Below, piece by piece: positions 1 to 64,000 of a stretch of DNA of 64,000 bases. Origin of the DNA: Desulfitobacterium dehalogenans ATCC 51507 (GTDB taxonomy: Bacteria > Bacillota > Desulfitobacteriia > Desulfitobacteriales > Desulfitobacteriaceae); assembly GCF_000243155.2 (NCBI RefSeq), contig NC_018017.1, positions 310,001-374,000 of the forward strand, written 5' to 3'. The translations under genes and the position numbers were made by a program. The notes below the pieces were generated by a model. It saw only the letters and a list, made by a program, of their open reading frames with translations, ran no database searches and was not told the origin of the DNA. Within the stretch, counting starts at the first letter, position 1; every line of letters starts with the position of its first letter.

Positions 1-177
1 GGTATCTTTGTTGGCATCTAAGAAATCGATAAGACTCTGTGCTCCGGAACTGATTTGAGCAAGCTCCCTCAAACCGGATTGCTCCTGCAATGCCTTCAGT
101 CCTTCAGTGCTTAAGGGTTGCTCAAACAAGAGTCTTAGTAATTGATACACATAGAGTCGCCCTTCGTGTACCCCCAT
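1..177 (-). CDS. TorD/DmsD-like redox enzyme chaperone (N-terminal part, cut by window edge)
   Basis: Only the first 59 codons are present; the gene continues past the left edge. The reverse-strand reading begins MGVHEGRLYVYQLLRLLFEQ and continues with a P-L-S-T-E-G-L pattern. This helical start, with a leucine-rich segment and a short proline turn, is typical of TorD/DmsD-family cytoplasmic chaperones, which hold molybdopterin oxidoreductase subunits before Tat export. An AAAGGAGG ribosome site lies 7-8 bases ahead of the ATG at 177, which fixes the start. With only 59 residues visible, another all-helical protein is possible. Seen: start, RBS, sequence pattern. Inferred: family. Confidence 0.5.
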   Translation of the reverse strand, partial: MGVHEGRLYVYQLLRLLFEQPLSTEGLKALQEQSGLRELAQISSGAQSLIDFLDANKDT

Positions 178-400
178 GCCTCTGCCTCCTTTCCTTGTGA
201 TACAAACATCTTCAATTTAACCGTTAAATATTAAAGGAATGTAACAAAACATTACCCAAATATTACGGAGATATTAATTTGTGAAATTTTGTTTTAAACA
301 AGAGAGTATTTACTAAACTAAATTATACAATAATCAATGGATGAGCTTGATTGGTAATATTTTAAAGTACATTTTCCCATTTTTCCATAAAAGCCCCTAC

Positions 401-434
401 TTATCCACAAAAATATCCACAAAGCTGTGGATAA
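401..434. promoter_or_regulatory. Cluster of three DnaA boxes in an AT-rich intergenic region
   Basis: TTATCCACA occurs perfectly at 401-409 on the + strand and again, inverted, at 426-434. A one-mismatch copy (ATATCCACA) sits between them at 413-421. The host intergenic region (178-634, 457 bases) is otherwise AT-rich and holds no gene I can support; it must contain the promoters of the TorD-like gene and of feoB. Three boxes in 34 bases would be expected of a DnaA-binding regulatory cluster. No dnaA/dnaN neighbours are in view, so a chromosomal origin is unlikely. Confidence 0.6.
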
Positions 435-634
435 AGGGGATAACTTTGTTAATAAACTGCTAATGGCCCTTAAATTCTTAAATAATTTGATAAACCCTAT
501 TGATTATCTCACGAGTAAGGCTATACTAACTTTTGTAGTGGAATGTATATGAGGTTGGAATGTGAAAAGAGTAGTTAAGATTTAAAAAGAAATATTAGTC
601 TAAGATGCTCTAAAAAGAAGGCTAGGAGATTATT

Positions 635-2989
635 ATGAAGCTTAATGAATTAGGAACAGGCCAAAGTGCGTCTATTGTCTCCGTAGGCGGGAAGGGTGCC
701 CTGCGTCAGCATTTTCTCGATATGGGCGTCATCCCCGGTGCCATCGTGACGATGGTTAAGCTGGCACCCTTGGGAGACCCTATGGAAGTGCGCATACACG
801 GCTATGAATTGACACTGCGCCTGGCCGATGCAGAAGAAATTGAAATCCTAGCGGTTGATGAGGTGGAAAAGTTATCGGAAAGAACTAAGAAGAGGGAACA
901 GGTCAAGCATCCAGGCCTTGGGGAGACCGGAATATTTCACACGAAGGCGGATGGCAACCCCCTGCCGGACAGCGAGCTCCTTACCTTTGCTCTGGCGGGC
1001 AATCAGAACAGCGGTAAGACGACCCTATTTAACCAACTGACCGGTTCCAATCAACGGGTAGGCAACTTTCCGGGAGTGACGGTGGATAGAAAAGACGGCG
1101 TCATCAGGGGGCACTCCAATACTCTGGTCACTGATCTGCCGGGAATCTACTCTATGTCCCCTTACAGCAATGAAGAACTGGTGACCCGTCAGTTTTTGCT
1201 TCAGGACAAGCCCAAGGGGATCATTAACATCGTGGATGCCACCAATATCGAAAGAAATCTGTATCTCACTATGCAGTTAATGGAATTGAACATTCCTATG
1301 GTACTGGCCCTGAACATGATGGATGAAGTACGGGAAAACGGCGGTTCTATTCACATTAACGAAATGGAGAATAGGCTGGGAATACCTGTTGTCCCCATCG
1401 TGGCAAGCAAAAACGAAGGAATCCAGGAGCTGGTGGATCACGCCATCCATGTGGCCAAAAACCAGGAACGGCCCGGAAGGATGGACTTTTGCGATCCGGA
1501 ACACGATAACGGCGCTGTCCACCGCTGTCTCCATGCCATCATCCATCTGATTGAAGATCATGCGCAACAGGCTCAAATTCCTCTGCGCTTTGCTGCCAGC
1601 AAGGTGGCTGAAGGGGATGAGGAGATTCTCAAAGCGCTGGATTTGAATCAAAACGAGCTGGAACTTCTCGACCATATCATTCAACAGATGGAAGAAGAGA
1701 GAGGCTTGGATCATGGGGCAGCCATTGCGGATATGCGGTTTAAATTCATCAAAGAAATATGCGATGCAACGGTGGTTAAGCCTAAAGAGAGCAAGGAATA
1801 CGCCCGAAGTGTGGCCATTGATAATGTACTGACAGGGAAATTTACAGCCATTCCAGCTTTTGTGGGGATTATGAGTCTGGTCTTCTGGCTGACCTTTGGC
1901 GTGATCGGCACCTGGTTAGCGGATATCCTAGACATGGGAATCACCTGGCTGTCGGGGGTGGTGGATCTCGGCTTGACCGCCTACGGGATTAACCCTGTTG
2001 TCCACTCTTTGATTATTGACGGTATCTTTGCCGGTGTGGGCAGTGTGTTGAGCTTTTTGCCGATTATCGTGACCTTGTTCTTCTTCCTATCCATCCTTGA
2101 GGATAGTGGTTATATGGCCCGGGTGGCCTTTGTCATGGACAAGCTTTTAAGGAAAATCGGCCTTTCCGGCCGCAGCATCGTGCCCATGCTGATCGGGTTT
2201 GGGTGCTCTGTTCCCGGGGTTATGGCCAGCAGGACCCTTCCTTCCGAACGGGACCGCAAAATGACCATTCTGCTGACTCCTTTTATGAGCTGTTCTGCTA
2301 AGCTGCCGATTTACGCTCTCTTTACGGCGGCATTCTTCCCCAGGTACGGAGCCCTGGTGATGATCGGGCTGTATTTTACCGGAATCGTGGTGGGGATACT
2401 TTTTGCCTTGCTTTTAAAAGGAACGATGTTTAAAGGAGAACCGGTCCCCTTTGTTATGGAACTTCCCAATTACCGCATGCCAGGTTTCAAGAATGTAGGG
2501 CAGCTTCTGTGGGACAAAGCCAAGGACTTTATTACCAGAGCCTTTACCGTGATTTTTGTGGCAACGATTATTATTTGGTTCCTGCAGTATTTTGACCCGC
2601 GCTTGAATGTGGTCTCCGATTCCCAGGACAGCTTGCTGGCTTTGGTTTCGGGTATGATTGCTCCGATTTTCGTACCTCTTGGTTTTGGAGATTGGCGGAT
2701 TTCGACGGCTCTTATCACGGGATTCATGGCTAAAGAAAGCGTGGTTTCCACTTTGACCGTATTATTGGGAGGATCTGCCGCTTCTCTGTCAAGTATGTTC
2801 ACTCCCTTCTCAGCCATTGTATTTCTGGTATTTACCTTGCTGTATACTCCATGTGTGGCGGCCATCGCCTCTGTAAAGCGTGAACTTGGCGGAAAATGGG
2901 CAGTGGGTGTAGTGGTTATACAATGTGTTATCGCTTGGGTGGTGGCCCTATTAGTCAATCTCTTTGGTATAATGATAGGGTGGGTGTAG
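635..2989 (+). CDS. feoB: FeoA-FeoB fusion, ferrous iron transporter
   Basis: Inner-membrane Fe(II) uptake protein of 784 residues. Residues 1-75 are a FeoA (SH3-like) domain fused to the N terminus. The GTPase domain follows, with the P-loop GNQNSGKTT at about 122-130, DLPG (G3) at 167-170 and NMMD (G4) at 227-230. After a helical insertion domain, the second half is hydrophobic with the FeoB Gate repeats, including conserved cysteines in GFGCSVPG and FMSCSAKLP. A good GGAG site precedes the ATG. The stop is four bases before the small Cys-rich partner gene, so the two form a feo operon. No Fur box could be recognised with certainty. Assignment is secure; the FeoA fusion replaces a separate feoA. 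Confidence 0.95.
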   Translation: MKLNELGTGQSASIVSVGGKGALRQHFLDMGVIPGAIVTMVKLAPLGDPMEVRIHGYELTLRLADAEEIEILAVDEVEKLSERTKKREQVKHPGLGETGIFHTKADGNPLPDSELLTFALAGNQNSGKTTLFNQLTGSNQRVGNFPGVTVDRKDGVIRGHSNTLVTDLPGIYSMSPYSNEELVTRQFLLQDKPKGIINIVDATNIERNLYLTMQLMELNIPMVLALNMMDEVRENGGSIHINEMENRLGIPVVPIVASKNEGIQELVDHAIHVAKNQERPGRMDFCDPEHDNGAVHRCLHAIIHLIEDHAQQAQIPLRFAASKVAEGDEEILKALDLNQNELELLDHIIQQMEEERGLDHGAAIADMRFKFIKEICDATVVKPKESKEYARSVAIDNVLTGKFTAIPAFVGIMSLVFWLTFGVIGTWLADILDMGITWLSGVVDLGLTAYGINPVVHSLIIDGIFAGVGSVLSFLPIIVTLFFFLSILEDSGYMARVAFVMDKLLRKIGLSGRSIVPMLIGFGCSVPGVMASRTLPSERDRKMTILLTPFMSCSAKLPIYALFTAAFFPRYGALVMIGLYFTGIVVGILFALLLKGTMFKGEPVPFVMELPNYRMPGFKNVGQLLWDKAKDFITRAFTVIFVATIIIWFLQYFDPRLNVVSDSQDSLLALVSGMIAPIFVPLGFGDWRISTALITGFMAKESVVSTLTVLLGGSAASLSSMFTPFSAIVFLVFTLLYTPCVAAIASVKRELGGKWAVGVVVIQCVIAWVVALLVNLFGIMIGWV

Positions 2990-2993
2990 ACCG

Positions 2994-3152
2994 ATGGATG
3001 GATTAAGTAGTTTTCTTCTTGTGCTCATCATGGTGGGATTTTTGGCGGCCATACGTTCCATCTGGAGGAAAAAGGATAACCCATGCGGGGGCTGCGGAGG
3101 AGACTGCACTTCCTGCAAGCATTCAAACCCACCGGATCAAGCTAAGAAATAA
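2994..3152 (+). CDS. FeoB-associated Cys-rich membrane protein
   Basis: A 52-residue protein starting MDGLSSFLLVLIMVGFLAAI, four bases downstream of feoB. It has a single N-terminal membrane helix, a basic stretch, then a cysteine cluster (C-G-G-C-G-G-D-C-x-x-C) and a short hydrophilic tail. This is the layout of the FeoB-associated Cys-rich membrane protein family (52 residues is normal), thought to assist FeoB, possibly like FeoC. The cysteines could bind iron or zinc. Start is set by coupling to the feoB stop; no strong independent RBS is visible. An intrinsic terminator follows at 3187-3216. Confidence 0.85.
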   Translation: MDGLSSFLLVLIMVGFLAAIRSIWRKKDNPCGGCGGDCTSCKHSNPPDQAKK

Positions 3153-3186
3153 AAAGATTGCGGCGGGAAAACCTATCAATAAATGC

Positions 3187-3216
3187 AAAAAGCCAGATTT
3201 TATTCTGGCTTTTTTG
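3187..3216. terminator. Intrinsic terminator between feo operon and lipoprotein gene
   Basis: AGCCAGA at 3191-3197 pairs with TCTGGCT at 3204-3210. The stem has an A-run on its left and a T-run on its right, so it can stop both the rightward feo transcript and the leftward lipoprotein transcript. Confidence 0.85.
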
Positions 3217-3227
3217 TTGGCGGAAAA

Positions 3228-3689
3228 CTACTCAATGGATTGAATTTTGAAATCATCAATGAGCCATTTTCCTTCAATTTTTTTGACTGGTATGGAATAC
3301 TCAATGGTTTCCCTATAGGCCGAGCCATTATCGTAACCTGATACTTTAACGATACAGTATACATTTCCGCTGGTTTCGGTTTCAATATTAACACGTATAA
3401 TCTCCACAGCATCCACTTCTTGAGTAAGCTGATTATCTATGAAAGACTGTTTGAAATCTGCAAAGAGTCCTTGCATGATCTTTGCCCGGTCGGGAGTTAA
3501 AAAGGGGAGCTCATTTTCACCGGTCCAGGTAGTGTAATCAATGTTAAAGGCAGCTGTAAAGTAGTCGTTGACTAAGGTTTCTATGGCAGCTTTATCGGGG
3601 GCATACTGATCATCTGAGCCCATGCATCCGGTAAAAGCCAAGATGCTGAACAGGAGAGCAATCCATAGCAACCCTTTATTTTTCTTCAC
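3228..3689 (-). CDS. Small lipoprotein with NTF2/SnoaL-like fold, function unknown
   Basis: A 153-residue protein with a GTG start. A perfect AAGGAGG lies 7 bases upstream, which excludes a later ATG. Residues 1-21 form a lipoprotein signal peptide ending in a lipobox (AFTG-C, Cys22). The mature part alternates helices and beta strands, with a terminal V-K-K-I-E-G-K-W-L-I-D-D-F pattern. That pattern is typical of the final strands of NTF2-like domains, in which small secreted or regulatory lipoproteins bind ligands. It is monocistronic, flanked by terminators on both sides. No enzymatic motif is visible. Confidence 0.7.
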   Translation of the reverse strand: MKKNKGLLWIALLFSILAFTGCMGSDDQYAPDKAAIETLVNDYFTAAFNIDYTTWTGENELPFLTPDRAKIMQGLFADFKQSFIDNQLTQEVDAVEIIRVNIETETSGNVYCIVKVSGYDNGSAYRETIEYSIPVKKIEGKWLIDDFKIQSIE

Positions 3690-3764
3690 TAAAAAACCTC
3701 CTTAAAATGGCGACAGCGGTCGCAACACTCGTCTTAGGAATTCTCAAGTTGTCTTTTGAGATAA

Positions 3765-3807
3765 CTAAAAAATAGCCCCATGAGCAAGGATAAAGGCTAT
3801 TTTTTAG
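3765..3807. terminator. Bidirectional terminator-like hairpin, 13-bp perfect stem
   Basis: CTAAAAAATAGCC (3765-3777) is exactly complementary to GGCTATTTTTTAG (3795-3807), giving A/T tracts on both sides of a short GC core. It sits where the leftward flavoprotein transcript would end. Confidence 0.75.
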
Positions 3808-4087
3808 CTATCCATATTCCCACTATGGCCACTTCTTGCGGATTAGGTTGCATATAGGCTAAGATGTTCCTGCATCTCAGCTTTTTTAATCTGACTTTAT
3901 TATACTCCAGATATACCTTGATATAAAGCCCTTTTACATTGAACGAGACTTCCATCAGCGGGAGATTCGACTCCCGCTGAAGAGAAAGCCTGAGTCCATA
4001 CTGAATTTTAGCCGCCCTTGGGCACCCGCCGCCTCTATAGGCGGCGAGAAGGATGGGTTGGTTCAGTAATAAAGATAGATATTCCAT
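3797..4087 (-). other. Structured element with two strong hairpins; 96-codon open frame of doubtful reality
   Basis: The reverse strand has a 96-codon open frame whose ATG overlaps the flavoprotein stop by one base (TAATG), so coupled translation is conceivable. It has no ribosome site, no recognisable domain, and its stop lies inside the downstream terminator stem. Two GC-rich perfect hairpins lie inside it: CAGCGGGAG/CTCCCGCTG at 3956-3979 and CGCCGCC/GGCGGCG at about 4028-4047. Strong RNA structure in a coding frame, plus the odd composition, suggests a structured noncoding or repeat element rather than a gene. I leave both readings open. Confidence 0.35.
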
Positions 4088-5859
4088 TAATTCTTGGCAG
4101 CACTTGCTCCAGCTATTTTCCCAAAGACATTGATGTCTGCCATTGCATTACCGCCTAAACGGTTTGAACCGTGGACACCACCGGTCACTTCACCGGAAGC
4201 ATATAAGCCAGGTATTATTTTTCCGTCTTTGTCTAGAACTTGAGCATCTTTATTGATTTCAATCCCACCCATTGTATGGTGAACTACAGGAACACGTGCT
4301 CCGCCATAAAAAGGAGCTGTATCAATTTTATTACGATAAAGAGTTCTGCCAAATTGGTCTTTCGTTTTCGACTCAACATGTTTATTAAATTCTGCTACTG
4401 TTTTGACAAGATTCTCCGGATTAATACCCATCATTTGGGCAAGTTCCTCAAGGGTATCGGCCTTATAAGCCCTGCCTTCGGCAATTAAAGAATCGATTGA
4501 TCCAAAGAACTCACTGTCATCTGATCCTTCCGGATAAGAATGCTTATCGACAATAACCCACATTGTAGCGCCTTCTTGTTCCAATATGGCTTTAGACATA
4601 ACGTCCCTGCGCGATCCTTCATCGACAAAACGCTGACCGTTTTTATTGACAAAAATGTTGTCTTCGATATCCCTTGCCACGTTCCCGTCAAGTCCGCCTG
4701 TTTTGGGATCTCCTGTAGGGTGCAGCTGAATATATTCCATTCCGATAAGGTTTGCCCCGACTTTTTCAGCCATGACGATGCCATCTCCGGTAGCTCCCGG
4801 TTGGTTCGTTGTTTTAAGATTTTTTAGTGATGGCCAAATTGTATTATAGGACTCCCTCATTTCAACATTGGCGCTAAATCCGCCGGTTGCGATAATGACT
4901 CCTTTGCTGGCCTTGGCAACGATTTTTCCATTTTCGCCTTCAGCATTTACACCGGTAATTCTGCCGTCTTCTACGATTAAATCCGTTGCTTTAGCATGGG
5001 TAATAATTTCAATTTCATCGCTATGCTGTTTAATATAGTTCATATAGGCATTGACATAACCGGTTCCAAGCGGCTCTACTGGAATATGACCCCTGGCCCA
5101 TAAAGAACCGACAATTGTCTCGATGGTATCTTCATATTTCATGCCAAGACTTTCTAACCATTCAAGAGTGGGATAGGCGTTTTCGACTAATGTTCTTACA
5201 AGCTCCGGCTTACCAAGCTTGTCCCCGCCTTCATATGTGTGAGTATAGTGCTTTTCAATTGAGTCCTCTATTCCTGCCGCTCCTTGTCTTTTTGGATCAA
5301 CGGCATTATAGGCGGCGCCGGAAATAAGCGTATTACCGCCTACGTTTGGCATCTTTTCCAGGACTAAGACCTTAGCTCCATTTTGATGGGCAGATACTGC
5401 TGCTGCAAGCCCGGATCCGCCTCCGCCAATGATAACAACTTCAGTTTCTTTGTTGATCGTTTTATTGGCAGCCTGATTTTTTTCGGGTTTTTTTTGATAG
5501 TCAGCCAGGTTTACCCCTGCTTGTTCTAAGGCCTTTGTAACAGCCGCTATAAGTCCGTTACTGGATAGGGTGGCTCCGGATACAGTATCAATAGCGATAC
5601 TCTGATACTTAAGCATGTCTTCGATAAGCTTAGTAATAGCTGCGCCTCCAAGATCCGGAGTCTCATTTTGCTTTAAAACTTTAATGTCGGTTATTTTTTT
5701 GTCCTGCAGAGAAACCTCAACCTCGATAGAACCGTGAATTCCCTCACCTGTACCTAAGTATGTTTTTACCTCAGAGCTTTTTTGCGCGGTGCAGGCAGTA
5801 CTTGAGAAGACAAGTGCGATAAGCGCCATGAATAAAATGATTTTTTTAAGACCTTTCAC
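4087..5859 (-). CDS. Lipoprotein flavocytochrome-c-type fumarate (or related enoate) reductase with FMN-bind and FAD domains
   Basis: Exported 590-residue reductase. A GTG at 5859 with AAAGGAGG 7-8 bases upstream is the start; a longer upstream reading has no RBS. Residues 1-22 are a lipoprotein signal ending S-T-A-C (Cys23). Residues about 33-115 form an FMN-bind domain with the covalent-flavin motif D91-x-x-S-G-A-T97-x-S. Residues 140-590 form an FAD domain opening with VVIIGGGGSG and closing with the family's G-S-N-R-L-G-G-N-A motif. No heme motif is present, so electrons probably enter through the covalent FMN. Such proteins reduce fumarate, urocanate, acrylates and similar acceptors outside the membrane; the substrate cannot be read here. 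It is divergent from a MerR regulator and has a MerR-type promoter. Confidence 0.85.
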   Translation of the reverse strand: MKGLKKIILFMALIALVFSSTACTAQKSSEVKTYLGTGEGIHGSIEVEVSLQDKKITDIKVLKQNETPDLGGAAITKLIEDMLKYQSIAIDTVSGATLSSNGLIAAVTKALEQAGVNLADYQKKPEKNQAANKTINKETEVVIIGGGGSGLAAAVSAHQNGAKVLVLEKMPNVGGNTLISGAAYNAVDPKRQGAAGIEDSIEKHYTHTYEGGDKLGKPELVRTLVENAYPTLEWLESLGMKYEDTIETIVGSLWARGHIPVEPLGTGYVNAYMNYIKQHSDEIEIITHAKATDLIVEDGRITGVNAEGENGKIVAKASKGVIIATGGFSANVEMRESYNTIWPSLKNLKTTNQPGATGDGIVMAEKVGANLIGMEYIQLHPTGDPKTGGLDGNVARDIEDNIFVNKNGQRFVDEGSRRDVMSKAILEQEGATMWVIVDKHSYPEGSDDSEFFGSIDSLIAEGRAYKADTLEELAQMMGINPENLVKTVAEFNKHVESKTKDQFGRTLYRNKIDTAPFYGGARVPVVHHTMGGIEINKDAQVLDKDGKIIPGLYASGEVTGGVHGSNRLGGNAMADINVFGKIAGASAAKN

Positions 5860-5922
5860 ATTCTTTCCTCCTTTAATAAGTTTAGCTGAAATTGTTAAAG
5901 GCAATAGCCTTGACATTTTTGA

Positions 5923-5953
5923 ATTTTAAAGTATACACTAGCTATACAGTCAA
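5923..5953 (-). promoter_or_regulatory. MerR-type promoter with 19-bp spacer and central dyad
   Basis: On the reverse strand a -35 TTGACT (5953-5948) and a -10 TAAAAT (5928-5923) are separated by exactly 19 bases. The spacer holds the inverted repeat GTATA-N7-TATAC (5931-5947). Overlong spacers with a central dyad are the hallmark of promoters that MerR-family regulators untwist to activate. The element drives the flavoprotein gene and faces the divergent MerR gene at 6061. Confidence 0.8.
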
Positions 5954-5969
5954 GCCTTTTTTTATCCTG

Positions 5970-6029
5970 GATAAAGGAAACTTGCTTCAGGTGGAGTTAA
6001 AACTCCACCTGAAGCAAGTTTCCTTTATC
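5970..6029. repeat. 60-bp perfect palindrome
   Basis: GATAAAGGAAACTTGCTTCA continuing to GGTGGAGTT (5970-5998) is the exact reverse complement of 6001-6029, with AA at the centre. A 29-bp perfect stem with a 2-base loop lies between the MerR-type promoter and the regulator's ribosome site. There is no T-run after either arm, so it is not an ordinary terminator. If transcribed it would form a very stable hairpin in the regulator's leader. Confidence 0.9.
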
Positions 6030-6060
6030 ACTGAACTCCATTAGACAAAGGAGGAGTGGC

Positions 6061-6951
6061 ATGAATTTTATAAGAGTAAGTAAATTTGGTTCTATTACTG
6101 GAATATCTAGAAAAGCTTTGATTTTTTACGACAAACAGAAATTGATTTCTCCAGAAAAAGTAAGTGATAATAGCTACCGTTACTATTCTTTCGGTCAAAT
6201 TGATACAGCAATGATTATAAAAACCTTGAGTGAAATGGGTATTCCTTTAAAAGAAGTGAGGGATTATTTGAATAAGCGTTCTCCGGATAATATTATACAT
6301 TTATTGGAGAAGCGCAAAGATCTGATTGAGCAGGAGATGATAAGGCTCGAAAGAATCTATAGTTTAATTAATAAGCGCCTTGAACTTACTTATAAAGGGC
6401 GATATATTGAACCCGGAAAAATTGAATGCGGATATTTCCCGGAAGAAAAACTATTTCTAGGTCCGGATATACCTGAAACAGAATCACTTGAAGAGGCCTG
6501 GGAATATCTTTCTGAATTCCATGAAACCTGTATTCGTCAAGAGATTGAATTCGGAAGACCAATTGGCTGTATCATCAAAAGAGAATTTTTAACGATAAAG
6601 GGCTATCACCTTCTGTCCAATTATTATTACACGCTGAATAATGATGATATTCGTGCCAATTTCCTTAAACCTGCCGGACTATATGTCATTGGCTATGAAT
6701 ATACCAGCTATGGACAAACAGATGCTTTATACAGCAGGATTAAAAAATATATTAATGATAATGGCTTGAACATATGTGGTGACATATATACGGAATACAT
6801 CCTTGATGAAGTCGTTATGCAGAATCCGAAAAATTACCTGGCCCAAGTTGCTATACAAGTTGAAAAAGCGGAGATTGAACTGGAGCAAGCATATTATCAT
6901 GACCCGATATATGAACCACAACCGGATTCTTTTCAATATCCGAAGATTTGA
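6061..6951 (+). CDS. MerR-family regulator with GyrI-like ligand-binding domain
   Basis: A 296-residue transcription factor. Residues about 5-75 are a winged-helix MerR domain (G-I-S-R-K-A-L-I-F-Y-D then R-Y-Y-S). A coiled linker follows (residues about 80-120, L-E-K-R-K-D-L-I-E-Q). Residues about 125-285 resemble a GyrI/BmrR-type effector domain that binds small amphipathic molecules. AAAGGAGG at 6047-6054 sets the ATG. It is divergent from the flavoprotein gene, whose promoter has the MerR-specific spacing, so activation of that gene by a substrate-like ligand is the simplest reading. Effector unknown. Confidence 0.85.
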   Translation: MNFIRVSKFGSITGISRKALIFYDKQKLISPEKVSDNSYRYYSFGQIDTAMIIKTLSEMGIPLKEVRDYLNKRSPDNIIHLLEKRKDLIEQEMIRLERIYSLINKRLELTYKGRYIEPGKIECGYFPEEKLFLGPDIPETESLEEAWEYLSEFHETCIRQEIEFGRPIGCIIKREFLTIKGYHLLSNYYYTLNNDDIRANFLKPAGLYVIGYEYTSYGQTDALYSRIKKYINDNGLNICGDIYTEYILDEVVMQNPKNYLAQVAIQVEKAEIELEQAYYHDPIYEPQPDSFQYPKI

Positions 6952-7011
6952 GTAAAATAGAATATAGAGAAATCGCTCTATCAAAAAAGCTAAGAGAAAG
7001 GACTAGAGGCT

Positions 7012-7935
7012 ATGAACATAACAGTAGTGGGTGCTGGAGCTACCGGAGGATACTTTGGCGCAAGATTGGCGGAAAGCGGACTTAATGTAACTTTCTTAGT
7101 ACGTGAGAAACGGGCAGCTCAGCTGAGAGACAAGGGCCTGGTGATCAAGAGTGGGGTAGGGGATCTGACCCTTGAGGCTCCTCAGATAGCCATCAATGCG
7201 GAGGATATTCCTGCCTGTGACTTAGTGCTGCTGGGATTGAAAAACTATCAGCTGGCGGCAAGCCTTCCCCAGCTCAAGGTCTTAGTGGCTCGAGGGGCCA
7301 AAATACTGCCCTTTCTCAATGGGGTAGAGCATTTTGAACTACTGGCTAAGGAGTTTGGCCAAGAGAATGTTCTGGGTGGCGTCTGCAAAATCATCTCCAC
7401 TCTCGACTCAGAAGGAACCATTCATCATACCGGCAAAGTCCACCAGATCATCTTCGGAGAATTGGAACCCTCCGGTAAGGAATTTTGCTTGCAGCTGGAA
7501 CAAGCGATGTCGAAGGCCAACATCAAGGTAAAATATACGGAGAATATCTTGAATGAAATCTGGAGTAAGTATGCCTTTATCGCCGTATTCTCCGGGGTCA
7601 CCTCCGCCGGAGATCTCACCACGGATCAAATCTGCGCTCATGAGGCCACGATAAAAGTCTACCGCCATTCCCTGGAAGAGATGAAAAGTCTGGCCGATGC
7701 CTACGGAGTAGCTTTATCCGAGGATTTCGTGGAACAAAATGTGGAGGGTCTGCCGAAATACGCAAAAGGCTCCACATCCTCCATGCATCAGGACATGCGC
7801 AAAGGATTGCTTCTGGAAGTAGAGAGCCTTCAGGGCGCCGCGATCCGTCTGGCTGGTAAAAAGGATATGAAACTGCCCACCATCGAAACGTTGTATGGAT
7901 TGATTAAGCCTTATGAGATGGGGAGTGAAGGGTAA
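7012..7935 (+). CDS. Ketopantoate reductase family protein (PanE/ApbA-like)
   Basis: A 307-residue cytosolic NADPH-dependent 2-oxoacid reductase. It begins MNITVVGAGATGGYFGARLA, the dinucleotide-binding G-x-G-x-x-G loop of ApbA/PanE at residues 7-12. The C-terminal half is all-helical, with K-Y-A-F near 184 and S-S-M-H-Q-D-M near 258 matching the conserved substrate-site elements (S-S-M-x-x-D). It could make pantoate, but no other pan gene is nearby and the neighbours are catabolic, so it may reduce another 2-keto acid. It ends at an intrinsic terminator (7958-7988). Confidence 0.8.
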   Translation: MNITVVGAGATGGYFGARLAESGLNVTFLVREKRAAQLRDKGLVIKSGVGDLTLEAPQIAINAEDIPACDLVLLGLKNYQLAASLPQLKVLVARGAKILPFLNGVEHFELLAKEFGQENVLGGVCKIISTLDSEGTIHHTGKVHQIIFGELEPSGKEFCLQLEQAMSKANIKVKYTENILNEIWSKYAFIAVFSGVTSAGDLTTDQICAHEATIKVYRHSLEEMKSLADAYGVALSEDFVEQNVEGLPKYAKGSTSSMHQDMRKGLLLEVESLQGAAIRLAGKKDMKLPTIETLYGLIKPYEMGSEG

Positions 7936-7957
7936 GATTTTTATAGGTCTATGGATT

Positions 7958-7988
7958 GCCCCGTAGTAGATTTACTACGGGGCTTTTT
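7958..7988 (+). terminator. Intrinsic terminator after the PanE-like gene
   Basis: GCCCCGTAGTA (7958-7968) pairs with TACTACGGGGC (7973-7983) around a 4-base loop, followed by TTTTT. Confidence 0.9.
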
Positions 7989-8055
7989 AGATAGATCAGA
8001 AAGTATAAGCTGCCATGACCTACGAATAGTGTCTTACCGCTGTAGGGAGAGATTC

Positions 8056-8131
8056 TGTATACAAAAAGGGGATGAATAGGCAGGAATTAGGGGAAAAATA
8101 ACGAATATATTTATTTGGAAGACTGTCGACA
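8056..8131. promoter_or_regulatory. Two candidate GntR operators ahead of the GntR gene
   Basis: TGTATACA at 8056-8063 and TGTCGACA at 8124-8131 are 8-base palindromes differing only in the central two bases. They match the TNGT-N-ACNA style of FCD-type GntR operators. The second is 10 bases ahead of the regulator's ribosome site, consistent with autorepression. The same words recur ahead of the hydantoinase, the MFS carrier and the arylmalonate-decarboxylase-like gene. Confidence 0.6.
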
Positions 8132-8151
8132 TGGAACTCGAGGAGGATATT

Positions 8152-8814
8152 ATGAGTGCAATAACGAAAAGCCTGCCATTTCATCTTCAAATATATGAGA
8201 TTCTTAAAAACCAAATATTGAATGGTGAGATTAGCCGTGGGGAAAGACTTTATGAAAACAAAATTTCTCAGGAGCTGGGGGTTAGCCGCAGTCCAGTAAG
8301 AGAGGCTTTACGCATGCTCGAACAGGACGAATTGGTCGTGGTAACGTCCACTGGACTGGTTGTTAACCCGATGGAATTTTCGGATATGGAAGAAATCTAT
8401 CAATGCAGAATGGCGGTAGAGCCCTTTGCTGCCAAAATCGCTGCAGATAAACTAACGACCGAAGATTTGGATTCCCTGCGCAACCTTGTGACACAAGCTC
8501 GGGCCTATCATAATAAAAATGCCTACGAGAAAGTTGTCGAGTCAAACACTCAATTCCACGATATTATTATTCAGAGCAGCGGCAACAGACGCTTGATTGG
8601 AATCATTGAAAAAATTCGCTCACTCATTATTCTTTCGCGGAAAACAGAGTTTGAATGTTACCAGAGAGAAGGGGATTACCTGGATGAACATGAAGAGGTT
8701 CTAAAAGCCCTTACGGAAAGAAATGGGGCTGAGGCCGAGAGATTGTTAAGAATTCATATTACGAACGATTTTGAGTTCTATAGCTTGGCTTATAAAAACG
8801 TATTGAAGAAATAA
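8152..8814 (+). CDS. GntR-family regulator, FadR/FCD subfamily
   Basis: A 220-residue transcription factor. Residues about 5-75 form the GntR winged helix, with L-G-V-S-R-S-P-V-R-E-A-L-R as the recognition helix. Residues about 85-215 form an all-helical FCD ligand-binding domain; the D and H residues of N-x-x-F-H-D and E-H-E-E are its usual metal/ligand positions. The ATG at 8152 follows AGGAGG by 5 bases, so an in-frame ATG 21 bases earlier is not the likely start. It stands directly before the hydantoinase gene. Local TGTCGACA sites suggest it represses the whole catabolic island and releases on binding a carboxylate intermediate. Confidence 0.85.
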   Translation: MSAITKSLPFHLQIYEILKNQILNGEISRGERLYENKISQELGVSRSPVREALRMLEQDELVVVTSTGLVVNPMEFSDMEEIYQCRMAVEPFAAKIAADKLTTEDLDSLRNLVTQARAYHNKNAYEKVVESNTQFHDIIIQSSGNRRLIGIIEKIRSLIILSRKTEFECYQREGDYLDEHEEVLKALTERNGAEAERLLRIHITNDFEFYSLAYKNVLKK

Positions 8815-8916
8815 ACTACTCAAAGAAAATCCGGCTTTGCCGAGCTTTAGCGAAAGCGAAGTCTCTGGTTGACTTTGCGCGCCGTGAAACTTATATTTTC
8901 TGACTAGCCGAGAAAG

Positions 8917-8931
8917 TGTCGACTGTATACG
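8917..8931. promoter_or_regulatory. Candidate GntR operator overlapping the hydantoinase leader
   Basis: TGTCGACT (8917-8924) runs directly into TGTATACG (8924-8931), joining both operator words found before the regulator gene. It abuts the GGAGGTG ribosome site of the hydantoinase, so bound protein would block transcription. Confidence 0.5.
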
Positions 8932-8944
8932 GAGGTGTTAGAGT

Positions 8945-10312
8945 ATGAAAGCTCTTATTAAGAATGGCACGATAATTACCGCTTCAGAATATATCAAAGC
9001 AGATCTCTTAATTGAAGATGGAAAAATAGCCTGCATCGGGACAAACATCGGAGGTGAGGCCGATGTTAAGATTGATGCTCAGGATAAGCTCATTTTTCCA
9101 GGCGGAATCGATGCTCATGTCCATATGAATGTCCCTTGTTCTGATGGCAGTTTGTCAGCAGGATATGATACGGAAACGATAGCAGCTGCACTAGGCGGGA
9201 CCACTACGATTCTTGATTATGTCTTACAGGAATATGGCAAGAGCATGCATGAAAGTATCGATGGTGCTCATGCCTTGGCCGAGAGCCAAGCTGCTATTGA
9301 TTATGGGTTTCATGTCATCGTAACCAATCCGGATGAGCAGACGATAGCAGAGATTGAAGACCTCATCGATTCCGGCATTACTTCCTTTAAACTATTTATG
9401 GCCAATGATTTAGCCTTGGATGATCAACAACTGCTTAAATTTATGGAAGAATTAGCTCGTTTAGGTGGACTGGCCTGTGTTCATGCGGAAAATGGGGCGA
9501 TTATCTCATCCCTGCAAAACGGACATAAGAAGAAAAAACAACTTGAACCCTATTATCATTTCCTGAGCCGCCCCTTAATCAGCGAAAATGAAGCGATTAA
9601 TCGGGCCATTGCGCTGGCGAAGACCGCTAAATGTTCTATGCTCGTTGCCCATGTCAGCAATCTGGAGGGAGTTAATATCATAACTGGTGCCCAAGCTCCT
9701 GCCCCGATTCACACAGAATCTTGCCCGCATTACCTGGTCTTGGACGATGATGAATATCGGCAAGGCGAATTCGGAACTGCCAAATATGTCATATCACCCC
9801 CGTTGCGGAGCAAAGAGGAAAAAGAAAGATTATGGGTAGGTATTAAGAATAGGGGTATAGATATTATTTCGTCAGATCACAATGGGTTTAACTATTCTAC
9901 TCATAAGCAACTCGGTAAAGATGATTATACTCTTATCCCTAATGGGGGGCCGGGAATTGAACAGCGTTTTACCCTGATGTATCATACCTTAACCGAACGG
10001 GGAATAGATCTTTCGCGATTTGTTGATCTTATTGCAACAAAACCTGCGAAGATTTTTGGCTTATTTCCGCAAAAGGGAACGATTGCTCCGGGAAGCGATG
10101 CCGATCTTGTGATCTTTGACCCAGCGATAGAATGGACGATTACGGCAAAGGAGCAGCATCAGGCTTCCGACTACACTTCATATGAAGGATTGAGGATGAA
10201 AGGCCGGGTCGATAAGGTTCTGCTGCGAGGAGAATTGATTGTTGACGAAGGAAAATATGTTGGCGAGCCGGGGGATGGAAAATTTATAGCTCGTCAAACT
10301 TTAAAAAGCTAG
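8945..10312 (+). CDS. D-hydantoinase / dihydropyrimidinase family cyclic amidohydrolase
   Basis: A 455-residue binuclear metal hydrolase that opens hydantoin, dihydropyrimidine or related cyclic imides to N-carbamoyl acids. The ligand set is complete: H58-x-H60, carboxylated K149 (S-F-K-L-F-M), H180 (C-V-H-A-E-N), H236 (V-A-H-V-S-N) and D311 (S-S-D-H-N). Length and spacing match true hydantoinases rather than allantoinase or dihydroorotase. It is followed by an MFS carrier and an Asp/Glu/hydantoin-type racemase, which fits import, racemisation and ring opening of a hydantoin-like compound. The substrate is not determined. A GntR-type operator sits in the leader. Confidence 0.87.
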   Translation: MKALIKNGTIITASEYIKADLLIEDGKIACIGTNIGGEADVKIDAQDKLIFPGGIDAHVHMNVPCSDGSLSAGYDTETIAAALGGTTTILDYVLQEYGKSMHESIDGAHALAESQAAIDYGFHVIVTNPDEQTIAEIEDLIDSGITSFKLFMANDLALDDQQLLKFMEELARLGGLACVHAENGAIISSLQNGHKKKKQLEPYYHFLSRPLISENEAINRAIALAKTAKCSMLVAHVSNLEGVNIITGAQAPAPIHTESCPHYLVLDDDEYRQGEFGTAKYVISPPLRSKEEKERLWVGIKNRGIDIISSDHNGFNYSTHKQLGKDDYTLIPNGGPGIEQRFTLMYHTLTERGIDLSRFVDLIATKPAKIFGLFPQKGTIAPGSDADLVIFDPAIEWTITAKEQHQASDYTSYEGLRMKGRVDKVLLRGELIVDEGKYVGEPGDGKFIARQTLKS

Positions 10313-10366
10313 ACCGGTAAAGTGTAAAACTCCGCACCATTAATTAACTCCTCCTCAAAACTTATT

Positions 10367-10423
10367 GGATTAATGTTTAAAACCGAGAAAGCGGCAGCTT
10401 CACTCGGTTTTAAACATTAATCC
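10367..10423. repeat. 21-bp perfect inverted repeat in a 448-base intergenic region
   Basis: Arms 10367-10387 and 10403-10423 are exact reverse complements (GGATTAATGTTTAAAACCGAG type) around a 15-base loop. No T-run follows, but it is well placed to end the hydantoinase transcript. The rest of 10313-10760 holds a GntR-type operator at 10596-10624 and the MFS promoter region; I see no gene in it. Confidence 0.75.
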
Positions 10424-10595
10424 ATGATATCATGGGAACATCATTATTAAACTTGTAGGGAAAATCCGCAACAGGGATTAACCCATATTCCTATTTAGAA
10501 TGAAGCCATTACTCCCAATATTGTAAATGAAATTTTTTTTCTGAATTCGCTAAAATTTATGAAGGATTATTGCGAAGAACAAAGAATATATATAC

Positions 10596-10624
10596 TGTCG
10601 ACAGTCTATCAACTACCGTATACA
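10596..10624. promoter_or_regulatory. Candidate GntR operators ahead of the MFS gene
   Basis: TGTCGACA at 10596-10603, inside the longer dyad ACTGTCGACAGT, and CGTATACA at 10617-10624. These are the same two words as at 8056-8131 and 8917-8931, which links the MFS and racemase genes to the same regulator. Confidence 0.55.
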
Positions 10625-10760
10625 GAAGTTTGGGAAAGGAGTAGAACTGAATACACTCATATCCTCGAGTTCAAATTCGATTCAAAAAGCTTTTCAGAAA
10701 CCAAAGAGCACTAGCAATTTACCACCAACAAATTAAACTGAAAGAAGCGAGGTTAGGAAC

Positions 10761-12089
10761 ATGTCGAATGCATCAAAGCAAGATCATGAATCCAAAAGCA
10801 CTCTAGTGGGTAACGTTAAACCGACGAATGTACGTTGGTACGTTTTCATTGCTATGTTGGTACTTGTCACTATCAATTATGTTGACCGTGCGGTTTTATC
10901 TATTGCTATGCCCGCGATTCAAAAGGACTTAAACTTGGATCCTGCAATTGTCGGAGTTATTCTCAGTTCCTTCTTCTGGGGTTATGCCCTAATGCAAATT
11001 CCTTCTGGTTTCCTTCTTGATAGGGTTAACCCGTCGAAAGTAGTGCTTGGCTCGGCGGTGGGCTGGGGAATCGCACAAACCTTGACCGGTTTTGTAAACA
11101 GCGCCGGCTCCCTGATGTTCTTCCGGGTTCTCCTCGGAGTTACAGAAGCTCCAATTATGCCTGCCGGAGCAAAATTGCAGGGTGTTTGGCTTCCAAGTAA
11201 GGAAAGAGCCAGAGGAGCGACAATCATCGATAGTGGTGCTCCATTAGGTACAGCAGTCGGCGGACCCATCATTATTGCTTTCATGGCGTGGTTTGGTGGA
11301 TGGCGCGGAGCGCTCATAGGCGCCGGTATCTTGACCATTGTTCTTGGAGTTATCTGCTATTATGTCCTTAGGGGAAATCCAGCTACCCACAAAGGAGTTA
11401 ATGAGGCTGAACGTGAATATATCCAAAGTCACCTATCTCAAGAACAGGAAGAAGCTCAGAAAGAAACCAAGACGGAGCTTAAAACATCCACATACCTATC
11501 CAACAAAAGTTTCTGGGGTATGTGCTTAGGCTGGTTCTCCTTCAATACCGTATTCTATGGCCTGTTAACATGGGGACCAAGTTTCCTCGCTAAGACTCAG
11601 GGCATTGATATTAAGGCTATTGGTTTCTCTACATTACTCATCTTTGGATGTGGCTTTGTGGGCGAGCTTATTGGTGGTCAACTCGTTGACAAATGGCGTC
11701 AAGTGGGTGGTAAATATAACACGGTTATGAAAACTTGCATTGGCATAGCAGGTCTTGCAACCTCAGCTTCTATCTTCCTCCTCACAAGAGCAAGTTCCTT
11801 AACCATGGCTATTGTTTTGTTGTCCACTGCATTGTTCTTTTTGCGCTGGGCAGGTATCTTCTGGAGTGTTCCGGCAGCCATCGCACAACGTCACCATGTC
11901 GGTGTACTCGGTGGATGCATGAACTTCGCTGGTAACATTGCAGGGGTTATCACTCCAATCTACATCGGTTTAATTGTAAAATTCACTGGATCGTTCCATG
12001 CAGGTCTTCTGATCTTCGTTGCTGCAGGTATCCTCCTTGCTGTTGCTGGTTCACTCATCAACTATGAAAAGAAAATCGGTGTTGCTTGA
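10761..12089 (+). CDS. MFS transporter, anion:cation symporter (ACS)-like
   Basis: A 442-residue, 12-helix major facilitator. The segment INYVDRAVLSIAMP at about 38-51 and Q-I-P-S-G-F-L-L-D-R at about 79-88 are the first-helix and helix 2-3 motifs typical of the ACS family (organic anion/H+ symporters such as galactonate, phthalate and allantoate carriers). The central cytoplasmic loop is charged (about 215-245). It sits between the hydantoinase and the racemase and shares their operator words, so it probably imports the island's substrate. Which anion it carries cannot be read from sequence. Confidence 0.87.
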   Translation: MSNASKQDHESKSTLVGNVKPTNVRWYVFIAMLVLVTINYVDRAVLSIAMPAIQKDLNLDPAIVGVILSSFFWGYALMQIPSGFLLDRVNPSKVVLGSAVGWGIAQTLTGFVNSAGSLMFFRVLLGVTEAPIMPAGAKLQGVWLPSKERARGATIIDSGAPLGTAVGGPIIIAFMAWFGGWRGALIGAGILTIVLGVICYYVLRGNPATHKGVNEAEREYIQSHLSQEQEEAQKETKTELKTSTYLSNKSFWGMCLGWFSFNTVFYGLLTWGPSFLAKTQGIDIKAIGFSTLLIFGCGFVGELIGGQLVDKWRQVGGKYNTVMKTCIGIAGLATSASIFLLTRASSLTMAIVLLSTALFFLRWAGIFWSVPAAIAQRHHVGVLGGCMNFAGNIAGVITPIYIGLIVKFTGSFHAGLLIFVAAGILLAVAGSLINYEKKIGVA

Positions 12090-12150
12090 GTCAAGCCCAT
12101 ATCGGGCCAAGTGTGCGTATGTCTTCGAGAAGAAAGGAGAGTGAAATGTA

Positions 12151-12897
12151 ATGCGAATTCTAGTCATAAATCCAAATATTTCAGAAAGCGTTACAAACCT
12201 TATTGCACAAGAGTCAAGACGTGTAGCTTCTCCAGAAACTGAATTGTTGTTCGCAACGGCACCTTTTGGCGTAGAGTATATTGAAACTCGCATAGAGGCT
12301 CTTATTGGCGGGTATGCTGCGGCGTGCGTTGCAGCTGAACGCCAGGGGGAATATGATGGTGTAATTATTGACGCTTTTGGTGATCCCGGGCTCTTGGGGA
12401 TCAAAGAAATGCTTAACGTTCCTGTGGTGGGAATGACGGAAGCCGCTTTAGCATCGGCATGTCTTTTAGGTCAGCGTTTTTCCATTATTGCTATTTCCTC
12501 GCGGATTAAGGCGTGGTATCTGGAAACTGTCGAACGTAGTCACCTTACGACCCGTCTTGCAAGCATACGGTCTTTGAATGATACACTGCGTAATATCGGT
12601 ACTGTACAGGAAGATCATGCTGAGCGCTTAAAAGAGTTGGCGATTGAGGCGGTCGAGAAGGATGGTGCTGACGTTATCATACTGGCGGGAGCGCCTCTGG
12701 CAGGTCTTGCCCGTAGCCTTGAAGGACAGTTACCAGTGCCTGTAGTGGACGGAGTGTCTAGTGCAGTGCGTCATTGCGAATCGCTTATTGCACTAAATCC
12801 TGGCTACGCAGTGAAAGGAAGCTTTGCTCAACCCCCCCTGAAGCCGAATAAGGGATTGCCGGCAGCTCTAGCCGCACTATTGGATCGCACACGCTAA
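12151..12897 (+). CDS. Asp/Glu/hydantoin racemase family protein
   Basis: A 248-residue protein beginning MRILVINPNISESVT, the N-P-N-(T/S) start of the hydantoin/allantoin racemase branch of the Asp/Glu racemase superfamily. The segment I-I-D-A-F-G-D-P-G-L at about 73-82 is where the first catalytic Cys normally stands (C-F-G/A-D-P-G); here Ala-Phe-Gly is read. The second position (I-I-L-A-G-A-P-L-A-G near 181-190) also lacks the usual C-A-G/C-x-x. Loss of both expected cysteines argues against plain two-Cys racemisation and for altered chemistry, such as decarboxylase, hydrolase or isomerase activity. The family call is firm; the reaction is open. It follows the MFS gene and precedes a terminator-like hairpin. 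Confidence 0.75.
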   Translation: MRILVINPNISESVTNLIAQESRRVASPETELLFATAPFGVEYIETRIEALIGGYAAACVAAERQGEYDGVIIDAFGDPGLLGIKEMLNVPVVGMTEAALASACLLGQRFSIIAISSRIKAWYLETVERSHLTTRLASIRSLNDTLRNIGTVQEDHAERLKELAIEAVEKDGADVIILAGAPLAGLARSLEGQLPVPVVDGVSSAVRHCESLIALNPGYAVKGSFAQPPLKPNKGLPAALAALLDRTR

Positions 12898-12904
12898 TAT
12901 TACT

Positions 12905-12938
12905 AAAGGATTCTAGCATACTTTTGCTAGAATCCTTT
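12905..12938 (+). terminator. Terminator-like hairpin after the racemase-family gene
   Basis: AAAGGATTCTAGCA (12905-12918) pairs perfectly with TGCTAGAATCCTTT (12925-12938) around a T-rich loop. The T-tract is short, so efficiency is uncertain. Confidence 0.65.
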
Positions 12939-13088
12939 GCCACGATTATGCATAACCCCCTCTTCTAACACTGCCCTTGAGGCAATTTGTTTAAGGGTGG
13001 TTTTGGGTTTAGAAGACGTCAGATTGAAAAAGATTATGGAAGCACCATATAGGATAGTGCGCCAGTAGTTATATGCAGGGGGTGTCCG

Positions 13089-13886
13089 ATGGAACGGTAC
13101 GTTCGTTTTAATAATGGTAATAAGATTTGCTTCGGATTAGTCAAAGGAGATATAGTTGCAGAGCTGATCGGTGAGGAGCTTTCCGATTTTAAAGAATCCG
13201 GAATAGAACATGATCTTTCCTCCCTTAAGCTATTGGCCCCTTGTAACCCTACAAAAGCAGTCTGTGTTGGTCTTAATTATAAAGACACAGTCCTCGAGCC
13301 AGGAGCACAATGGCCTAAAGAACCTCTTTTATTTATAAAACCATCGACAAGCATTACAAATCCAGGAGATGATATCATCAAATGGGCAATGACGGAGGAT
13401 TTAGCCTTTGAAGCGGAACTAGCCATTGTCATAGGGAAAAAAGCGCATCTAGTGCCTGAAGAGGAAGCTCATGAATATATCTGGGGATATACAATCGCTA
13501 ATGATGTAACTGCAAAGGATTTGCAGAGGGCCGACACCCTATGGACCCGCTCAAAGTCCTTCGATACGTTTCTCCCTTTGGGGCCCTGGATCGTCAGTGG
13601 AATTGATGCCCATAATTTAATGATTACTTCTTCTGTAAACGGTCAGCAAAAACAAAAAGGTACTACTGCTGATTTAATCTTTGGCATAGAGTACCTAGTA
13701 AGTTTCGTTTCTCATATTACAACGCTGTTACCCGGAGATATTATTTTAACAGGTACACCTGGTGGTTACGGTTCGTCCTTAGATGTTAATGATAAGGTCG
13801 AAATAGAGATATCAGAGATCGGCAAGCTAATGAACACTTGTAAAGTAAGCTCGGAACGCTGGAGTCTTGCACCACGCCATAAATAG
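13089..13886 (+). CDS. Fumarylacetoacetate hydrolase (FAH) family protein
   Basis: A 265-residue FAH-fold enzyme; members cleave or isomerise 2-oxo/4-oxo acids or decarboxylate oxaloacetate using Mg2+. Visible signatures are V-C-V-G-L-N-Y-K-D at about 57-65, F-E-A-E-L-A-I-V-I (two metal-binding Glu, about 107-115), the metal-binding Asp in I-A-N-D-V-T-A-K-D, the catalytic Lys in R-S-K-S-F-D-T-F-L-P-L-G-P-W and T-G-T-P-G-G-Y-G near the C terminus. All key residues are present. It lies inside the hydantoinase island, where it could act on a keto acid made downstream. The substrate is unknown. Confidence 0.85.
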   Translation: MERYVRFNNGNKICFGLVKGDIVAELIGEELSDFKESGIEHDLSSLKLLAPCNPTKAVCVGLNYKDTVLEPGAQWPKEPLLFIKPSTSITNPGDDIIKWAMTEDLAFEAELAIVIGKKAHLVPEEEAHEYIWGYTIANDVTAKDLQRADTLWTRSKSFDTFLPLGPWIVSGIDAHNLMITSSVNGQQKQKGTTADLIFGIEYLVSFVSHITTLLPGDIILTGTPGGYGSSLDVNDKVEIEISEIGKLMNTCKVSSERWSLAPRHK

Positions 13887-14023
13887 CATGTATTTGAGCA
13901 GGGAGGGTAAAAGGCGTTTTTGTACGCCACCCATGGCGATCAACTAGACTACGAAAGTCCGTTATGGGGATATGTAGCGACCAGCCATGAGCTTAAGGCA
14001 AGGGTATCCATCGCGAGGAGAAT

Positions 14024-14056
14024 GAAAAAGGCGAATTCCTGTAGAATTCGCCCCTT
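14024..14056 (-). terminator. Intrinsic terminator for the leftward gene at 14114
   Basis: On the reverse strand a GGCGAATTC/GAATTCGCC stem (14052-14030) is followed by TTTTTC. It ends the leftward arylmalonate-decarboxylase-like gene. The stretch between 13887 and 14023 shows nothing else I can name. Confidence 0.8.
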
Positions 14057-14113
14057 TCCGAACCGTTTGCAAAAGTTGTCTTTTCTTTCAGCCTTTTCAT
14101 TCCGAGAGGCTAT

Positions 14114-14866
14114 TTATTTTGCCTCAAATAATCTACCCCAGCCTTTAACGACACCAGGATCTACACCGACCATTTTTAAGGTTTTCCATACAGTGACTGC
14201 GGTACTATCGTAAACAGTGATGCCATAATCTCTTTCGAGCTGTTCGATTTGCCAAGTGGATCTTAAATTGGTACAAATGATGCTGATTCCATCAGCGGCA
14301 TCAACGCTGACTTCTTTACACATCTCATCAATCTGTTCCGGCGTAACTAAACTGAAAGAACGGTTAACGGTTTGATTCAAGCCGCGAGAATTAATGACTT
14401 TGTAACCGCATTTTTCTTCAAATTGTTTAGCAATGAGCTCATCGATGGAAGGGATGTAAGGAGTAACCATGTGGAGAGTCTTTACATTGTTTTCCTCAAA
14501 CGCTTCCAGCATAGCAAGCATGGAGGTGGTTGCTGGGATCCCCGTCGTTTCGGTGATTTTCTCACATACCATCCTGTCGAATTCGAAGCCTGTCCAACCA
14601 CCTGATGTTCCGTTCCAGGCAATGGCATCAACATCGGCATGGGCGAGAAATTCTGAGGCACGTAGAAATGGATCGAGATCAAACTGAGATAAAGCGTCTT
14701 TTTCCAAAGAAATCTTTGTCACCTCTAAACGTGAATAGTGCATGGTAACAAGATCCTCTAAGCCGGAAACCATTCTTGAGCAAATAGGCTCCAGGGCTGT
14801 GTTTGAAGATGGGGTCAGCATTCCAATCTTCTTTTGTTCTGCAGGATCAAACATAGTTTTTTTCAT
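14114..14866 (-). CDS. Arylmalonate decarboxylase / maleate isomerase superfamily protein, single-cysteine type
   Basis: A 250-residue cytosolic protein of the Asp/Glu racemase fold. Residues 14-26 (IGMLTPSSNTALE) are the N-terminal signature of the maleate isomerase/arylmalonate decarboxylase branch. Where maleate isomerases have the first catalytic Cys (A-C-T-S-G), this protein reads W-N-G86-T87-S88-G. The second Cys is kept (I-I-C198-T-N-L-R). The G-T-S dipocket plus one Cys is the arrangement of arylmalonate decarboxylase, so stereospecific decarboxylation or a hydrolytic variant is likelier than maleate isomerisation. GGAGGG lies 8 bases before the ATG. A TGTCGACA operator lies 54 bases upstream. 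It ends at its own terminator. Confidence 0.75.
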   Translation of the reverse strand: MKKTMFDPAEQKKIGMLTPSSNTALEPICSRMVSGLEDLVTMHYSRLEVTKISLEKDALSQFDLDPFLRASEFLAHADVDAIAWNGTSGGWTGFEFDRMVCEKITETTGIPATTSMLAMLEAFEENNVKTLHMVTPYIPSIDELIAKQFEEKCGYKVINSRGLNQTVNRSFSLVTPEQIDEMCKEVSVDAADGISIICTNLRSTWQIEQLERDYGITVYDSTAVTVWKTLKMVGVDPGVVKGWGRLFEAK

Positions 14867-14919
14867 GTGAGTATCCCTCCATTAAAAATATAGGGAATGA
14901 CCGACGCGCGACAGTCGCT

Positions 14920-14927
14920 TGTCGACA
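14920..14927. promoter_or_regulatory. Candidate GntR operator ahead of the decarboxylase-like gene
   Basis: TGTCGACA in the longer dyad TTGTCGACAA, 54 bases before the start codon. It matches the sites at 8124 and 10596. Confidence 0.55.
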
Positions 14928-15018
14928 ATGTTTGATATATGTTTTCGCCGTTTCTTTTCGAAATCCTCTTTTGTTTTTGATGTTTCTGAATATTTTCTTT
15001 AAATTTTTCTCCATTGCA

Positions 15019-15450
15019 TTAATGGATTTCGGCAGCCGAATAGTCTTCAACGAGTATGTCTTGAGCCCCTTGCCACAGAACAATTTGGCCTAATTTCCCT
15101 AAGTTTTCATTCCCTTCAATGATCGTTAAGAAATGGTTTCCTGCTAATTGCCCAATTTTGCTTGAAAAACAAGCCCCTCCATAAGGGATGAAAATCTCTG
15201 TTTCACTAATATCACCCGGATATAAAAGGATCTCCCCTTTGGCAGGATGACTGGTAGGATTTTCATAGCCCACTCCTAATTTGAAATCGCCTAAGGGAAC
15301 CCAAACGGCCTCTCCGCTCCACCGAACATGGATAATCTTGTTTTTAAATGGCAGAAGCTTTTTAAATGCCGCACAAGTTTGGGGGGCCTCTTTTTCCTCA
15401 AGTCGTGCAATGAAGTTAAACCCACCGGCAGTAATTTTTACTAGATTCAT
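15019..15450 (-). CDS. DUF3830 family protein (cyclophilin-like fold)
   Basis: A 143-residue protein starting MNLVKITAGGFNFIARLEEK, with C-A-A-F-K-K-L-L-P-F, H-V-R-W-S-G-E-A and Y-P-G-D-I-S-E-T-E-I. This pattern matches DUF3830 proteins, small beta-rich domains of cyclophilin-like fold whose function is unknown. They tend to occur beside Asp/Glu-racemase-type and hydantoinase genes. GAGGAGG ahead of the ATG fixes the start. It is cotranscribed upstream of the decarboxylase-like gene or has its own promoter (gap of 152 bases, with the GntR-like site in between). Confidence 0.7.
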   Translation of the reverse strand: MNLVKITAGGFNFIARLEEKEAPQTCAAFKKLLPFKNKIIHVRWSGEAVWVPLGDFKLGVGYENPTSHPAKGEILLYPGDISETEIFIPYGGACFSSKIGQLAGNHFLTIIEGNENLGKLGQIVLWQGAQDILVEDYSAAEIH

Positions 15451-15515
15451 AATTTTATCAACCTCCTCATTTTTTTAATATCAATTCTATGACGATGAAG
15501 GGCCCCTTACAGGTC

Positions 15516-16190
15516 TTAACTCTTATGAGCATACTTATTAAGCGCTGCCGTGTCAAGAATCGTTATTTCTCCCCGTCTGAGATGGATAAGGCCTTTTTGG
15601 GCAAATTCGTTAAGATAGGTTGTTACTTTGGAACGTGCTGTGCCAATAAAGTGGGCCAGTTCTTCATGGGTAATCATCAGGCAGTTATCGTTATTTTTAC
15701 TGGTGAAAATACCATAGTGTTTAAAATCCAATAACAATCTTGCCAGCCGGTCCTCAATTTTTTGAGTGGACAAATCTTCAGCTTGTAAAGTTGTCCATCT
15801 TAATTTAACCCCAATGGACTGAATAATATATAGAGCAATTTCCGGATAGGCATAGATAAGCTCTTTCATTCTATCCCCAGAAATAGCGACGATTTCAACT
15901 TTGCTTAGAGCGGTTGCCGAGACCATGCGCGGGCCTTGGTCCAGGGTTTCTGTTTCCCCAAATATTGCGGGGGCTACGAGGATGCCAAAGATTTTTTCAC
16001 TTCCCTCAGAGAAAAAGCTGGAGACCTTTACCTTGCCTTTCTTCAGGCAAATAAGTCCGTTGCTGGGCTGATTCTTCTCGAATACAAATTCACCTTTTTG
16101 ATAATGCCTTGGTATCCCACTGCTTAAAAGAATATTCCATAGGTTTGTATCCGTTGGTTGAGAATAGATATTTGGAACGAAGTAATTCAT
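15516..16190 (-). CDS. Crp/Fnr-family transcriptional regulator
   Basis: A 224-residue regulator. Residues about 25-130 are a cyclic-nucleotide-binding-type beta barrel (K-G-E-F-V-F-E then G-L-I-C-L-K-K-G-K-V-K-V). A dimerisation helix follows, then a C-terminal HTH (I-T-H-E-E-L-A-H-F-I-G-T-A-R-S-K-V-T-T-Y-L). No cAMP-binding R-S motif and no N-terminal FNR cysteine cluster is present, so the effector is probably a small organic ligand, as in CprK. The ATG at 16190 follows GGGGGT by 6 bases; a longer in-frame start 15 bases earlier lacks an RBS. It may control the amidase or the DUF3830/decarboxylase genes. Confidence 0.82.
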   Translation of the reverse strand: MNYFVPNIYSQPTDTNLWNILLSSGIPRHYQKGEFVFEKNQPSNGLICLKKGKVKVSSFFSEGSEKIFGILVAPAIFGETETLDQGPRMVSATALSKVEIVAISGDRMKELIYAYPEIALYIIQSIGVKLRWTTLQAEDLSTQKIEDRLARLLLDFKHYGIFTSKNNDNCLMITHEELAHFIGTARSKVTTYLNEFAQKGLIHLRRGEITILDTAALNKYAHKS

Positions 16191-16221
16191 GATCGTACCC
16201 CCAATCATTGCGTTACAATTA

Positions 16222-16233
16222 TATTGTACAATA
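16222..16233 (-). promoter_or_regulatory. Palindrome overlapping the Crp/Fnr gene promoter
   Basis: TATTGTACAATA (16222-16233) is a perfect 12-base dyad. On the reverse strand it overlaps the start of a TATAAT -10 box, with TTGCTA about 18 bases further upstream as a -35. An autoregulatory site for the Crp/Fnr protein is plausible but unproven. Confidence 0.4.
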
Positions 16234-16271
16234 ATAATGGGTAGCAAAACCTCAATTTTCGGGAAAAATAT

Positions 16272-16316
16272 AAAGGGAGGAAACTTCGGGATTTGACCCG
16301 AAGCTATCCTCCTTTT
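16272..16316 (-). terminator. Hairpin terminator between amidase and Crp/Fnr genes
   Basis: AAAGGGAGG...CTTCGGG (from 16272) pairs with CCCGAAG...CCTCCTTT (to 16315). On the reverse strand it is followed by a T-rich stretch, so it likely ends the leftward amidase transcript. Confidence 0.7.
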
Positions 16317-16347
16317 AGCTTATGGATTCATAATGAGAGATCGTGGG

Positions 16348-17418
16348 TTATTTTTTAGACCGAGCGGATTCGACCCAAATACCGCGTTCGATCAATTTTC
16401 GGACATGCTGGCGGTAAATCTCGTGGGTGTCTTTGTGTTTTAAGGGAGCGCGGTTCATACATAGATTCTTTTCAAAGAGGGGCTCTTCGTAGATGAGTTT
16501 GAATTGCTCAGTACGCAAGTCTTTCATCCAGTTTCCGAAGAGGGAACGTTCGCGGTATTCCCTCAGAGATTCAATATCGATAATAGCTCCGGCATAGGAA
16601 CTTCCTGAACCATACTTATGGTTGGAGATCACTTCTCCATGGTGGTTGACGATCATGGATTGGCCGCCGAAGGTGTCGACAGACAGTTCGGCTGCTTGGG
16701 AGGGATAATAGGTGGCAACATTAGGTGCCACCACATAGCAGGTATTATCCAAAGCCCGGGCTCTATTTTGAAGTTCCCACCACCCATTGGCTACTGCCGG
16801 TTCAGGAGCACTGGACCGGTAGATGATTTCCGCACCGTTCATGGCGAGTCCTCGCGCCGGTTCAGGGTAATCCCCCTCTTGGCACACCAAGAGGCCGATT
16901 CTGCCGATTTCTGTGTCGGCTACGGAGTAAAAAGAGTCTAATTTATAACCATAAAGCTCTATCCATTTGTCCCACACATCATGGGGAACGGTGGAATGTT
17001 CCTGACAGAAAACCTGCATTTTGTAACTTTGTAGAATGACTTCTCCTTTCGGATCAATCAAAAAAGCAGAATTAAAGAAGCGGCCGGGAAACTCAGGGTG
17101 CTTTACTTTGGCCTGAGCTATGAGATAGGCGTTGTACTCCTTGGCTTTTTTGCCAAGAAGTTCAGTTTCTTCACCAGGAATATCAATGGCCATATGATCT
17201 ACAAAGTATTGGTGATCCCAATCAAATAATTCATCAGTAAATCCTTGCAGAGCACCTTCTGGAATAGTAATGAGTCTTACCGGCATTTCAATTCCGCTTA
17301 ACCATACTGCGGCATCGATGACATCTGAGATGTGGGCAATATTCCGTTTGATATCCTCCCTTTTTTCTGCACCACGCATGGTAGGTTGTATGGCTAAGGC
17401 CATATACTGCTCAATCAT
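16348..17418 (-). CDS. Nitrilase-superfamily carbon-nitrogen hydrolase (amidase)
   Basis: A 356-residue enzyme with the complete nitrilase-fold triad: E54 (I-P-E-G-A-L-Q-G-F), K133 (S-Y-K-M-Q-V-F) and C179 (L-L-V-C-Q-E-G-D-Y-P-E-P-A-R). The sequence around the cysteine (C-Q-E-G-D-Y-P-E) resembles amidase-like branches rather than true nitrilases. The ATG at 17418 follows AAGGAGG by 8 bases; an upstream GTG in frame overlaps that RBS and is not used. In a hydantoinase island it could hydrolyse an N-carbamoyl or other amide product. It is longer than typical D-carbamoylases (about 304), so this is only a suggestion. Confidence 0.82.
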   Translation of the reverse strand: MIEQYMALAIQPTMRGAEKREDIKRNIAHISDVIDAAVWLSGIEMPVRLITIPEGALQGFTDELFDWDHQYFVDHMAIDIPGEETELLGKKAKEYNAYLIAQAKVKHPEFPGRFFNSAFLIDPKGEVILQSYKMQVFCQEHSTVPHDVWDKWIELYGYKLDSFYSVADTEIGRIGLLVCQEGDYPEPARGLAMNGAEIIYRSSAPEPAVANGWWELQNRARALDNTCYVVAPNVATYYPSQAAELSVDTFGGQSMIVNHHGEVISNHKYGSGSSYAGAIIDIESLREYRERSLFGNWMKDLRTEQFKLIYEEPLFEKNLCMNRAPLKHKDTHEIYRQHVRKLIERGIWVESARSKK

Positions 17419-17627
17419 TGATATTACCTCCTTGTGCACTTCTTGGTTTTAGATTAGCACAAGGATTTATTTATGTATGTTACAATAGTAACAGTTGTCT
17501 AAATTTTCTTGAATTTACTTGATGCTAAAAAATATTCAAAAAAGAAAAAAGTACTTAAAATTTTCTTTTTTTGTCCATTAGAAGAGCATTCTAGTTCAGA
17601 TTTTTCAAGCGCCGATTCAGGCTAATT

Positions 17628-17636
17628 TGCTATAAT
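17628..17636 (+). promoter_or_regulatory. Extended -10 promoter candidate for the polysaccharide operon
   Basis: TGCTATAAT at 17628-17636 is an extended -10 element with no clear -35, about 85 bases before the first gene. The 301-base gap 17419-17719 holds nothing else I can name; I looked for and did not find a c-di-GMP riboswitch. Confidence 0.35.
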
Positions 17637-17719
17637 TTAAAGATGGGTGTTTTGCCTAAGGCTATATATTGACACACTGGATATCTCACAATCTATAGAA
17701 GATAAAGGGAAGGCTTTTT

Positions 17720-18421
17720 ATGAGTAATATACATGATGTGCGCAGGCGGGAGATCAAGTATCGTGTTGCCTTTGACAATGCATCGCGAGCAAAGCAATAC
17801 ATAGGCAAGGTTTTGCAGGGTGATCCCCACAATGGATCTGATGGGTATCTTGTGCGGTCACTCTATTTTGACACGCTTTGGAATCGTGATCTTGAAGAAA
17901 AAAAAGATGGCCTTGAAAGCCGCAGAAAAATACGACTGCGCGTTTATTCGCCTGAAGCTACCACGGCGAAGTTAGAACTGAAAGAGAAGCAGGGTCTTTG
18001 GCAACACAAGCGATCTATCACAATTCCGCGGGATATGGCTCTTCATTTGACGACAGGGGACTATACATCCTTGGCTAGGATGCAACTCCCTCTTGCCCAA
18101 CAGCTGTACCGTTTTATGAGTGAGCAAATGTATCGGCCCAAATGCATCGTACAATACCGACGGTATGCCTTTATTGTTCCGGCCAACGATATCCGTATTA
18201 CCTTCGACAGCAAACTTATGGCAACGGAAGGATATTTGGATTTGTATAGAGACGATGCCTTCCTGTATCCTGTGGGCTGGCCTGATGATGTAACGCTGGA
18301 GGTTAAATATAACCATTTCCTGTTTAGTTATATTAAGGACTTGCTGGATGACATTGACAAAGTACCCGTATCCTACAGCAAGTATGTCATGTCGCGTTTT
18401 ATGACCCACAGTTTAGAGTAA
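17720..18421 (+). CDS. VTC-domain protein (polyphosphate-polymerase-like), first gene of the exopolysaccharide operon
   Basis: A 233-residue cytosolic domain of the CYTH/VTC superfamily. Visible are R-R-x-I-K-Y-R near the N terminus, Y-L-V-R-S-L-Y-F-D at about 43-51, R-R-K-I-R-L-R-V-Y, K-L-E-L-K-E-K and E-V-K-Y-N near 193. These alternating basic and acidic strands line the VTC tunnel that binds phosphate chains. In bacteria this domain is commonly found beside DUF4956 and CotH genes, exactly as here, in surface-polymer loci; the biochemical role there is not established. AAGGGAAGG precedes the ATG. Confidence 0.82.
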   Translation: MSNIHDVRRREIKYRVAFDNASRAKQYIGKVLQGDPHNGSDGYLVRSLYFDTLWNRDLEEKKDGLESRRKIRLRVYSPEATTAKLELKEKQGLWQHKRSITIPRDMALHLTTGDYTSLARMQLPLAQQLYRFMSEQMYRPKCIVQYRRYAFIVPANDIRITFDSKLMATEGYLDLYRDDAFLYPVGWPDDVTLEVKYNHFLFSYIKDLLDDIDKVPVSYSKYVMSRFMTHSLE

Positions 18422-18471
18422 AACCCGATTGTGTTGCACTATCTTATCTATAGAGGAGGAGCTACATAACG

Positions 18472-19152
18472 ATGAAAGATCAATTGCTGGCTGGGCTGGA
18501 GGCGAGTACCGGTGCCCTTACATTACAAGATATTCTTTTGAATTTTTTGATTGCCGGAATCTTGGGCGTAGTGATTTTTATCTCATACCGCATATCCCAT
18601 TCGGGTGCCGTCTACAGCGCTAAGTTCAATGTGTCGCTGATTATGCTCACCCTCGTCACCACGCTGGTGATGAATGTAATCGGCAATAATATTGCTCTTT
18701 CACTGGGTATGGTAGGGGCCCTGTCCATTGTCCGTTTCCGCACGGCCATTAAGGATCCGCGAGACACTGCTTATATCTTTTGGGGTATCGCTGTGGGTGT
18801 TTGTTGTGGCGTTCAGGAGTATCTTTTGTCTGCCATCGGCTCGGGCATCATCTTCTTGTTCATGCTGATGTTCGGGGCGGTAAAGAGCAACGACCGTTAT
18901 CTGCTTGTGCTGCGGGGAGAAAGTGTTGCCGAACAGGCCCTGGAAAAGGCCATTGATCAGATTTTCGGCGGCAAAGCTCAATTTAAAGTGAAGAACACCT
19001 CGAATAGCTTCATTGAACATATCTATGAGTTATCACAAAAACAGGTGCAGCAGGCGGAGAAACAGATCGGTTCCCTTACCTCCTATCTGAATAAAATAGA
19101 AGGTATGACGGCAGTAAATTTAATCAGCCAAAATGACGAAATCAACCGATAG
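18472..19152 (+). CDS. DUF4956 membrane protein
   Basis: A 226-residue protein with four predicted membrane helices between about residues 20 and 145, then a cytosolic alpha/beta domain (about 145-226). The segment S-L-G-M-V-G-A-L-S-I-V-R-F-R-T-A-I-K-D-P at about 77-96 is the DUF4956 hallmark. It follows the VTC gene and precedes CotH with a 5-base gap, so the three are surely cotranscribed. The function of the family is unknown; position suggests a membrane platform for polymer modification or export. Confidence 0.82.
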   Translation: MKDQLLAGLEASTGALTLQDILLNFLIAGILGVVIFISYRISHSGAVYSAKFNVSLIMLTLVTTLVMNVIGNNIALSLGMVGALSIVRFRTAIKDPRDTAYIFWGIAVGVCCGVQEYLLSAIGSGIIFLFMLMFGAVKSNDRYLLVLRGESVAEQALEKAIDQIFGGKAQFKVKNTSNSFIEHIYELSQKQVQQAEKQIGSLTSYLNKIEGMTAVNLISQNDEINR

Positions 19153-19157
19153 GGGAC

Positions 19158-20771
19158 ATGTCCATGAGAAACGAGCGGAAGATAGCTGTCATTTCAATAG
19201 CGGCATTGCTTTTGGCAGTACTCGGTTTAAGTCTTCTGACCGCAGTACCGCACCGGACAGAGCATCCTAACTCTTACAATGCTCCGCTGCCAGCGGCGCC
19301 CAAAACCGAAAACGTCATGCAGGGAATATCCCAAGAGGATTGGAGCGTGGACGACACCTTTTCCACCCATCTACCTCTTATTGTCATCGATACCGGGAAC
19401 GAGCGTCCGCCCATCAGCACCCAGCAGGGTGAAGATGGCGTTTTCCAACTCATTCCCGGGGTAGAACCCTACCGCTACGGGAGTATCCACGTGATTGACA
19501 CCGGCGGCCTCAACAACCTGAAGAGCGAGCCGGATCATGTAAGTCCCATCGCCATTAAGCGCAGGGGCAACAGCTCGATGCTGTACCAAAAAGCCCAGTA
19601 TTTAATCAAGCTGCAGACAGAATCCGGACAAGACAATTTTTTGGATTTGCTGGATCTTGGAGCGGAATGCGAATGGGTGCTCAACGGCTCCATGGCTGAC
19701 AAAAGCATGATGCGAAATTACCTTTCCTACCGCCTTGCTTCACAATTCATGCCCTTTACACCGGATTCACGGTACTGCGAGGTGGTGTACCACGAGAATG
19801 GCCGGTATTATTACGAGGGTGTGTATCTGCTGATTGAAAGCATCAAGCAGGGTGAGGAGCGCGTTGCTATTTCAGAGTCAAAATCCTCCGATCCCTATCC
19901 GTCCTACATTGTCCGGCGCGATCGGTTTGCAGAGGATGACACTATCCTGGACACCTGGGCCACGCAAAAGGGATTGAGATTTACTCCTGATGAATTGAAC
20001 GAACATTATCTGGGGCTGATCTATCCCACCATGAAAAACGCTACAAAGGAAACTATCGATTTTGTCACAGGAGACATCAGCCGGATTGAAAAGGTTCTGT
20101 ATTCTGACGACGAGCATGTTTTCTCTACCTACCCCCGCTATATCGATGTGGATTCTTTCATCGACTACTTTATTTTTAATGAATTTTTCGGCAGCTACGA
20201 CGCGGGTATCAACTCCACCTATATGTACAAGGAGGTGGGCGGCAAGCTGTATATGGGTCCGGTATGGGATCTGGATAACGCAATGGACAATTACAAATCC
20301 GAACCTTTGAATGTGAATGTAACAGCCTTTCAGATCAAGCCATGGTTCGACCGGCTGATACGTGATTCGGATTTTTTAGCAAAGCTGGAAAAACGATATA
20401 CCCAGCTTAGGCGGGGGCCCCTTTCCGATGAGAACTATCTCGGCACCATCGATGCCATTGTAGCTCATTTGGGCCCAGCCACCGACAGAGAGTGGACCCG
20501 GTGGGCTCATGTGTACACAACTTTCAACAGATACAGCATGCAAAATTACGGGGAAAACCATGAACTGGTAAGAAATACGGATGAATTCCGCCAGGAGGTA
20601 TACAGGCTGAAAACCAGCATTACACAGCACGCCGCAGCCATAGGCCCTTACCTCCGGATATTGCGAAAATCCACTATCGTAAACACCGGGCTTTCCATAT
20701 ATTCTCCCTTACTTTTGTTGGTGACCGTGCTGGTATTCCTCATCCCCGCTTTCTACGCATCTCGTAAATAG
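19158..20771 (+). CDS. CotH kinase-like protein, membrane-anchored
   Basis: A 537-residue protein with an N-terminal membrane helix (about 10-28), an extracellular CotH kinase-like domain (about 125-400) and a C-terminal membrane helix (about 513-533). CotH motifs are I-K-R-R-G-N-S-S at about 132-139, the G-V-Y-L-L-I-E-S strand and G-P-V-W-D371-L-D373, which holds the metal-binding aspartates of the atypical kinase fold. CotH of spore coats phosphorylates proteins. Here it is embedded in a polysaccharide operon, so its target may be a surface protein or polymer. Two flanking helices place the domain outside the membrane. Confidence 0.82.
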   Translation: MSMRNERKIAVISIAALLLAVLGLSLLTAVPHRTEHPNSYNAPLPAAPKTENVMQGISQEDWSVDDTFSTHLPLIVIDTGNERPPISTQQGEDGVFQLIPGVEPYRYGSIHVIDTGGLNNLKSEPDHVSPIAIKRRGNSSMLYQKAQYLIKLQTESGQDNFLDLLDLGAECEWVLNGSMADKSMMRNYLSYRLASQFMPFTPDSRYCEVVYHENGRYYYEGVYLLIESIKQGEERVAISESKSSDPYPSYIVRRDRFAEDDTILDTWATQKGLRFTPDELNEHYLGLIYPTMKNATKETIDFVTGDISRIEKVLYSDDEHVFSTYPRYIDVDSFIDYFIFNEFFGSYDAGINSTYMYKEVGGKLYMGPVWDLDNAMDNYKSEPLNVNVTAFQIKPWFDRLIRDSDFLAKLEKRYTQLRRGPLSDENYLGTIDAIVAHLGPATDREWTRWAHVYTTFNRYSMQNYGENHELVRNTDEFRQEVYRLKTSITQHAAAIGPYLRILRKSTIVNTGLSIYSPLLLLVTVLVFLIPAFYASRK

Positions 20772-20782
20772 GAGGCTTAGTT

Positions 20783-22216
20783 ATGCCAATTCCCAGCTTG
20801 GCATTTATGCTTGTTTTTTTACCCACCTGCTTGATTTTGTACTTCCTTTTCTTCTTTTACCGGCCCGCGCAAAATGTCATACTGCTGCTGGCCAGCCTGG
20901 TGTTTTATGCCTTTGGCCAGACTGTCTATGTGTTGGCGCTTTTGCTCTCTATGGCATGGAATTATGCCATGGGCTTGGCCATCGCGACCCGGCAAAAGAA
21001 AGGGCACAGCAGCAAGGCCTTGACCGGAATAGCCGTCGGGATGAATGTGCTACTTTTACTGGCATTTCAATGGATAAACCAAATGCTGGCCTTTCTCCCC
21101 TCCTGGTTTGGTTGTGTGGCACCCTCTTTTCAGGTCTTGATGCCCTTGGGGCTTGCCTGGTACACCTTGCAGGCGGTGGGTTACTGCCTGGATGTCTACC
21201 GCGGCGAGGTAACTGCCGAGAAAAACCCCCTTTATGTGGGGCTGCACCTGGCCTTTTTTCCTAAGATCACCTTGGGTCCCTTGGTGGATTATGGGATGAT
21301 GCGTCGGCAGTTCACTGAACGCCAACATACCATTGACAAGTTTAGCCGGGGTTTGTGCAGATTTGTGGTAGGTCTTGCGAAAAAGCTTTTGCTGGCGGAT
21401 CAGCTTTCCTATCTGGTGAACTACATCTTCACCCAAGCGGCCATGGACAATACCGTAGTACAACTGCCGGTAAGCCTGGCCTGGCTGGGGCTGTTCGCTT
21501 TTGGCCTGCAATTGTATTATGAACTTTCCGCCTTTGCCGACATGGCCATTGGCCTGGGGGAGATGTTCGGGTTTGATTTGCCGGAGAATTTTTGCTATCC
21601 CTTCGTAGCCACGAATATGACGGATTTCTGGCGCCGTTGGAACATCACACCCCTGGCCTGGTTCCGGAAATATGTATTTGGGTTCCTTCCCAGGACGGAA
21701 AATCAAGACCTTGTGATACGGAATCTGCTTATTACATGGATAGTGTTTGCCTTGTTTGTCGGAGGTTTTGAGTGGACATTTGTATTCTGGGGTGTATGGA
21801 ATTTTCTTCTCTTGCTGGCGGAACACTTTTTTGGTTATGCTGAGCGCATTTCGGGACGCTTTTTAAAGCATGTATACACGCTGCTTGCGGTTTTGCTCGG
21901 ATTTGTATTGTTGCGAAGCCCTTCTCTGTATACTGCGGGACAATATTTCGCCTCCATGTTAGGGCTGAACAACAACGGTTTTTGGAGCACCCTGCTCCCC
22001 GTGTTTTTAAGGGAGAACTGGATGCCTCTCGGACTTGGTGTAGTGTTTGCAATACCCTTGGCGCCCAAGTGGAATGCCTTGGCACAACGGCCTGGTAAAG
22101 GAAAATCTCTTTGGAGGTTGTCGGCTATCCTCTACCCGGTCTTCATTGCCGGGCTGCTGATAGTGTGCATGGTCTTTATTGTTCAAAACAAGGCAGTGAT
22201 CACGCCTGTATATTAG
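20783..22216 (+). CDS. MBOAT O-acyltransferase (AlgI/WssH/CcsH-like)
   Basis: A 477-residue polytopic membrane protein that moves acetyl groups across the membrane for O-acetylation of an exopolysaccharide. Signatures are P-x-x-x-x-G-P-L-V-D-Y near 160-170, D-F-W-R-R-W-N-I-T at about 289-297 and the catalytic histidine H348 in L-A-E-H-F-F. Around ten or more hydrophobic helices are visible. The next gene encodes an AlgJ/WssI-like partner and the operon holds a cellulose-synthase-like enzyme and an endoglucanase, so acetylated cellulose is the most likely product. Eleven bases separate it from CotH. Confidence 0.88.
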   Translation: MPIPSLAFMLVFLPTCLILYFLFFFYRPAQNVILLLASLVFYAFGQTVYVLALLLSMAWNYAMGLAIATRQKKGHSSKALTGIAVGMNVLLLLAFQWINQMLAFLPSWFGCVAPSFQVLMPLGLAWYTLQAVGYCLDVYRGEVTAEKNPLYVGLHLAFFPKITLGPLVDYGMMRRQFTERQHTIDKFSRGLCRFVVGLAKKLLLADQLSYLVNYIFTQAAMDNTVVQLPVSLAWLGLFAFGLQLYYELSAFADMAIGLGEMFGFDLPENFCYPFVATNMTDFWRRWNITPLAWFRKYVFGFLPRTENQDLVIRNLLITWIVFALFVGGFEWTFVFWGVWNFLLLLAEHFFGYAERISGRFLKHVYTLLAVLLGFVLLRSPSLYTAGQYFASMLGLNNNGFWSTLLPVFLRENWMPLGLGVVFAIPLAPKWNALAQRPGKGKSLWRLSAILYPVFIAGLLIVCMVFIVQNKAVITPVY

Positions 22217-22262
22217 ACACATCACAGAAGGTGAAGCCAGGTAAGGAAGGGAGGCGGATCAC

Positions 22263-23483
22263 ATGGATAATTCCCCAAAGGTGCATTGGCATAAAATCGC
22301 AGCAGCCGTACTCATGTTAACTGTACTAATTGGAGCAAGCGGGTTTTCCCTTTGGTTTACATATGACAGTGTGCTTGGCACATTGGCGGCTTATGACCCA
22401 CTGAAAAGCTGGCGCACCCCCTCTTCCCTTAGAGAAGAAATGGAGAGCGCCATCCGCTACCAGCTCCCATACCGTCTGGAGATACGCGATATATACTCAA
22501 TCGGCCTGGTGGCGCAGGGCAAACGGGAGACCGGCACTTTTTTCATTGTGAAAGACAACGATGGCTATCTGCTGAGAACCAACCTCTATCAGGAGATAGA
22601 TCCCAATATTGAGGAATATGCCCGGCGATTGGGTAAACTGCGGCAAGCAGCTGCGCTCAAGGGGACACAGGTGTTGTTTGTGGGAACTACCGGCAAGTTT
22701 GTGCCCGGCACCACGAAAATGCCGGAGGGCTATCTGCCGGATCACTCCAGTCTGCGTAATCTGGATGAGCTTTTTTTGGATTTATTGGCCTACCACGTGA
22801 GCAATCTGGACTTGCGCGAAAGCTTCAAAACAGCACCCCTTGACTACACGGACTACTATTACCGCACCGACAGCCGATGGACAGCGCGTGCCGCCCAGTT
22901 TGCAGCGGGCAGCGTTGCCGATGCGGCAAAGGATAAGTTGGGTGTTGAGCTGGATTCAGATGGATTCTACAGCGATTTAGCCAATTATGAAGCCTACATC
23001 TATCCCCAGATACTGTTGGGCGATTACGGACACAGCGCAGGCATGCCTTTTTCTGGTTTGGACGACTTTGTAGCAGTAGTTCCGGCCTTTGAAACCGACC
23101 TGACATTGGGGATTTCTTCCCAAAATATCCTTCGCCGCGGCCCGTTTTCCCAATCCGTGCTGAATATGGATTACCTGAATGTAGGAGACCCGCGCTATGA
23201 CAACCCTTCTAAAACATATTTCGGGGGAGGCGTCACACGGGTGCACATCGTGAATCACCGCAATCCGGACGGAGAAAAGGTTCTGCTGCTGTGCGACAGC
23301 ACTTTCCTGACGACCGCCGCTTATCTGGCTTTGATGTGCGGTGAAGTGGATGCGCGGGTGGTGGCTTCAAATGACGTGGCCAGCATGGAAAAGCTTGTGG
23401 CAAGTGGCGAGTATTCGTTAGTGGTAGTAGCCTGTGAGGCTCAGAGCATTGGGGCAGATATGTTCCCTTTCTTTAAACGATGA
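22263..23483 (+). CDS. DHHW/AlgJ-like polysaccharide O-acetylation protein
   Basis: A 406-residue protein with one N-terminal membrane anchor (about 14-35) and an extracytoplasmic SGNH-like domain of the DHHW/AlgX-AlgJ type. Visible are Y-R-T-D-S-R-W-T at about 199-206, where the family has D-H-H-W/T-D-x-H-W, and L-L-C-D-S-T-F near 343, the serine-bearing block of the SGNH fold. The classical D-x-H-W is replaced by D-S-R-W, so the catalytic His may be lost or displaced. It directly follows the MBOAT partner. Its role is transfer of acetyl from the MBOAT channel to the glycan; the altered motif leaves activity open. Confidence 0.72.
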   Translation: MDNSPKVHWHKIAAAVLMLTVLIGASGFSLWFTYDSVLGTLAAYDPLKSWRTPSSLREEMESAIRYQLPYRLEIRDIYSIGLVAQGKRETGTFFIVKDNDGYLLRTNLYQEIDPNIEEYARRLGKLRQAAALKGTQVLFVGTTGKFVPGTTKMPEGYLPDHSSLRNLDELFLDLLAYHVSNLDLRESFKTAPLDYTDYYYRTDSRWTARAAQFAAGSVADAAKDKLGVELDSDGFYSDLANYEAYIYPQILLGDYGHSAGMPFSGLDDFVAVVPAFETDLTLGISSQNILRRGPFSQSVLNMDYLNVGDPRYDNPSKTYFGGGVTRVHIVNHRNPDGEKVLLLCDSTFLTTAAYLALMCGEVDARVVASNDVASMEKLVASGEYSLVVVACEAQSIGADMFPFFKR

Positions 23484-23512
23484 TTTGCTTTATGGGGGGA
23501 GAGGAGATGGTT

Positions 23513-24355
23513 ATGGCTAAAAAAATAGGTTTCGCCTTGAGACTTTCCCTCTTTTTGGCCATACTTGCGGCCGCCTTCTTTTTTGTGTGGCGGGTAAATG
23601 TCGGTCCTACGACGGAAGGTTCTGTGGAAGTGTTCTTCATCGAGACCAAAAGCGACGCTAACGCCATCCTGCTCAAACAGGGTGAGGCCGTCATTCTGGT
23701 TGATACTGGGGAAGAAGTGGACGCCCCAGCTATCACGGCTTTTTTGCAGGAACAGCAGGTAAGCGTGATTGATTATCTTGTGTTGACTCATCCCGACCAG
23801 GATCATATTGGGGGTGCTCCCGCCCTTCTTGAGCAGTTTGAAGTACGCTGTGTGATACAGCCGTATTATGCCAAGGAAAATGTCCTGGCCGACGCCTTGA
23901 GGCAAACCATTGATTCCCTGGGGGTAGCGCAGATTTACCCCACCCGCCCCAGAAGCTTTACCTGCGGCCAAATGCAGATGACTGTGTATCCGCCGCTGGA
24001 GAAGCACTACCGGAAGGATAATAATTATTCTCTGGCCCTTTGGATAAAGCATGGGAAGGTGGATATGGCCTTTGCGGGGGATGCGGAGGAAAAGCGGCTG
24101 AACGAATTGATGCAGATCCATTGGCCGGCCGTGCAGCTGTATCAGGTGGCGCACCATGGACGTGCCAGCCGGTCCTCAGGCTTATTGATTGAACAGCTGC
24201 GGCCGCAGTACGCCGTAATCACTGCTTCTGACGGCGACCAAGCCGTCCAAGATGCCCTAAAACAAGTAGGCGCACGGATTTTTTACACAGGAGACGGAAC
24301 ACAACAGTTTGTTAGTGACGGAAAAACCATGGTGTATGTTGAAAGGAGGCCTTAA
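23513..24355 (+). CDS. ComEC-like standalone metallo-beta-lactamase-fold hydrolase, membrane-anchored
   Basis: A 280-residue protein with an N-terminal membrane anchor (about 5-24) and an extracytoplasmic metallo-hydrolase domain. The motif T-H-P-D-Q-D-H-I-G-G is the H-x-D-x-D-H-x-G-G form typical of the ComEC/Rec2 C-terminal domain, and later ligands occur in F-A-G-D-A-E-E and V-A-H-H-G. In ComEC the domain is thought to be a nuclease or phosphodiesterase. A polysaccharide operon is an unusual home; it could cleave a phosphodiester in the polymer or its lipid carrier. The start at 23513 follows AGGAG by 6 bases; an earlier in-frame ATG lacks an RBS. Confidence 0.75.
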   Translation: MAKKIGFALRLSLFLAILAAAFFFVWRVNVGPTTEGSVEVFFIETKSDANAILLKQGEAVILVDTGEEVDAPAITAFLQEQQVSVIDYLVLTHPDQDHIGGAPALLEQFEVRCVIQPYYAKENVLADALRQTIDSLGVAQIYPTRPRSFTCGQMQMTVYPPLEKHYRKDNNYSLALWIKHGKVDMAFAGDAEEKRLNELMQIHWPAVQLYQVAHHGRASRSSGLLIEQLRPQYAVITASDGDQAVQDALKQVGARIFYTGDGTQQFVSDGKTMVYVERRP

Positions 24356-24356
24356 G

Positions 24357-26705
24357 ATGATAGCTGAGAAGCAAATGAATGCAACAAGCCGGTCCCAAGC
24401 CTTTCGTTACCGGTCCTGGATGATTCTGACAATGGTTTTGAATGCAATTTACCTGTACTGGCGCGTTCGGTATACCCTACCCATAGAATATGGCGTTATT
24501 TCCATCATTGCAGGTGTGTCTTTGCTCGTGGTAGAGTTTTTGGGCGCACTCGAATCACTGGTGCACTATTTCAACATGCATCGCATTGAAAATCACCCGG
24601 TACCCGAAGTGCCGCTGCATCTGTTCCCCGATGTCGATATCTTTATTGCCACCTATACGGAACCCATCGATCTGCTGTATAAAACCATCAATGGATGTAA
24701 GTATCTGGATTACCCGGACAAATCCAAGGTGCATATTCATCTCTGTGATGACGGGCGCCGCCCTGAGGCCCGCCAGTTGGCCATGGAGATGGGGATCAAT
24801 TATATTTGCCGCGAGGACAACAAGGGTGCCAAAGCCGGCAATTTGAACAACGCCATGTCGGTAACCAGTGCACCGTTGATTGTGACACTGGATGCGGATA
24901 TGATTCCACAGCACAGTTTTTTAATGAGCTGTGTCCCCTACTTTGTGGACGCCGATCTGCAAAATGCCTCCCGTGAGGACGGCAAGAAGCTCCGTATGGG
25001 GTTTGTGCAGACCCCCCAAAGCTTTTACAATCCTGATTTATTTCAATTCTTTTTGTATTCAGAGAACCGTATCCCTAATGAGCAGGATTACTTTTACAAA
25101 GATGTGCAGGTGTCCCGCAACCGTTCCAACAGCGTCATTTACGGCGGCTCCAACACCATGCTGAGCCGTGCTGCTATTGAGGACATCGGCGGTTTCTTTG
25201 AAGGGGCGATCACGGAGGACTTCGCCACCGGCATCCTGTTGCAGAAAAAGGGATATGTCTGCTATGCAATCAATGAAGTTTTGGCCAGTGGGTTATCGCC
25301 CACCGACCTGCCCAACTTGATTCAGCAGCGAATCCGCTGGGCGCGCGGGTGTATTCAAACAGGACGTAAAATGCATATTATCCTTTCGCCAGAGCTTTCC
25401 TTTGGGCAGAAAGCCAACTATTGGGCCTCTGTTTGGTATTGGTATGCACCCTTGAAACGGCTGTCCTATATCATGTCCCCCATTTTATTCGCTGTCTTTG
25501 GGTTCATGGTCATCAAGTGCACCTTGCTGGAGGTGCTGATTTTCTGGCTGCCTATGTACATTTCCAGCAATATTACACTGCGTATGCTGAGCCGGGGCAT
25601 ACGAACCACCAAATGGACCAGCATATACGAAACTGTTCTGTTCCCATTCATGCTGTTTCCTGTTCTTGCGGAGTTCTTTGGCATTTCTCTGAAGAAATTC
25701 CGTGTAACGAAAAAGGAAAGGGTACGCAGCGAAAAAGCGACAACCGTCTTGTACGCTATTCCCTTTGTGCTGTTGGCTGTCCTGTCGGTGATTGGTATTA
25801 TCAATTGTACCGCCATGATATTCCAAAGCGGAACCGTATCGCCCATCGTGGTTTTATTTTGGTTGTCGGTCAACCTGTTCAACCTGGTGATGGCACTGTT
25901 TTTTACTCTTGGACGCAATTTCTACCGCATGAGCGAGCGGGTGGCGGCTGTGGTGGAATGTCGTCTGGGGACGAACGCCCATGGTGTTATTCATTGTGAA
26001 ACCACGGATTTCTCTGAAACTGGTGTGGCTCTTTTTTTGAAAAAGCCGACAGATATTGACGAAAACGAAACCGTCAATTTGCATTTGCTTACCGACAGAT
26101 ATTCAGCCAAGCTGAAAGGGCGAATTGTCCATGTGAGCGCTATTCCAGGTGGCTGGAAATACGCGTTCCTTATCACAGACTACGGGGATAGCAAAAGCCA
26201 GTACCTCCAAATTGTCTATGACCGTGTGCCGACTCTGCCCACCGACCTAAAAAAAGCGCAGGGGAGCTACAATGATATTCGCCGTAACATCACCCGCCGT
26301 ACCCAAGGGGTATTCTATCAAAACCGTCGCTATCCGCGTATCAACATGGATGAAACCATCCATTCAGACTATGGGCCGGTTCACCTCATTAATTTTAACT
26401 ACAAATATGTGGTGACAGATTCGCCGGATCTGCCAAATGAGCTGTATTTGCACCCAGTGGAGGGGCTTGCTTTGCTGTGCCGCTACGAGCGGGATGTGCA
26501 AGATGGCAAAAAATTATATGCCGTGGCAAATTATGACGATATTCATAACGCTGAGGCCAGCCGTCTGCTGAGGGAGTGGGTGGATCAGATTTTGCGCAAA
26601 GAGAGTGTGTTAGGAAACAAGTCCATGCCAAGCGCCCGTTCTTCTGATTTGGCTCTCAATATTCTGGGTGCGCCACAGGGGCAAGGAGGGGGACTAAAGC
26701 AATGA
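24357..26705 (+). CDS. Cellulose-synthase-like GT2 glycosyltransferase with C-terminal PilZ domain (BcsA/CcsA-like)
   Basis: A 782-residue inner-membrane processive glycosyltransferase. Substrate motifs are D-D-G-R at about 129-132, D179-A-D181, T286-E-D288 (catalytic base) and Q324-R-I-R-W328, the full set for cellulose-type synthases. Membrane helices flank the catalytic domain. A PilZ domain follows, with R524-x-x-x-R528 and D551-x-S553-x-x-G556, predicting c-di-GMP activation. A second, degenerate PilZ-like stretch begins R657-R-Y-P-R661. No BcsB gene is adjacent. The ATG at 24357 follows AAAGGAGG by 7 bases and sits 2 bases after the previous stop. UDP-glucose use is inferred from motifs. 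Confidence 0.88.
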   Translation: MIAEKQMNATSRSQAFRYRSWMILTMVLNAIYLYWRVRYTLPIEYGVISIIAGVSLLVVEFLGALESLVHYFNMHRIENHPVPEVPLHLFPDVDIFIATYTEPIDLLYKTINGCKYLDYPDKSKVHIHLCDDGRRPEARQLAMEMGINYICREDNKGAKAGNLNNAMSVTSAPLIVTLDADMIPQHSFLMSCVPYFVDADLQNASREDGKKLRMGFVQTPQSFYNPDLFQFFLYSENRIPNEQDYFYKDVQVSRNRSNSVIYGGSNTMLSRAAIEDIGGFFEGAITEDFATGILLQKKGYVCYAINEVLASGLSPTDLPNLIQQRIRWARGCIQTGRKMHIILSPELSFGQKANYWASVWYWYAPLKRLSYIMSPILFAVFGFMVIKCTLLEVLIFWLPMYISSNITLRMLSRGIRTTKWTSIYETVLFPFMLFPVLAEFFGISLKKFRVTKKERVRSEKATTVLYAIPFVLLAVLSVIGIINCTAMIFQSGTVSPIVVLFWLSVNLFNLVMALFFTLGRNFYRMSERVAAVVECRLGTNAHGVIHCETTDFSETGVALFLKKPTDIDENETVNLHLLTDRYSAKLKGRIVHVSAIPGGWKYAFLITDYGDSKSQYLQIVYDRVPTLPTDLKKAQGSYNDIRRNITRRTQGVFYQNRRYPRINMDETIHSDYGPVHLINFNYKYVVTDSPDLPNELYLHPVEGLALLCRYERDVQDGKKLYAVANYDDIHNAEASRLLREWVDQILRKESVLGNKSMPSARSSDLALNILGAPQGQGGGLKQ

Positions 26706-27802
26706 AGTCAGGAAAGTGCTTCAGATTCGTGGTGGTCTTGTTAATCGTGATGTTGGGGGGATTTCTGATATCGGGTTGGACGGCAAAAGAGGATTTGCGC
26801 TTTGTGAAGAGTTTAGGTGTGGGCTGGAACTTGGGCAATACCCTGGAGCCCTATGATTTGCATTTTGAAACCAGTGATCCTGCCATATATGAAACATACT
26901 GGAACAACCCCATTACCACCAAGGAGATGCTTCAGGATATTAAGCAAGCGGGCTTCTCTGTTTTGCGCATTCCGGTGACATGGCAGGACCACATGGATGA
27001 TAACCTCCAGGTAAACGAGGCTTGGATGGATCGTGTGCAGCAGGTGGTGGACTATGGATTGGAGGCCGGCTTTTATGTGATCATTAACGCCCACCACGAC
27101 CAGTGGTACTACCCAGATGAAGAGAATCTTCCACGCGCCGAAGAAATGATGCAGGCGTTATGGCGGCAAATTGCCCATCGGTTTGAAAGCTATGATGAAC
27201 GGCTGATGTTTGAAAGTATGAATGAGCCGCGTCTGATTGGAACGGATAAAGAATGGGGTTCTGGTACCCCTGCGGCTAGAGATGTGGTAAACAAGCTGAA
27301 TGTGGCGTTTGTAGAAACGGTGCGTTCGGCTGGCGGAGAAAACGCCAAGCGGTATTTGCTTTTGCCTGCTTACTGTGCGCGGGCAGAAACGGCAGCGTTT
27401 GAAGGTTTTTATTTGCCGAAAGGAAGCCGAATGATTTTATCGGTACATTTGTATACGCCGTATCGTTTCGCCCAAAGCTCATCCGGAACGGATGTATTTA
27501 CCCCGGAAAGCCCTGCGGACACCGAAGCTATTGATCAGCTATTTTCGGATCTCAAGAGGCTTTTTATTGATAAAAAGATTCCTGTAATCATTACGGAATT
27601 CGGGGCGGTTGACAAGGACAACGAACAGCAGCGGATCATATGGGCAAATTATATTTTGAAGAAAGCGAAAAAGCTGGGTATCTCGTGCCTTTGGTGGGAT
27701 GCGGGTGGAGATGCCGGCAAGGAAATATCATACTCTTTATACGATAGATACACGAGAACATGGCGATTCCCCAAACTGGTGCAGGCCTTGGTAAATCGGT
27801 GA
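26702..27802 (+). CDS. Glycoside hydrolase family 5 endoglucanase (CcsZ/BcsZ-role)
   Basis: A 366-residue secreted or membrane-anchored beta-glucanase. An N-terminal hydrophobic segment (about 10-26) is a signal or anchor. GH5 signatures are G-W-N-L-G-N-T-L at about 40-47, N-A-H-H-D near 129-133, N-E175-P (acid/base) and T-E299-F-G (nucleophile). Its start overlaps the synthase stop by four bases, so expression is coupled. Cellulose synthesis operons usually carry such a trimming enzyme; in clostridia it is GH5 (CcsZ) rather than the GH8 BcsZ of proteobacteria. All catalytic residues are present. Confidence 0.9.
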   Translation: MKSGKCFRFVVVLLIVMLGGFLISGWTAKEDLRFVKSLGVGWNLGNTLEPYDLHFETSDPAIYETYWNNPITTKEMLQDIKQAGFSVLRIPVTWQDHMDDNLQVNEAWMDRVQQVVDYGLEAGFYVIINAHHDQWYYPDEENLPRAEEMMQALWRQIAHRFESYDERLMFESMNEPRLIGTDKEWGSGTPAARDVVNKLNVAFVETVRSAGGENAKRYLLLPAYCARAETAAFEGFYLPKGSRMILSVHLYTPYRFAQSSSGTDVFTPESPADTEAIDQLFSDLKRLFIDKKIPVIITEFGAVDKDNEQQRIIWANYILKKAKKLGISCLWWDAGGDAGKEISYSLYDRYTRTWRFPKLVQALVNR

Positions 27803-27805
27803 ACA

Positions 27806-27849
27806 ATAGCCACCCGAAATCGGACACGAATCCGATTTTGGGTGGCTAT
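27806..27849 (+). terminator. Hairpin ending the polysaccharide operon
   Basis: ATAGCCACCC plus AAATCGGA pair with TCCGATTT plus GGGTGGCTAT across 27806-27849, a near-perfect 18-bp stem. The following T-tract is weak, so termination may be partial. Confidence 0.65.
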
Positions 27850-27941
27850 AGCAATAGTTGCCTAAATTCTCTAAAGAGATTGATTTTCCATGTCAGCTTT
27901 TGACCCAAATAAACGACTTAATATTAGAAGGAGGTAAGGTT

Positions 27942-29213
27942 ATGAGTAGAAAATATCAATTAATTGTAACTTGGGCCTTGGTGGCGGTGATGCTGGGGGT
28001 GACCCTGACCGGCTGCTCAGGGAACTCCAAAGTAGCTGCCGGGGATTTGATGAAGGGGATTAATAAAAATCCTGTCCAACTTCCTCAAAAAATGGATGGA
28101 GAGTTGAATCAAGCTCTGCTGGATTTTACATGGAATTTATTCAGGGAAAGCGGTGCTAACACCGGTAATGTCATGATTTCAGCACCCTCTGTCTATCTGG
28201 CCTTAGGAATGACCCTAAATGGGGCCGATGGTGAGACCAGGGAAGCCATGCTCAAAGCCTTGTCTGCTCAAAACATAAAGCCGGAGGACTTTAATCTAGG
28301 CTTATCCGCATGGATGACCTCTTTGATGGATAAAGAAAATAAGGCGGATGTGCGTATTGCCAATTCGATTTGGATTCGTGATGGTTTTGAGGCGGACCCG
28401 GCTTTTTTACAGACCAATGGAGACTATTATCAAGCGGGAATAAGAAGCATTGATTTTGCCGATCCCTCGGCCCCTAAGATAATCAATCAATGGGTGGAGG
28501 AAAAAACGGAGGGGACCATCGATAAGATCATCGAGAAGATTGACGATGATTTAATGATGTACCTTATCAATGCGATTTACTTTAAAGGGGAGTGGAAGGA
28601 TCAATTTAAGGCTGGAAGCACCTATGAAAGTACCTTCTCTGCTCCGGCAGGCAGTGTAGAAACTCCATTTATGAGACGAAGCGGGAATATGGACTATATC
28701 CAAGGTAAAGGGGCCACTGGAGTCATTCTCCCTTATACCGATGAGCGGTTTGCTTTCGTAGGGATCTTGCCTGGGGAAGGCCAATCTCCCCGGGATTTTA
28801 TCAACACTATCACTGCCGCAGAAATGTTAACATTGATTAGCACGAAAAAGACGAAGAACATTGACCTCTCTCTGCCGAAATTTGAAAGCAGCTATGAAGA
28901 TGAACTCCAGGATGAACTCCATGCCTTGGGAATGGAGATTGCCTTTGATCCTTATCGGGCAGATTTCTCATTAATGAATAAGGCCCATACCAAGGATCTT
29001 TTCATCGGGGAAGTCAAGCATAAAACCTATATTAAAGTGGATGAAAAGGGAACGGAAGCCGCCGCGGTAACAGGGGTAGGAGTCAGTACGACCAGCATGC
29101 CCATCGATCTTACCCAAGTCGTATTTGATCGGCCTTTTGTCTATGCCATCATAGATTGGCAGACAAATAGCCCGTTATTTGTGGGAATCATGGAAGATCC
29201 TACGGTGAAGTGA
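27942..29213 (+). CDS. Serpin-family lipoprotein protease inhibitor
   Basis: A 423-residue surface lipoprotein. A signal peptide ends L-T-G-C25. The remainder is a full serpin fold (about 50-420). The reactive-centre hinge G-T-E-A-A-A-V-T-G-V-G-V-S-T-T-S has small residues at P15-P9, the mark of an inhibitory serpin; P1-P1' is probably T-T or T-S. The shutter/breach motifs N-S-I-W, N-A-I-Y-F-K-G-E-W and the C-terminal D-R-P-F-V-Y-A-I are present. AAGGAGG 7 bases before the ATG at 27942 rules out a longer reading. It lies after the cellulose operon and has its own terminator (29348-29402). It may protect the cell surface from serine or cysteine proteases. Confidence 0.88.
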   Translation: MSRKYQLIVTWALVAVMLGVTLTGCSGNSKVAAGDLMKGINKNPVQLPQKMDGELNQALLDFTWNLFRESGANTGNVMISAPSVYLALGMTLNGADGETREAMLKALSAQNIKPEDFNLGLSAWMTSLMDKENKADVRIANSIWIRDGFEADPAFLQTNGDYYQAGIRSIDFADPSAPKIINQWVEEKTEGTIDKIIEKIDDDLMMYLINAIYFKGEWKDQFKAGSTYESTFSAPAGSVETPFMRRSGNMDYIQGKGATGVILPYTDERFAFVGILPGEGQSPRDFINTITAAEMLTLISTKKTKNIDLSLPKFESSYEDELQDELHALGMEIAFDPYRADFSLMNKAHTKDLFIGEVKHKTYIKVDEKGTEAAAVTGVGVSTTSMPIDLTQVVFDRPFVYAIIDWQTNSPLFVGIMEDPTVK

Positions 29214-29347
29214 GATTAAGCTGCGGAGTAACTCGAACTTCACACAGAGGAATCAAAAGTCCGTGTTACTGTTTTCCCGGATCTAGTTGTTGATTTGGGT
29301 TTGGTTTTCGAAGGAATATAAAATAGTTGATGCACAAACTGATTCTC

Positions 29348-29402
29348 AAATCCCTCTCTACTAGATAAGCCGGTATTTGTCTAAGTTTAGAGGGATTTTT
29401 AT
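29348..29402 (+). terminator. Intrinsic terminator after the serpin gene
   Basis: AAATCCCTCT (29348-29357) pairs with AGAGGGATTT (29389-29398), followed by a T-run. Confidence 0.7.
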
Positions 29403-29436
29403 TTTAGGTAATGGAAAAAGTGAAAGGGGCCAGCTT

Positions 29437-29772
29437 ATGAAACAAGAAGAGGGAAAAGATCTAACCAGGAAACGGTTGATGGTATTTGTAGTATTGTCCA
29501 TCGCTTTAGGGTGGACGGCTTTTTTACTCATCCCACTTTTGGGGGCGGCCTATGGGCAAGGTATGTCCATAGCCATCCTGGCAGGGGCGATGTTTACTCC
29601 GGCCATAAGCAGTTTATTGACCAGGCTCATCACCAAAGAAGGGTTTCAGAAGATGCATCTGCGTCCGCACTTTAAGAGACATATTAAGGGGTATGTGCTG
29701 GTGTTCTTTGGGCCTACGGTTTTGATTTTTGAATTATTGGAGCAGATAAATATAAGCGAAATATTACAATAA
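29437..29772 (+). pseudogene. Truncated CPBP-family intramembrane metalloprotease (N-terminal fragment)
   Basis: An open frame of 111 residues, starting M-K-Q-E-E-G after a GAAAGGGG site, with two or three hydrophobic helices and a basic segment (F-K-R-H). This fits the first third of a CPBP (CAAX/bacteriocin-processing) membrane protease. The catalytic E-E-x-x-x-R and H motifs that should follow are absent, and the frame ends as a different, unrelated sequence begins. I read it as a fragment left by a deletion. Family assignment rests on a short segment. Confidence 0.45.
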
Positions 29773-29779
29773 ATCAAAA

Positions 29780-30003
29780 GTTCGGCAATGATCTTAATTC
29801 TAATAGTATTTGCTTAACTACAGAAGAGGGGTTCGCGGATGTTTTAACAGGTACTGTATATGCTTCGAAAGAAAAAGCCCCTATTATTTTAGTAAATAAT
29901 TCTTCACATCGGCAACTACAAGGACTTACTATCAAAATCGTTATGCAAATGCAGACAAAGTATATGTATTGGGAGGAACTGCGGTTGTCACCTGTGGATT
30001 TTA
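29780..30003 (+). pseudogene. Frameshifted relic of a cell-wall-binding repeat 2 protein
   Basis: One frame reads S-I-C-L-T-T-E-E-G-F-A-D-V-L-T-G-T and A-P-I-I-L-V. After a shift near 29930 another frame reads Y-Y-Q-N-R-Y-A-N-A-D-K-V-Y-V-L-G-G-T-A-V-V. Together these give the F-x-D-A-L-x-G, A-P-I-L-L-V and V-x-V-L-G-G-x-x-A-V pattern of one CW_binding_2 repeat, used by surface proteins of Clostridia. Neither half has a start codon. It is a broken remnant joined to the truncated protease. Confidence 0.6.
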
Positions 30004-30080
30004 GAGCGAAATTCCATAATGCGGGTTTTAGATGTGGTGACGGTGATGGCTGGAAGAAATGTAAAGAAAGCAAGGTGCTG

Positions 30081-30521
30081 ATGATAGTTATCAGGCATGC
30101 CGCGGAAAATGATTTAGAGGGTATTCTAAAGCTCTATGGGACGTTGGAGGAAAATAAAGACTGCGGTATCGATATCGATGCCGCAGTCTTTATTTTCAGT
30201 AAAATTTACAGCTACCCGGACTATTCTATTTATGTGGCAGAGATAGAAGGTAACATCGTCGGTACCTTTTCATTAGCGATTATGGATAACGTCGCCCACA
30301 GGGGTGCGCCTTCTGGGCTTGTTGAGGATGTCATCGTTGCGGAAAACTATCAGCGAATGGGTATTGGCAAGCGCATGATGACAGCCGCAATGGAGATATG
30401 CAAGCAAAAAGGCTGTTACAAAATGGCTTTATCCAGTAATGTTAAAAGGAAAGATGCCCACAAATTTTACGAAAGCTTAGGATTTAAGATTCATGGTTAC
30501 AGCTTTCTTGTTGAGCTGTGA
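30081..30521 (+). CDS. GNAT-family N-acetyltransferase
   Basis: A 146-residue acetyl-CoA-dependent acetyltransferase, complete in length. It begins M-I-V-I-R-H-A-A-E-N-D. Motif A, V-E-D-V-I-V-A then Q-R-M-G-I-G-K-R-M-M (the Q/R-x-x-G-x-G/A acetyl-CoA loop), is at about 85-103. The closing F-Y-E-S-L-G-F-K strand is typical. The in-frame sequence upstream has no RBS and belongs to the pseudogene stretch, so the start at 30081 is chosen by homology pattern; the ribosome site is weak. Substrate unknown. Confidence 0.75.
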   Translation: MIVIRHAAENDLEGILKLYGTLEENKDCGIDIDAAVFIFSKIYSYPDYSIYVAEIEGNIVGTFSLAIMDNVAHRGAPSGLVEDVIVAENYQRMGIGKRMMTAAMEICKQKGCYKMALSSNVKRKDAHKFYESLGFKIHGYSFLVEL

Positions 30522-30626
30522 ATGTGTGGTTATAATCTTCCGCCAAGGCTCCTACTCGATTTCTTGTGTTTATGCGGATGTGCAATTTGCAAATGTTATA
30601 AAAGCAAACTTGTAAATGCAAGTCGT

Positions 30627-30905
30627 TTATTGTCTGTGTTTCTGACTTATACTGAATGATTTGTTGCATATAATGCTTTTATCGCTTTCTTCCGCGCCTT
30701 TGTAATCCACATAAACGATGCTATCTCCATCATATGAAGTGCAGATTAACAAGCGTTGGTATCCGAATCCATCGTCGGCTTGGATAACCTCCCCTGTGAA
30801 GGAAAGCTTTTTATCTTTATACTTATCTGGACTGCAGCAGATATCCTCGTATGAAATAGCCACGCCAGCGGGCAAAAGCTTGTGAAAGACGCGAAAAAGA
30901 TATTA
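30627..30905 (-). pseudogene. Truncated conserved domain remnant, unidentified
   Basis: The reverse strand reads L-P-A-G-V-A-I-S-Y-E-D-I, then P-D-K-Y-K-D-K-K-L-S-F-T-G-E-V-I-Q and I-V-Y-V-D-Y-K-G. This is an OB-like pattern seen in clostridial lipoproteins that have an upstream signal and a longer C terminus. Here there is no signal peptide and no ribosome site, and the end diverges into an unrelated tail. I take it as a gene fragment. On the + strand at 30882-30953 a short frame (K-I-L-V-C-Q-P-E-Y-D-D) may be another scrap. Confidence 0.4.
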
Positions 30906-30975
30906 GTCTGCCAACCGGAGTATGATGACATAAAAAAGTACATTGTCGATTTGCATCGAAGGGCACATCATGGGC

Positions 30976-32370
30976 CTATAGATTCTTAAGCTTCCGGTAC
31001 AATTTTGTCCTGCTTATCCCCAGAAGCTCTGCGGCCTTGGTTTTGTTACCATGGGCCGTTTTTAGAGCCTCGAGTATTTTGGTTCTTTCATAGGATGAAT
31101 ACTCTTCCGTAAGCTGGGAGTTTGTTTTCCAATCATCACTCAAGTGATCAGGGTCGATATCATCGATAGTATTGCTGATTTTACTGAGAACGGCCTGTAC
31201 GTCTTCCGCAGTGATTAAATCTCCGTTTGAAAGGATGCCCAGCCTTTCTACCAAATTTTTTAATTCTCGAACATTGCCCGGCCAGGGATACTTTTTCATC
31301 AAATTAAAAGCTGGTTCGGTGATTTTTTTATCGGTTTTATATTTGTTATTAAAGTTCTGTATGAATTGCTCTCCTAAAGGCTTTATATCCTCCAACCTTT
31401 CCCGCAAGGGTTTAATATGGAGATGCATAACGCTTAATCTGTAAAAAAGGTCTTCTCGAAAGAGGCTTTTTTTTATCATCTGTTCCAAGTGCTTGTTCGT
31501 AGCGGCGATGATCCGCGTGTCGATCTTTATGAGCTTGGTTCCGCCTACCCTGCGGATTTCTCCGTTCTCTATGGCCCGTAAGAGTTTAACTTGAAGAGCA
31601 TAGGGGATATCCCCAATCTCATCCAAGAAAAGGGTTCCGCCTTGGGCCAGTTCAAAAAGACCGATTTTTCCACCGCGGGTTGCTCCTGTGAAGGCGCCTT
31701 CTTCATATCCGAACAGTTCAGCCTCAAGCAAGTTATCCGGAATGGACGGGATGCTTACGGTGATAAATGGTCCTTCCTTGCGGATGCTGTTTTTATGAAT
31801 GGTCTTGACCATAACCTCTTTGCCAACTCCGGATTCCCCGGTAACCAAGACGCTGCAATCGATGGGAGCTAGCTTTTGGACATCTTCCAGCAGACACTTC
31901 ATATTCGTACTTTCGATAACGAAATCTTCTCCCAGCAACAAAGTATTGCGCAAGTGTTTTATCTCCGCAAGGTATGTCTTATTGATACGGCGCTCGGTTT
32001 CCAGAGTCTCTAAGATTTGATTCACTTCACTGCAAGTCATAGCGCTGGATACCAGAAACTTGATCTTGCCCTCTTCATCGTAGACCGGATTGCAGTAGAC
32101 AATAACATCCTTTTCACTTCCTTTAGAGATAATAGACGCTGTGAATTTGCCGCTTTCTATCGCTTCGTAAACAACGGCTTTATCGATTAACCCTTCCTGA
32201 ACGAGATATTTCGCTTCTTTCCCAATCACCTCGGTAGTAATACCTAACTTCTCACGGTTAGCCTTGTTAGTCCACATCACAACACCATTTTCGTCCATGA
32301 CTGAAACGGACTCCATAATATTGTCGAGTATTTCCTGGAAGTCTTTGGTACCCAGTTCTTTGGCAGACAT
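30976..32370 (-). CDS. Sigma-54-dependent activator with PAS domain, divergent from the glycyl radical operon
   Basis: An enhancer-binding protein of about 464 residues. Residues about 10-115 are a PAS sensor domain (M-D-E-N-G-V-V-M-W-T-N). The AAA+ domain has Walker A G-E-S-G-V-G-K-E near 180, the sigma-54 contact loop G-A-F-T-G-A and the arginine-finger helix F-R-E-D-L-F-Y-R-L. The C-terminal Fis-type HTH ends S-R-T-K-L-Y-R-K-L. Two in-frame ATGs exist; the second (32370) is 9 bases after GAGAGGA and is preferred over 32379. It is divergent from a perfect sigma-54 promoter at 32488, so it almost surely activates the glycyl radical operon in response to a small ligand. Confidence 0.92.
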   Translation of the reverse strand: MSAKELGTKDFQEILDNIMESVSVMDENGVVMWTNKANREKLGITTEVIGKEAKYLVQEGLIDKAVVYEAIESGKFTASIISKGSEKDVIVYCNPVYDEEGKIKFLVSSAMTCSEVNQILETLETERRINKTYLAEIKHLRNTLLLGEDFVIESTNMKCLLEDVQKLAPIDCSVLVTGESGVGKEVMVKTIHKNSIRKEGPFITVSIPSIPDNLLEAELFGYEEGAFTGATRGGKIGLFELAQGGTLFLDEIGDIPYALQVKLLRAIENGEIRRVGGTKLIKIDTRIIAATNKHLEQMIKKSLFREDLFYRLSVMHLHIKPLRERLEDIKPLGEQFIQNFNNKYKTDKKITEPAFNLMKKYPWPGNVRELKNLVERLGILSNGDLITAEDVQAVLSKISNTIDDIDPDHLSDDWKTNSQLTEEYSSYERTKILEALKTAHGNKTKAAELLGISRTKLYRKLKNL

Positions 32371-32487
32371 GGTCTTCATTCCTCTCGTTCGGATTTGTAT
32401 TAAATTTCACACATGGTTACGGACATTATAATACAAAACGTTACAGTTGTGAAGGTTAAAACAATCCAATTTGCGCACTCTGGTGTT

Positions 32488-32503
32488 TGGCATACTTTTT
32501 GCA
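32488..32503 (+). promoter_or_regulatory. Sigma-54 (-24/-12) promoter of the glycyl radical operon
   Basis: TGGCATACTTTTTGCA at 32488-32503 has the invariant GG (32489-32490) and GC (32501-32502) exactly 10 bases apart. It lies about 120 bases before the enzyme's start codon and points away from the activator. Upstream, TTCACA-CATG-GTTACG (32406-32421) and the inverted CGTTAC-AGT-TGTGAA (32439-32453) form an imperfect dyad that may be the activator site. Confidence 0.88.
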
Positions 32504-32625
32504 TTTATAGTGTAGCAGTTGGCGAGCCATCCAAAGTATTAAGGACGTATGGGAGGGATAAAGGAAGTCTTTTATGTGAATGTGGGTTTTATCCTAAGAT
32601 GATTTTTGGGAGAGGAGCGAAAACT

Positions 32626-35106
32626 ATGTCTTGCTGTGAACCGTTAGTATTGTCCCCTCAGGAGATGTGGCTTGAGGGAAAGATGAAGGACGAAGATAAA
32701 GGCAGAGAGAGAACCTTCAGAAGGATGGAGGCGATCCGTAAAAGTCAAATTCTGCTATGCACGGATAGAGCGCGTTTGTTTACGGAATCCATGAAAGCTA
32801 CCGAGCGCAAGCCCCTGATTCTCAGATGGGCCTTAGCTCTGCAGCATATCGCTGAGAATATCCCGGTGTATATCGGGGAGGATGATTTGATCGTCGGGAA
32901 AGGAGAGAATCATCCCGGACGCTGTGGGATGCTTTATCCGGAAATCGACGGAGCGTATTTGGATCGCATGGGAGAAAATATATGCGGCCGCCCCGACACT
33001 CCTTTTTATGTATCTAAAGAAGATTACAAAATCATGACGGAGGAGATCGCACCCTATTGGAAGGACAAATCCTTTCCAGAGACCTTTGTCGCAGCCCTGC
33101 CGGAGGATACCCGAACCCTGATGTTCGGTGCCGATCAGGAAAATATCTATCAGCAGTTTGGGATTATTTTTTGTTCAGGGAACTTCCGAGCCTCCCATAA
33201 CTGGGTCATTGATTATAAAAAGGTTGCGGAGCGGGGGATCAAGGATATCAAAAAACAAGCTCAGGAAAAACTGGCGGAGATAGAAAATCCCTTTGAACGG
33301 GTGGAGAAAGAACCCTTCCTGCAATCCGTGATCATCACCTGTGATGCTATTGTGATCTGGGCTAAGCGGTATGCTCAATCAGCTCGGGAAATGGCGCAAA
33401 AGGAAAGCAATCCGGCGCGGAAGGCAGAACTGTTGCAGATTGCCGAAATCTGTGAATGGGTTCCGGAAAATCCTGCGCGGACCTTCTATGAAGCACTGCA
33501 GACCCAGTGGTTTGCTTATATGTTCTGCCGCTTGGAGCAACTGGGTGCCGCTTCCTTGAGTCTGGGAAGAATGGACCAGTATCTCTATCCTTACTATAAA
33601 AAGGACATAGAAGAAGGCCGGATGACCAGGGATCAAGCGAGGGAATTGCTGGAGAGCGTCTGGGTCAATATGTCCGAAGCGATGTTCATTATGGCAAGCC
33701 CGGCGGCCGGCTCTTTCACAGAGGGGTATGCTCACTTTGAGGGTGTTACCATAGGCGGACAGACCCGGGAAGGCAAGGATGCGACCAACGAGGTGTCGTA
33801 TTTGATCCTTGATTCCAAGCGGGGGATTCCTATCAACTATCCGGATATGGGGGTAAGGATTCATGCGCAAACTCCGGATAAATTTCTTAGAGCGGTAACA
33901 GAGATCATTAAAGAAGGGCAGGGCTATCCGAAGCTGCTCAATGATGAGGAGATCGTTCCTCTGTACCTGGCTAAGGGTGTAAGCTATGAGGATGCTCTGG
34001 ATTATTGTATCGCCGGTTGTGTCGAGAACAGAATTCCGAACGTGGACACCTATGCGACTCCCGCCGGTGCTGTTAATTTTGGCGCCGCAGTGGAGTTAAC
34101 CCTGAATAACGGCCGGATGAAACTGTATGGCGATTACCAATTTGGGGCGGAGACCGGTGATCCCAGAAACTTCACCTCCTTTGAAGAGGTGATGAATGCT
34201 TACCGCACTCAGCATCTCTATTTATTAAAACATGTCCTAACCCAGCAGGCAGTATTGGATGAGGTCAAAACAAAGTTTATGGCGGCTCCCATGACCTCGA
34301 TGGTCCATGATATTTGTATGGAGGAATGCCGGGATCTTCACCATTGGTTAAAGAGGGGCCTGCGCGAAATTTATTGTGATGCCATTGGTTATGCAACTGC
34401 AGCCGATTCCTTGGCAGCCATTAAGAAGCTGGTCTTTGATGATAAAAAGCTGACGATGGGTGAGCTATTGGATGCCTTAGTGGTTAATTTTGAGGGTAAA
34501 GAGGCTATCCGGCAGATGTGCCTGAATGCGCCTAAATATGCCAACAACGATCCTGAGGCTGATGCGATAGCTAAGGAACTGGAAAAATATCATCTGGATT
34601 ATTTAGAAGAACAGAACAAAGAGATTCCCGGAACGGTCCTATCGCTCCGTATGGTCCCCGTAACCCTCCATATTGCCTTTGGCAAAGTGGTGGGAGCAAC
34701 GCCTAACGGCAGAAAAGCCGGAATGCCTCTGGCAGAAGGAACCGGGGCTTCACATGGTTGTGATACAAAGGGACCCACCGGGTTGCTCATGTCTAACGTC
34801 AATTCCAAAAATAAAGGGTCCAAAAACCGACAGGCCAGACTACTTAACCTGAAACTGAGCCCCGGTTCAGTCAAAGGGGAGGAAGGAACCCGGAAGCTGA
34901 TGTCCCTCATCCGAACCTGGTGCGATATGAAACTCTATCATATTCAGTTTAATATCATTAATCGAGAAACCTTGCTGGCCGCCCAGAAAGACCCTGAGAA
35001 ATACCGGAGCTTAGTGATCCGTGTAGCTGGCTACAGCGCTTATTTCACGGAACTGTCCAAAGAACTGCAAGACGAGATTATTGCCAGAACAGAGCAGAGT
35101 CTATAG
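32626..35106 (+). CDS. Glycyl radical enzyme (PFL-like family, non-PFL; substrate unassigned)
   Basis: An 826-residue oxygen-sensitive enzyme. The glycyl radical motif R-V-A-G802-Y-S is 25 residues from the end. The active-site motif is G-C465-V-E467, one thiyl Cys with a Glu base, as in lyases, dehydratases and decarboxylases such as CutC, glycerol dehydratase, HypD and IslA. The C-C pair of true pyruvate formate-lyase is absent. AGAGGAG lies 8-9 bases before the ATG at 32626; a longer reading crosses the sigma-54 promoter and is rejected. It is followed by activase, MFS carrier, SDR and a CMD-like protein. There is no small subunit (excluding the HPAD type) and no BMC gene next to it. Confidence 0.9.
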   Translation: MSCCEPLVLSPQEMWLEGKMKDEDKGRERTFRRMEAIRKSQILLCTDRARLFTESMKATERKPLILRWALALQHIAENIPVYIGEDDLIVGKGENHPGRCGMLYPEIDGAYLDRMGENICGRPDTPFYVSKEDYKIMTEEIAPYWKDKSFPETFVAALPEDTRTLMFGADQENIYQQFGIIFCSGNFRASHNWVIDYKKVAERGIKDIKKQAQEKLAEIENPFERVEKEPFLQSVIITCDAIVIWAKRYAQSAREMAQKESNPARKAELLQIAEICEWVPENPARTFYEALQTQWFAYMFCRLEQLGAASLSLGRMDQYLYPYYKKDIEEGRMTRDQARELLESVWVNMSEAMFIMASPAAGSFTEGYAHFEGVTIGGQTREGKDATNEVSYLILDSKRGIPINYPDMGVRIHAQTPDKFLRAVTEIIKEGQGYPKLLNDEEIVPLYLAKGVSYEDALDYCIAGCVENRIPNVDTYATPAGAVNFGAAVELTLNNGRMKLYGDYQFGAETGDPRNFTSFEEVMNAYRTQHLYLLKHVLTQQAVLDEVKTKFMAAPMTSMVHDICMEECRDLHHWLKRGLREIYCDAIGYATAADSLAAIKKLVFDDKKLTMGELLDALVVNFEGKEAIRQMCLNAPKYANNDPEADAIAKELEKYHLDYLEEQNKEIPGTVLSLRMVPVTLHIAFGKVVGATPNGRKAGMPLAEGTGASHGCDTKGPTGLLMSNVNSKNKGSKNRQARLLNLKLSPGSVKGEEGTRKLMSLIRTWCDMKLYHIQFNIINRETLLAAQKDPEKYRSLVIRVAGYSAYFTELSKELQDEIIARTEQSL

Positions 35107-35176
35107 TTAAAGGAAAAGCGCAGGCCCCGTCGGGCGACGGCGGGTCCTGCCCTTCCTCCTAAAGGAGACACAGATT

Positions 35177-36103
35177 ATGAAGGAAAAGCAAAAAGGTCAA
35201 AATTCGGGGCAGGTTTTTAATATCCAAAAATACTCGATCCACGACGGACCCGGGATAAGAACGATCGTATTTTTAAAAGGATGTCCTTTAAAATGCCAAT
35301 GGTGTTCCAATCCCGAAAGTCAGCATCCTTATCCTGAGGTATTTTACAATGATAATAAATGCATCGGTATTGGAGAGTGCCGTTATTGTCTGAAGGCTTG
35401 CCGTGCCGGCGCCATGACGGAGGCTGAGGGTAAGGTCGCGATTGACAGGGAACGATGCACTCAGTGCGGAGATTGCGCCGAAGCCTGCCCGGCTAAGGCG
35501 GTGGAGGTTTGTGGTGTCCCCATGACGGTGGACGAAGTTCTGAATAGTGTTGAAGAGGACGGCGCTTTTTACACCCGTTCAGGAGGCGGAATCACGCTGA
35601 GCGGCGGGGAACCTTTGGTGCAGGCTGATTTTGCCGGCAAGCTCATAAATGAGGCCAGGCAGAGGGGGCTGAATACCGCCGTTGAAACGACCGGTTTTGC
35701 TGAGTGGGAAGCCATCGAAAAGGTCTTGAACTATGCAGACACGGTCTACTATGACCTAAAATGCATGGATTCCCAAAAGCATAAAAAGTATACCGGGGTT
35801 GCCAATGAGAAGATCTTGTTTAATTTTAAAAAGATATGTACAGAGTTTCCGGAGATGGCGATTCGGGTTCGGACGCCGATTGTTCCAGGATTCAATGATA
35901 CCAAACGGGAGATTAGGGCTATTGTAGAGTTTATAAAAGGAATGCCAAGGGATATCGAATATGAGATTTTGCCCTATCACCGCTTGGGGGAAAGCAAATA
36001 CCCTTCTCTGGGAAGAATATACCCCTTGAGTGGTGTTCCAACACTTGAACAGGAAAAACTAAGGGAATTGGAAGGCTATGCCAAGTTTTTGATGAAAAAT
36101 TAA
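35177..36103 (+). CDS. Glycyl radical enzyme activase (radical SAM)
   Basis: A 308-residue enzyme that installs the glycyl radical on the neighbouring enzyme. The radical SAM cluster motif is C36-P-L-K-C40-Q-W-C43, preceded by S-I-H-D-G-P-G-I-R-T. A ferredoxin-like insertion (about 57-107) carries extra cysteines (C-I-G-I-G-E-C-R-Y-C and C-T-Q-C-G-D-C-A-E-A-C), as in activases of the non-PFL enzymes. The G-G-E-P motif follows near 143. It lies 70 bases after the lyase gene, past a GC-rich hairpin at about 35117-35150 that may set the ratio of enzyme to activase. Confidence 0.92.
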   Translation: MKEKQKGQNSGQVFNIQKYSIHDGPGIRTIVFLKGCPLKCQWCSNPESQHPYPEVFYNDNKCIGIGECRYCLKACRAGAMTEAEGKVAIDRERCTQCGDCAEACPAKAVEVCGVPMTVDEVLNSVEEDGAFYTRSGGGITLSGGEPLVQADFAGKLINEARQRGLNTAVETTGFAEWEAIEKVLNYADTVYYDLKCMDSQKHKKYTGVANEKILFNFKKICTEFPEMAIRVRTPIVPGFNDTKREIRAIVEFIKGMPRDIEYEILPYHRLGESKYPSLGRIYPLSGVPTLEQEKLRELEGYAKFLMKN

Positions 36104-36117
36104 GGAGGAAAACATCA

Positions 36118-37446
36118 ATGGAGAATCAAAAAGTACTCACCAGCTATTTTGATGGCGTCAAGGTTACATCCAAGCATTTAAAAATCGTACTTTTAATTGC
36201 CATGGGCCTTCTGTTTGACATGATGGACAACTATAATTTTTCCTTTGTTGCGCCGACTCTGATGAAAAACTGGGGTATCACCATGGAGCAGGTGGGACAG
36301 ATCAATTCGATGTTTTTTATCGGCATGCTGGTGGGGAGTTTGTTCGGTGGATTCATCTCTGATCATATCGGAAGAAAGAAGGCCTTTTTGGCCAGCTCAG
36401 TATTTTTTTCCGTCTTCTCCCTTAGCAATGCCTTTGTTACCAATGTCCAGGCCTTTATGGTGATGAGGTTCTTGACCGGTGTTGGGATTGCCAGCCTGAT
36501 TATTGTGGCCGTACCCTATATGGTTGAAATGCTGCCTGCGGAGAGCCGGGGTAAGTGGCAGGCTCTCGGGATTGGCTTTGGATATATCGGCATACCGGCC
36601 ATTGCTATTTTCTGCAAGAAGGTCATCCCCTTGGCTCCGGAAAACTGGCGATATGTTTATGCTATCGGCGGCGGCGGCCTGATCATCGCGGCCTTAGGAT
36701 TATTGTGGCTGGAAGAGTCTCCAAGGTGGCTTGTGTCAAAGGGCAGAGTGGCGGAAGCAGAAAGAATCGTGGAAAAAATGACGGGCTATAAAGCCGATTT
36801 AAGCGGCGTGGTACGCAATACGGAGAAGGTCAGTGTTTTGTATGTTCTAAAAGAAATGTTCAGCAAGAAACTATATAAAAATACTTTGGTGCTGCTGGAG
36901 ATATTTTGGTTTGCTTATGCGGCAGGATTTATCTTCATCAGCTTTGCCCCAACCTTATTTGTTACCAAGGGCTATTCCATTGAGGATGGTTTAACCCTTT
37001 CGATGATGATGTCCTTTGGTTTTGTGGCCGGACCTTTTGTAGCTGCTGCCATATCTGACAAGGGCGGAAGAAAATGGCCGATCGTTGCTTTAAATATCGC
37101 CGCGTTGGTCCTGTCCATAGTCTACGCGAGTTTAAACAACAAAACCGGGATTTACGTGGTTGCTGTGTTAATCGCCGTGATTATACAGGCTATGTGCGCT
37201 GTAACGCAGACCTATTTAGGGGAATTATTCCCAACCAATATCAGAAATGCTGCTTCAGGCATTATTTACTCGTCGGGGCGTATCCCCACGGCAGTCGCTA
37301 TGGTGGCCATTCCGGTGATCAATAGGATGTATGGATATGTTGGCGTATTCGCTGTGACGGGAATGATCTATGTCCTTACGGCGATTATCGTCGGCGTCTG
37401 GGGAGTGCGCGCCAGTGGAAAATCACTTGAACAGATCAATGAGTAA
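36118..37446 (+). CDS. MFS transporter, aromatic-acid/sugar-type
   Basis: A 442-residue, 12-helix carrier. Helix 1 carries F-D-M-M-D-N-Y-N-F, like the D-x-x-D of the aromatic acid:H+ symporters. The loop G-x-x-S-D-H-I-G-R-K at about 79-88 and its repeat S-D-K-G-G-R-K in the second half are classic MFS motifs. It starts 14 bases after the activase stop with AAGGAGG, so it is in the same operon and probably imports the substrate of the glycyl radical enzyme. A carboxylate or sulfonate would fit the family; this is inference. Confidence 0.87.
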   Translation: MENQKVLTSYFDGVKVTSKHLKIVLLIAMGLLFDMMDNYNFSFVAPTLMKNWGITMEQVGQINSMFFIGMLVGSLFGGFISDHIGRKKAFLASSVFFSVFSLSNAFVTNVQAFMVMRFLTGVGIASLIIVAVPYMVEMLPAESRGKWQALGIGFGYIGIPAIAIFCKKVIPLAPENWRYVYAIGGGGLIIAALGLLWLEESPRWLVSKGRVAEAERIVEKMTGYKADLSGVVRNTEKVSVLYVLKEMFSKKLYKNTLVLLEIFWFAYAAGFIFISFAPTLFVTKGYSIEDGLTLSMMMSFGFVAGPFVAAAISDKGGRKWPIVALNIAALVLSIVYASLNNKTGIYVVAVLIAVIIQAMCAVTQTYLGELFPTNIRNAASGIIYSSGRIPTAVAMVAIPVINRMYGYVGVFAVTGMIYVLTAIIVGVWGVRASGKSLEQINE

Positions 37447-37482
37447 GTTCGGGGAATTAAGCTGAAAGGAAGGCAAAAGGAT

Positions 37483-38307
37483 ATGTTACTTAAAGACAAA
37501 GTGGCGTTGGTAACCGGAGGAAATGGGGGGCTAGGAAGAGCGATTGTCAAAGCCTATCTGGCTGAAGGTGCGAAAGTGGCGTTTGCCGGCCGGCATCCGA
37601 TGAAACCGGAGTTTGCTCGGGAATTAGACGAGATGGGCGGAGAGTACCTGCCCCTGCAATGCGATGTCAGCTCAAGTGGACAGGTGAGGGAAATGTTTGC
37701 CAAGGTTGTGGAGCGGTTTGGTACTCTGGACATCCTGGTGAATAATGCAGCCAAATTAAACACGGACCCGCAAAGCGCAGAGCGCAGAAAAGCCCATTAT
37801 GAACTGGTGACCAAGCCGGTGCCGCGGCATTCGCTCCAAATTACGATGAATATCACCGATGAGGAATGGAAGAGCTATTTTGATGTGAATATTCACGGCG
37901 CCTTTTATTGTACGCGTGAAGCCCTGAAAATCATGGAAACTAAAAAATCCGGGAGGATTATTAACATTGCTTCCACGGCGGGGATGTCGGTTACAAGTAT
38001 TCATAGCCCCCATTACAGTGCATCAAAGGCGGCGTTGATCGGGTTTACCCGGTCGGTTGCGGCAGAAGTGGCAGGGGGTGGAATTTTGGTGAATTGCATT
38101 GCCCCCGGTGGCATCATGACCGATGATTTCAGTGATATTTTGGGCAGGATGACAGAACAGGCGAGAAATGAATTTTTCCAGATGGTCCCCTTGGGGAGAT
38201 TAGGCGAACCTGAAGAGTATGCTTCCCTTGCGGTATGGCTGGCCTCAGAAGGCGGCGGTTATATGGTGGGTCAGGTCATCAGTCCGAATGGCGGAGCCGC
38301 TATCTAA
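37483..38307 (+). CDS. Short-chain dehydrogenase/reductase
   Basis: A 274-residue classical SDR. Residues 10-19 (VTGGNGGLGR) are the NAD(P) loop T-G-x-x-x-G-x-G. N-N-A-A is near 88. The catalytic set is S (I-A-S-T-A-G), Y-S-A-S-K (Y and K) and upstream N. It is 36 bases after the MFS stop with GAAAGGAAGG. In the operon it may oxidise or reduce a carbonyl product of the lyase. An unusual insertion around residues 95-125 (about 25 residues longer than common FabG-type enzymes) may shape the substrate pocket. Confidence 0.87.
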   Translation: MLLKDKVALVTGGNGGLGRAIVKAYLAEGAKVAFAGRHPMKPEFARELDEMGGEYLPLQCDVSSSGQVREMFAKVVERFGTLDILVNNAAKLNTDPQSAERRKAHYELVTKPVPRHSLQITMNITDEEWKSYFDVNIHGAFYCTREALKIMETKKSGRIINIASTAGMSVTSIHSPHYSASKAALIGFTRSVAAEVAGGGILVNCIAPGGIMTDDFSDILGRMTEQARNEFFQMVPLGRLGEPEEYASLAVWLASEGGGYMVGQVISPNGGAAI

Positions 38308-38356
38308 AGTCCACTCCAATAAACGACTATAAATAGTAGAAAGAGGTGCTTGTCAA

Positions 38357-38734
38357 ATGAATAACAAGGTTGAAACCCCGATATGCAACAGATTACAGGA
38401 AAACGGGTATTGGAACAATGACTGGAACGGCTTATATAATTTGGATCCGGTATGGACTGAGAAATACCTGGATATGGCCATGCAGGCGATGTCCGGCATT
38501 GTGGACCCCAAAACAGCAGAGCTGATCGCCATCGCGGTGGATGCTTCTTGCACCCATATGTATGCCCCAGGTGTGCGCAGACACATTCAAAAAGCCCTTG
38601 AATTGGGAGTGACCCAAAGGGAGATTATGGCTGTCTTAGAGAGTACCACCTTATTGAGCATCCATTCCTGTGCCATGGGTGTGCCTATTTTGATGGAAGA
38701 AGTTGAAAAAATGGAGTCAGCAAAGACGAAATAA
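38357..38734 (+). CDS. Carboxymuconolactone decarboxylase (AhpD-like) family protein
   Basis: A 125-residue all-helical protein. The CMD core E-L-I-A-I-A-V-D-A-S-C-T-H-M-Y at about 55-69 and H-x-x-K-A-L-E-L-G-V-T-Q-R-E-I at about 75-90 are present. The redox C-x-x-C of AhpD is replaced by C-T-H-M, so thiol peroxidase-reductase chemistry is not expected. The conserved H downstream (R-R-H-I) remains. It is the last gene of the glycyl radical operon before a terminator. Function in the pathway unknown. Confidence 0.8.
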   Translation: MNNKVETPICNRLQENGYWNNDWNGLYNLDPVWTEKYLDMAMQAMSGIVDPKTAELIAIAVDASCTHMYAPGVRRHIQKALELGVTQREIMAVLESTTLLSIHSCAMGVPILMEEVEKMESAKTK

Positions 38735-38762
38735 TAGCTATGGAGAAATCCATAGCTGACGA

Positions 38763-38800
38763 GGGGCAAATTTCCAAGCGCTTGGGAATTTGCCCCTGTT
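38763..38800 (+). terminator. Intrinsic terminator of the glycyl radical operon
   Basis: GGGGCAAATTTCC (38763-38775) pairs with GGGAATTTGCCCC ending at 38796, followed by TGTTT. Confidence 0.8.
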
Positions 38801-38816
38801 TAAGATGGAGAGATTT

Positions 38817-38942
38817 ATGAAGCATTATCATGGCCGCGGCTTTGGAGAACACAGGGGCGATTTCCACGGCTTTTATGGGGGCGTGTTCCCCCACAGACGG
38901 GGCGGCAGACGCGATGATGACGGCAGAAGAGAAGACCGATAG
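38817..38942 (+). CDS. Small His/Gly/Arg-rich protein, function unknown
   Basis: A 41-residue frame after a TGGAGAG site: it opens MKHYHGRGFGEHRGDFHG and closes with R-R-G-G-R-R-D-D-D-G-R-R-E-D-R. Five histidines sit in the N-terminal two-thirds, alternating with Gly and aromatic residues, and the tail is charged. This composition suggests a metal-binding or structural small protein. It is not part of a larger domain I know. It lies just before the CsoR-like gene. Reality is moderately likely because of the RBS and biased composition. Confidence 0.4.
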   Translation: MKHYHGRGFGEHRGDFHGFYGGVFPHRRGGRRDDDGRREDR

Positions 38943-39031
38943 GGACCAATTAAGCAAATTAGTAATCAAGAAAAGAGGAAAAAGCTAAATCACAGCGAAT
39001 ATCATACCTCAAAAGAAATGAATGAGATGAA

Positions 39032-39086
39032 TTAAACCATGGAGGTTTAACCTAAAAGGGGTTAGCTCTGTGGTTTTTTATTTTTC
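39032..39086 (+). terminator. Terminator/attenuator-like hairpin ahead of the CsoR gene
   Basis: AAACCATGGAG (39034-39044) pairs with CTCTGTGGTTT (39066-39076, two wobbles), enclosing TAACC/GGTTA and followed by TTTATTTTT. The 5' arm can also form TTAAACC-ATGGA-GGTTTAA (39032-39050), which excludes the terminator fold. A sister element lies at 39586-39641. The 192-base gap 38943-39134 holds nothing else I can name. Confidence 0.6.
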
Positions 39087-39134
39087 AGCAAATCATCTTG
39101 ATTTCTTTTTAATGTGTTCGTAAGGAGCTGAATC

Positions 39135-39422
39135 ATGGTAATGAGCGAAAAGGGCCATAGCCATCATCATAATACCAAAGCCGTTCTCAATCGCTTATCC
39201 CGCGCAATTGGTCATCTTGAATCCGTTAAACGGATGGTAGAAGAGGAGAAGGACTGCAGTGAAGTATTGATTCAGTTATCGGCAGTTATAGCGGCTCTTA
39301 ATAATACCGGTAAGGTCATTCTTAAAGATCATATTGCCCATTGTATTGTTGAGGCTTGGGAAATCGGTGATGAAAAGGCTCTTGAAAATATGAATAAGGC
39401 CATTGATCGCTTTATTAAATGA
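39135..39422 (+). CDS. CsoR/RcnR-family metal-sensing repressor
   Basis: A 95-residue all-helical DNA-binding protein (DUF156 fold). Ligand positions C41, H66 and C70 have exactly the spacing of the Cu(I) site of CsoR (C-x24-H-x3-C), not the H-C-H-H set of RcnR. The N terminus is His-rich (G-H-S-H-H-H) and could add metal affinity. No copper exporter is adjacent; downstream is a FecBCD-type importer. It may sense copper while acting elsewhere, or sense another soft metal. Family call is firm, metal inferred. Start follows GTAAGGAGC. Confidence 0.87.
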   Translation: MVMSEKGHSHHHNTKAVLNRLSRAIGHLESVKRMVEEEKDCSEVLIQLSAVIAALNNTGKVILKDHIAHCIVEAWEIGDEKALENMNKAIDRFIK

Positions 39423-39522
39423 TGGCAGCACACTAATATATCTGCCTTGCCTCAAGGGATGAAAATGTTGAGAATATTGAAAGAAATATCCCCCCAGGGG
39501 GCTTGTGCGATTAGGAAAGAAT

Positions 39523-39641
39523 TGTTAGGCTATACTTAAGCTTAAAAGGGGCCGCAGCTTGGGCCGCTCCATCATAGTATAACGAAGACCATGGAGGTCT
39601 CTTTCCCTTAACTATAGGGAGGACGCTTCATGGTTTTTTGT
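39523..39641 (+). promoter_or_regulatory. Structured leader with terminator/attenuator ahead of the ABC importer
   Basis: In the 409-base gap 39423-39831, TATACT (about 39531) can pair with AGTATA (about 39576-39581) around a GC-rich internal fold. Then AGACC-ATGGA-GGTCT (39586-39600) forms a hairpin whose ACCATG can instead pair with CATGGT (39629-39634), followed by TTTTTG. The ATGGA loop with a compensating stem change matches the element before csoR. A class of metal-responsive attenuator is conceivable; no known riboswitch was recognised. The remaining 39642-39831 looks plain. Confidence 0.45.
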
Positions 39642-39831
39642 ATTCCTCTGGTTGGTCAATCTTTAAATAATTGATATTGGATTCCCTTGGCAGGGTTCAA
39701 TATACCTTCTCTTTTTGCTCATTTTTTGGTCCATTTGGGTTTGGGATCAATGAAATGAGTTTCTTTATAAAAAACGGCTTATTTGCCTGAAGACCATAAA
39801 AGAAAAAAATTCTAAAAAGGAGAGGAATGCC

Positions 39832-40929
39832 ATGAAAAAATTGACCCTTATCTTACTGACACTTATGCTTATTGCGACCGGGTGTACAAGTCAGGAGTCT
39901 GCGGTTCCTGGCCGGACGGAGGACACTACCCGGGTCGTCACCGATATGATGGGCAGGCAAGTGGAGATTCCGGCGAAGATCGATTCCATCGTTTGCACAG
40001 GCTCAGGCGCTCTGCGGTTAATCGCTTATGCCCAGGCCACTGATCTTCTAATTGGAATTGAAGATATCGACAAAACGAGAGAGATAAAACGAGCTTATAA
40101 CTATGTCTATCATGACCAATTCAAAGACCTCCCCAGTATAGGCAAAGGCGGCGGCCGTGGTTATACCGCCTATGAAGAGCAGATTATTGCCCTTCAGCCT
40201 GATATCATCTTTACTTTTTATAATAGTGACGCCCTTGAGCAGCTGGCCAACAAAACAGGGATTCCTGTAGTATCCATTGCGACTCAGGCCAACCTGTTTG
40301 GGGAGGATACGGCTCAATCCCTGACATTGATCGGAGAGATTCTTGGCAAAGAGGAACGCTGTGCCGAGTTGGCTGCTTATATGGAGCAGTTAAGGGCCGA
40401 CCTCAATGACCGGACCAAGGATATTGCGGATACGGACAAACCGGTTGTGTATACCGGTGCCGTAACCTATAACGGTGCCCACGGATTCGCCGGAACCTAT
40501 GCCAACTTTGGTCCCCTTAAGGCCATTAATGCCATCAATGTAGCCGATGAGACCGGTCAGAAAGATGGATTCGATGTGGATTGGGAAAAAATCCAGGTCT
40601 GGGACCCCGATTACATCTTTCTCGATCCTGGCAATATGAATCTGGTCAATGAGGAATATACCAAGAAGCCTGATTACTTCAATTCTTTGCGTGCGGTGAG
40701 AGAAGGTAAGGTTTATTCCATGATTAGCTTTAATAATTACTCCACGAATAGTGAGGTGGCTATAGCCGACGCTTATTATGCAGGCAAGGTGCTGTTCCCT
40801 GAGAAGTTTGCAGATATTGATATGGAGACCAAGACCGATGAAATCATTGCAAAGTTTTTGGGTAGAGGGATCTATGCCGAAATGAAGGAGGCCGGGTTAA
40901 CCTTTGGAAAGATTACACTTGGTCAGTAA
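39832..40929 (+). CDS. FecB/BtuF-like metal-complex binding lipoprotein of an ABC importer
   Basis: A 365-residue surface lipoprotein. The signal ends A-T-G-C18. It has a two-lobe fold joined by a long helix, with the TroA/BtuF-type opening T-D-M-M-G-R-Q-V-E-I-P at about 38-48 and Y-E-E-Q-I-I-A-L-Q-P-D-I-I at about 112-125. Loading proteins of this kind bind iron chelates, cobalamin, haem, or molybdate/tungstate in anaerobes. The downstream FmdE gene makes Mo/W plausible. AAGGAG precedes the ATG. Confidence 0.85.
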   Translation: MKKLTLILLTLMLIATGCTSQESAVPGRTEDTTRVVTDMMGRQVEIPAKIDSIVCTGSGALRLIAYAQATDLLIGIEDIDKTREIKRAYNYVYHDQFKDLPSIGKGGGRGYTAYEEQIIALQPDIIFTFYNSDALEQLANKTGIPVVSIATQANLFGEDTAQSLTLIGEILGKEERCAELAAYMEQLRADLNDRTKDIADTDKPVVYTGAVTYNGAHGFAGTYANFGPLKAINAINVADETGQKDGFDVDWEKIQVWDPDYIFLDPGNMNLVNEEYTKKPDYFNSLRAVREGKVYSMISFNNYSTNSEVAIADAYYAGKVLFPEKFADIDMETKTDEIIAKFLGRGIYAEMKEAGLTFGKITLGQ

Positions 40930-41992
40930 CTCAGGTAAACTTCACTATCGGGATGCTTACGGAAAATATATGGCCAGAAAGCGCTTTGTGCTCTTTGTCC
41001 TGATAACCCTGCTGATAGGTACGGCCCTGTTTTCGATGACAGCCGGCTCCGCCGGTCTGACCTTGGGAGAGGTTTTCCGGACATTCATAGGGGAAGGTAC
41101 GACTCAGGCCAACGCTATTGTTTGGAATGTACGCTTGCCCCGCATCATGACCGCGACAGTGGTGGGAGGTGCTTTGGCCCTGGCAGGCTGTGTCATGCAA
41201 GGCGTACTGCGGAATCCTTTGGCCTCTGCCTCAACCCTGGGGGTATCCCAGGGGGCTTCCTTTGGTGCCACCATCGCTATTGTCTACTTTAGTGCCGGGG
41301 TGCAGCATAATGCCACGGGAAGCGGGGCGATCAGTATTACCAACCCCTTTCTGGTCACCGTATGCGCTTTTTTCGGGGGGATCATTTCCGTATTGGTCAT
41401 TCTGGCTTTATCCCGGATTAAAACCGTTACCCCAGCCTCCATGGTCTTAGCCGGGGTTGCTCTTTCTTCCCTGTTCGGCGGGGGAACCACTCTGGCCCAA
41501 TATTTTGCCGACGATGTAGTGTTGGCCTCGGTGGTCTATTGGACATTTGGAGATCTGGGACGTACCAGCTGGAATGAAATAGTCCTTATCTTTGTCATTC
41601 TTAGTCTGACTTTTATCTACTTTATGTCCAAAAGCTGGAGCTACAATGGGATACAAAGCGGGCTGCAGACGGCACGAAGTCTGGGGATCCATGTGGATCA
41701 GCTGATTTTGGTCAGTATGGTGTTGTCCGCTCTTTTGGCGGCCAGTGCCGTATCTTTTGTGGGGATTATTAATTTTGTCGGGTTGGTGGCTCCCCACATG
41801 GTTAGAAGGTTCGTGGGCAGCGATTATCGGTTTTTGCTTCCGGCTTCCATGCTAGCCGGAGCCTGTATATTGCTGTTAAGTGATCTTTGTTCCCGAACCA
41901 TTGTAGCGCCGGTGGTTTTGCCCATTGGTGCTATAACTTCATTTCTCGGGGCGCCGCTGTTTTTATATCTGATTTACAAGGGGGCGAGATAG
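40904..41992 (+). CDS. FecCD-family ABC transporter permease
   Basis: An integral membrane protein of up to 362 residues with about nine or ten helices. R-L-P-R-I-M-T-A near the first third, G-A-x-L-A-L-A-G-x-x-M-Q-G-V-L-R-N-P-L-A and G-L-V-A-P-H-M-V-R are FecCD signatures; the last binds the ATPase. Two starts are possible: TTG at 40904, 12 bases after AAGGAGG and overlapping the binding-protein stop, or ATG at 40970 with a weak site. The ATPase gene follows after one base. Confidence 0.88.
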   Translation: MERLHLVSNSGKLHYRDAYGKYMARKRFVLFVLITLLIGTALFSMTAGSAGLTLGEVFRTFIGEGTTQANAIVWNVRLPRIMTATVVGGALALAGCVMQGVLRNPLASASTLGVSQGASFGATIAIVYFSAGVQHNATGSGAISITNPFLVTVCAFFGGIISVLVILALSRIKTVTPASMVLAGVALSSLFGGGTTLAQYFADDVVLASVVYWTFGDLGRTSWNEIVLIFVILSLTFIYFMSKSWSYNGIQSGLQTARSLGIHVDQLILVSMVLSALLAASAVSFVGIINFVGLVAPHMVRRFVGSDYRFLLPASMLAGACILLLSDLCSRTIVAPVVLPIGAITSFLGAPLFLYLIYKGAR

Positions 41993-41993
41993 G

Positions 41994-42773
41994 ATGCTGA
42001 AAGTACAGAACCTTAGCTTTCACTATGGAACCCACCTTGTACTGGAGGATGTACACTTCGAAGCTCCCTATGGACATTGTGTCGCCATTCTGGGCAATAA
42101 TGGTGCAGGAAAAAGTACATTGATTAAATGCCTCAATAAAATACTACCCCCTCGCTCCGGCCAGGTTCTACTGGATGAACAGAATGTGTTCAGCATGTCC
42201 CGGACCAATGTGGCGAAAGAGGTGGCCTATGTGGCTCAGCACAGTGAAACCTCCCGCTTTACAGTGTTCGATGCCGTGATGCTGGGGCGCAAACCCTATA
42301 TCAAGTTCAGCCCCTCCCAAGCAGACTATGAGATCGTTGAAACCATGATTGAAAAATTGGAGCTAACCCATATGGCCCTCTCTTATATCGATGAACTCTC
42401 CGGTGGAGAACTGCAAAAAGTAATGCTGGCCCGGGCTTTGACCCAACAACCTAAAGTGCTGCTCCTGGATGAACCTACCAGCAACCTGGATCTGAAAAAT
42501 CAGCACGATATGCTTGGGCTGGTAGAGAAAATCGCCAGGGAGGAAGATATCTGTGTCCTTATGGTCATTCATGATTTGAATCTTGCTTTGCGCTATTGTG
42601 ATCGGTTTCTCTTTATTAAAAACGGAGGAATTTATGCCTATGGCGACGAAGAAATCATGAATGCTAAGGTGATCAGCGAAGTGTACGGCATACCGGTGGC
42701 TATGGAATATTCCCATGGAGTTAAAATGGTTGTGCCCTTCCCCGAGCAGGTTATGAAGACGAATAAAGCATAA
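41994..42773 (+). CDS. FepC/BtuD-like ABC transporter ATPase
   Basis: A 259-residue cytosolic ATPase. Walker A G-N-N-G-A-G-K-S-T at about 34-42, Q-loop V-A-Q-H-S near 81, ABC signature L-S-G-G-E-L-Q-K at about 134-141, Walker B V-L-L-L-D-E-P-T-S-N-L-D at about 155-166 and the switch H of M-V-I-H-D are all present. It completes the importer with the two preceding genes. The FmdE gene starts 23 bases later. Confidence 0.92.
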   Translation: MLKVQNLSFHYGTHLVLEDVHFEAPYGHCVAILGNNGAGKSTLIKCLNKILPPRSGQVLLDEQNVFSMSRTNVAKEVAYVAQHSETSRFTVFDAVMLGRKPYIKFSPSQADYEIVETMIEKLELTHMALSYIDELSGGELQKVMLARALTQQPKVLLLDEPTSNLDLKNQHDMLGLVEKIAREEDICVLMVIHDLNLALRYCDRFLFIKNGGIYAYGDEEIMNAKVISEVYGIPVAMEYSHGVKMVVPFPEQVMKTNKA

Positions 42774-42796
42774 TGCATAAATAAAGAAAGGAATGG

Positions 42797-43333
42797 ATGA
42801 TTATGGATGAGCAGTTGTGGGAAAAAGCGGTGGCCTTTCATGGCCATGAGTGTCCGGGATTAGCCATTGGTTTCAGAGCATGTGAAGCGGCCCAGGAAAA
42901 AATGGGACTCAAGTTCTCCAGTGATGAGGAAATTGTTTGCGTGACGGAAAATGATGCCTGTGGAGTCGATGCTGTGCAAGTTATTGCGGGATGCAGCTTT
43001 GGCAAAGGAAATCTTATCTATCGGGGAACCGGAAAAATGGCCTTCAGCTTCTTCAACAGAACCACAGGGGAAAGTGTGAGAATCGTTCTGAAACCCTCTC
43101 AAGGGGAAATGGACCGGCAGGAACGGCAAAAGTATATCCTCACCGCTCCGGTGGAGGAAGTGTTTGAGTTTAAAAAGCCTGGTTTTACTGTGCCTAAGCA
43201 GGCCCAGCTCTTCAGGACCGTGGTCTGTGAAAGCTGCGGGGAAGGGGCGCCTGAACATAAGATCAGGCTCCAGGAGGGGAAAAAGGTCTGCCTGGACTGT
43301 TTTGAGGACTATTCAAGAGGATATGGATTATAA
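42797..43333 (+). CDS. FmdE family protein (formylmethanofuran dehydrogenase subunit E-like)
   Basis: A 178-residue cytosolic protein. The FmdE core opens with F-H-G-H-E-C-P-G-L-A-I-G-F-R at about 13-26 and includes N-D-A-C-G-V-D-A-V-Q at about 53-62, whose Cys/His residues can bind metal. A C-terminal zinc-ribbon-like knuckle follows (C-E-S-C near 140, then C-L-D-C-F). In non-methanogens FmdE proteins accompany Mo/W transporters and cofactor genes; their role is unclear. It is cotranscribed with the importer, which hints at molybdenum or tungsten. The start may be 42797 or the next ATG at 42803. Confidence 0.85.
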   Translation: MIMDEQLWEKAVAFHGHECPGLAIGFRACEAAQEKMGLKFSSDEEIVCVTENDACGVDAVQVIAGCSFGKGNLIYRGTGKMAFSFFNRTTGESVRIVLKPSQGEMDRQERQKYILTAPVEEVFEFKKPGFTVPKQAQLFRTVVCESCGEGAPEHKIRLQEGKKVCLDCFEDYSRGYGL

Positions 43334-43360
43334 TCTTATCAACAAAAAAGCCTATAAACG

Positions 43361-43412
43361 AAAAAGGACCGTTGCCCGGAAAACAATGTTCACCGGCAAC
43401 GGTCCTTTTTAT
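43361..43412. terminator. Strong bidirectional terminator
   Basis: AAAAAGGACCGTTGCC (43361-43376) pairs with GGCAACGGTCCTTTTT (43395-43410). A- and T-tracts on both sides allow it to end both the importer operon and the leftward yjfB gene. Confidence 0.9.
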
Positions 43413-43443
43413 CCCGCGCATAAATCGGGGCACAAGGACATCA

Positions 43444-43641
43444 TTATACCAAGACGTTAAGTTGACTGCCAAGCTGAGGATTCACAGATAGCTCCATCTC
43501 ATTGGATATCCCCGAAGCCATGGCCAGCATGGCATTGGTTTGTTCCTGAGAGGTATTCATAACCATCTTCATGACAGAAATTGAAGCTTGCTGTTTAAGC
43601 TGAACCTGATTGGAAACGACGGACAAAGCTGCTATATCCAT
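43444..43641 (-). CDS. YjfB-family putative motility protein
   Basis: A 65-residue protein beginning MDIAALSVVSNQVQLKQQAS, with M-x-x-x-M-N-T-S-Q-E-Q-T-N-A-M in the middle. This is the complete pattern of the small YjfB family, associated with sigma-D/flagellar regulons in Bacillus, though its exact function is unknown. GGAGGAGG 7 bases before the ATG. It stands alone between a terminator and nrdG. No flagellar gene is in the window. Confidence 0.75.
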   Translation of the reverse strand: MDIAALSVVSNQVQLKQQASISVMKMVMNTSQEQTNAMLAMASGISNEMELSVNPQLGSQLNVLV

Positions 43642-43705
43642 AGTTAACCCTCCTCCAAGTTAAATATATCATATCTTGGATAGTTTAACCAAACCTTTTG
43701 CGAAT

Positions 43706-44218
43706 TTAAGCCAAGGCCAAAACAACCTTCCCCTGCTTCAGGCTTGCTTGCACATCGATAATTCGTTGGTTCTCCGAACCTCTAAAGGGTAGAAGCAGAT
43801 TTCTGTTGGCTGATTCGAATGGTCCGTCCACCAATAAATCGGTATGCTCAAGTAAGAGAGCCCAGGCAGGCTCTTTTTTACTTTGAGCGGTAAGTTCTTC
43901 ATAGGTATACCCAGAGTAAGTCATGACGTGGAAGCCCCTTTGCTTAGCGGACTGTGCCAATAAGGCAAAACCTTCAGCTTGGGCAAAGGGTTCCCCGCCG
44001 CTTAGAGTGATGCCGTCAAGGAGGGGATTCATCGCCAAACCTTTGAGAATCTCTGAGATAGGGATGCTTTTTCCTCCTTCATAGGAATGGGTCTCAGGAT
44101 TATGGCAGCCGGGGCAGTGGTGAGGGCATCCTTGGGCAAAGACCGTCAAACGTATGCCCGGGCCATCGACAATGGATTCTTCAATGATTCCTGCGATCCG
44201 GATCTGGAAGTCCATCAT
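43706..44218 (-). CDS. nrdG: Anaerobic ribonucleotide reductase activating protein
   Basis: A 170-residue radical SAM activase of the class III ribonucleotide reductase. The cluster motif C31-P-H-H-C35-P-G-C38-H-N-P-E is followed by S-G-G-E-P. The ATG at 44218 overlaps the nrdD stop by one base (TGATG), and GGGAGG is inside the end of nrdD, so translation is coupled. The size is normal for NrdG. Its regulation is that of the nrdD leader. Confidence 0.94.
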   Translation of the reverse strand: MMDFQIRIAGIIEESIVDGPGIRLTVFAQGCPHHCPGCHNPETHSYEGGKSIPISEILKGLAMNPLLDGITLSGGEPFAQAEGFALLAQSAKQRGFHVMTYSGYTYEELTAQSKKEPAWALLLEHTDLLVDGPFESANRNLLLPFRGSENQRIIDVQASLKQGKVVLALA

Positions 44219-46587
44219 CAGACCTCCCTCTGATCCGCAGAGGAGTGGAGGCAATTCAGGTGTTTAATCCGATCCCGGACTTCGGCCTTTTTGGCGTCGT
44301 TGAAACGATCCAGGGTGCCGACCAAATAGCCGGTGATGCGGCGGATGCGCTCAAAGGGGGTGGCACCTTCTGCTCTGCCGCAGCGAGGGCATTCGTTGCC
44401 GATGATTCCTGTATATCCGCAGATGGGATCCCGATCCACAGGATGATTGACGGCGCCGAAGCCGATGCCGGATTCTTTCATGCAGCGGATGATTTTCTCA
44501 AAGGCCTCCACATTTTGAGCCGGGTCGCCGTCCACCTCCACATAAGTGATATGGCCGGCATTGGTCAATTCATGATAAGGTGCTTCGATTTTAATTTTGT
44601 GAAAGGCAGGGATGGGGAAGCTGACGGGGATGTGGAAGCTGTTGGTGTAGTATTCTTTATCCGTGATACCGGGGATGCTGCCGAAAAGCTCCTGATCCAT
44701 CTTAATGAAGCGGCCGGAGAGGCCTTCGGCAGGAGTGGCTAAGAGAGAGAAGTTCAGCCCGTATTCCTGCCCGGCTTCATCCATGCGTCGGCGCAGATGC
44801 TGGACAATCTCCAGTCCCAATTGGCGGGCTTCTTCCGATTCCCCGTGATGCCGTCCGGTTAAGGCTATAAGGCACTCGGCCAGTCCGATAAAGCCCATGG
44901 AAAGGGTTCCGTGCTTCAGCACTTCGCGGATCTCATCATCCCAGCCCAATTGGTCAGAGTCCAGCCAGATCCCCTGCCCCATGAGGAAGGGGAAGTTCTT
45001 GACTTTTTTGCGGGCTTGAATCTCAAAGCGTTCCAAGAGCTGGTTGATGACGAGGTCAACTTTCTCATCCAGCATGGTAAAGAATTCAGTGCGGTTTTTG
45101 TTGCTTTTTAAGGCGAGACGGGGGAGGTTGATGGTGGTAAAGCTAAGATTCCCCCGGCCAAAGATGGTTTCCCGGGAAGGATCGTAACTATTGCCGATGA
45201 CCCGGGTGCGGCAGCCCATGTAGGCAATTTCCGTCTCAGGTCTGCCGGGGACATAGTATTGCAGGTTAAAGGGAGCATCGAGGAAGGAGAAGTTAGGGAA
45301 GAGTCTTTTGGCACTCACCCGGCAGGCCAGCTGGAATAAATCGTAGTTGGGCTCCCCGGGATTATAATTGATCCCTTCCTTCACTTTGAAGATATGGATA
45401 GGGAAAATGGGGGTCTCCCCGTTGCCCAGACCTGCTTCTGTAGCCAGGAGAAGATTTTTGACCACCATACGGCCTTCCGGGGTGGTGTCCATGCCGTAAT
45501 TGAGGGAGCTGAAGGGAATCTGGGCTCCGGCACGGCTGTGCATGGTGTTGAGATTATGGACCAGGGCTTCCATAGCTTGATAGGTTTTTTTATCCGTCTC
45601 GGCGAGAGCCTTTTTAGCGGCAAAGTCCTGGGCCTTCCGAAGGGTAGGCTTGTCCAGTTTAAGGTTAGGAAGGTTTTGGAGCAGAGCTAATTCCTGCTCA
45701 AAATAGCCCGGATCAGGGGAAAGGGTGGGCGTATATCCCCCTTGGTTTTCCAGAGTGGAGAACACATCCTTAAGATGGGCTTCCAGCTCTTCCGAATCCA
45801 TCTCCTGAGGGAATAAAAGCTCGCAGGCTTTGAGCAAGTTTTGTCTGTAAAGTTTAATATAGCTTTTGGCCACACCGGGTGCCATGCCATAATCAAAATT
45901 AGGGATGCTTTGGCCGCCGTGCTGGTCGTTCTGGTTGGATTGAATGGCGATGCAAGCCAAAGCGCTGTAGCTTTGGATATCGTTGGGTTCTCTTAAGAAG
46001 CCGTGGCCGGTCCCAAAGCCCTCTTTGAAGAGTTTTATAATGTCGATCTGGCAGCAGGTGGTGGTGAGGGTGAGAAAATCCATATCATGGATGTGAATAT
46101 CTCCCTCTTTGTGGGCTTTAGAGTGTTCTGGCTTTAAGACAAACATCTCATTGAATTGTTTAGCCCCTTCGGAGCCGTAGCGCAGCATGGTGCCCATGGC
46201 GGTATCCCCGTCAATATTGGCGTTTTCCCGCTTCATATCGTTGTCTTTGGCTTCTTTAAAGGTGAGATCCTCATAGACTTTCATAAGCCGGGTATCCATT
46301 TCCCGGACCCGGGTCCGTTCTGCCCGATAGAGAATGAACTCTTTGGCTGTGCGGGCGTGGCCTTTTTCGATAAGAATCTTTTCTACAGCGTCCTGAATTT
46401 CCTCCACGGAAGGAACTCTTTTATGTAGGTTGATCTCGAGGTAGTTGACCACTTCCTCAGCAAGAAGGAGGGAGGATTGATAGTCCTTGCCTCCTGTGGC
46501 GCTGGCCGCCTTAAAGATGGCGCTGGCTATTTTCTCAATGTTAAAGGGAACTTCTCGTCCGTCTCGCTTGCGAATCTTAGTAATCAA
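44218..46587 (-). CDS. nrdD: Anaerobic (class III) ribonucleoside-triphosphate reductase
   Basis: A 789-residue enzyme that makes dNTPs without oxygen. Residues 1-90 form the ATP-cone (R-K-R-D-G-R-E-V-P-F). The active-site cysteine region is D-F-L-T-L-T-T-T-C-C-Q-I-D. The C-terminal zinc site is C-G-Y-T-G then C-P-R-C-G, and the glycyl radical motif is R-I-T-G753-Y-L. The start is TTG at 46587 with GAGGT 9 bases ahead. It is expressed with nrdG from a leader that carries NrdR boxes, a cobalamin riboswitch and a terminator, so it is predicted to be shut off when B12 (and thus a B12-dependent reductase) is available. Confidence 0.95.
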   Translation of the reverse strand: MITKIRKRDGREVPFNIEKIASAIFKAASATGGKDYQSSLLLAEEVVNYLEINLHKRVPSVEEIQDAVEKILIEKGHARTAKEFILYRAERTRVREMDTRLMKVYEDLTFKEAKDNDMKRENANIDGDTAMGTMLRYGSEGAKQFNEMFVLKPEHSKAHKEGDIHIHDMDFLTLTTTCCQIDIIKLFKEGFGTGHGFLREPNDIQSYSALACIAIQSNQNDQHGGQSIPNFDYGMAPGVAKSYIKLYRQNLLKACELLFPQEMDSEELEAHLKDVFSTLENQGGYTPTLSPDPGYFEQELALLQNLPNLKLDKPTLRKAQDFAAKKALAETDKKTYQAMEALVHNLNTMHSRAGAQIPFSSLNYGMDTTPEGRMVVKNLLLATEAGLGNGETPIFPIHIFKVKEGINYNPGEPNYDLFQLACRVSAKRLFPNFSFLDAPFNLQYYVPGRPETEIAYMGCRTRVIGNSYDPSRETIFGRGNLSFTTINLPRLALKSNKNRTEFFTMLDEKVDLVINQLLERFEIQARKKVKNFPFLMGQGIWLDSDQLGWDDEIREVLKHGTLSMGFIGLAECLIALTGRHHGESEEARQLGLEIVQHLRRRMDEAGQEYGLNFSLLATPAEGLSGRFIKMDQELFGSIPGITDKEYYTNSFHIPVSFPIPAFHKIKIEAPYHELTNAGHITYVEVDGDPAQNVEAFEKIIRCMKESGIGFGAVNHPVDRDPICGYTGIIGNECPRCGRAEGATPFERIRRITGYLVGTLDRFNDAKKAEVRDRIKHLNCLHSSADQREV

Positions 46588-46635
46588 ATAAAATCTACCT
46601 CTTTTCTCAATCTAATCTCCTGACATCTGATAAAG

Positions 46636-46668
46636 AAACAAAAACTTCCCGACAGAGATGTCGAGAAG
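46636..46668 (-). terminator. Riboswitch-linked terminator ahead of nrdD
   Basis: On the reverse strand CTTCTCGACA (46668-46659) pairs with TGTCGGGAAG (46654-46645) around TCTC, followed by TTTTTGTTT. It lies between the cobalamin aptamer and the nrdD start, so it is the off-state expression platform. Confidence 0.85.
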
Positions 46669-46730
46669 CTAAAAACAACATGCCATTAGCAGTCCAACAT
46701 ACTCTATACTCCGTAGAGTTGGTGGTATAC

Positions 46731-46890
46731 CCATAGGCAGGTCTTCTGACTTAGGATCATCTATACTTCTTACCTTCCCGAAAACCTTTTCAGTGGTCAT
46801 GCCAAGAAGCATATCTCCCTTACAGCGGCGGGACCGTGCCGGATTCTAACCGGCTTCCCTTTTCACCTGTGGTCACACAGTCACCTATGA
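46731..46890 (-). ncRNA. Cobalamin (AdoCbl) riboswitch controlling nrdDG
   Basis: Read leftward, the RNA shows the conserved order AAAAGGGAAG, CCGGTTAGAATCCGGC, CGGTCCCGCCGCTGTAA, GGGAG, CCACTG, GTCAGAAGACCTGCC. Closing stem P1 is formed by CATAGG (from 46889) and CCTATG (to 46732). This is the complete B12-box core of cobalamin riboswitches. It is followed by a terminator and then nrdD. B12-dependent repression of a B12-independent reductase is the logical outcome. Confidence 0.95.
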
Positions 46891-46916
46891 GATTCCTTGA
46901 TCAATGGATCAGTTTT

Positions 46917-46986
46917 ATTATACATCAAAATCCTATCGAACACCATATATAGATAAAAATTAGTGAAGAGACACTATATATAGTGG
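46917..46986 (-). promoter_or_regulatory. nrdDG promoter with tandem NrdR boxes
   Basis: ACACTATATATAGTGG (46971-46986) contains the perfect dyad CACTATATATAGTG. ACACCATATATAGATA (46940-46955) is a weaker copy exactly 31 bases away, about three helical turns, as is usual for NrdR box pairs. A reverse-strand TATAAT lies at 46922-46917, so the weak box overlaps the -35 region. The rest of the 583-base gap 46588-47170 holds the riboswitch, terminator and a repeat copy (47035). Confidence 0.8.
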
Positions 46987-47034
46987 GTCTATAACCAAAA
47001 TCAGAGCCAAGGTTTAATGAAATCATATCCTAAA

Positions 47035-47064
47035 ACCAAGGAGAGTGTCAACGATCTAAATCAC
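47035..47064 (+). repeat. 30-bp repeat, copy 1 (partner at 51184-51213)
   Basis: The motif ACCAAGGAGAGTGTCAACGA continues with TCTAAATCAC and matches 51184-51213 at 26 of 30 positions in the same orientation. The second copy directly follows an nrdD relic, which points to an old duplication of this locus. Confidence 0.6.
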
Positions 47065-47170
47065 AGATGTACCGAAGCAAAAAGTAAAAGACTTGTCATC
47101 CGATGATAAATCGATAAAAATAGAGGTATAACTAAGAAGATAGTTAGAGAGTTTACTTAAGGAGATAAAG

Positions 47171-48796
47171 ATGAGCCAACGTTACAGGACCTTCATATCG
47201 ATTTTGTTTGGATTGATTAGTTTTGTCGGGGTTTTCTTTGCAAGTCGATTTGATTTTAATGGGTTTTCCATTAACATTACATGGAGTTTGATGCTTCCCT
47301 TGTTGGTGGCATTAGCCTGGGGGACTAAGTATGGTGTTATTAGTGTTGTAGCCAGCCCTATTATTTTTTATCCGTTTATTCTAGGGAGTTATAACGGTTG
47401 GGCATCGCTGATTCCTTCCCTATCTCTTTTGCTTTGGGTTCTTATTCACGGATATGGGAGTGAAAAACGCCAGAAATCAAAGAAGAGAGTCTATAATCTC
47501 TACTTTCTACAGTTGATATATGTGCTTATCCGATTTGTGGTTTATATCACTCTATTCCCGATACTTATTCGATTCAATGAAGTGATTACACCGTTTTGGA
47601 ATCCTCAAGCCTATACGGAAATAGATATGGGGATTATTCTTTTATTCGTAATCAAGGGAATCATTGTCGAATCCATTTTATTAGGCTTTTGCGATGCAGT
47701 GCTCCTCCTTCCTTTTGTTCGCAAATTTTTTAACCTCCCCATCTCTAGTGGAGCAAGATATAACACGTATATTTTGTCCGCAATTGTTCTTTTCGGTTTA
47801 TGTTTTACCTTAGCTGTATTAGGAATTTACAACTATATTTCGGATGAGATCCCCTTTTTTTCATGGAATCTCAATCCCAGTGAAGAAACCCGAGTCACCT
47901 TCTTATTTGCAATTATTTTGTTTTTTATTATGGGTGGGATCACCATTCGCTTTGTTCAGCGCGTGGTGGAGACACAAGCGCAGCTGAGAATTCGAGAGCG
48001 CCAATTAGAGGAGGCGTTAGGAGATATTCGGGTGCTTAATGACGAGCTGGAACAACGGATTCTCTTACGCACAGGTGAACTGCAAAATGCAGTCAGCGAA
48101 TTGGAGGGATTTGCCTATACCATATCCCATGATTTGCGGGCGCCTATCCGAGCTATTGAAGGATATAGCAATTTTATTCTTGAGGATTATGGAAAACAAC
48201 TTAATCCAGAGACCAATGAAATGTTAGGGAGCATTAAAGGAATTTGCCAAGATATGATCACATTGATTCATCGTTTGTTGGAGTATTCCATAACGTCAAA
48301 GCAAGAATTGGCACTCCAACCAGTAAACCTAGCAGACCTTATTCTCAATATTTATGAAGAACTTAAGGTAGCTCATCCTGATCGAAACGTGGATTTGGTC
48401 ATTGAGAATGAATTGCCGATGGTAACAGGGGATAAAGTACTCTTACGGCAAGCCCTTGAAAATATTCTTTCCAACGGGTTTAAATTTACTAAAGGGCGTC
48501 AACAGGCAATCCTGAACGTAAACAGTGTCAAACATGCTGAAGAATGGGTATTCTGCTTTAAAGATAATGGTGTTGGTTTCGATATGAAGTACGCCGGTAA
48601 GTTATTCCACGTATTCCAAAGAATGCACCGTAAGCAGGATTTTGAAGGAACGGGTATAGGACTTGCTACTGTGAAAAAAATACTTGAGAAACATAGAGGA
48701 AGAGTTTGGATTGAGGGACGAGTTAATGAAGGAGCACAACTTTATTTTGCTTTACCCTTAGAAAAAAACAACATAGATGAGGGCGAAAATGTTTGA
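47171..48796 (+). CDS. Membrane sensor histidine kinase
   Basis: A 541-residue kinase. Residues 1-270 hold about eight membrane helices without a large external domain, so sensing is probably within the membrane. A short coiled coil (about 272-312) leads to the dimerisation domain with phospho-acceptor H320 (T-I-S-H-D-L-R-A-P). The ATPase has N-I-L-S-N-G-F-K-F (N box), D-N-G-V-G-F-D and G-T-G-I-G-L-A. The sequence around the ATPase is of the phytochrome-like HisKA group. It overlaps the response regulator gene by eight bases, so they form a two-component pair. Signal unknown. Confidence 0.87.
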   Translation: MSQRYRTFISILFGLISFVGVFFASRFDFNGFSINITWSLMLPLLVALAWGTKYGVISVVASPIIFYPFILGSYNGWASLIPSLSLLLWVLIHGYGSEKRQKSKKRVYNLYFLQLIYVLIRFVVYITLFPILIRFNEVITPFWNPQAYTEIDMGIILLFVIKGIIVESILLGFCDAVLLLPFVRKFFNLPISSGARYNTYILSAIVLFGLCFTLAVLGIYNYISDEIPFFSWNLNPSEETRVTFLFAIILFFIMGGITIRFVQRVVETQAQLRIRERQLEEALGDIRVLNDELEQRILLRTGELQNAVSELEGFAYTISHDLRAPIRAIEGYSNFILEDYGKQLNPETNEMLGSIKGICQDMITLIHRLLEYSITSKQELALQPVNLADLILNIYEELKVAHPDRNVDLVIENELPMVTGDKVLLRQALENILSNGFKFTKGRQQAILNVNSVKHAEEWVFCFKDNGVGFDMKYAGKLFHVFQRMHRKQDFEGTGIGLATVKKILEKHRGRVWIEGRVNEGAQLYFALPLEKNNIDEGENV

Positions 48797-49892
48797 GGTA
48801 ATGATTGTCGATGATATGGATATTATGATAAAACAGATTAAGCGGTTAACCTTATGGAGCGATGAAACGGATTTTCGCATCGTGGCACAGGCATCGGATG
48901 GTCAAGAAGCCCTTGAAAAGCTTCGGGAGCATCCTGTAGACCTCTTGATTACGGATATTGAAATGCCAGTCATCAATGGAATTGAACTATTAAAAGAAGT
49001 ACAAGAGCGGGGATTAGCTTCTTGCGTCGTATTTTTGAGCGTGCACAGTGAATTTAACTTTGCAAAACATGCGATTCAATACGGTGTTTTTGATTATTTG
49101 ATTAAGCCTGTTGTCCATGATGACCTAAAACAGGTGCTCGAAAAAGCAAAAAAACATCTATTGGACAAGAAAAAGGCCAATGAATATGTAAAGACATTAG
49201 AGGAACAGCTGGTTGAAAAGGTAGATATCTATTATCCTGAGGCACAGCTGAGAAGCCTTTTGAAGCAGCTGGATCAAGGAGAAAAGGGAGCCTTAAGGGG
49301 AATAGAGATGATGCTTGATGAAGTGTGTGAGGGGGTAGGGCATGATCGGATTAAAGGGGCTCTGGTATTGCAAAAAATTTATGATGAAGTTTTCATGTCC
49401 ATACAAGAGGCATATCCCTGGCTTGAGAAGTACATCACAGTAGAGCATTATCTGGAAAATCCCTCCCCTCAGAAAGCGGAGCTTCAAGTCCTGAAGGAGC
49501 GATTCATGGAGCATGTTGAAAGGCTGATGGACACACTGAATCGATTTGTTTTGCGGTCTGAACGCAGTGCCCTAGTAAGAGAGGTATGTCTTTTTTGTAT
49601 TGAGCATATTGAAAATCAGATTAGTCTCGGAAAAATTGCAGAAGCATTTTATTTGACGAAGAATTATGTCGGTGATCTGTTCAAACAGGAGACGGGAATA
49701 ACCGTAGGAGAGCATATTACTTTTATCAAAATAGAACGGGCAAAAAGATTGGTTGAAAAAGATGCCTTAAAAAACTATGAAATAGCCCATCTCCTGGGTT
49801 TTAGTGATGCAGAGTATTTCGGGAAGTTATTTAAGAAATATACGGGAATGCCACCTATGGTGTACAGGGCCATGAAAAAGGATGAGCGATAG
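48789..49892 (+). CDS. Response regulator, YesN/AraC type
   Basis: A 367-residue regulator. Receiver domain at 1-120 with phospho-acceptor D56 (L-I-T-D-I-E-M-P) and K of L-I-K-P. A helical middle (about 125-265) has no known domain. The C-terminal AraC-type double HTH (about 270-367) includes F-S-D-A-E-Y-F-G-K-L-F-K-K-Y-T-G-M-P-P. The ATG at 48789 follows GAGGGCG; an ATG 12 bases earlier is possible. It partners the overlapping kinase. The most likely target is the flavin lipoprotein gene downstream. Confidence 0.87.
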   Translation: MFEVMIVDDMDIMIKQIKRLTLWSDETDFRIVAQASDGQEALEKLREHPVDLLITDIEMPVINGIELLKEVQERGLASCVVFLSVHSEFNFAKHAIQYGVFDYLIKPVVHDDLKQVLEKAKKHLLDKKKANEYVKTLEEQLVEKVDIYYPEAQLRSLLKQLDQGEKGALRGIEMMLDEVCEGVGHDRIKGALVLQKIYDEVFMSIQEAYPWLEKYITVEHYLENPSPQKAELQVLKERFMEHVERLMDTLNRFVLRSERSALVREVCLFCIEHIENQISLGKIAEAFYLTKNYVGDLFKQETGITVGEHITFIKIERAKRLVEKDALKNYEIAHLLGFSDAEYFGKLFKKYTGMPPMVYRAMKKDER

Positions 49893-49958
49893 GAACGTAA
49901 CATACGAATCCGTGTTTTGTCAGGGGATAACCCTTAGTAATTACATTCACATGCAGGG

Positions 49959-49995
49959 GAAGCTCTTGTATGATAAAACCATCACAAAGAGCTTC
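49959..49995 (+). promoter_or_regulatory. Hairpin between response regulator and lipoprotein genes
   Basis: GAAGCTCTTGT (from 49959) pairs with ACAAAGAGCTTC (to 49995) with one bulge. No T-run follows, so it may be an RNA processing or partial termination site rather than a full terminator. Confidence 0.4.
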
Positions 49996-50027
49996 TCAAG
50001 CTCGATATAGAAAAAGGAGCGATAAGG

Positions 50028-50981
50028 ATGGTATTAGGTAAAAAAAGTTGGCTTACAGGAGTGCTACTTGCTGCGATGGTAACAACAATGACAGGTTGCG
50101 GTCAAGAGAGTACGGCGCCAGAGGTACCCAAAACTCAGGAAACACAAAACGCAAGTGTTCAGCCGGAAAAAAAGAAATTTGATCTCGAATGGAGTATTCA
50201 ACCGAAGCTAGGGATTACCAAAGGGGATTACTATAAAATCGAAGAACATTTCCGTCAAGGACACCTGGGAACCCTAGAGGTGGTTAAAAATGATGATAAA
50301 ATAGTTCATGTCGAATTTAACGAAACGACGCGTCCAAATTACTACCATCGTATTTATCAAGATGTTCCCAAACGGATGTCTGAATATAACTTCACAATGG
50401 GAGAGCGCAAAGGAGCAGCCTGGATTCAAAGTGTAGTTATGGTGGAAAAGCAAATGATCGAGAAGCAAACCCTTACTGGAGAATTTGATATGGTTTCCGG
50501 TGCGTCCAACAGTATCAAGCAATCCATGCTTCCACTGGCAGAGCAGCTGAAAGGTTCTTTGAATGCACCATCGAATCAAAAGTATTACAGCATTGCTGAA
50601 AAACTTGAAGGTGGACTCACAGGTCTTCTCAAAATAGTTGTCGAAGATAAAAAGATCATTTCTGTAAAGTATGATGAAATCTTTGCAGACACTCCAGAAG
50701 AAATCGACAACACAAACTTGAAAAAGTTTTACAGACAATCCAAATATGACAGTGTAGAATATGAAGAGCCTTCCCGTATTGGATTTAATGTTCAAATGGA
50801 TGCTTTAAACGAACAAGTCGTCAAAACACAAAACCTCTTGGATCTATCCGAGCTTCCAGCCATTGGTGATACCGGTAATTATGCAGAAAGTGGTTATACC
50901 ACACGCAACACCGCATGGGATAATTATCTAAGAATGGCTCAGCAACTGCTCAATGAAATGAAAAAAGACGGCAATTTCTAA
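50028..50981 (+). CDS. Lipoprotein with two FMN-bind-like domains (PplA-like)
   Basis: A 317-residue surface lipoprotein. The signal ends M-T-G-C24. A first FMN-bind-like domain (about 65-175) ends with D154-M-V-S157-G-A-S160-N-S, matching the covalent flavinylation motif D-x-x-S/T-G-A-T/S-x-S with Ser in place of Thr. A second, related domain (about 185-305) has lost the motif. Paired FMN-bind domains on a lipoprotein recall PplA of Listeria, which carries electrons outside the cell. It lies after a two-component pair and has its own RBS (AAAGGAGCG) and terminator. Whether Ser160 can be flavinylated here is open. Confidence 0.7.
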   Translation: MVLGKKSWLTGVLLAAMVTTMTGCGQESTAPEVPKTQETQNASVQPEKKKFDLEWSIQPKLGITKGDYYKIEEHFRQGHLGTLEVVKNDDKIVHVEFNETTRPNYYHRIYQDVPKRMSEYNFTMGERKGAAWIQSVVMVEKQMIEKQTLTGEFDMVSGASNSIKQSMLPLAEQLKGSLNAPSNQKYYSIAEKLEGGLTGLLKIVVEDKKIISVKYDEIFADTPEEIDNTNLKKFYRQSKYDSVEYEEPSRIGFNVQMDALNEQVVKTQNLLDLSELPAIGDTGNYAESGYTTRNTAWDNYLRMAQQLLNEMKKDGNF

Positions 50982-51033
50982 TCAGGTTGAGTTGTTCGTC
51001 TTTAATGAGCTTACACATTAAATAAAGTCATGT

Positions 51034-51067
51034 AAAAACAGTAGATCATCGCGATCTACTGTTTTTT
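51034..51067 (+). terminator. Intrinsic terminator after the flavin lipoprotein gene
   Basis: AAAAACAGTAGATC pairs with GATCTACTGTTTTT (51034-51065), followed by more T. Confidence 0.9.
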
Positions 51068-51113
51068 TATAATCAAGCTTAATCAACACCCGATATAAGG
51101 ATAAAAAAAGTCG

Positions 51114-51213
51114 AATCTGGCAGCAGCTGGTATCCCCTTCGGAGCCGTAGCGCAGTATGGTGCCCATGGCGGTATCCCCGTCAACCAAGGGGACCGTCAA
51201 CGGTCTAAATCAC
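51114..51213 (-). pseudogene. Collapsed relic of an nrdD locus
   Basis: Bases 51134-51184 match 46164-46214 of nrdD at 50 of 51 positions (coding D-G-D-T-A-M-G-T-x-L-R-Y-G-S-E-G). Just left of this, TCTGGCAGCAG matches nrdD at 46047-46057 (C-C-Q-I), and just right a 30-base motif matches 47035-47064 upstream of nrdD. The three blocks keep the order and orientation of the intact locus, with the intervening parts deleted. No ORF function remains. It overlaps the carB stop region. Confidence 0.8.
51184..51213 (+). repeat. 30-bp repeat, copy 2
   Basis: ACCAAGGGGACCGTCAACGG continuing to TCTAAATCAC; 26 of 30 identical to 47035-47064. In this copy GACCGT-CA-ACGGTC is a perfect palindrome. It ends inside the carB stop codon. 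Confidence 0.6.
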
Positions 51214-54200
51214 ACGATCTCACCATGATATTCCTGCAAGGACCTAACCACGGTCTTATTGGCGGCGGCTTCCTGAGACGCGGCGATTCCCTTGGCACTG
51301 GCTAGAGCGGCAGGGGTGGTAGTGATATAGGGGATTTTATATTTGATAGCGGTTTTGCGGATATAGGAATCATCCTTCACACTGAGTTTTCCAATCGGTG
51401 TATTGATCATCAATTGGATCTCGCCGTTCATGATGCCATCGGGGATGTTGGGACGGCCTTCCTCTATTTTGTGGATGAATTCGGCTTCGATTCCATGATC
51501 CTTGAGGAATTTTTGGGTCCCCTGGGTGGCTTTAATCTTAAAGCCCAGTTTGAGGAATTCCTTGGCGGTCTCGACCACCACTGAAGAGCGGTCCTGTTCT
51601 GCGATGCTCATGAGTACGGTTCCGCTGAAGGGTAAGGGGGAGTGAGTCGCTTCCTGGGCTTTGAAATAGGCCAGCCCGAAGGTATCGGCCATGCCCAGGA
51701 CCTCTCCTGTGGAACGCATTTCCGGACCGAGAACGGGATCCACTTCAGGGAATTTGTCAAAGGGGAAGACCGCTTCCTTGACACCGTAATGGGCGATCTG
51801 AGCGGGTTTGAAGTTTACTGCCATATCGGTCTTTTGCCCGGTATAGTCGGCCAGGATCAATTCTGTGGCAAGCCGTGCCATAGGGATATTGCAGACCTTG
51901 GAGACTAAAGGTACGGTACGGGAAGCCCTGGGATTGGCTTCCAGGACGTAGACCTTATCCCCGGCAATGGCGTATTGGATATTCATGAGTCCTACGACAT
52001 GGAGTTCCTGAGCAATCCGCTGGGTATAATCGATGATGGTATTTAGGTGGTGGTCGGCAATGGTCAGAGGAGGTATGACGCAGGCACTGTCTCCGGAGTG
52101 GATCCCCGCCAGCTCGATATGTTCCATAACGGCGGGGACGAAAGCATGGGCACCGTCTGAGATGGCATCCGCTTCCGCTTCGATGGCGTTTTCCAGGAAT
52201 TTATCGATAAGGATGGGGCGTTCCGGGGTAATGTCCACGGCGGCCGCCACATACTCTTTCAGTTGCTCTTCATCAAAGACAATTTCCATGCCCCGGCCCC
52301 CCAAGACATAGGAAGGACGAACCATGACGGGATAACCGATGTTCTCCGCCACTGCTAAAGCTTCCTCCAGGGTACTGGCCATACCTGCCTGGGGCATGGG
52401 AATATTCAGCTTCTCCATCATTTTGCGGAATTGATCCCGGTCCTCGGCCTGGTCGATGACTTCCGGTACGGTACCGAGAATTCTTACTCCAGCCTCCTGA
52501 AGTTGGGCGGCGATATTCAGAGGCGTTTGGCCTCCGAATTGGACGATGGCACCGATGGGGCGTTCCTTTTCATAGATGCTTAAGACATCTTCCACGGTCA
52601 GAGGCTCGAAATACAATTTATCTGACGTGTCATAATCTGTGGACACGGTCTCGGGGTTGCAATTAATCATGATGGTCTCATAGCCCAGGTCTTTTAAAGC
52701 GAAAGCGGCATGAACGCAGCAGTAGTCAAATTCGATGCCTTGGCCGATGCGGTTGGGTCCGCCGCCCAGGATGAGGACCTTTTCCTTGTGGCTGGTGGTG
52801 ACCTTGTCCGGCGCATTATAGGTGGAGTAATAATAGGAGGCGTTTTCCACTCCGCTTACGGGTACGGCATCCCAGGCTTGGGTCAACCCCAGTCCGAGAC
52901 GCTGTCGGCGGACTTCCGCTTCGGAGACGGCTAAGAGTTTCGCCAGATAGCGGTCGGCAAAACCGTCTTTTTTGGCTTGAATCAGGAGTTCGGCGGGGAA
53001 CTCCTTGCCCTGGTAAGTAAGAAGCCTTTCTTCCAGGTCCACCAGTTCCTTCATCTGCTCAATGAACCAGGTCTTGACATGGGTGATGGCGGTCAGTTCC
53101 ACCGGGTCAGCCCCCTTGCGCAGGGCTTCGTACATCATAAAATGCCGTTCACTGGTAGGGGTCTTAAGCAGCTCCAAAAGTTCGGGGAGAGTCTTGTCGT
53201 TAAAGTCCTTGGCAAAGCCCAGGCCGTAACGGCCTATTTCCAGGGAACGAATGGCTTTTTGGAAGGCTTCCTTGTAATTTTTGCCGATGCTCATGACCTC
53301 ACCTACGGCCCGCATTTGAGTGCCCAGTTTGTCATCCACACCCTTGAACTTTTCGAAGGCCCAGCGGGCGAATTTGATTACGACGTAGTCACCCCAGGGA
53401 GTATATTTATCCAGGGTTCCTTCCCGCCAGTAAGGGATTTCATCCAGGGTCAGACCGGCAGCCAGCAAGGAAGAGATCAGGGCGATGGGGAACCCTGTGG
53501 CTTTGGAAGCCAGGGCGGAGGAGCGGGAAGTACGAGGATTAATCTCGATGATAACCACCCGGTCGGTTTTGGGATCGTAGGCGAATTGAACATTGGTCCC
53601 ACCAATGACTTCGATGGCTTCCACGATGGAGTAGGCGTATTTCTGGAGCCTTCCCTGGAGTTCCTGAGAGATGGTTAGCATGGGAGCGCTGCAGAAGGAA
53701 TCCCCGGTATGGACCCCAATGGCATCGATGTTTTCAATGAAGCACACGGTGATCATTTGATTTTTGGAATCCCGGACCACTTCCAGCTCCAGCTCTTCCC
53801 AGCCCAGGACGGATTCCTCCACCAGAACCTGCCCGATCATGCTGGCAGAGATACCCCGATTTACGATAGTTCTCAATTCTTCCACATTGTAGACCAGGCC
53901 GCCTCCAGTGCCGCCCAGGGTGTAGGCGGGACGAATCACCACGGGATAGCCCAGTTCTTGAGCGATTTTCTCTGCTTCTTCCACACTGTAAGCGGGACTG
54001 CTTTTGGGCATATCGATACCCAGGCGTTCCATGGTTTCCTTAAAGGCGATCCGGTCTTCACCGCGCTCGATGGCATCCAGCTGTACCCCGATGACTTTCA
54101 CTCCATAGTGATCAAGAATCCCTGCTTTGGCCAGTTCAGAACTCAGGTTAAGCCCTGATTGGCCTCCCAAGTTGGGCAAGAGGGCATCGGGCCGTTCCTT

Positions 54201-54437
54201 CTCGATGATCTCGGTGATTCTCCGGACATTGAGGGGCTCGATGTATGTGGCATCGGCGGTACTAGGGTCTGTCATAATGGTGGCCGGATTGGAATTCACC
54301 AACACCACTTCATAACCTAGATTTTTAAGGGCTTTACAAGCCTGCGTCCCTGAATAGTCAAATTCGGCGGCCTGCCCGATGACGATGGGGCCGGACCCGA
54401 TAATCATTATCTTTTTAATATCTTCTCTTTTAGGCAT
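51210..54437 (-). CDS. carB: Carbamoyl-phosphate synthase large subunit
   Basis: A 1075-residue cytosolic enzyme that makes carbamoyl phosphate for pyrimidines and arginine. Two homologous ATP-grasp halves are visible, each beginning with a G-S-G/G-G-P-x-x-I-G-Q-x-x-E-F-D-Y motif (about residues 13-28 and 558-574). A C-terminal MGS-like allosteric domain begins near 935. AAGGAGGGG precedes the ATG. carA is not adjacent on either side, and there is no pyr or arg gene in the window, so the small subunit must be encoded elsewhere. No attenuator or PyrR site is recognisable in the short leader. Confidence 0.95.
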   Translation of the reverse strand: MPKREDIKKIMIIGSGPIVIGQAAEFDYSGTQACKALKNLGYEVVLVNSNPATIMTDPSTADATYIEPLNVRRITEIIEKERPDALLPNLGGQSGLNLSSELAKAGILDHYGVKVIGVQLDAIERGEDRIAFKETMERLGIDMPKSSPAYSVEEAEKIAQELGYPVVIRPAYTLGGTGGGLVYNVEELRTIVNRGISASMIGQVLVEESVLGWEELELEVVRDSKNQMITVCFIENIDAIGVHTGDSFCSAPMLTISQELQGRLQKYAYSIVEAIEVIGGTNVQFAYDPKTDRVVIIEINPRTSRSSALASKATGFPIALISSLLAAGLTLDEIPYWREGTLDKYTPWGDYVVIKFARWAFEKFKGVDDKLGTQMRAVGEVMSIGKNYKEAFQKAIRSLEIGRYGLGFAKDFNDKTLPELLELLKTPTSERHFMMYEALRKGADPVELTAITHVKTWFIEQMKELVDLEERLLTYQGKEFPAELLIQAKKDGFADRYLAKLLAVSEAEVRRQRLGLGLTQAWDAVPVSGVENASYYYSTYNAPDKVTTSHKEKVLILGGGPNRIGQGIEFDYCCVHAAFALKDLGYETIMINCNPETVSTDYDTSDKLYFEPLTVEDVLSIYEKERPIGAIVQFGGQTPLNIAAQLQEAGVRILGTVPEVIDQAEDRDQFRKMMEKLNIPMPQAGMASTLEEALAVAENIGYPVMVRPSYVLGGRGMEIVFDEEQLKEYVAAAVDITPERPILIDKFLENAIEAEADAISDGAHAFVPAVMEHIELAGIHSGDSACVIPPLTIADHHLNTIIDYTQRIAQELHVVGLMNIQYAIAGDKVYVLEANPRASRTVPLVSKVCNIPMARLATELILADYTGQKTDMAVNFKPAQIAHYGVKEAVFPFDKFPEVDPVLGPEMRSTGEVLGMADTFGLAYFKAQEATHSPLPFSGTVLMSIAEQDRSSVVVETAKEFLKLGFKIKATQGTQKFLKDHGIEAEFIHKIEEGRPNIPDGIMNGEIQLMINTPIGKLSVKDDSYIRKTAIKYKIPYITTTPAALASAKGIAASQEAAANKTVVRSLQEYHGEIV

Positions 54438-54560
54438 TGGATAACCCCTCCTTACTTTGTGTTGAAAATGGTACGCACAAGAGCTTTATATAATTATACA
54501 TTACCATGCATAAATATAACATCCATAAAATGAAAAATAGCGTATTTTTTTAGAAAGAGA

Positions 54561-54585
54561 AAAGAGACCTTCGGGGGGTCTCTTT
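54561..54585 (-). terminator. Intrinsic terminator between TSUP and carB genes
   Basis: AAAGAGACC (54561-54569) pairs with GGTCTCTTT (54577-54585). On the reverse strand a pyrimidine-rich stretch follows. Confidence 0.7.
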
Positions 54586-54590
54586 GACAT

Positions 54591-55310
54591 TTACGGGACT
54601 ATCATTGTCGTCAAAAGTAAGTAGATACTGGTAAAAAGTAATAAAAGATAAATAATCTTTTGCAGATGTTGTTGATTAAGACGGACAAAGACAAATTGTC
54701 CAAGAATAATGCCCAGCAACATGAAAGGAATAGAAATCAGTGTGGCCTCCCAGACTATGGGAGTACTGCCATAAAGGAAGAGTTGCAGTAGAATACTGAT
54801 CAGATTAATAAACACAAAATAAGCGACGGTTGTACTGCGTATGGTAGCTTTATCAAGGTTCGTTCCTGCATAATAGATCATCAGGGGAGGACCGGGCATG
54901 CCGATGCTTGTGGTGAGAAATCCAGAACACACCCCTACCAGGAGTTCCTTCCTGTCACTTTCTTTTATGCGAACTTTTGTGGCCAATAAGCATGTCGAGA
55001 CCATCAATAACACACTAATGAATACTTTTAATGGCCGGGCATCCATAGTGAAGATGAGGAGTCCAGGCAGAGTACCTAATAAGCTGCCAAGGATTAATCG
55101 TTTCAGAGTCCTGACATTAACAGTATGGCGGATTTTATAAATCATCATGAGGGAGATGATAAGCGCAAGTATAATATTTAATTGGATAGCATCACGGGGG
55201 TCAAACAAGAGGAGGAGAAAGGGAATGGACATGATGGCAAAACCGAATCCAGTGGTGGCTTGTATGGTTGAGGCCGTGAGTATAATTAGTATAAGAGCAT
55301 AGGTGTTCAT
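54591..55310 (-). CDS. TSUP (TauE/SafE) family membrane transporter
   Basis: A 239-residue carrier with about seven or eight helices. Two related halves begin T-x-x-T-G-F-G-F-A-I-M at about 18-28 and G-F-L-T-T-S-I-G-M-P-G-P-P at about 129-141, the family signature loops. TSUP proteins move sulfite, sulfoacetate or other organosulfur anions, usually outward. It lies downstream of the BMC operon but is separated by a hairpin (55397-55440), with its own AAAGGAGG. A link to the BMC substrate is possible but not shown. Confidence 0.85.
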   Translation of the reverse strand: MNTYALILIILTASTIQATTGFGFAIMSIPFLLLLFDPRDAIQLNIILALIISLMMIYKIRHTVNVRTLKRLILGSLLGTLPGLLIFTMDARPLKVFISVLLMVSTCLLATKVRIKESDRKELLVGVCSGFLTTSIGMPGPPLMIYYAGTNLDKATIRSTTVAYFVFINLISILLQLFLYGSTPIVWEATLISIPFMLLGIILGQFVFVRLNQQHLQKIIYLLLLFTSIYLLLTTMIVP

Positions 55311-55396
55311 GACTTATCCTCCTTTGTTAGCCTACAAATTTCCCACTAGCCCATAATTTAAGAGACAAGGAAAACAGAAAAATATAAAAGATTACC

Positions 55397-55440
55397 AAAA
55401 GGAGACGTGTGGGAACTTTGGTTTCCATACGTCTCCTTCC
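55397..55440. terminator. Terminator at the end of the BMC operon
   Basis: GGAGACGT and TGG-AAC pair with GTT-CCA and ACGTCTCC across 55401-55436, with A/T tracts on both sides; active for the leftward BMC transcript. Confidence 0.8.
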
Positions 55441-55474
55441 TTTTAAAGATATAAAAAATTTAGGATAGTAGAAT

Positions 55475-56143
55475 TTATAGGAATGACTTCTGAGTGTTGG
55501 AGTGCGTTTGATGTATTTCTACATAATCCTGATTGTGCAGGCTGGCTGCGTTAGCTTCGTCAATATCGATATGCATTTCCAATCTATAGTGTTCGCTGAC
55601 ACGAATTAAGGTTTCGTTAAATACTAATCCTCGTGGACCGGCAGCGGTGACACTGATCCGCTCTTTATCCTTTACTCCGAAACGTTCTGCATCTGTAGTA
55701 TGCATATGGATATGACGAGCGGCAACGATGACGCCTTCTTGTAAAGTGAGGCAGCCTAAAGGGCCTACGAGAGTAATACTGGCTGAGTTTGCTAAATCGC
55801 CGGAGTCTCTGACGGGAGGGCTGATACCGAGTTTAATCCCGTCAGAAACGGAGATTTCTACTTGGGTGTGGGTGCGGGAGGGTCCCAAAATGCGGACATT
55901 TTCAATGACTCCCTTCACCCCCACGAGGGTCACTTTTTCCTCACAGGCATATTGCTTAGGCTGAGACAAAACTTTTTTGATCTTAAAGGTATGATGCTCT
56001 CCGAAGAGGATTTTGATATCCCTTTGAGATAAATGAACATGGCGGTTGGATATGGCTACAGGGATCTTGTTGTTCTCAGATCTATGACAGATTTGTTTAA
56101 TAGCTGCTTCAGTAATCATCGCAATAAGCTGGCTATTCTCCAT
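55475..56143 (-). CDS. pduL: PduL-type phosphotransacylase (BMC core enzyme)
   Basis: A 222-residue enzyme converting acyl-CoA plus phosphate to acyl-phosphate plus CoA, recycling CoA inside the compartment. Two PduL repeats carry the zinc ligands: S-N-R-H-V-H-L-S near 32-39 and A-R-H-I-H-M near 146-151, plus C-E-E-K-V-T-L-V-G. The first 18 residues (M-E-N-S-Q-L-I-A-M-I-T-E-A-A-I-K-Q-I) form an amphipathic helix of encapsulation-peptide type. The ATG at 56143 is preferred over a GTG nine bases earlier. It follows the aldehyde dehydrogenase gene directly and is last in the operon. Confidence 0.9.
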   Translation of the reverse strand: MENSQLIAMITEAAIKQICHRSENNKIPVAISNRHVHLSQRDIKILFGEHHTFKIKKVLSQPKQYACEEKVTLVGVKGVIENVRILGPSRTHTQVEISVSDGIKLGISPPVRDSGDLANSASITLVGPLGCLTLQEGVIVAARHIHMHTTDAERFGVKDKERISVTAAGPRGLVFNETLIRVSEHYRLEMHIDIDEANAASLHNQDYVEIHQTHSNTQKSFL

Positions 56144-56170
56144 GTGTTTCACCTGCTCTAACTCATAATA

Positions 56171-57658
56171 CTAACAGACCTTCAACTGCTGAAGAACCTG
56201 TTTGACGATATCTTCTATAGCGTCTGATTGTATGTTCAAGGAGTCCACCTTGGGCTGCTGTAAAAGTGAAGAAGCCGCAGTTGTAAAAGTTTGTGTTTTA
56301 GCGAAGGTTGCTTTCTTGATGCCGTAGGTTAAATGTTTAATATTAATTAAATGCTGAGGTCCCAAATTTTCCGAGATGCTGCTTCCACCCCATGTACCGC
56401 AGCCTAGGGTTAAGGATGGCATGAGGCCGGTGGTTTGACCGATGCCACCAAGTGCTGAGGGAGTATTGACGATAATCCGGAAAACAGGCTTTTGAAGAAA
56501 TTCGTGAATGATCGTTTCGTTAAGGGAATGAATCGCACAAGAATGGCCGATCCCGCCGAGCTTTAATAACTCAATACTTAGATTACAGGCTTCTTTCCAG
56601 TCATTAACCACGTAAAAGCCTAATACGGTGGTGAGTTTCTCGTGGGATAGAGGATAATCCCTGCCGTAACCATCCATAGGGGCAATGAGCAGTTTTGCAT
56701 CAGGGGGAATGCTGATGCCGGCTTTTTCAGCAATTACTGCGGGAAGTTGTCCCACTAAAGCATTGTTCATTCCACCAGCCGGGGTGATCACGACGCGACC
56801 GGCTTTTTTCACTTCTTCTGGAGATAGGAAATAGGCACCCAGCCTTTTTAGTTCGGCTATCACTTCATCTTGGATAGGCTGGTCCACAATAATCGACTGC
56901 TCTGAAGCACAGATCATTCCATTATCAAAGGTTTTGCTGACCATAATATCAGAGACGGCTTGCTTGACATCTGCAGTTCGCTCAATGAAGACAGGAACAT
57001 TACCCGATCCCACCCCAAAGGCTGGTTTACCGGCACTGTATGCCGATTTAACTAAGCCTGGTCCACCTGTCGCGATAATCGCGGCCACATCGCTGTGGTG
57101 CATCAGTTCATTGGTAGCTTGGAGGGAGGTTAGGCTGAGGCATGAACACACCCCGTCAGGAGCTCCGGCCCTGACGGCAGCCTCATTGATAAGCTCTGCA
57201 GTGGCACATCCGCATTGGACAGCAAAGGGATGGGGGGAGAAGACGATGGAATTAGCTCCCTTGATGGCGCAAAGGGCATTGTGAATGATGGTTGAGGTGG
57301 GATTGGTACGAGGTGTAACTCCTACTAATACACCCATAGGGGCGGCATAGCGAATGACTTTCGCGTAGGAATCTTCACTGATCGTGCCGATGGTTTTGAT
57401 ATGTTTTGTTGATTCATAGACCTCCCTCGAGGCAAAAAGATTTTTGGCTATTTTGTGCTCAACGATACCGTATTCAGTCTCCTTACAAGCCATCCGTGCC
57501 AATCTTTCAGCATTCGCTTCGATGGCTTCAACGATGGATACCAATATCTTATCAATTTGCTGCTCATTAAAATGGGCTAATTGGAGTTGGGCTTCTTTGG
57601 CCTTTTTGACGAGATGACGAGATTCTTGAATAGAAGCCAAATCAGTATCTAATACCAC
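56171..57658 (-). CDS. CoA-acylating aldehyde dehydrogenase, BMC-targeted
   Basis: A 495-residue enzyme that oxidises an aldehyde to acyl-CoA with NAD+. Catalytic Cys250 is in D-N-G-M-I-C-A-S-E-Q. The cofactor strand G-V-L-V-G-V-T-P-R-T-N-P-T and G-V-G-S-G-N-V-P match the EutE/PduP/SauS group. After a linker, the C-terminal I-Q-S-D-A-I-E-D-I-V-K-Q-V-L-Q-Q-L is an encapsulation peptide. Its sequence does not show which aldehyde is used; acetaldehyde, propionaldehyde and sulfoacetaldehyde are all seen in the group. It lies between the shell gene pair and pduL. Confidence 0.9.
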   Translation of the reverse strand: MVLDTDLASIQESRHLVKKAKEAQLQLAHFNEQQIDKILVSIVEAIEANAERLARMACKETEYGIVEHKIAKNLFASREVYESTKHIKTIGTISEDSYAKVIRYAAPMGVLVGVTPRTNPTSTIIHNALCAIKGANSIVFSPHPFAVQCGCATAELINEAAVRAGAPDGVCSCLSLTSLQATNELMHHSDVAAIIATGGPGLVKSAYSAGKPAFGVGSGNVPVFIERTADVKQAVSDIMVSKTFDNGMICASEQSIIVDQPIQDEVIAELKRLGAYFLSPEEVKKAGRVVITPAGGMNNALVGQLPAVIAEKAGISIPPDAKLLIAPMDGYGRDYPLSHEKLTTVLGFYVVNDWKEACNLSIELLKLGGIGHSCAIHSLNETIIHEFLQKPVFRIIVNTPSALGGIGQTTGLMPSLTLGCGTWGGSSISENLGPQHLINIKHLTYGIKKATFAKTQTFTTAASSLLQQPKVDSLNIQSDAIEDIVKQVLQQLKVC

Positions 57659-57712
57659 GATGAATCATCCTTTCCTAGTAGTGGGAGATTAATGCTATGG
57701 TGTTGGTCATCT

Positions 57713-58003
57713 TTACGCCTTTGCTGAATCATCGTGGGGAAGAATCATTTCGACTTCTGCGTGAGGTCTCGGAATAACATGAACGGATTTTAATTCACCT
57801 ATACGTTGTGCAGCAGCAGCACCGGCATCTGTAGCGGCTTTGACCGCTCCGACGTCTCCACGTACCATGACGGTAACGAGGCCGCCCCCGACGAGAACTT
57901 TACCAATTAAATGAACATTAGCCGCTTTTACCATAGCATCAGCCGCTTCAATCGATCCAACCAAACCTTTAGTTTCAACCATTCCTAATGCATCTTGTTG
58001 CAT
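57713..58003 (-). CDS. BMC-H hexameric shell protein (copy 1)
   Basis: A 96-residue single BMC domain forming the flat hexagonal facets. It begins [24 protein letters not shown]-style; the pore loop is V-L-V-G-G-G-L-V-T. It is nearly identical to copy 2 except for the C-terminal tail (H-D-D-S-A-K-A here), indicating a recent tandem duplication. AGGAGG ahead of the ATG. The changed tail may alter assembly. Confidence 0.95.
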
Positions 58004-58032
58004 TACGTTCGCCTCCTAAATTTAAAATTTAA

Positions 58033-58311
58033 TTATTTTACTTTAGGTAAAATCATTTCAACATCGCTATGAGGTCTAGGAATAACATGAACAGAAATCA
58101 ATTCACCCACACGTTGTGCAGCGGCAGCACCGGCATCTGTAGCTGCTTTGACTGCACCGACATCTCCACGAACCATGACGGTAACGAGACCACCACCTAC
58201 GAGGACATCCCCGATTAAATGGACATTAGCGGCCTTTACCATGGCATCTGCCGCCTCGATGGAACCGATGAGACCTTTGGTTTCGATCATTCCTAAAGCT
58301 TCCTGTTGCAT
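58033..58311 (-). CDS. BMC-H hexameric shell protein (copy 2)
   Basis: A 92-residue PduA/EutM-type shell protein, highly similar to copy 1 over about 88 residues, with a shorter tail (L-P-K-V-K). Pore loop D-V-L-V-G-G-G-L-V. Small, neutral Gly residues at the pore suggest passage of a polar small molecule. The tandem pair lies between EutQ and the aldehyde dehydrogenase gene. Confidence 0.95.
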
Positions 58312-58360
58312 GATTAAATCCTCCTTTTAAAGGGTAATTTAGCAGATTAAAAAGGGTAAG

Positions 58361-58957
58361 TTAGCAGACATACAAGAGTTTGACTTTATCTGAAGTAGAC
58401 AAGGTGATGGTGGCATGGGCAGGAATATACAGTGTATCGCCAGCCTGTGCAGTATAGCAGCGGTTATCGACACAACATTCCAAGGTACCCTCGACGATGT
58501 AATCGATTTCATCCTTTGTAGTCGTTGAAGTGTAGTCGGTTTTCTCGAGGGTCATAATCCCTACCGAATAGTTGGAGCATTCTTTTTTATTAAATAGCTC
58601 TTTGATCTTGATGCAATCCTTGGGGTTACCTGTATTAAAGTCTTCTAAAATCAGATGGCTTCCCTTGACAATCCTTAAACCACAGGGGTCTGCTTCTTTA
58701 TGGGGCGGTAAAGGACACTGGGGTTGCTTTAAGAAGACCATGACTTCTTCCACGATCTTGGCTAGAAGGGCAGGATCGAGGGAAGAAGCCGAGGGTTGAT
58801 TTGGTGAAGAAAGGGAACGGACTGTAATTTCTACTCCCAACTCCTTAGCAGCATCGTTAGCTGCAGGGGTAATGATACTTTCTTCAGAAACATAGAGTAT
58901 TGTTTGATGGTTTTCAGCTGTAGTTTTGACATCAGCAGCTGTGATTAAGGCTTTCAA
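58361..58957 (-). CDS. eutQ: EutQ-like cupin protein of the BMC
   Basis: A 198-residue protein with a C-terminal cupin (about 95-198; D-E-I-D-Y-I-V-E-G-T-L-E, then G-D-T-L-Y-I-P-A-H-A-T-I). The N-terminal half holds an amphipathic helix (L-D-P-A-L-L-A-K-I-V-E-E-V-M-V-F-L), like the targeting helix of other BMC cargo. EutQ of ethanolamine systems has acetate-kinase activity and interacts with the shell; it could turn the PduL product into ATP here. The cupin metal His residues are not obvious. Confidence 0.85.
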   Translation of the reverse strand: MKALITAADVKTTAENHQTILYVSEESIITPAANDAAKELGVEITVRSLSSPNQPSASSLDPALLAKIVEEVMVFLKQPQCPLPPHKEADPCGLRIVKGSHLILEDFNTGNPKDCIKIKELFNKKECSNYSVGIMTLEKTDYTSTTTKDEIDYIVEGTLECCVDNRCYTAQAGDTLYIPAHATITLSTSDKVKLLYVC

Positions 58958-59002
58958 TGGTCATTTCACCTCCTTAGGTAGTAGTTTTCCGAAGAAGAAT
59001 TT

Positions 59003-59548
59003 CTAACAGAGGCACTGTTTCAAATTATAATGTGGGGAAGGAATCACGACTTTCTCTACAAGCATTCCTCTTTCGGAAGCCAGAGCAGCTCCTGCTGCAA
59101 CGGAGGATTCCACCGAAGCCACGTCGCCGGTGAGAGTCACAAAAGATTTTCCGCCGATTCCCATGCCGATCCGAATTTCAACCAAGTCCACTTGACCTGT
59201 TTTGGCAGCTGTATCAGCGGCAACGATGAGTGAGGCTACAGAAAAGGTTTCAATGATCCCCAAAGCTATAATCTCCGTAATGGGTGTAGTCGATGAGATG
59301 GCTTTGAGAACTTGGGGATGAACGTTGGGAAGGATAAAATCGTCAAGTACTGAGTTGGCAGCAATGCCTTTTCCAGCGTCTACAGAACTTTGAACGGCAG
59401 CAACATCACCGCAAATCAGTATAGTATACTTTCCCGGGCAAACAGGTTTTGCCTCGAGAAGGTCCACTTGGGCTGCTTTCAGCATAGCATCAGCCGCTTC
59501 GATCCCTTTAGCAATACTGTTGATTTCCACCAAACCTATGGATTCCAT
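59003..59548 (-). CDS. pduT: PduT-like trimeric BMC-T shell protein with probable Fe-S site
   Basis: A 181-residue tandem BMC-domain protein. Domain 1 (about 1-85) begins I-G-L-V-E-I-N-S-I-A-K-G-I-E; domain 2 (about 92-178) begins A-L-G-I-I-E-T-F-S-V-A-S. C37 in K-P-V-C-P-G-K is the position of the [4Fe-4S]-binding cysteine of PduT, so the trimer pore probably carries a cluster for electron transfer across the shell. The neighbouring PduS-like flavoprotein is its usual redox partner. Confidence 0.92.
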   Translation of the reverse strand: MESIGLVEINSIAKGIEAADAMLKAAQVDLLEAKPVCPGKYTILICGDVAAVQSSVDAGKGIAANSVLDDFILPNVHPQVLKAISSTTPITEIIALGIIETFSVASLIVAADTAAKTGQVDLVEIRIGMGIGGKSFVTLTGDVASVESSVAAGAALASERGMLVEKVVIPSPHYNLKQCLC

Positions 59549-59550
59549 GG

Positions 59551-60885
59551 CTATTTTTCACTTCCTTCACTTGAAGAGATAAAGATGCTGTTCGTAATTT
59601 TTTTGACGACCCCGTCGATACTGGCATGAAGACAAGCCCCTATGCCATTGGTGGGAGGGAAAGCAATGGCATCGCCTTTCTTAACCTTACTTCCAACTTT
59701 AACGGAAGGTTTGCACGGGGCACCGATATGTTGGCATAATTTTATGGCGACATTGTGAACGGGATAGTTCTGTTCATTTAGGGGTGCACTTTGGTCATAT
59801 TGTGTTAAAGCGAGTCGAGAAATAAGGCGCTTAATCGGTATTTTACGATGCTTCCGGAGAGGGTCGACAGTTCGGTTGGCTGGGGAGGGATCAGGCTTAA
59901 TGCCCATTTTTGATAATTCATGTTTAAGCATGGCATTCACAGCTCGGGGGGAGAGCCCCATAATGCAGGCGTATTGTTCACAAACACCACATTCAGAGCA
60001 GGAAAAAGCCATTTTCATCGTGTTTTCATCCCCTTGGAGATGTTTAACCATTAGCATCATTTTGTGAGGCTCAATCTTATGTCCCAGCAGGTAACGGGGG
60101 CATAAATCCGTACAATAACGACACTGCATACAACTGACCCGTGATTGGCGCAGAACCTTGTCTGAGGGGAGAGTTTTGCTCTTAATCAAAGGATGATCTT
60201 GTGGCAAGAGGATTAATCCTTTGGTGGTTTTAGTGATGGGTTGGGCCACATCATCGACGATGTTTCCCATCATAGGGCCGCCTTCAATGATCTTCATATG
60301 TTCTAAATCATGGTAACCGGCAAACCCTAAGGCTGCGATGATGGAAGTTCCAATGGGTAATTTTATGGTCATGGGTTGATTGACTTCACCTGTAATGGTG
60401 AGATAGGTATCTGTCACAGGTTTACCTGCAACGGCATCAACGATATTGATTAAGGTTTCTACATTATTGACGATACAGTCGACTTTTAGGGGAATGCCTC
60501 CTTGGGGTATGAGACGGCCAGTCGACTCATAGACGATAAGATGTTCGTCACCGGCCGGATAAAAATCGTTCAGGATGTGAATTCGGATAGGTTTGCCGGC
60601 AATTTCTTTTTCCAGTGCGGCAATGGCATCCTTATACTTGCTTTTAAGAGCGATGATTCCTTCGCCGGCACCCGTTATAGACATCACTATTTCTAAGCCC
60701 ATAACCACTTTAGCTGCTTGGGACGCCATCAGTTGCTGGTCAACTCGAAGCAGGGGTTCACACTCAGCCCCATTGACGATGACGATTTGTGCTTTTGCAG
60801 CAACTTTTACATGAGTCGGGAAACCGGCACCCCCGGCACCTACTACACCTGCTTCTTTAATTTTTTGGATTAATTCTTCACGCAT
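59551..60885 (-). CDS. pduS: PduS/RnfC-like NADH-oxidising Fe-S flavoprotein
   Basis: A 444-residue protein. Residues 14-25 (VVGAGGAGFPTH) are the Gly-rich NADH/FMN site of RnfC/NuoF type. An SLBB-like domain follows. Two 4Fe-4S motifs are C-M-Q-C-R-Y-C-T-D-L-C-P (about 252-263) and C-S-E-C-G-V-C-E-Q-Y-A-C (about 295-306). A barrel-sandwich segment closes the protein. PduS is known as a cobalamin reductase, but no B12 enzyme is in this operon, so here it more likely re-oxidises compartment NADH and passes electrons out through PduT. Its start overlaps the BMC-P stop by eight bases. Confidence 0.9.
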   Translation of the reverse strand: MREELIQKIKEAGVVGAGGAGFPTHVKVAAKAQIVIVNGAECEPLLRVDQQLMASQAAKVVMGLEIVMSITGAGEGIIALKSKYKDAIAALEKEIAGKPIRIHILNDFYPAGDEHLIVYESTGRLIPQGGIPLKVDCIVNNVETLINIVDAVAGKPVTDTYLTITGEVNQPMTIKLPIGTSIIAALGFAGYHDLEHMKIIEGGPMMGNIVDDVAQPITKTTKGLILLPQDHPLIKSKTLPSDKVLRQSRVSCMQCRYCTDLCPRYLLGHKIEPHKMMLMVKHLQGDENTMKMAFSCSECGVCEQYACIMGLSPRAVNAMLKHELSKMGIKPDPSPANRTVDPLRKHRKIPIKRLISRLALTQYDQSAPLNEQNYPVHNVAIKLCQHIGAPCKPSVKVGSKVKKGDAIAFPPTNGIGACLHASIDGVVKKITNSIFISSSEGSEK

Positions 60886-61168
60886 TCTTAGGCACCTCGT
60901 CCGATTTATCTTTTTCCTCGTCTATGATCCCGACGATCACAGAATCGATGGGCGAGGAATTAAAGCTGTCCATATTTCGTGCTGAGCTACCTTCACTGAC
61001 TAAGACCTTTTCGCCGATTCCCGCTCCAATAATGTCGGCACAAACAATGATGCGGCCTAATTCATCATTGGGACGATCAAGGAGCTGGACAATCATCAGC
61101 TTAGTCCCTATCAAAGAATCATCTTTCCGTGTGGCCCAGATACTGTTGATTACTTTTCCAATTCGCAT
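60878..61168 (-). CDS. eutN: EutN/CcmL-type BMC-P pentameric vertex protein
   Basis: A 96-residue beta-barrel protein that caps the vertices. M-R-I-G-K-V-I-N-S-I-W-A-T-R-K at the start, L-I-G-T-K-L-M-I-V, then G-A-G-I-G-E-K-V-L-V-S-E-G-S-S-A-R and S-P-I-D-S-V-I-V-G-I-I-D are the complete EutN signatures. Only one vertex protein gene is visible. GGGGTG precedes the ATG. The stop overlaps the pduS start. Confidence 0.95.
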   Translation of the reverse strand: MRIGKVINSIWATRKDDSLIGTKLMIVQLLDRPNDELGRIIVCADIIGAGIGEKVLVSEGSSARNMDSFNSSPIDSVIVGIIDEEKDKSDEVPKNA

Positions 61169-61226
61169 AAATTCACCCCATGGTTACTAAGATTTGCAGA
61201 CAGGATAAGGGCTGCCTGCTTAGTCG

Positions 61227-62060
61227 TCAGGAACAGGCCTTGGTTACTTCTAAAGCGATTCCTAAGGGAGTCACAAGGAAGGGATTGGCTGGTTTAATGA
61301 CTGGCAGATGAAGCTCTGCCTCAATAATGGTTTCAAACTGTGTAAAACAGCCCGTACCGCCAACAAGAAAAACCTTATCGACGTTGCGATTTTGAATATG
61401 TTGTCTGATGATAGTCGTAAATTTTTCAATAACAGGCTTGATAGTTGGCAACAGCATCTGATGATGATTAGAATCATTTTTTAGTTTTTCTGCTTTTTCA
61501 AAAGGGATTTTACAAGCTCCTGAAATAACTAAACTCACATGGACCCCCCCTGTTGGTTCATCGGCAAGATAGGCCACCCGGCCATCTTCAATGATTGCAA
61601 TACCTGTGGTTCCTCCTCCGATGTCCACGACAGCACCATTCTCAATATTCAATACATTATTGGCGGCGGAAGGTTCATCAATGGAAACGGCCACTTCAAA
61701 GCCGACAGCCTCGGCAATATAGCGAAAGGCTTTTTGGTCACCTTCGGAGGTTCCAGGGGGATAGGCTATTCCCGCTTGGAGGAGTTCTGCGTCAAGGGAA
61801 TTCTCGATTTTTGCTTTGAGTTCCCCCACGATCTCAACGGCCCCATGATAATCAACAACAAGTCCGTCCCGGACGACTTGTGCAAAGCGCATGGCGCCGG
61901 CTACGGGGGCGCCGTCTTCATCAACGACTGCGAGAACGGTGTAAGCAGTGCCCAGATCGACTCCACTATAAAGCTTCTTATGTCCGCTATAGGGCTTGGG
62001 GTGCTCGATGACTTCTTGAAAAGCCTCAATGAGCTGGTTAGCTTTTCCTATAGTTTTCAT
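61227..62060 (-). CDS. eutJ: EutJ-like actin/Hsp70-fold protein
   Basis: A 277-residue ATP-binding protein. The phosphate loops are S-G-V-D-L-G-T-A-Y-T at about 32-41 and V-D-I-G-G-G-T-T at about 145-152, and the adenosine motif is F-L-V-G-G-T-G. EutJ-family proteins occur in BMC operons and are taken to be chaperones or reactivase-like. They are often paired with radical or B12 enzymes that need reactivation; here the only candidate client in the operon is the upstream amidohydrolase-like protein, or a lyase encoded elsewhere. Confidence 0.87.
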   Translation of the reverse strand: MKTIGKANQLIEAFQEVIEHPKPYSGHKKLYSGVDLGTAYTVLAVVDEDGAPVAGAMRFAQVVRDGLVVDYHGAVEIVGELKAKIENSLDAELLQAGIAYPPGTSEGDQKAFRYIAEAVGFEVAVSIDEPSAANNVLNIENGAVVDIGGGTTGIAIIEDGRVAYLADEPTGGVHVSLVISGACKIPFEKAEKLKNDSNHHQMLLPTIKPVIEKFTTIIRQHIQNRNVDKVFLVGGTGCFTQFETIIEAELHLPVIKPANPFLVTPLGIALEVTKACS

Positions 62061-62072
62061 GAGTGCCCTCAG

Positions 62073-63011
62073 TTAGCGACTCGCTAACATGCCTTTCTGT
62101 GAAAGCTGGGCAATCACATTTTCGATAATAACTTGTATCTGTTGACTATCCATCGTCTTGCTCACGGAGGAAGCACTATCACTAAGCCCCAAGATTTTAG
62201 CAGCATTTTTATACATCACTTTTTCACGAACTTCGGGTTTAAAGGGGAGTTGTTCATAATTTTTCAAAGCAATTTTAAAATCAACAAAGGGATGAGCGCT
62301 GGCGTACATGATTTTATCACTGAGAATTGAGTTGGCGGCTTCTATATAGGCGTCCGCTTGTGGGAAGAATTCATATTCTGATAACTCAAGGAAGACATTA
62401 GCATTCCGTTGTGCGACAGTAATCATTTCATTGACCCAAGGATATCCACCATGACTGACAATAATCTTCAACTCGGGAAAGTCGCGAGCTACAAAGTCAA
62501 TGTAGCGAGGGGCAACATGATCGATAACCGCATTAGGAACTAAGGTTCCAGGGCCGGTGGCAATAATTAAAGGAATATCTAATTCGCAACACTTTGCATA
62601 AATCGGGTAGTATTTGGCGTCGTTAACATAAATACGGGCCAGGTAGGGGTCAATTGCGGCTCCCTTGATCCCTTCATTGTTAACAACATGTTTAAGTTCT
62701 TCTATAGCGGCCATTCCTTTGTGGGGATCTAATCCTGCAAAACCGATAAACTTGTCAGGAAATCGATGACAGAACTCGATCACACTCGTGTTATTTGATT
62801 TTGCACCGTAAGTTGTTTCACAATCCCGGCCGGAAATCACAGCCTTAACGACATGATGATGATCCAGCTCCTGAACAACTTCCTCTACAGTTTGAGGGAG
62901 CATTTTGTTAAAATCGATGGATTGGCACATCCCTTTAAAAGCAGGGTTGCTCGAGATTCCTTTTAAGATTTCTTCAGTATTAGGTCTAAATCTGAAATCA
63001 ATAATGGTCAT
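62073..63011 (-). CDS. Amidohydrolase-2-fold protein with C-terminal encapsulation peptide; metal site degenerate
   Basis: First gene of the BMC operon: 312 residues. Residues 1-275 follow the TIM-barrel ACMSD/amidohydrolase-2 pattern, but the canonical metal ligands are mostly replaced. The H-x-H of strand 1 is R7-F-R9 (after D5), the H-T-G His is A151 (I-I-A-T-G) and the G-S-D-Y-P Asp is A239 (A-S-A-H-P). Only H187 (V-S-H-G-G-Y) remains. After a Ser-rich linker, residues about 287-306 (M-D-S-Q-Q-I-Q-V-I-I-E-N-V-I-A-Q-L-S-Q-K) form an encapsulation peptide. It is probably cargo with altered, perhaps metal-free, chemistry, and may be the signature enzyme. Strong RBS (AAGGAGG). Confidence 0.8.
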   Translation of the reverse strand: MTIIDFRFRPNTEEILKGISSNPAFKGMCQSIDFNKMLPQTVEEVVQELDHHHVVKAVISGRDCETTYGAKSNNTSVIEFCHRFPDKFIGFAGLDPHKGMAAIEELKHVVNNEGIKGAAIDPYLARIYVNDAKYYPIYAKCCELDIPLIIATGPGTLVPNAVIDHVAPRYIDFVARDFPELKIIVSHGGYPWVNEMITVAQRNANVFLELSEYEFFPQADAYIEAANSILSDKIMYASAHPFVDFKIALKNYEQLPFKPEVREKVMYKNAAKILGLSDSASSVSKTMDSQQIQVIIENVIAQLSQKGMLASR

Positions 63012-63084
63012 GAAGCTTCCTCCTTGTTATTAGACAGACCGGAGCGCATAGTCTGTCAAAGTTAACACACTTCAGTAAACAACA

Positions 63085-63102
63085 TTGCAAGATTCATTCC
63101 AA
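63085..63102 (-). promoter_or_regulatory. Sigma-54 promoter of the BMC operon
   Basis: Reverse strand TTGGAATGAATCTTGCAA: GG (63100-63099) and GC (63088-63087) are exactly 10 bases apart. It lies about 75 bases ahead of the amidohydrolase-like gene and faces away from the divergent sigma-54 activator gene. Confidence 0.82.
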
Positions 63103-63163
63103 CCCTCTAATCAGCCTAAAGAATGTTCTGGGGATTTACATAAAGCAAATCGGTGATAAAATT

Positions 63164-63269
63164 GTTGTAAAGGTGCAACGAGTGAAAGGATTCGGAGTTG
63201 AGTTTGTGAATGGGGGTATAAGGACAAGGCGATTGGTGCAATACTGCATACCTGTTGCTATGATGCAAC
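63164..63269. promoter_or_regulatory. Two upstream activator sites for the BMC sigma-54 activator
   Basis: GTTGTAAAGGTGCAAC (63164-63179) and GTTGCTATGATGCAAC (63254-63269) share an interrupted dyad GTTG-N8-CAAC and both continue with GAGT. They are 90 bases apart and 62-170 bases upstream of the -24 element, the usual position for enhancer sites. The second also sits just before the activator gene's RBS, allowing autoregulation. The 280-base gap 63012-63291 is thereby explained. Confidence 0.7.
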
Positions 63270-63291
63270 GAGTACAGGGAGGGATTATTCA

Positions 63292-64000
63292 ATGACACAG
63301 GATTATTGGAGTAATTCGGGTATTTCTGGACTTCATCAGCAAGTTATTGAAGTGCTTTCTGAGGGAGTTTACATTTCTGATGCCGAGGGTATGACTATTG
63401 CGGTTAATTCCATGTACGAACAGCTTACCGGTTTGAAATGTAAAGAGGTTATAGGGAAAAATGTTAAGGAGCTAGTAGGTAAGGGAATATACAGTGTGGC
63501 TCTAAATCCGGAAATAGTGGTCACCGGTGAGCATAAATCGTCGGTGCAGATCACGAAGACAGGGCAAAAAGTTTTATTAAACGGCTATCCCATATGTGAT
63601 GAATCAGGTAAAGTTTGCTTTGTTTTGACCTTTGTCAGAGATATTTCTTTATTGTCCCGGTTAAAGGAGCAGATTGTAGAGCAACAGGATACGATTATTA
63701 AGTACCGTGAAGCGAATAAGCATTGCAAAAAGGTCTTAAAAAGTAACTCCGAAATATTTAAAAGCAAAAAAATGCTTACCCTAATGGAAAAATTGAAAAG
63801 GATAGCCAAAACAGATGCCACAGTTTTGCTCTTGGGGGAAACTGGGGTAGGGAAAGATGTTTTAGCACACAAAATTCATGAATATAGCGCGAGACGCAAT
63901 GAACTTTTCCTAAAAATTGATTGTTCGACCATCCCTGAGAACTTAATTGAATCTGAGTTATTTGGTTATGATTACGGTGCCTTTTCGGGAGCCAGTACAA
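63292..64000 (+). CDS. Sigma-54-dependent activator with PAS domain (N-terminal part, cut by window edge)
   Basis: The first 236 codons of an enhancer-binding protein; the gene continues past 64000. AGGGAGGG lies about 8 bases before the ATG. Residues about 15-120 are a PAS sensor (Y-I-S-D-A-E-G-M-T-I-A-V-N). A coiled linker follows, then the AAA+ domain with Walker A G-E-T-G-V-G-K-D and the sigma-54 contact loop as G-A-F-S-G-A instead of G-A-F-T-G-A. It is divergent from the BMC operon and from its -24/-12 promoter, so it is the operon's activator. The ligand sensed by the PAS domain would be the BMC substrate or a product. Confidence 0.9.
   Translation, partial: MTQDYWSNSGISGLHQQVIEVLSEGVYISDAEGMTIAVNSMYEQLTGLKCKEVIGKNVKELVGKGIYSVALNPEIVVTGEHKSSVQITKTGQKVLLNGYPICDESGKVCFVLTFVRDISLLSRLKEQIVEQQDTIIKYREANKHCKKVLKSNSEIFKSKKMLTLMEKLKRIAKTDATVLLLGETGVGKDVLAHKIHEYSARRNELFLKIDCSTIPENLIESELFGYDYGAFSGAST

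Follow-up and report, generated by a model that had tools for sequence, protein, structure and literature searches.

An Arg-x-Arg amidohydrolase-fold protein accompanies sulfite-lyase radical enzymes near-obligatorily, in and outside bacterial microcompartments

We identified an amidohydrolase-fold protein with an Arg-x-Arg motif as a near-obligate companion of sulfite-lyase radical enzymes, both in and outside loci that encode bacterial microcompartments (BMCs), and found that it carries a targeting tail only at BMC loci. The protein, here P0001, is encoded in a 64,000-nucleotide stretch of the genome of Desulfitobacterium dehalogenans ATCC 51507 (NC_018017.1, positions 310,001 to 374,000), which we refer to as the window. 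Among 247 genomes of one class, 87 encode both the radical enzyme and a P0001-type protein, six the radical enzyme only, none the P0001-type protein only, and 154 neither (Fisher p ~4e-60, a value not corrected for phylogeny and, the genomes being related, indicative only). A contig scan yielded 80 loci, and sulfate or sulfite reducers were the source of nearly all of them. Most loci with a P0001-type gene have an IslA-type or HpsG-type radical enzyme within the same stretch, and the radical enzyme was located elsewhere in the genome in all 18 of the checked genomes whose fetched stretch showed none. In more than half of the companion loci, the stretch is free of shell genes (e.g. L058-L060 and L111-L118). 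The companion's link to the radical enzyme in and outside BMCs and the pattern of its tail are new here, while the isethionate microcompartment itself is known already.

The P0001 gene (312 codons; 62073..63011, minus strand) was characterized from its open reading frame, a profile match to Amidohydro_2 (PF04909, 130.5 bits against a cut-off of 26.4, residues 73-276), a predicted model (pLDDT 89.8, pTM 0.83), and its closest solved fold, 3irs_A. This agrees with an earlier note on the window, which had placed the frame in the amidohydrolase-2 barrel. The motifs of P0001 read D5-F-R7-F-R9, I-I-A151-T-G, S186-H187-G188, and A237-S-A239-H240. In an alignment with 47 relatives, the same columns hold H-x-H, H-T-G, H, and G-S-D in ordinary homologues, and R-x-R, A/T-T-G, H, and A-S-A in P0001 and its closer relatives. 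P0001 has neither the His-x-His after strand 1, which is replaced by R7-F8-R9 (codons 62985..62993, minus strand), nor the catalytic Asp after strand 8, the position of which is taken by A239 (A239-H240 codons, 62292..62297, minus strand). The replacements at R7/R9, A151, and A239 are as the earlier note described them, but they are not peculiar to P0001: every one of 54 homologues has R7, R9, and A239, position 151 (Ala in P0001) is Thr in 47 of the 54, and the pattern recurs in 3IRS. H187, also invariant (codon 62451..62453, minus strand), is the single canonical metal ligand retained, as had been noted, though it is not the only conserved histidine at the site, with H240 kept in 53 of 54 homologues. 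Homologues that retain H-x-H and the Asp were looked for within this BMC context, and none was found. By descent, P0001 is an amidohydrolase-2 protein, while its metal site places it outside the metal-dependent enzymes, and the dismantled site suggests that it probably works without a catalytic metal.

The closest solved structure is that of BB4693 from Bordetella bronchiseptica (3IRS; Z 31.6, 30% identity), followed by 3cjp (Z 26.1). BB4693 (also 3K4W) and P0001 have in common D-F-R-x-R-P, the retained strand-6 His, and the strand-8 Asp changed to Ala, and P0001 shows all features of the BB4693 group, namely the D-F-R-x-R-P start, the strand-6 His, Ala or Ser for Asp, and the same fold. BB4693 differs in having no targeting tail, no known radical-enzyme neighbour, and no known function, and a literature search found no paper on it. 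ACMSD, gamma-resorcylate decarboxylase, and LigJ share the same barrel (Z about 21-24), but they keep the metal ligands that P0001 has lost. Because 3IRS has the R-x-R and Ala pattern, the altered site extends more widely than BMCs, and it is older than BMC use.

Loss of the canonical metal ligands would also be expected if P0001 were a decayed pseudoenzyme devoid of function. The residues invariant in the 54 homologues include R7, R9, R62, D63, D95, K98, D121, H187, E212, and E214, and these, together with H240, all lie directly after barrel strands. Active sites of the TIM-barrel amidohydrolase fold sit in just these positions. They hold 11 of the 19 invariant charged residues in the 54 homologues, compared with 3 of the 53 remaining charged residues (p 6e-6). 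Family identity is high across Bacillota and Desulfobacterota; between the window and locus L066, it is 77% for P0001, 69% for the aldehyde dehydrogenase, 68% for PduL, and 46% for EutQ. Since invariant charged residues line the barrel mouth, and since P0001 is conserved above the dehydrogenase and phosphotransacylase of its own operon, a decayed pseudoenzyme is very improbable. The invariant charged mouth likewise disfavours the non-catalytic scaffold that the earlier note had offered as one of two readings; a role as adaptor is a separate matter, considered below.

P0001 is encoded by the first gene of a minus-strand BMC operon, which it heads as described previously, opposite a divergent PAS/sigma-54-type regulator (63292..64000, plus strand) that continues past the window. 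A search for sigma-54 promoters found no match in the divergent gap, and matches across the window did not exceed chance level. The genes that follow, all on the minus strand, encode an EutJ-like chaperone (61227..62060; NF011660, 372 bits), a BMC-P shell vertex protein of the EutN/CcmL type (60878..61168; PF03319), a PduS/RnfC-like electron-transfer protein (59551..60885; PF01512, PF13534, PF13375, and PF10531), a PduT-like BMC-T shell protein (59003..59548; PF00936 twice), an EutQ-like cupin (58361..58957; PF06249), and two BMC-H shell proteins (58033..58311, PF00936; 57713..58003, with a translation near-identical to its neighbour and the PF00936 match G000:C1:367764-367991). These are followed by an EutE-type acetylating acetaldehyde dehydrogenase (56171..57658; TIGR02518, 617.7 bits, below the cut-off of 620.1), a PduL phosphotransacylase (55475..56152; PF06130, 255.7 bits), and a TauE/SafE-type transporter (54591..55310; PF01925), which is plausibly a sulfite exporter; TauE-like genes also adjoin the sulfite-lyase in L058, L059, L060, L071, and L093. 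A small protein of 111-116 residues, DsrE-like by eye, adjoins the sulfite-lyase activase in Bacillota loci (L058:10268-10615, L059:17275-17616, and L060:17080-17430; also L071) and may handle sulfur. The genome holds a second set of BMC shell genes outside the window (G000:C1:4257664-4272730), probably of the ethanolamine type.

The earlier note had concluded that the operon has no standard signature enzyme, which proved to be an artefact of the window's edge. A glycyl radical enzyme of 833 residues (genome positions 375,019-377,520) starts 1,019 bases past the window's end at 374,000 and is followed by its activase gene and a TRAP transporter. Its best PDB match is 5ymr (1395 bits), followed by isethionate sulfite-lyase 7kq3 (1298) and 6lon (1255), which we take to be HpsG. 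At the sulfonate-binding positions of IseG (R187, I190, Q191, R676, and F680; PMC6453916), mapped on the inference that the numbering of the PDB chain is shifted by 20 residues, the enzyme carries FRSSIQ and RLVPF, compared with YRSALQ and RYVPI in 6lon. It is therefore predicted to be of the isethionate sulfite-lyase type (IslA/IseG). The NCBIfam model for (2S)-3-sulfopropanediol dehydratase, HpsG (NF048011), matches it as well (L021:3020-5521; 1575.6 bits, far above cut-off), so this model evidently also accepts IslA-type proteins, and annotation pipelines that use it may mislabel IslA as HpsG.

The gene content thus points to the known isethionate microcompartment of Bilophila and Desulfitobacterium (PMC8667426, PMC9888536). 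The locus shares with those of Bilophila wadsworthia and Desulfitobacterium hafniense the radical enzyme, activase, acetylating aldehyde dehydrogenase, phosphotransacylase, EutN, BMC-T, PduS, and EutQ (PMC8667426, PMC9888536, PMC6453916), and with the Bilophila locus also a gene for a "predicted amidohydrolase". That gene, 00649, is listed as a "hypothetical protein, predicted amidohydrolase function" and is assigned no role (PMC8667426, Table 1). These accounts of the isethionate BMC leave the amidohydrolase without a role and mention neither the loss of its metal site nor its occurrence outside BMCs nor its tail pattern. That P0001 heads its operon and carries a targeting tail had suggested an aldehyde-making signature enzyme of a new BMC chemistry. 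The adjacent radical enzyme, however, has the isethionate-binding residues and in the described pathway is itself the source of the aldehyde (PMC6453916, PMC8667426, PMC9888536), and P0001-type genes also lie beside the radical enzyme in many loci without a BMC. We therefore reject a new chemistry, and a signature-enzyme role for P0001 has next to no probability.

The association with radical enzymes spans more than one type. HpsG, the DHPS lyase, accompanies the companion in four loci (YRSALQ/RYVPI). The six genomes with a radical enzyme and no companion comprise two with the IslA type (one of them a 1.6-Mb assembly), three with the HpsG type, and one of unclear type. The link between companion and radical enzyme was not found in the literature on the pathway, a scope that stops short of the BMC catalogue supplements (PMC8217296), and no viral copies of the P0001-type gene were found. 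An apparent fusion in L085 of the companion to a 500-residue N-terminal part was rejected as a false reading frame in GC-rich DNA. Several relatives occur in other settings. In L061:1894-7367 (genome G286), one has as neighbours an iron alcohol dehydrogenase, a hydroxyacid dehydrogenase, and a radical enzyme whose pocket motif differs (YRSSIN/RMVPV) and which may be a lyase acting on some other substrate. In L005:1498-3847 (G010), an Arg-x-Arg relative with 37% identity adjoins another glycyl radical enzyme, so the pairing may extend beyond sulfite-lyases. Three Arg-x-Arg relatives stand in a row by a TRAP-type permease gene in L026:5527-7623 and in L004 (G003, of the window's genus).

Whether the companion bears a C-terminal tail follows the presence of a shell. 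The predicted model of P0001 has a low-confidence, unordered linker (residues 279-287) and then a helix (residues 289-305; 62097..62147, minus strand), matching the encapsulation peptide proposed from the sequence, although the hydrophobic moment of this tail (0.34, p 0.15 against shuffles) is not significant alone. With a tail defined as at least 20 residues, and L062 counted by its N-terminal extension instead, all 34 BMC loci have one and 49 of the 54 other loci do not (p 2e-19). In four of the five exceptions, shell genes are positioned between 10 bases and 2.1 kb past the fetched edge, on the assumption that the contig numbers refer to the contigs of these loci; the fifth, L133, lies where its contig ends, and the shell genes of its genome are on a different contig. 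A tail is accordingly present in 39 loci, and 38 of these have shell genes within or close to the fetched stretch; none of the 49 loci lacking such genes has a tail. Some tail-less genomes also have shell genes away from the locus, presumably those of other BMC types, and therefore it is the shell at the locus that counts. Several mutually unrelated tail sequences occur (IIESVIKELAKRG, LVGEIVREVMARLG, LPLPFQPFSP, and IASRIVAELKKVM). On a maximum-likelihood tree, the tail changes nine times, and all eight independent pairs agree with BMC presence when the five exceptions are scored as BMC; this paired test concerns the tail pattern and not the co-occurrence. Together with the helix, the pattern supports the reading of P0001 as BMC cargo. 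L062:9521-10498 (G378) is a BMC locus without a radical enzyme, in which the P0001-type protein has the N-terminal extension and IslA-like enzymes are encoded elsewhere in the genome.

The main rival to a catalytic role is that of an adaptor or chaperone, whereby P0001 would bind the radical enzyme or its activase, its tail would carry the tail-less enzyme into the BMC, and outside BMCs it would stabilize or protect the radical enzyme. The termini of the radical enzyme are equally short in BMC and non-BMC loci and hold no targeting peptide of their own, the companion gains and loses its tail along with the BMC, and IslA has been found in Bilophila BMC fractions (PMC8667426). An adaptor, however, would mainly conserve a binding surface, while most of the invariant charged residues here are in barrel-mouth loops, and we consider this role unlikely. 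Similarly doubtful is catalysis, whether or not it involves an unusual metal, of a step upstream of the radical enzyme or of one that deals with a side product: P0001 might make or release the sulfonate substrate, for instance, or clear harmful by-products such as those of aldehyde condensation. Decarboxylases and hydratases share the fold, and the companion occurs with more than one type of radical enzyme; yet TRAP transporters import isethionate directly, leaving an upstream step unneeded (PMC6453916, PMC11668362), and the tail places P0001 among the shell enzymes.

We propose instead that P0001 serves sulfite-lyase radical enzymes, above all IslA/IseG, as a dedicated companion in which an arginine-rich, probably anion-binding pocket replaces the metal site and acts on the radical enzyme's products, a reading for which we judge the case to be evenly balanced. 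Both radical enzymes, IslA and HpsG, release sulfite and a carbonyl compound. P0001 would act without metal on this output, and would therefore have to follow the radical enzyme into the shell. The specific reaction that we suggest as the likeliest one, the splitting of the acetaldehyde-bisulfite adduct (1-hydroxyethanesulfonate), is more tentative and, taken alone, less probable than not. Acetaldehyde and bisulfite form this adduct spontaneously, and in a closed shell with equal amounts of the two, much of each might be tied up in it. We hypothesize that an adduct-splitting lyase would need an arginine pocket to grip the sulfonate and a base for the hydroxyl. In P0001, R7, R9, and R62 could grip the sulfonate, and H187 or H240, with D121 or E212, could take the hydroxyl proton, whereby acetaldehyde would pass to the dehydrogenase and sulfite to sulfite reductase. 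The ketone product of HpsG should bind sulfite less tightly than acetaldehyde does, and the three HpsG-type genomes without a companion fit the proposed adduct splitting because such a product lowers the need for it. Acetaldehyde is known to react readily with bisulfite, and it serves to remove bisulfite from wine samples (PMC12794251).

Several points speak against adduct splitting. The adduct also dissociates unaided, two IslA-type genomes have no companion, and for purified IslA, a direct elimination has been proposed that would release acetaldehyde and sulfite without help (PMC8473560). Moreover, a member of the wider Arg-x-Arg family lies beside TRAP and ThDP-enzyme genes in L064, and since the family (3IRS, L064) has no fixed link to sulfonates, carboxylates may be all that the arginines bind. 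In the boldest form of the proposal, a metal was swapped for arginines to give an unrecognized alpha-hydroxysulfonate lyase, which would supply a step so far missed between desulfonation by the radical enzyme and respiration of the sulfite and would have been imported repeatedly into microcompartments; we hold this form to be unlikely as a whole.

Desulfonation by IslA-type enzymes feeds hydrogen sulfide production by gut bacteria such as Bilophila, and the pathway is treated as complete. Retention of the companion in 87 of the 93 genomes with a radical enzyme points to a missed step or helper in this pathway, and P0001 probably does an unrecognized job on the pathway's products. More generally, the repeated gain of a tail along with the shell amounts to a natural experiment on where the companion is needed.
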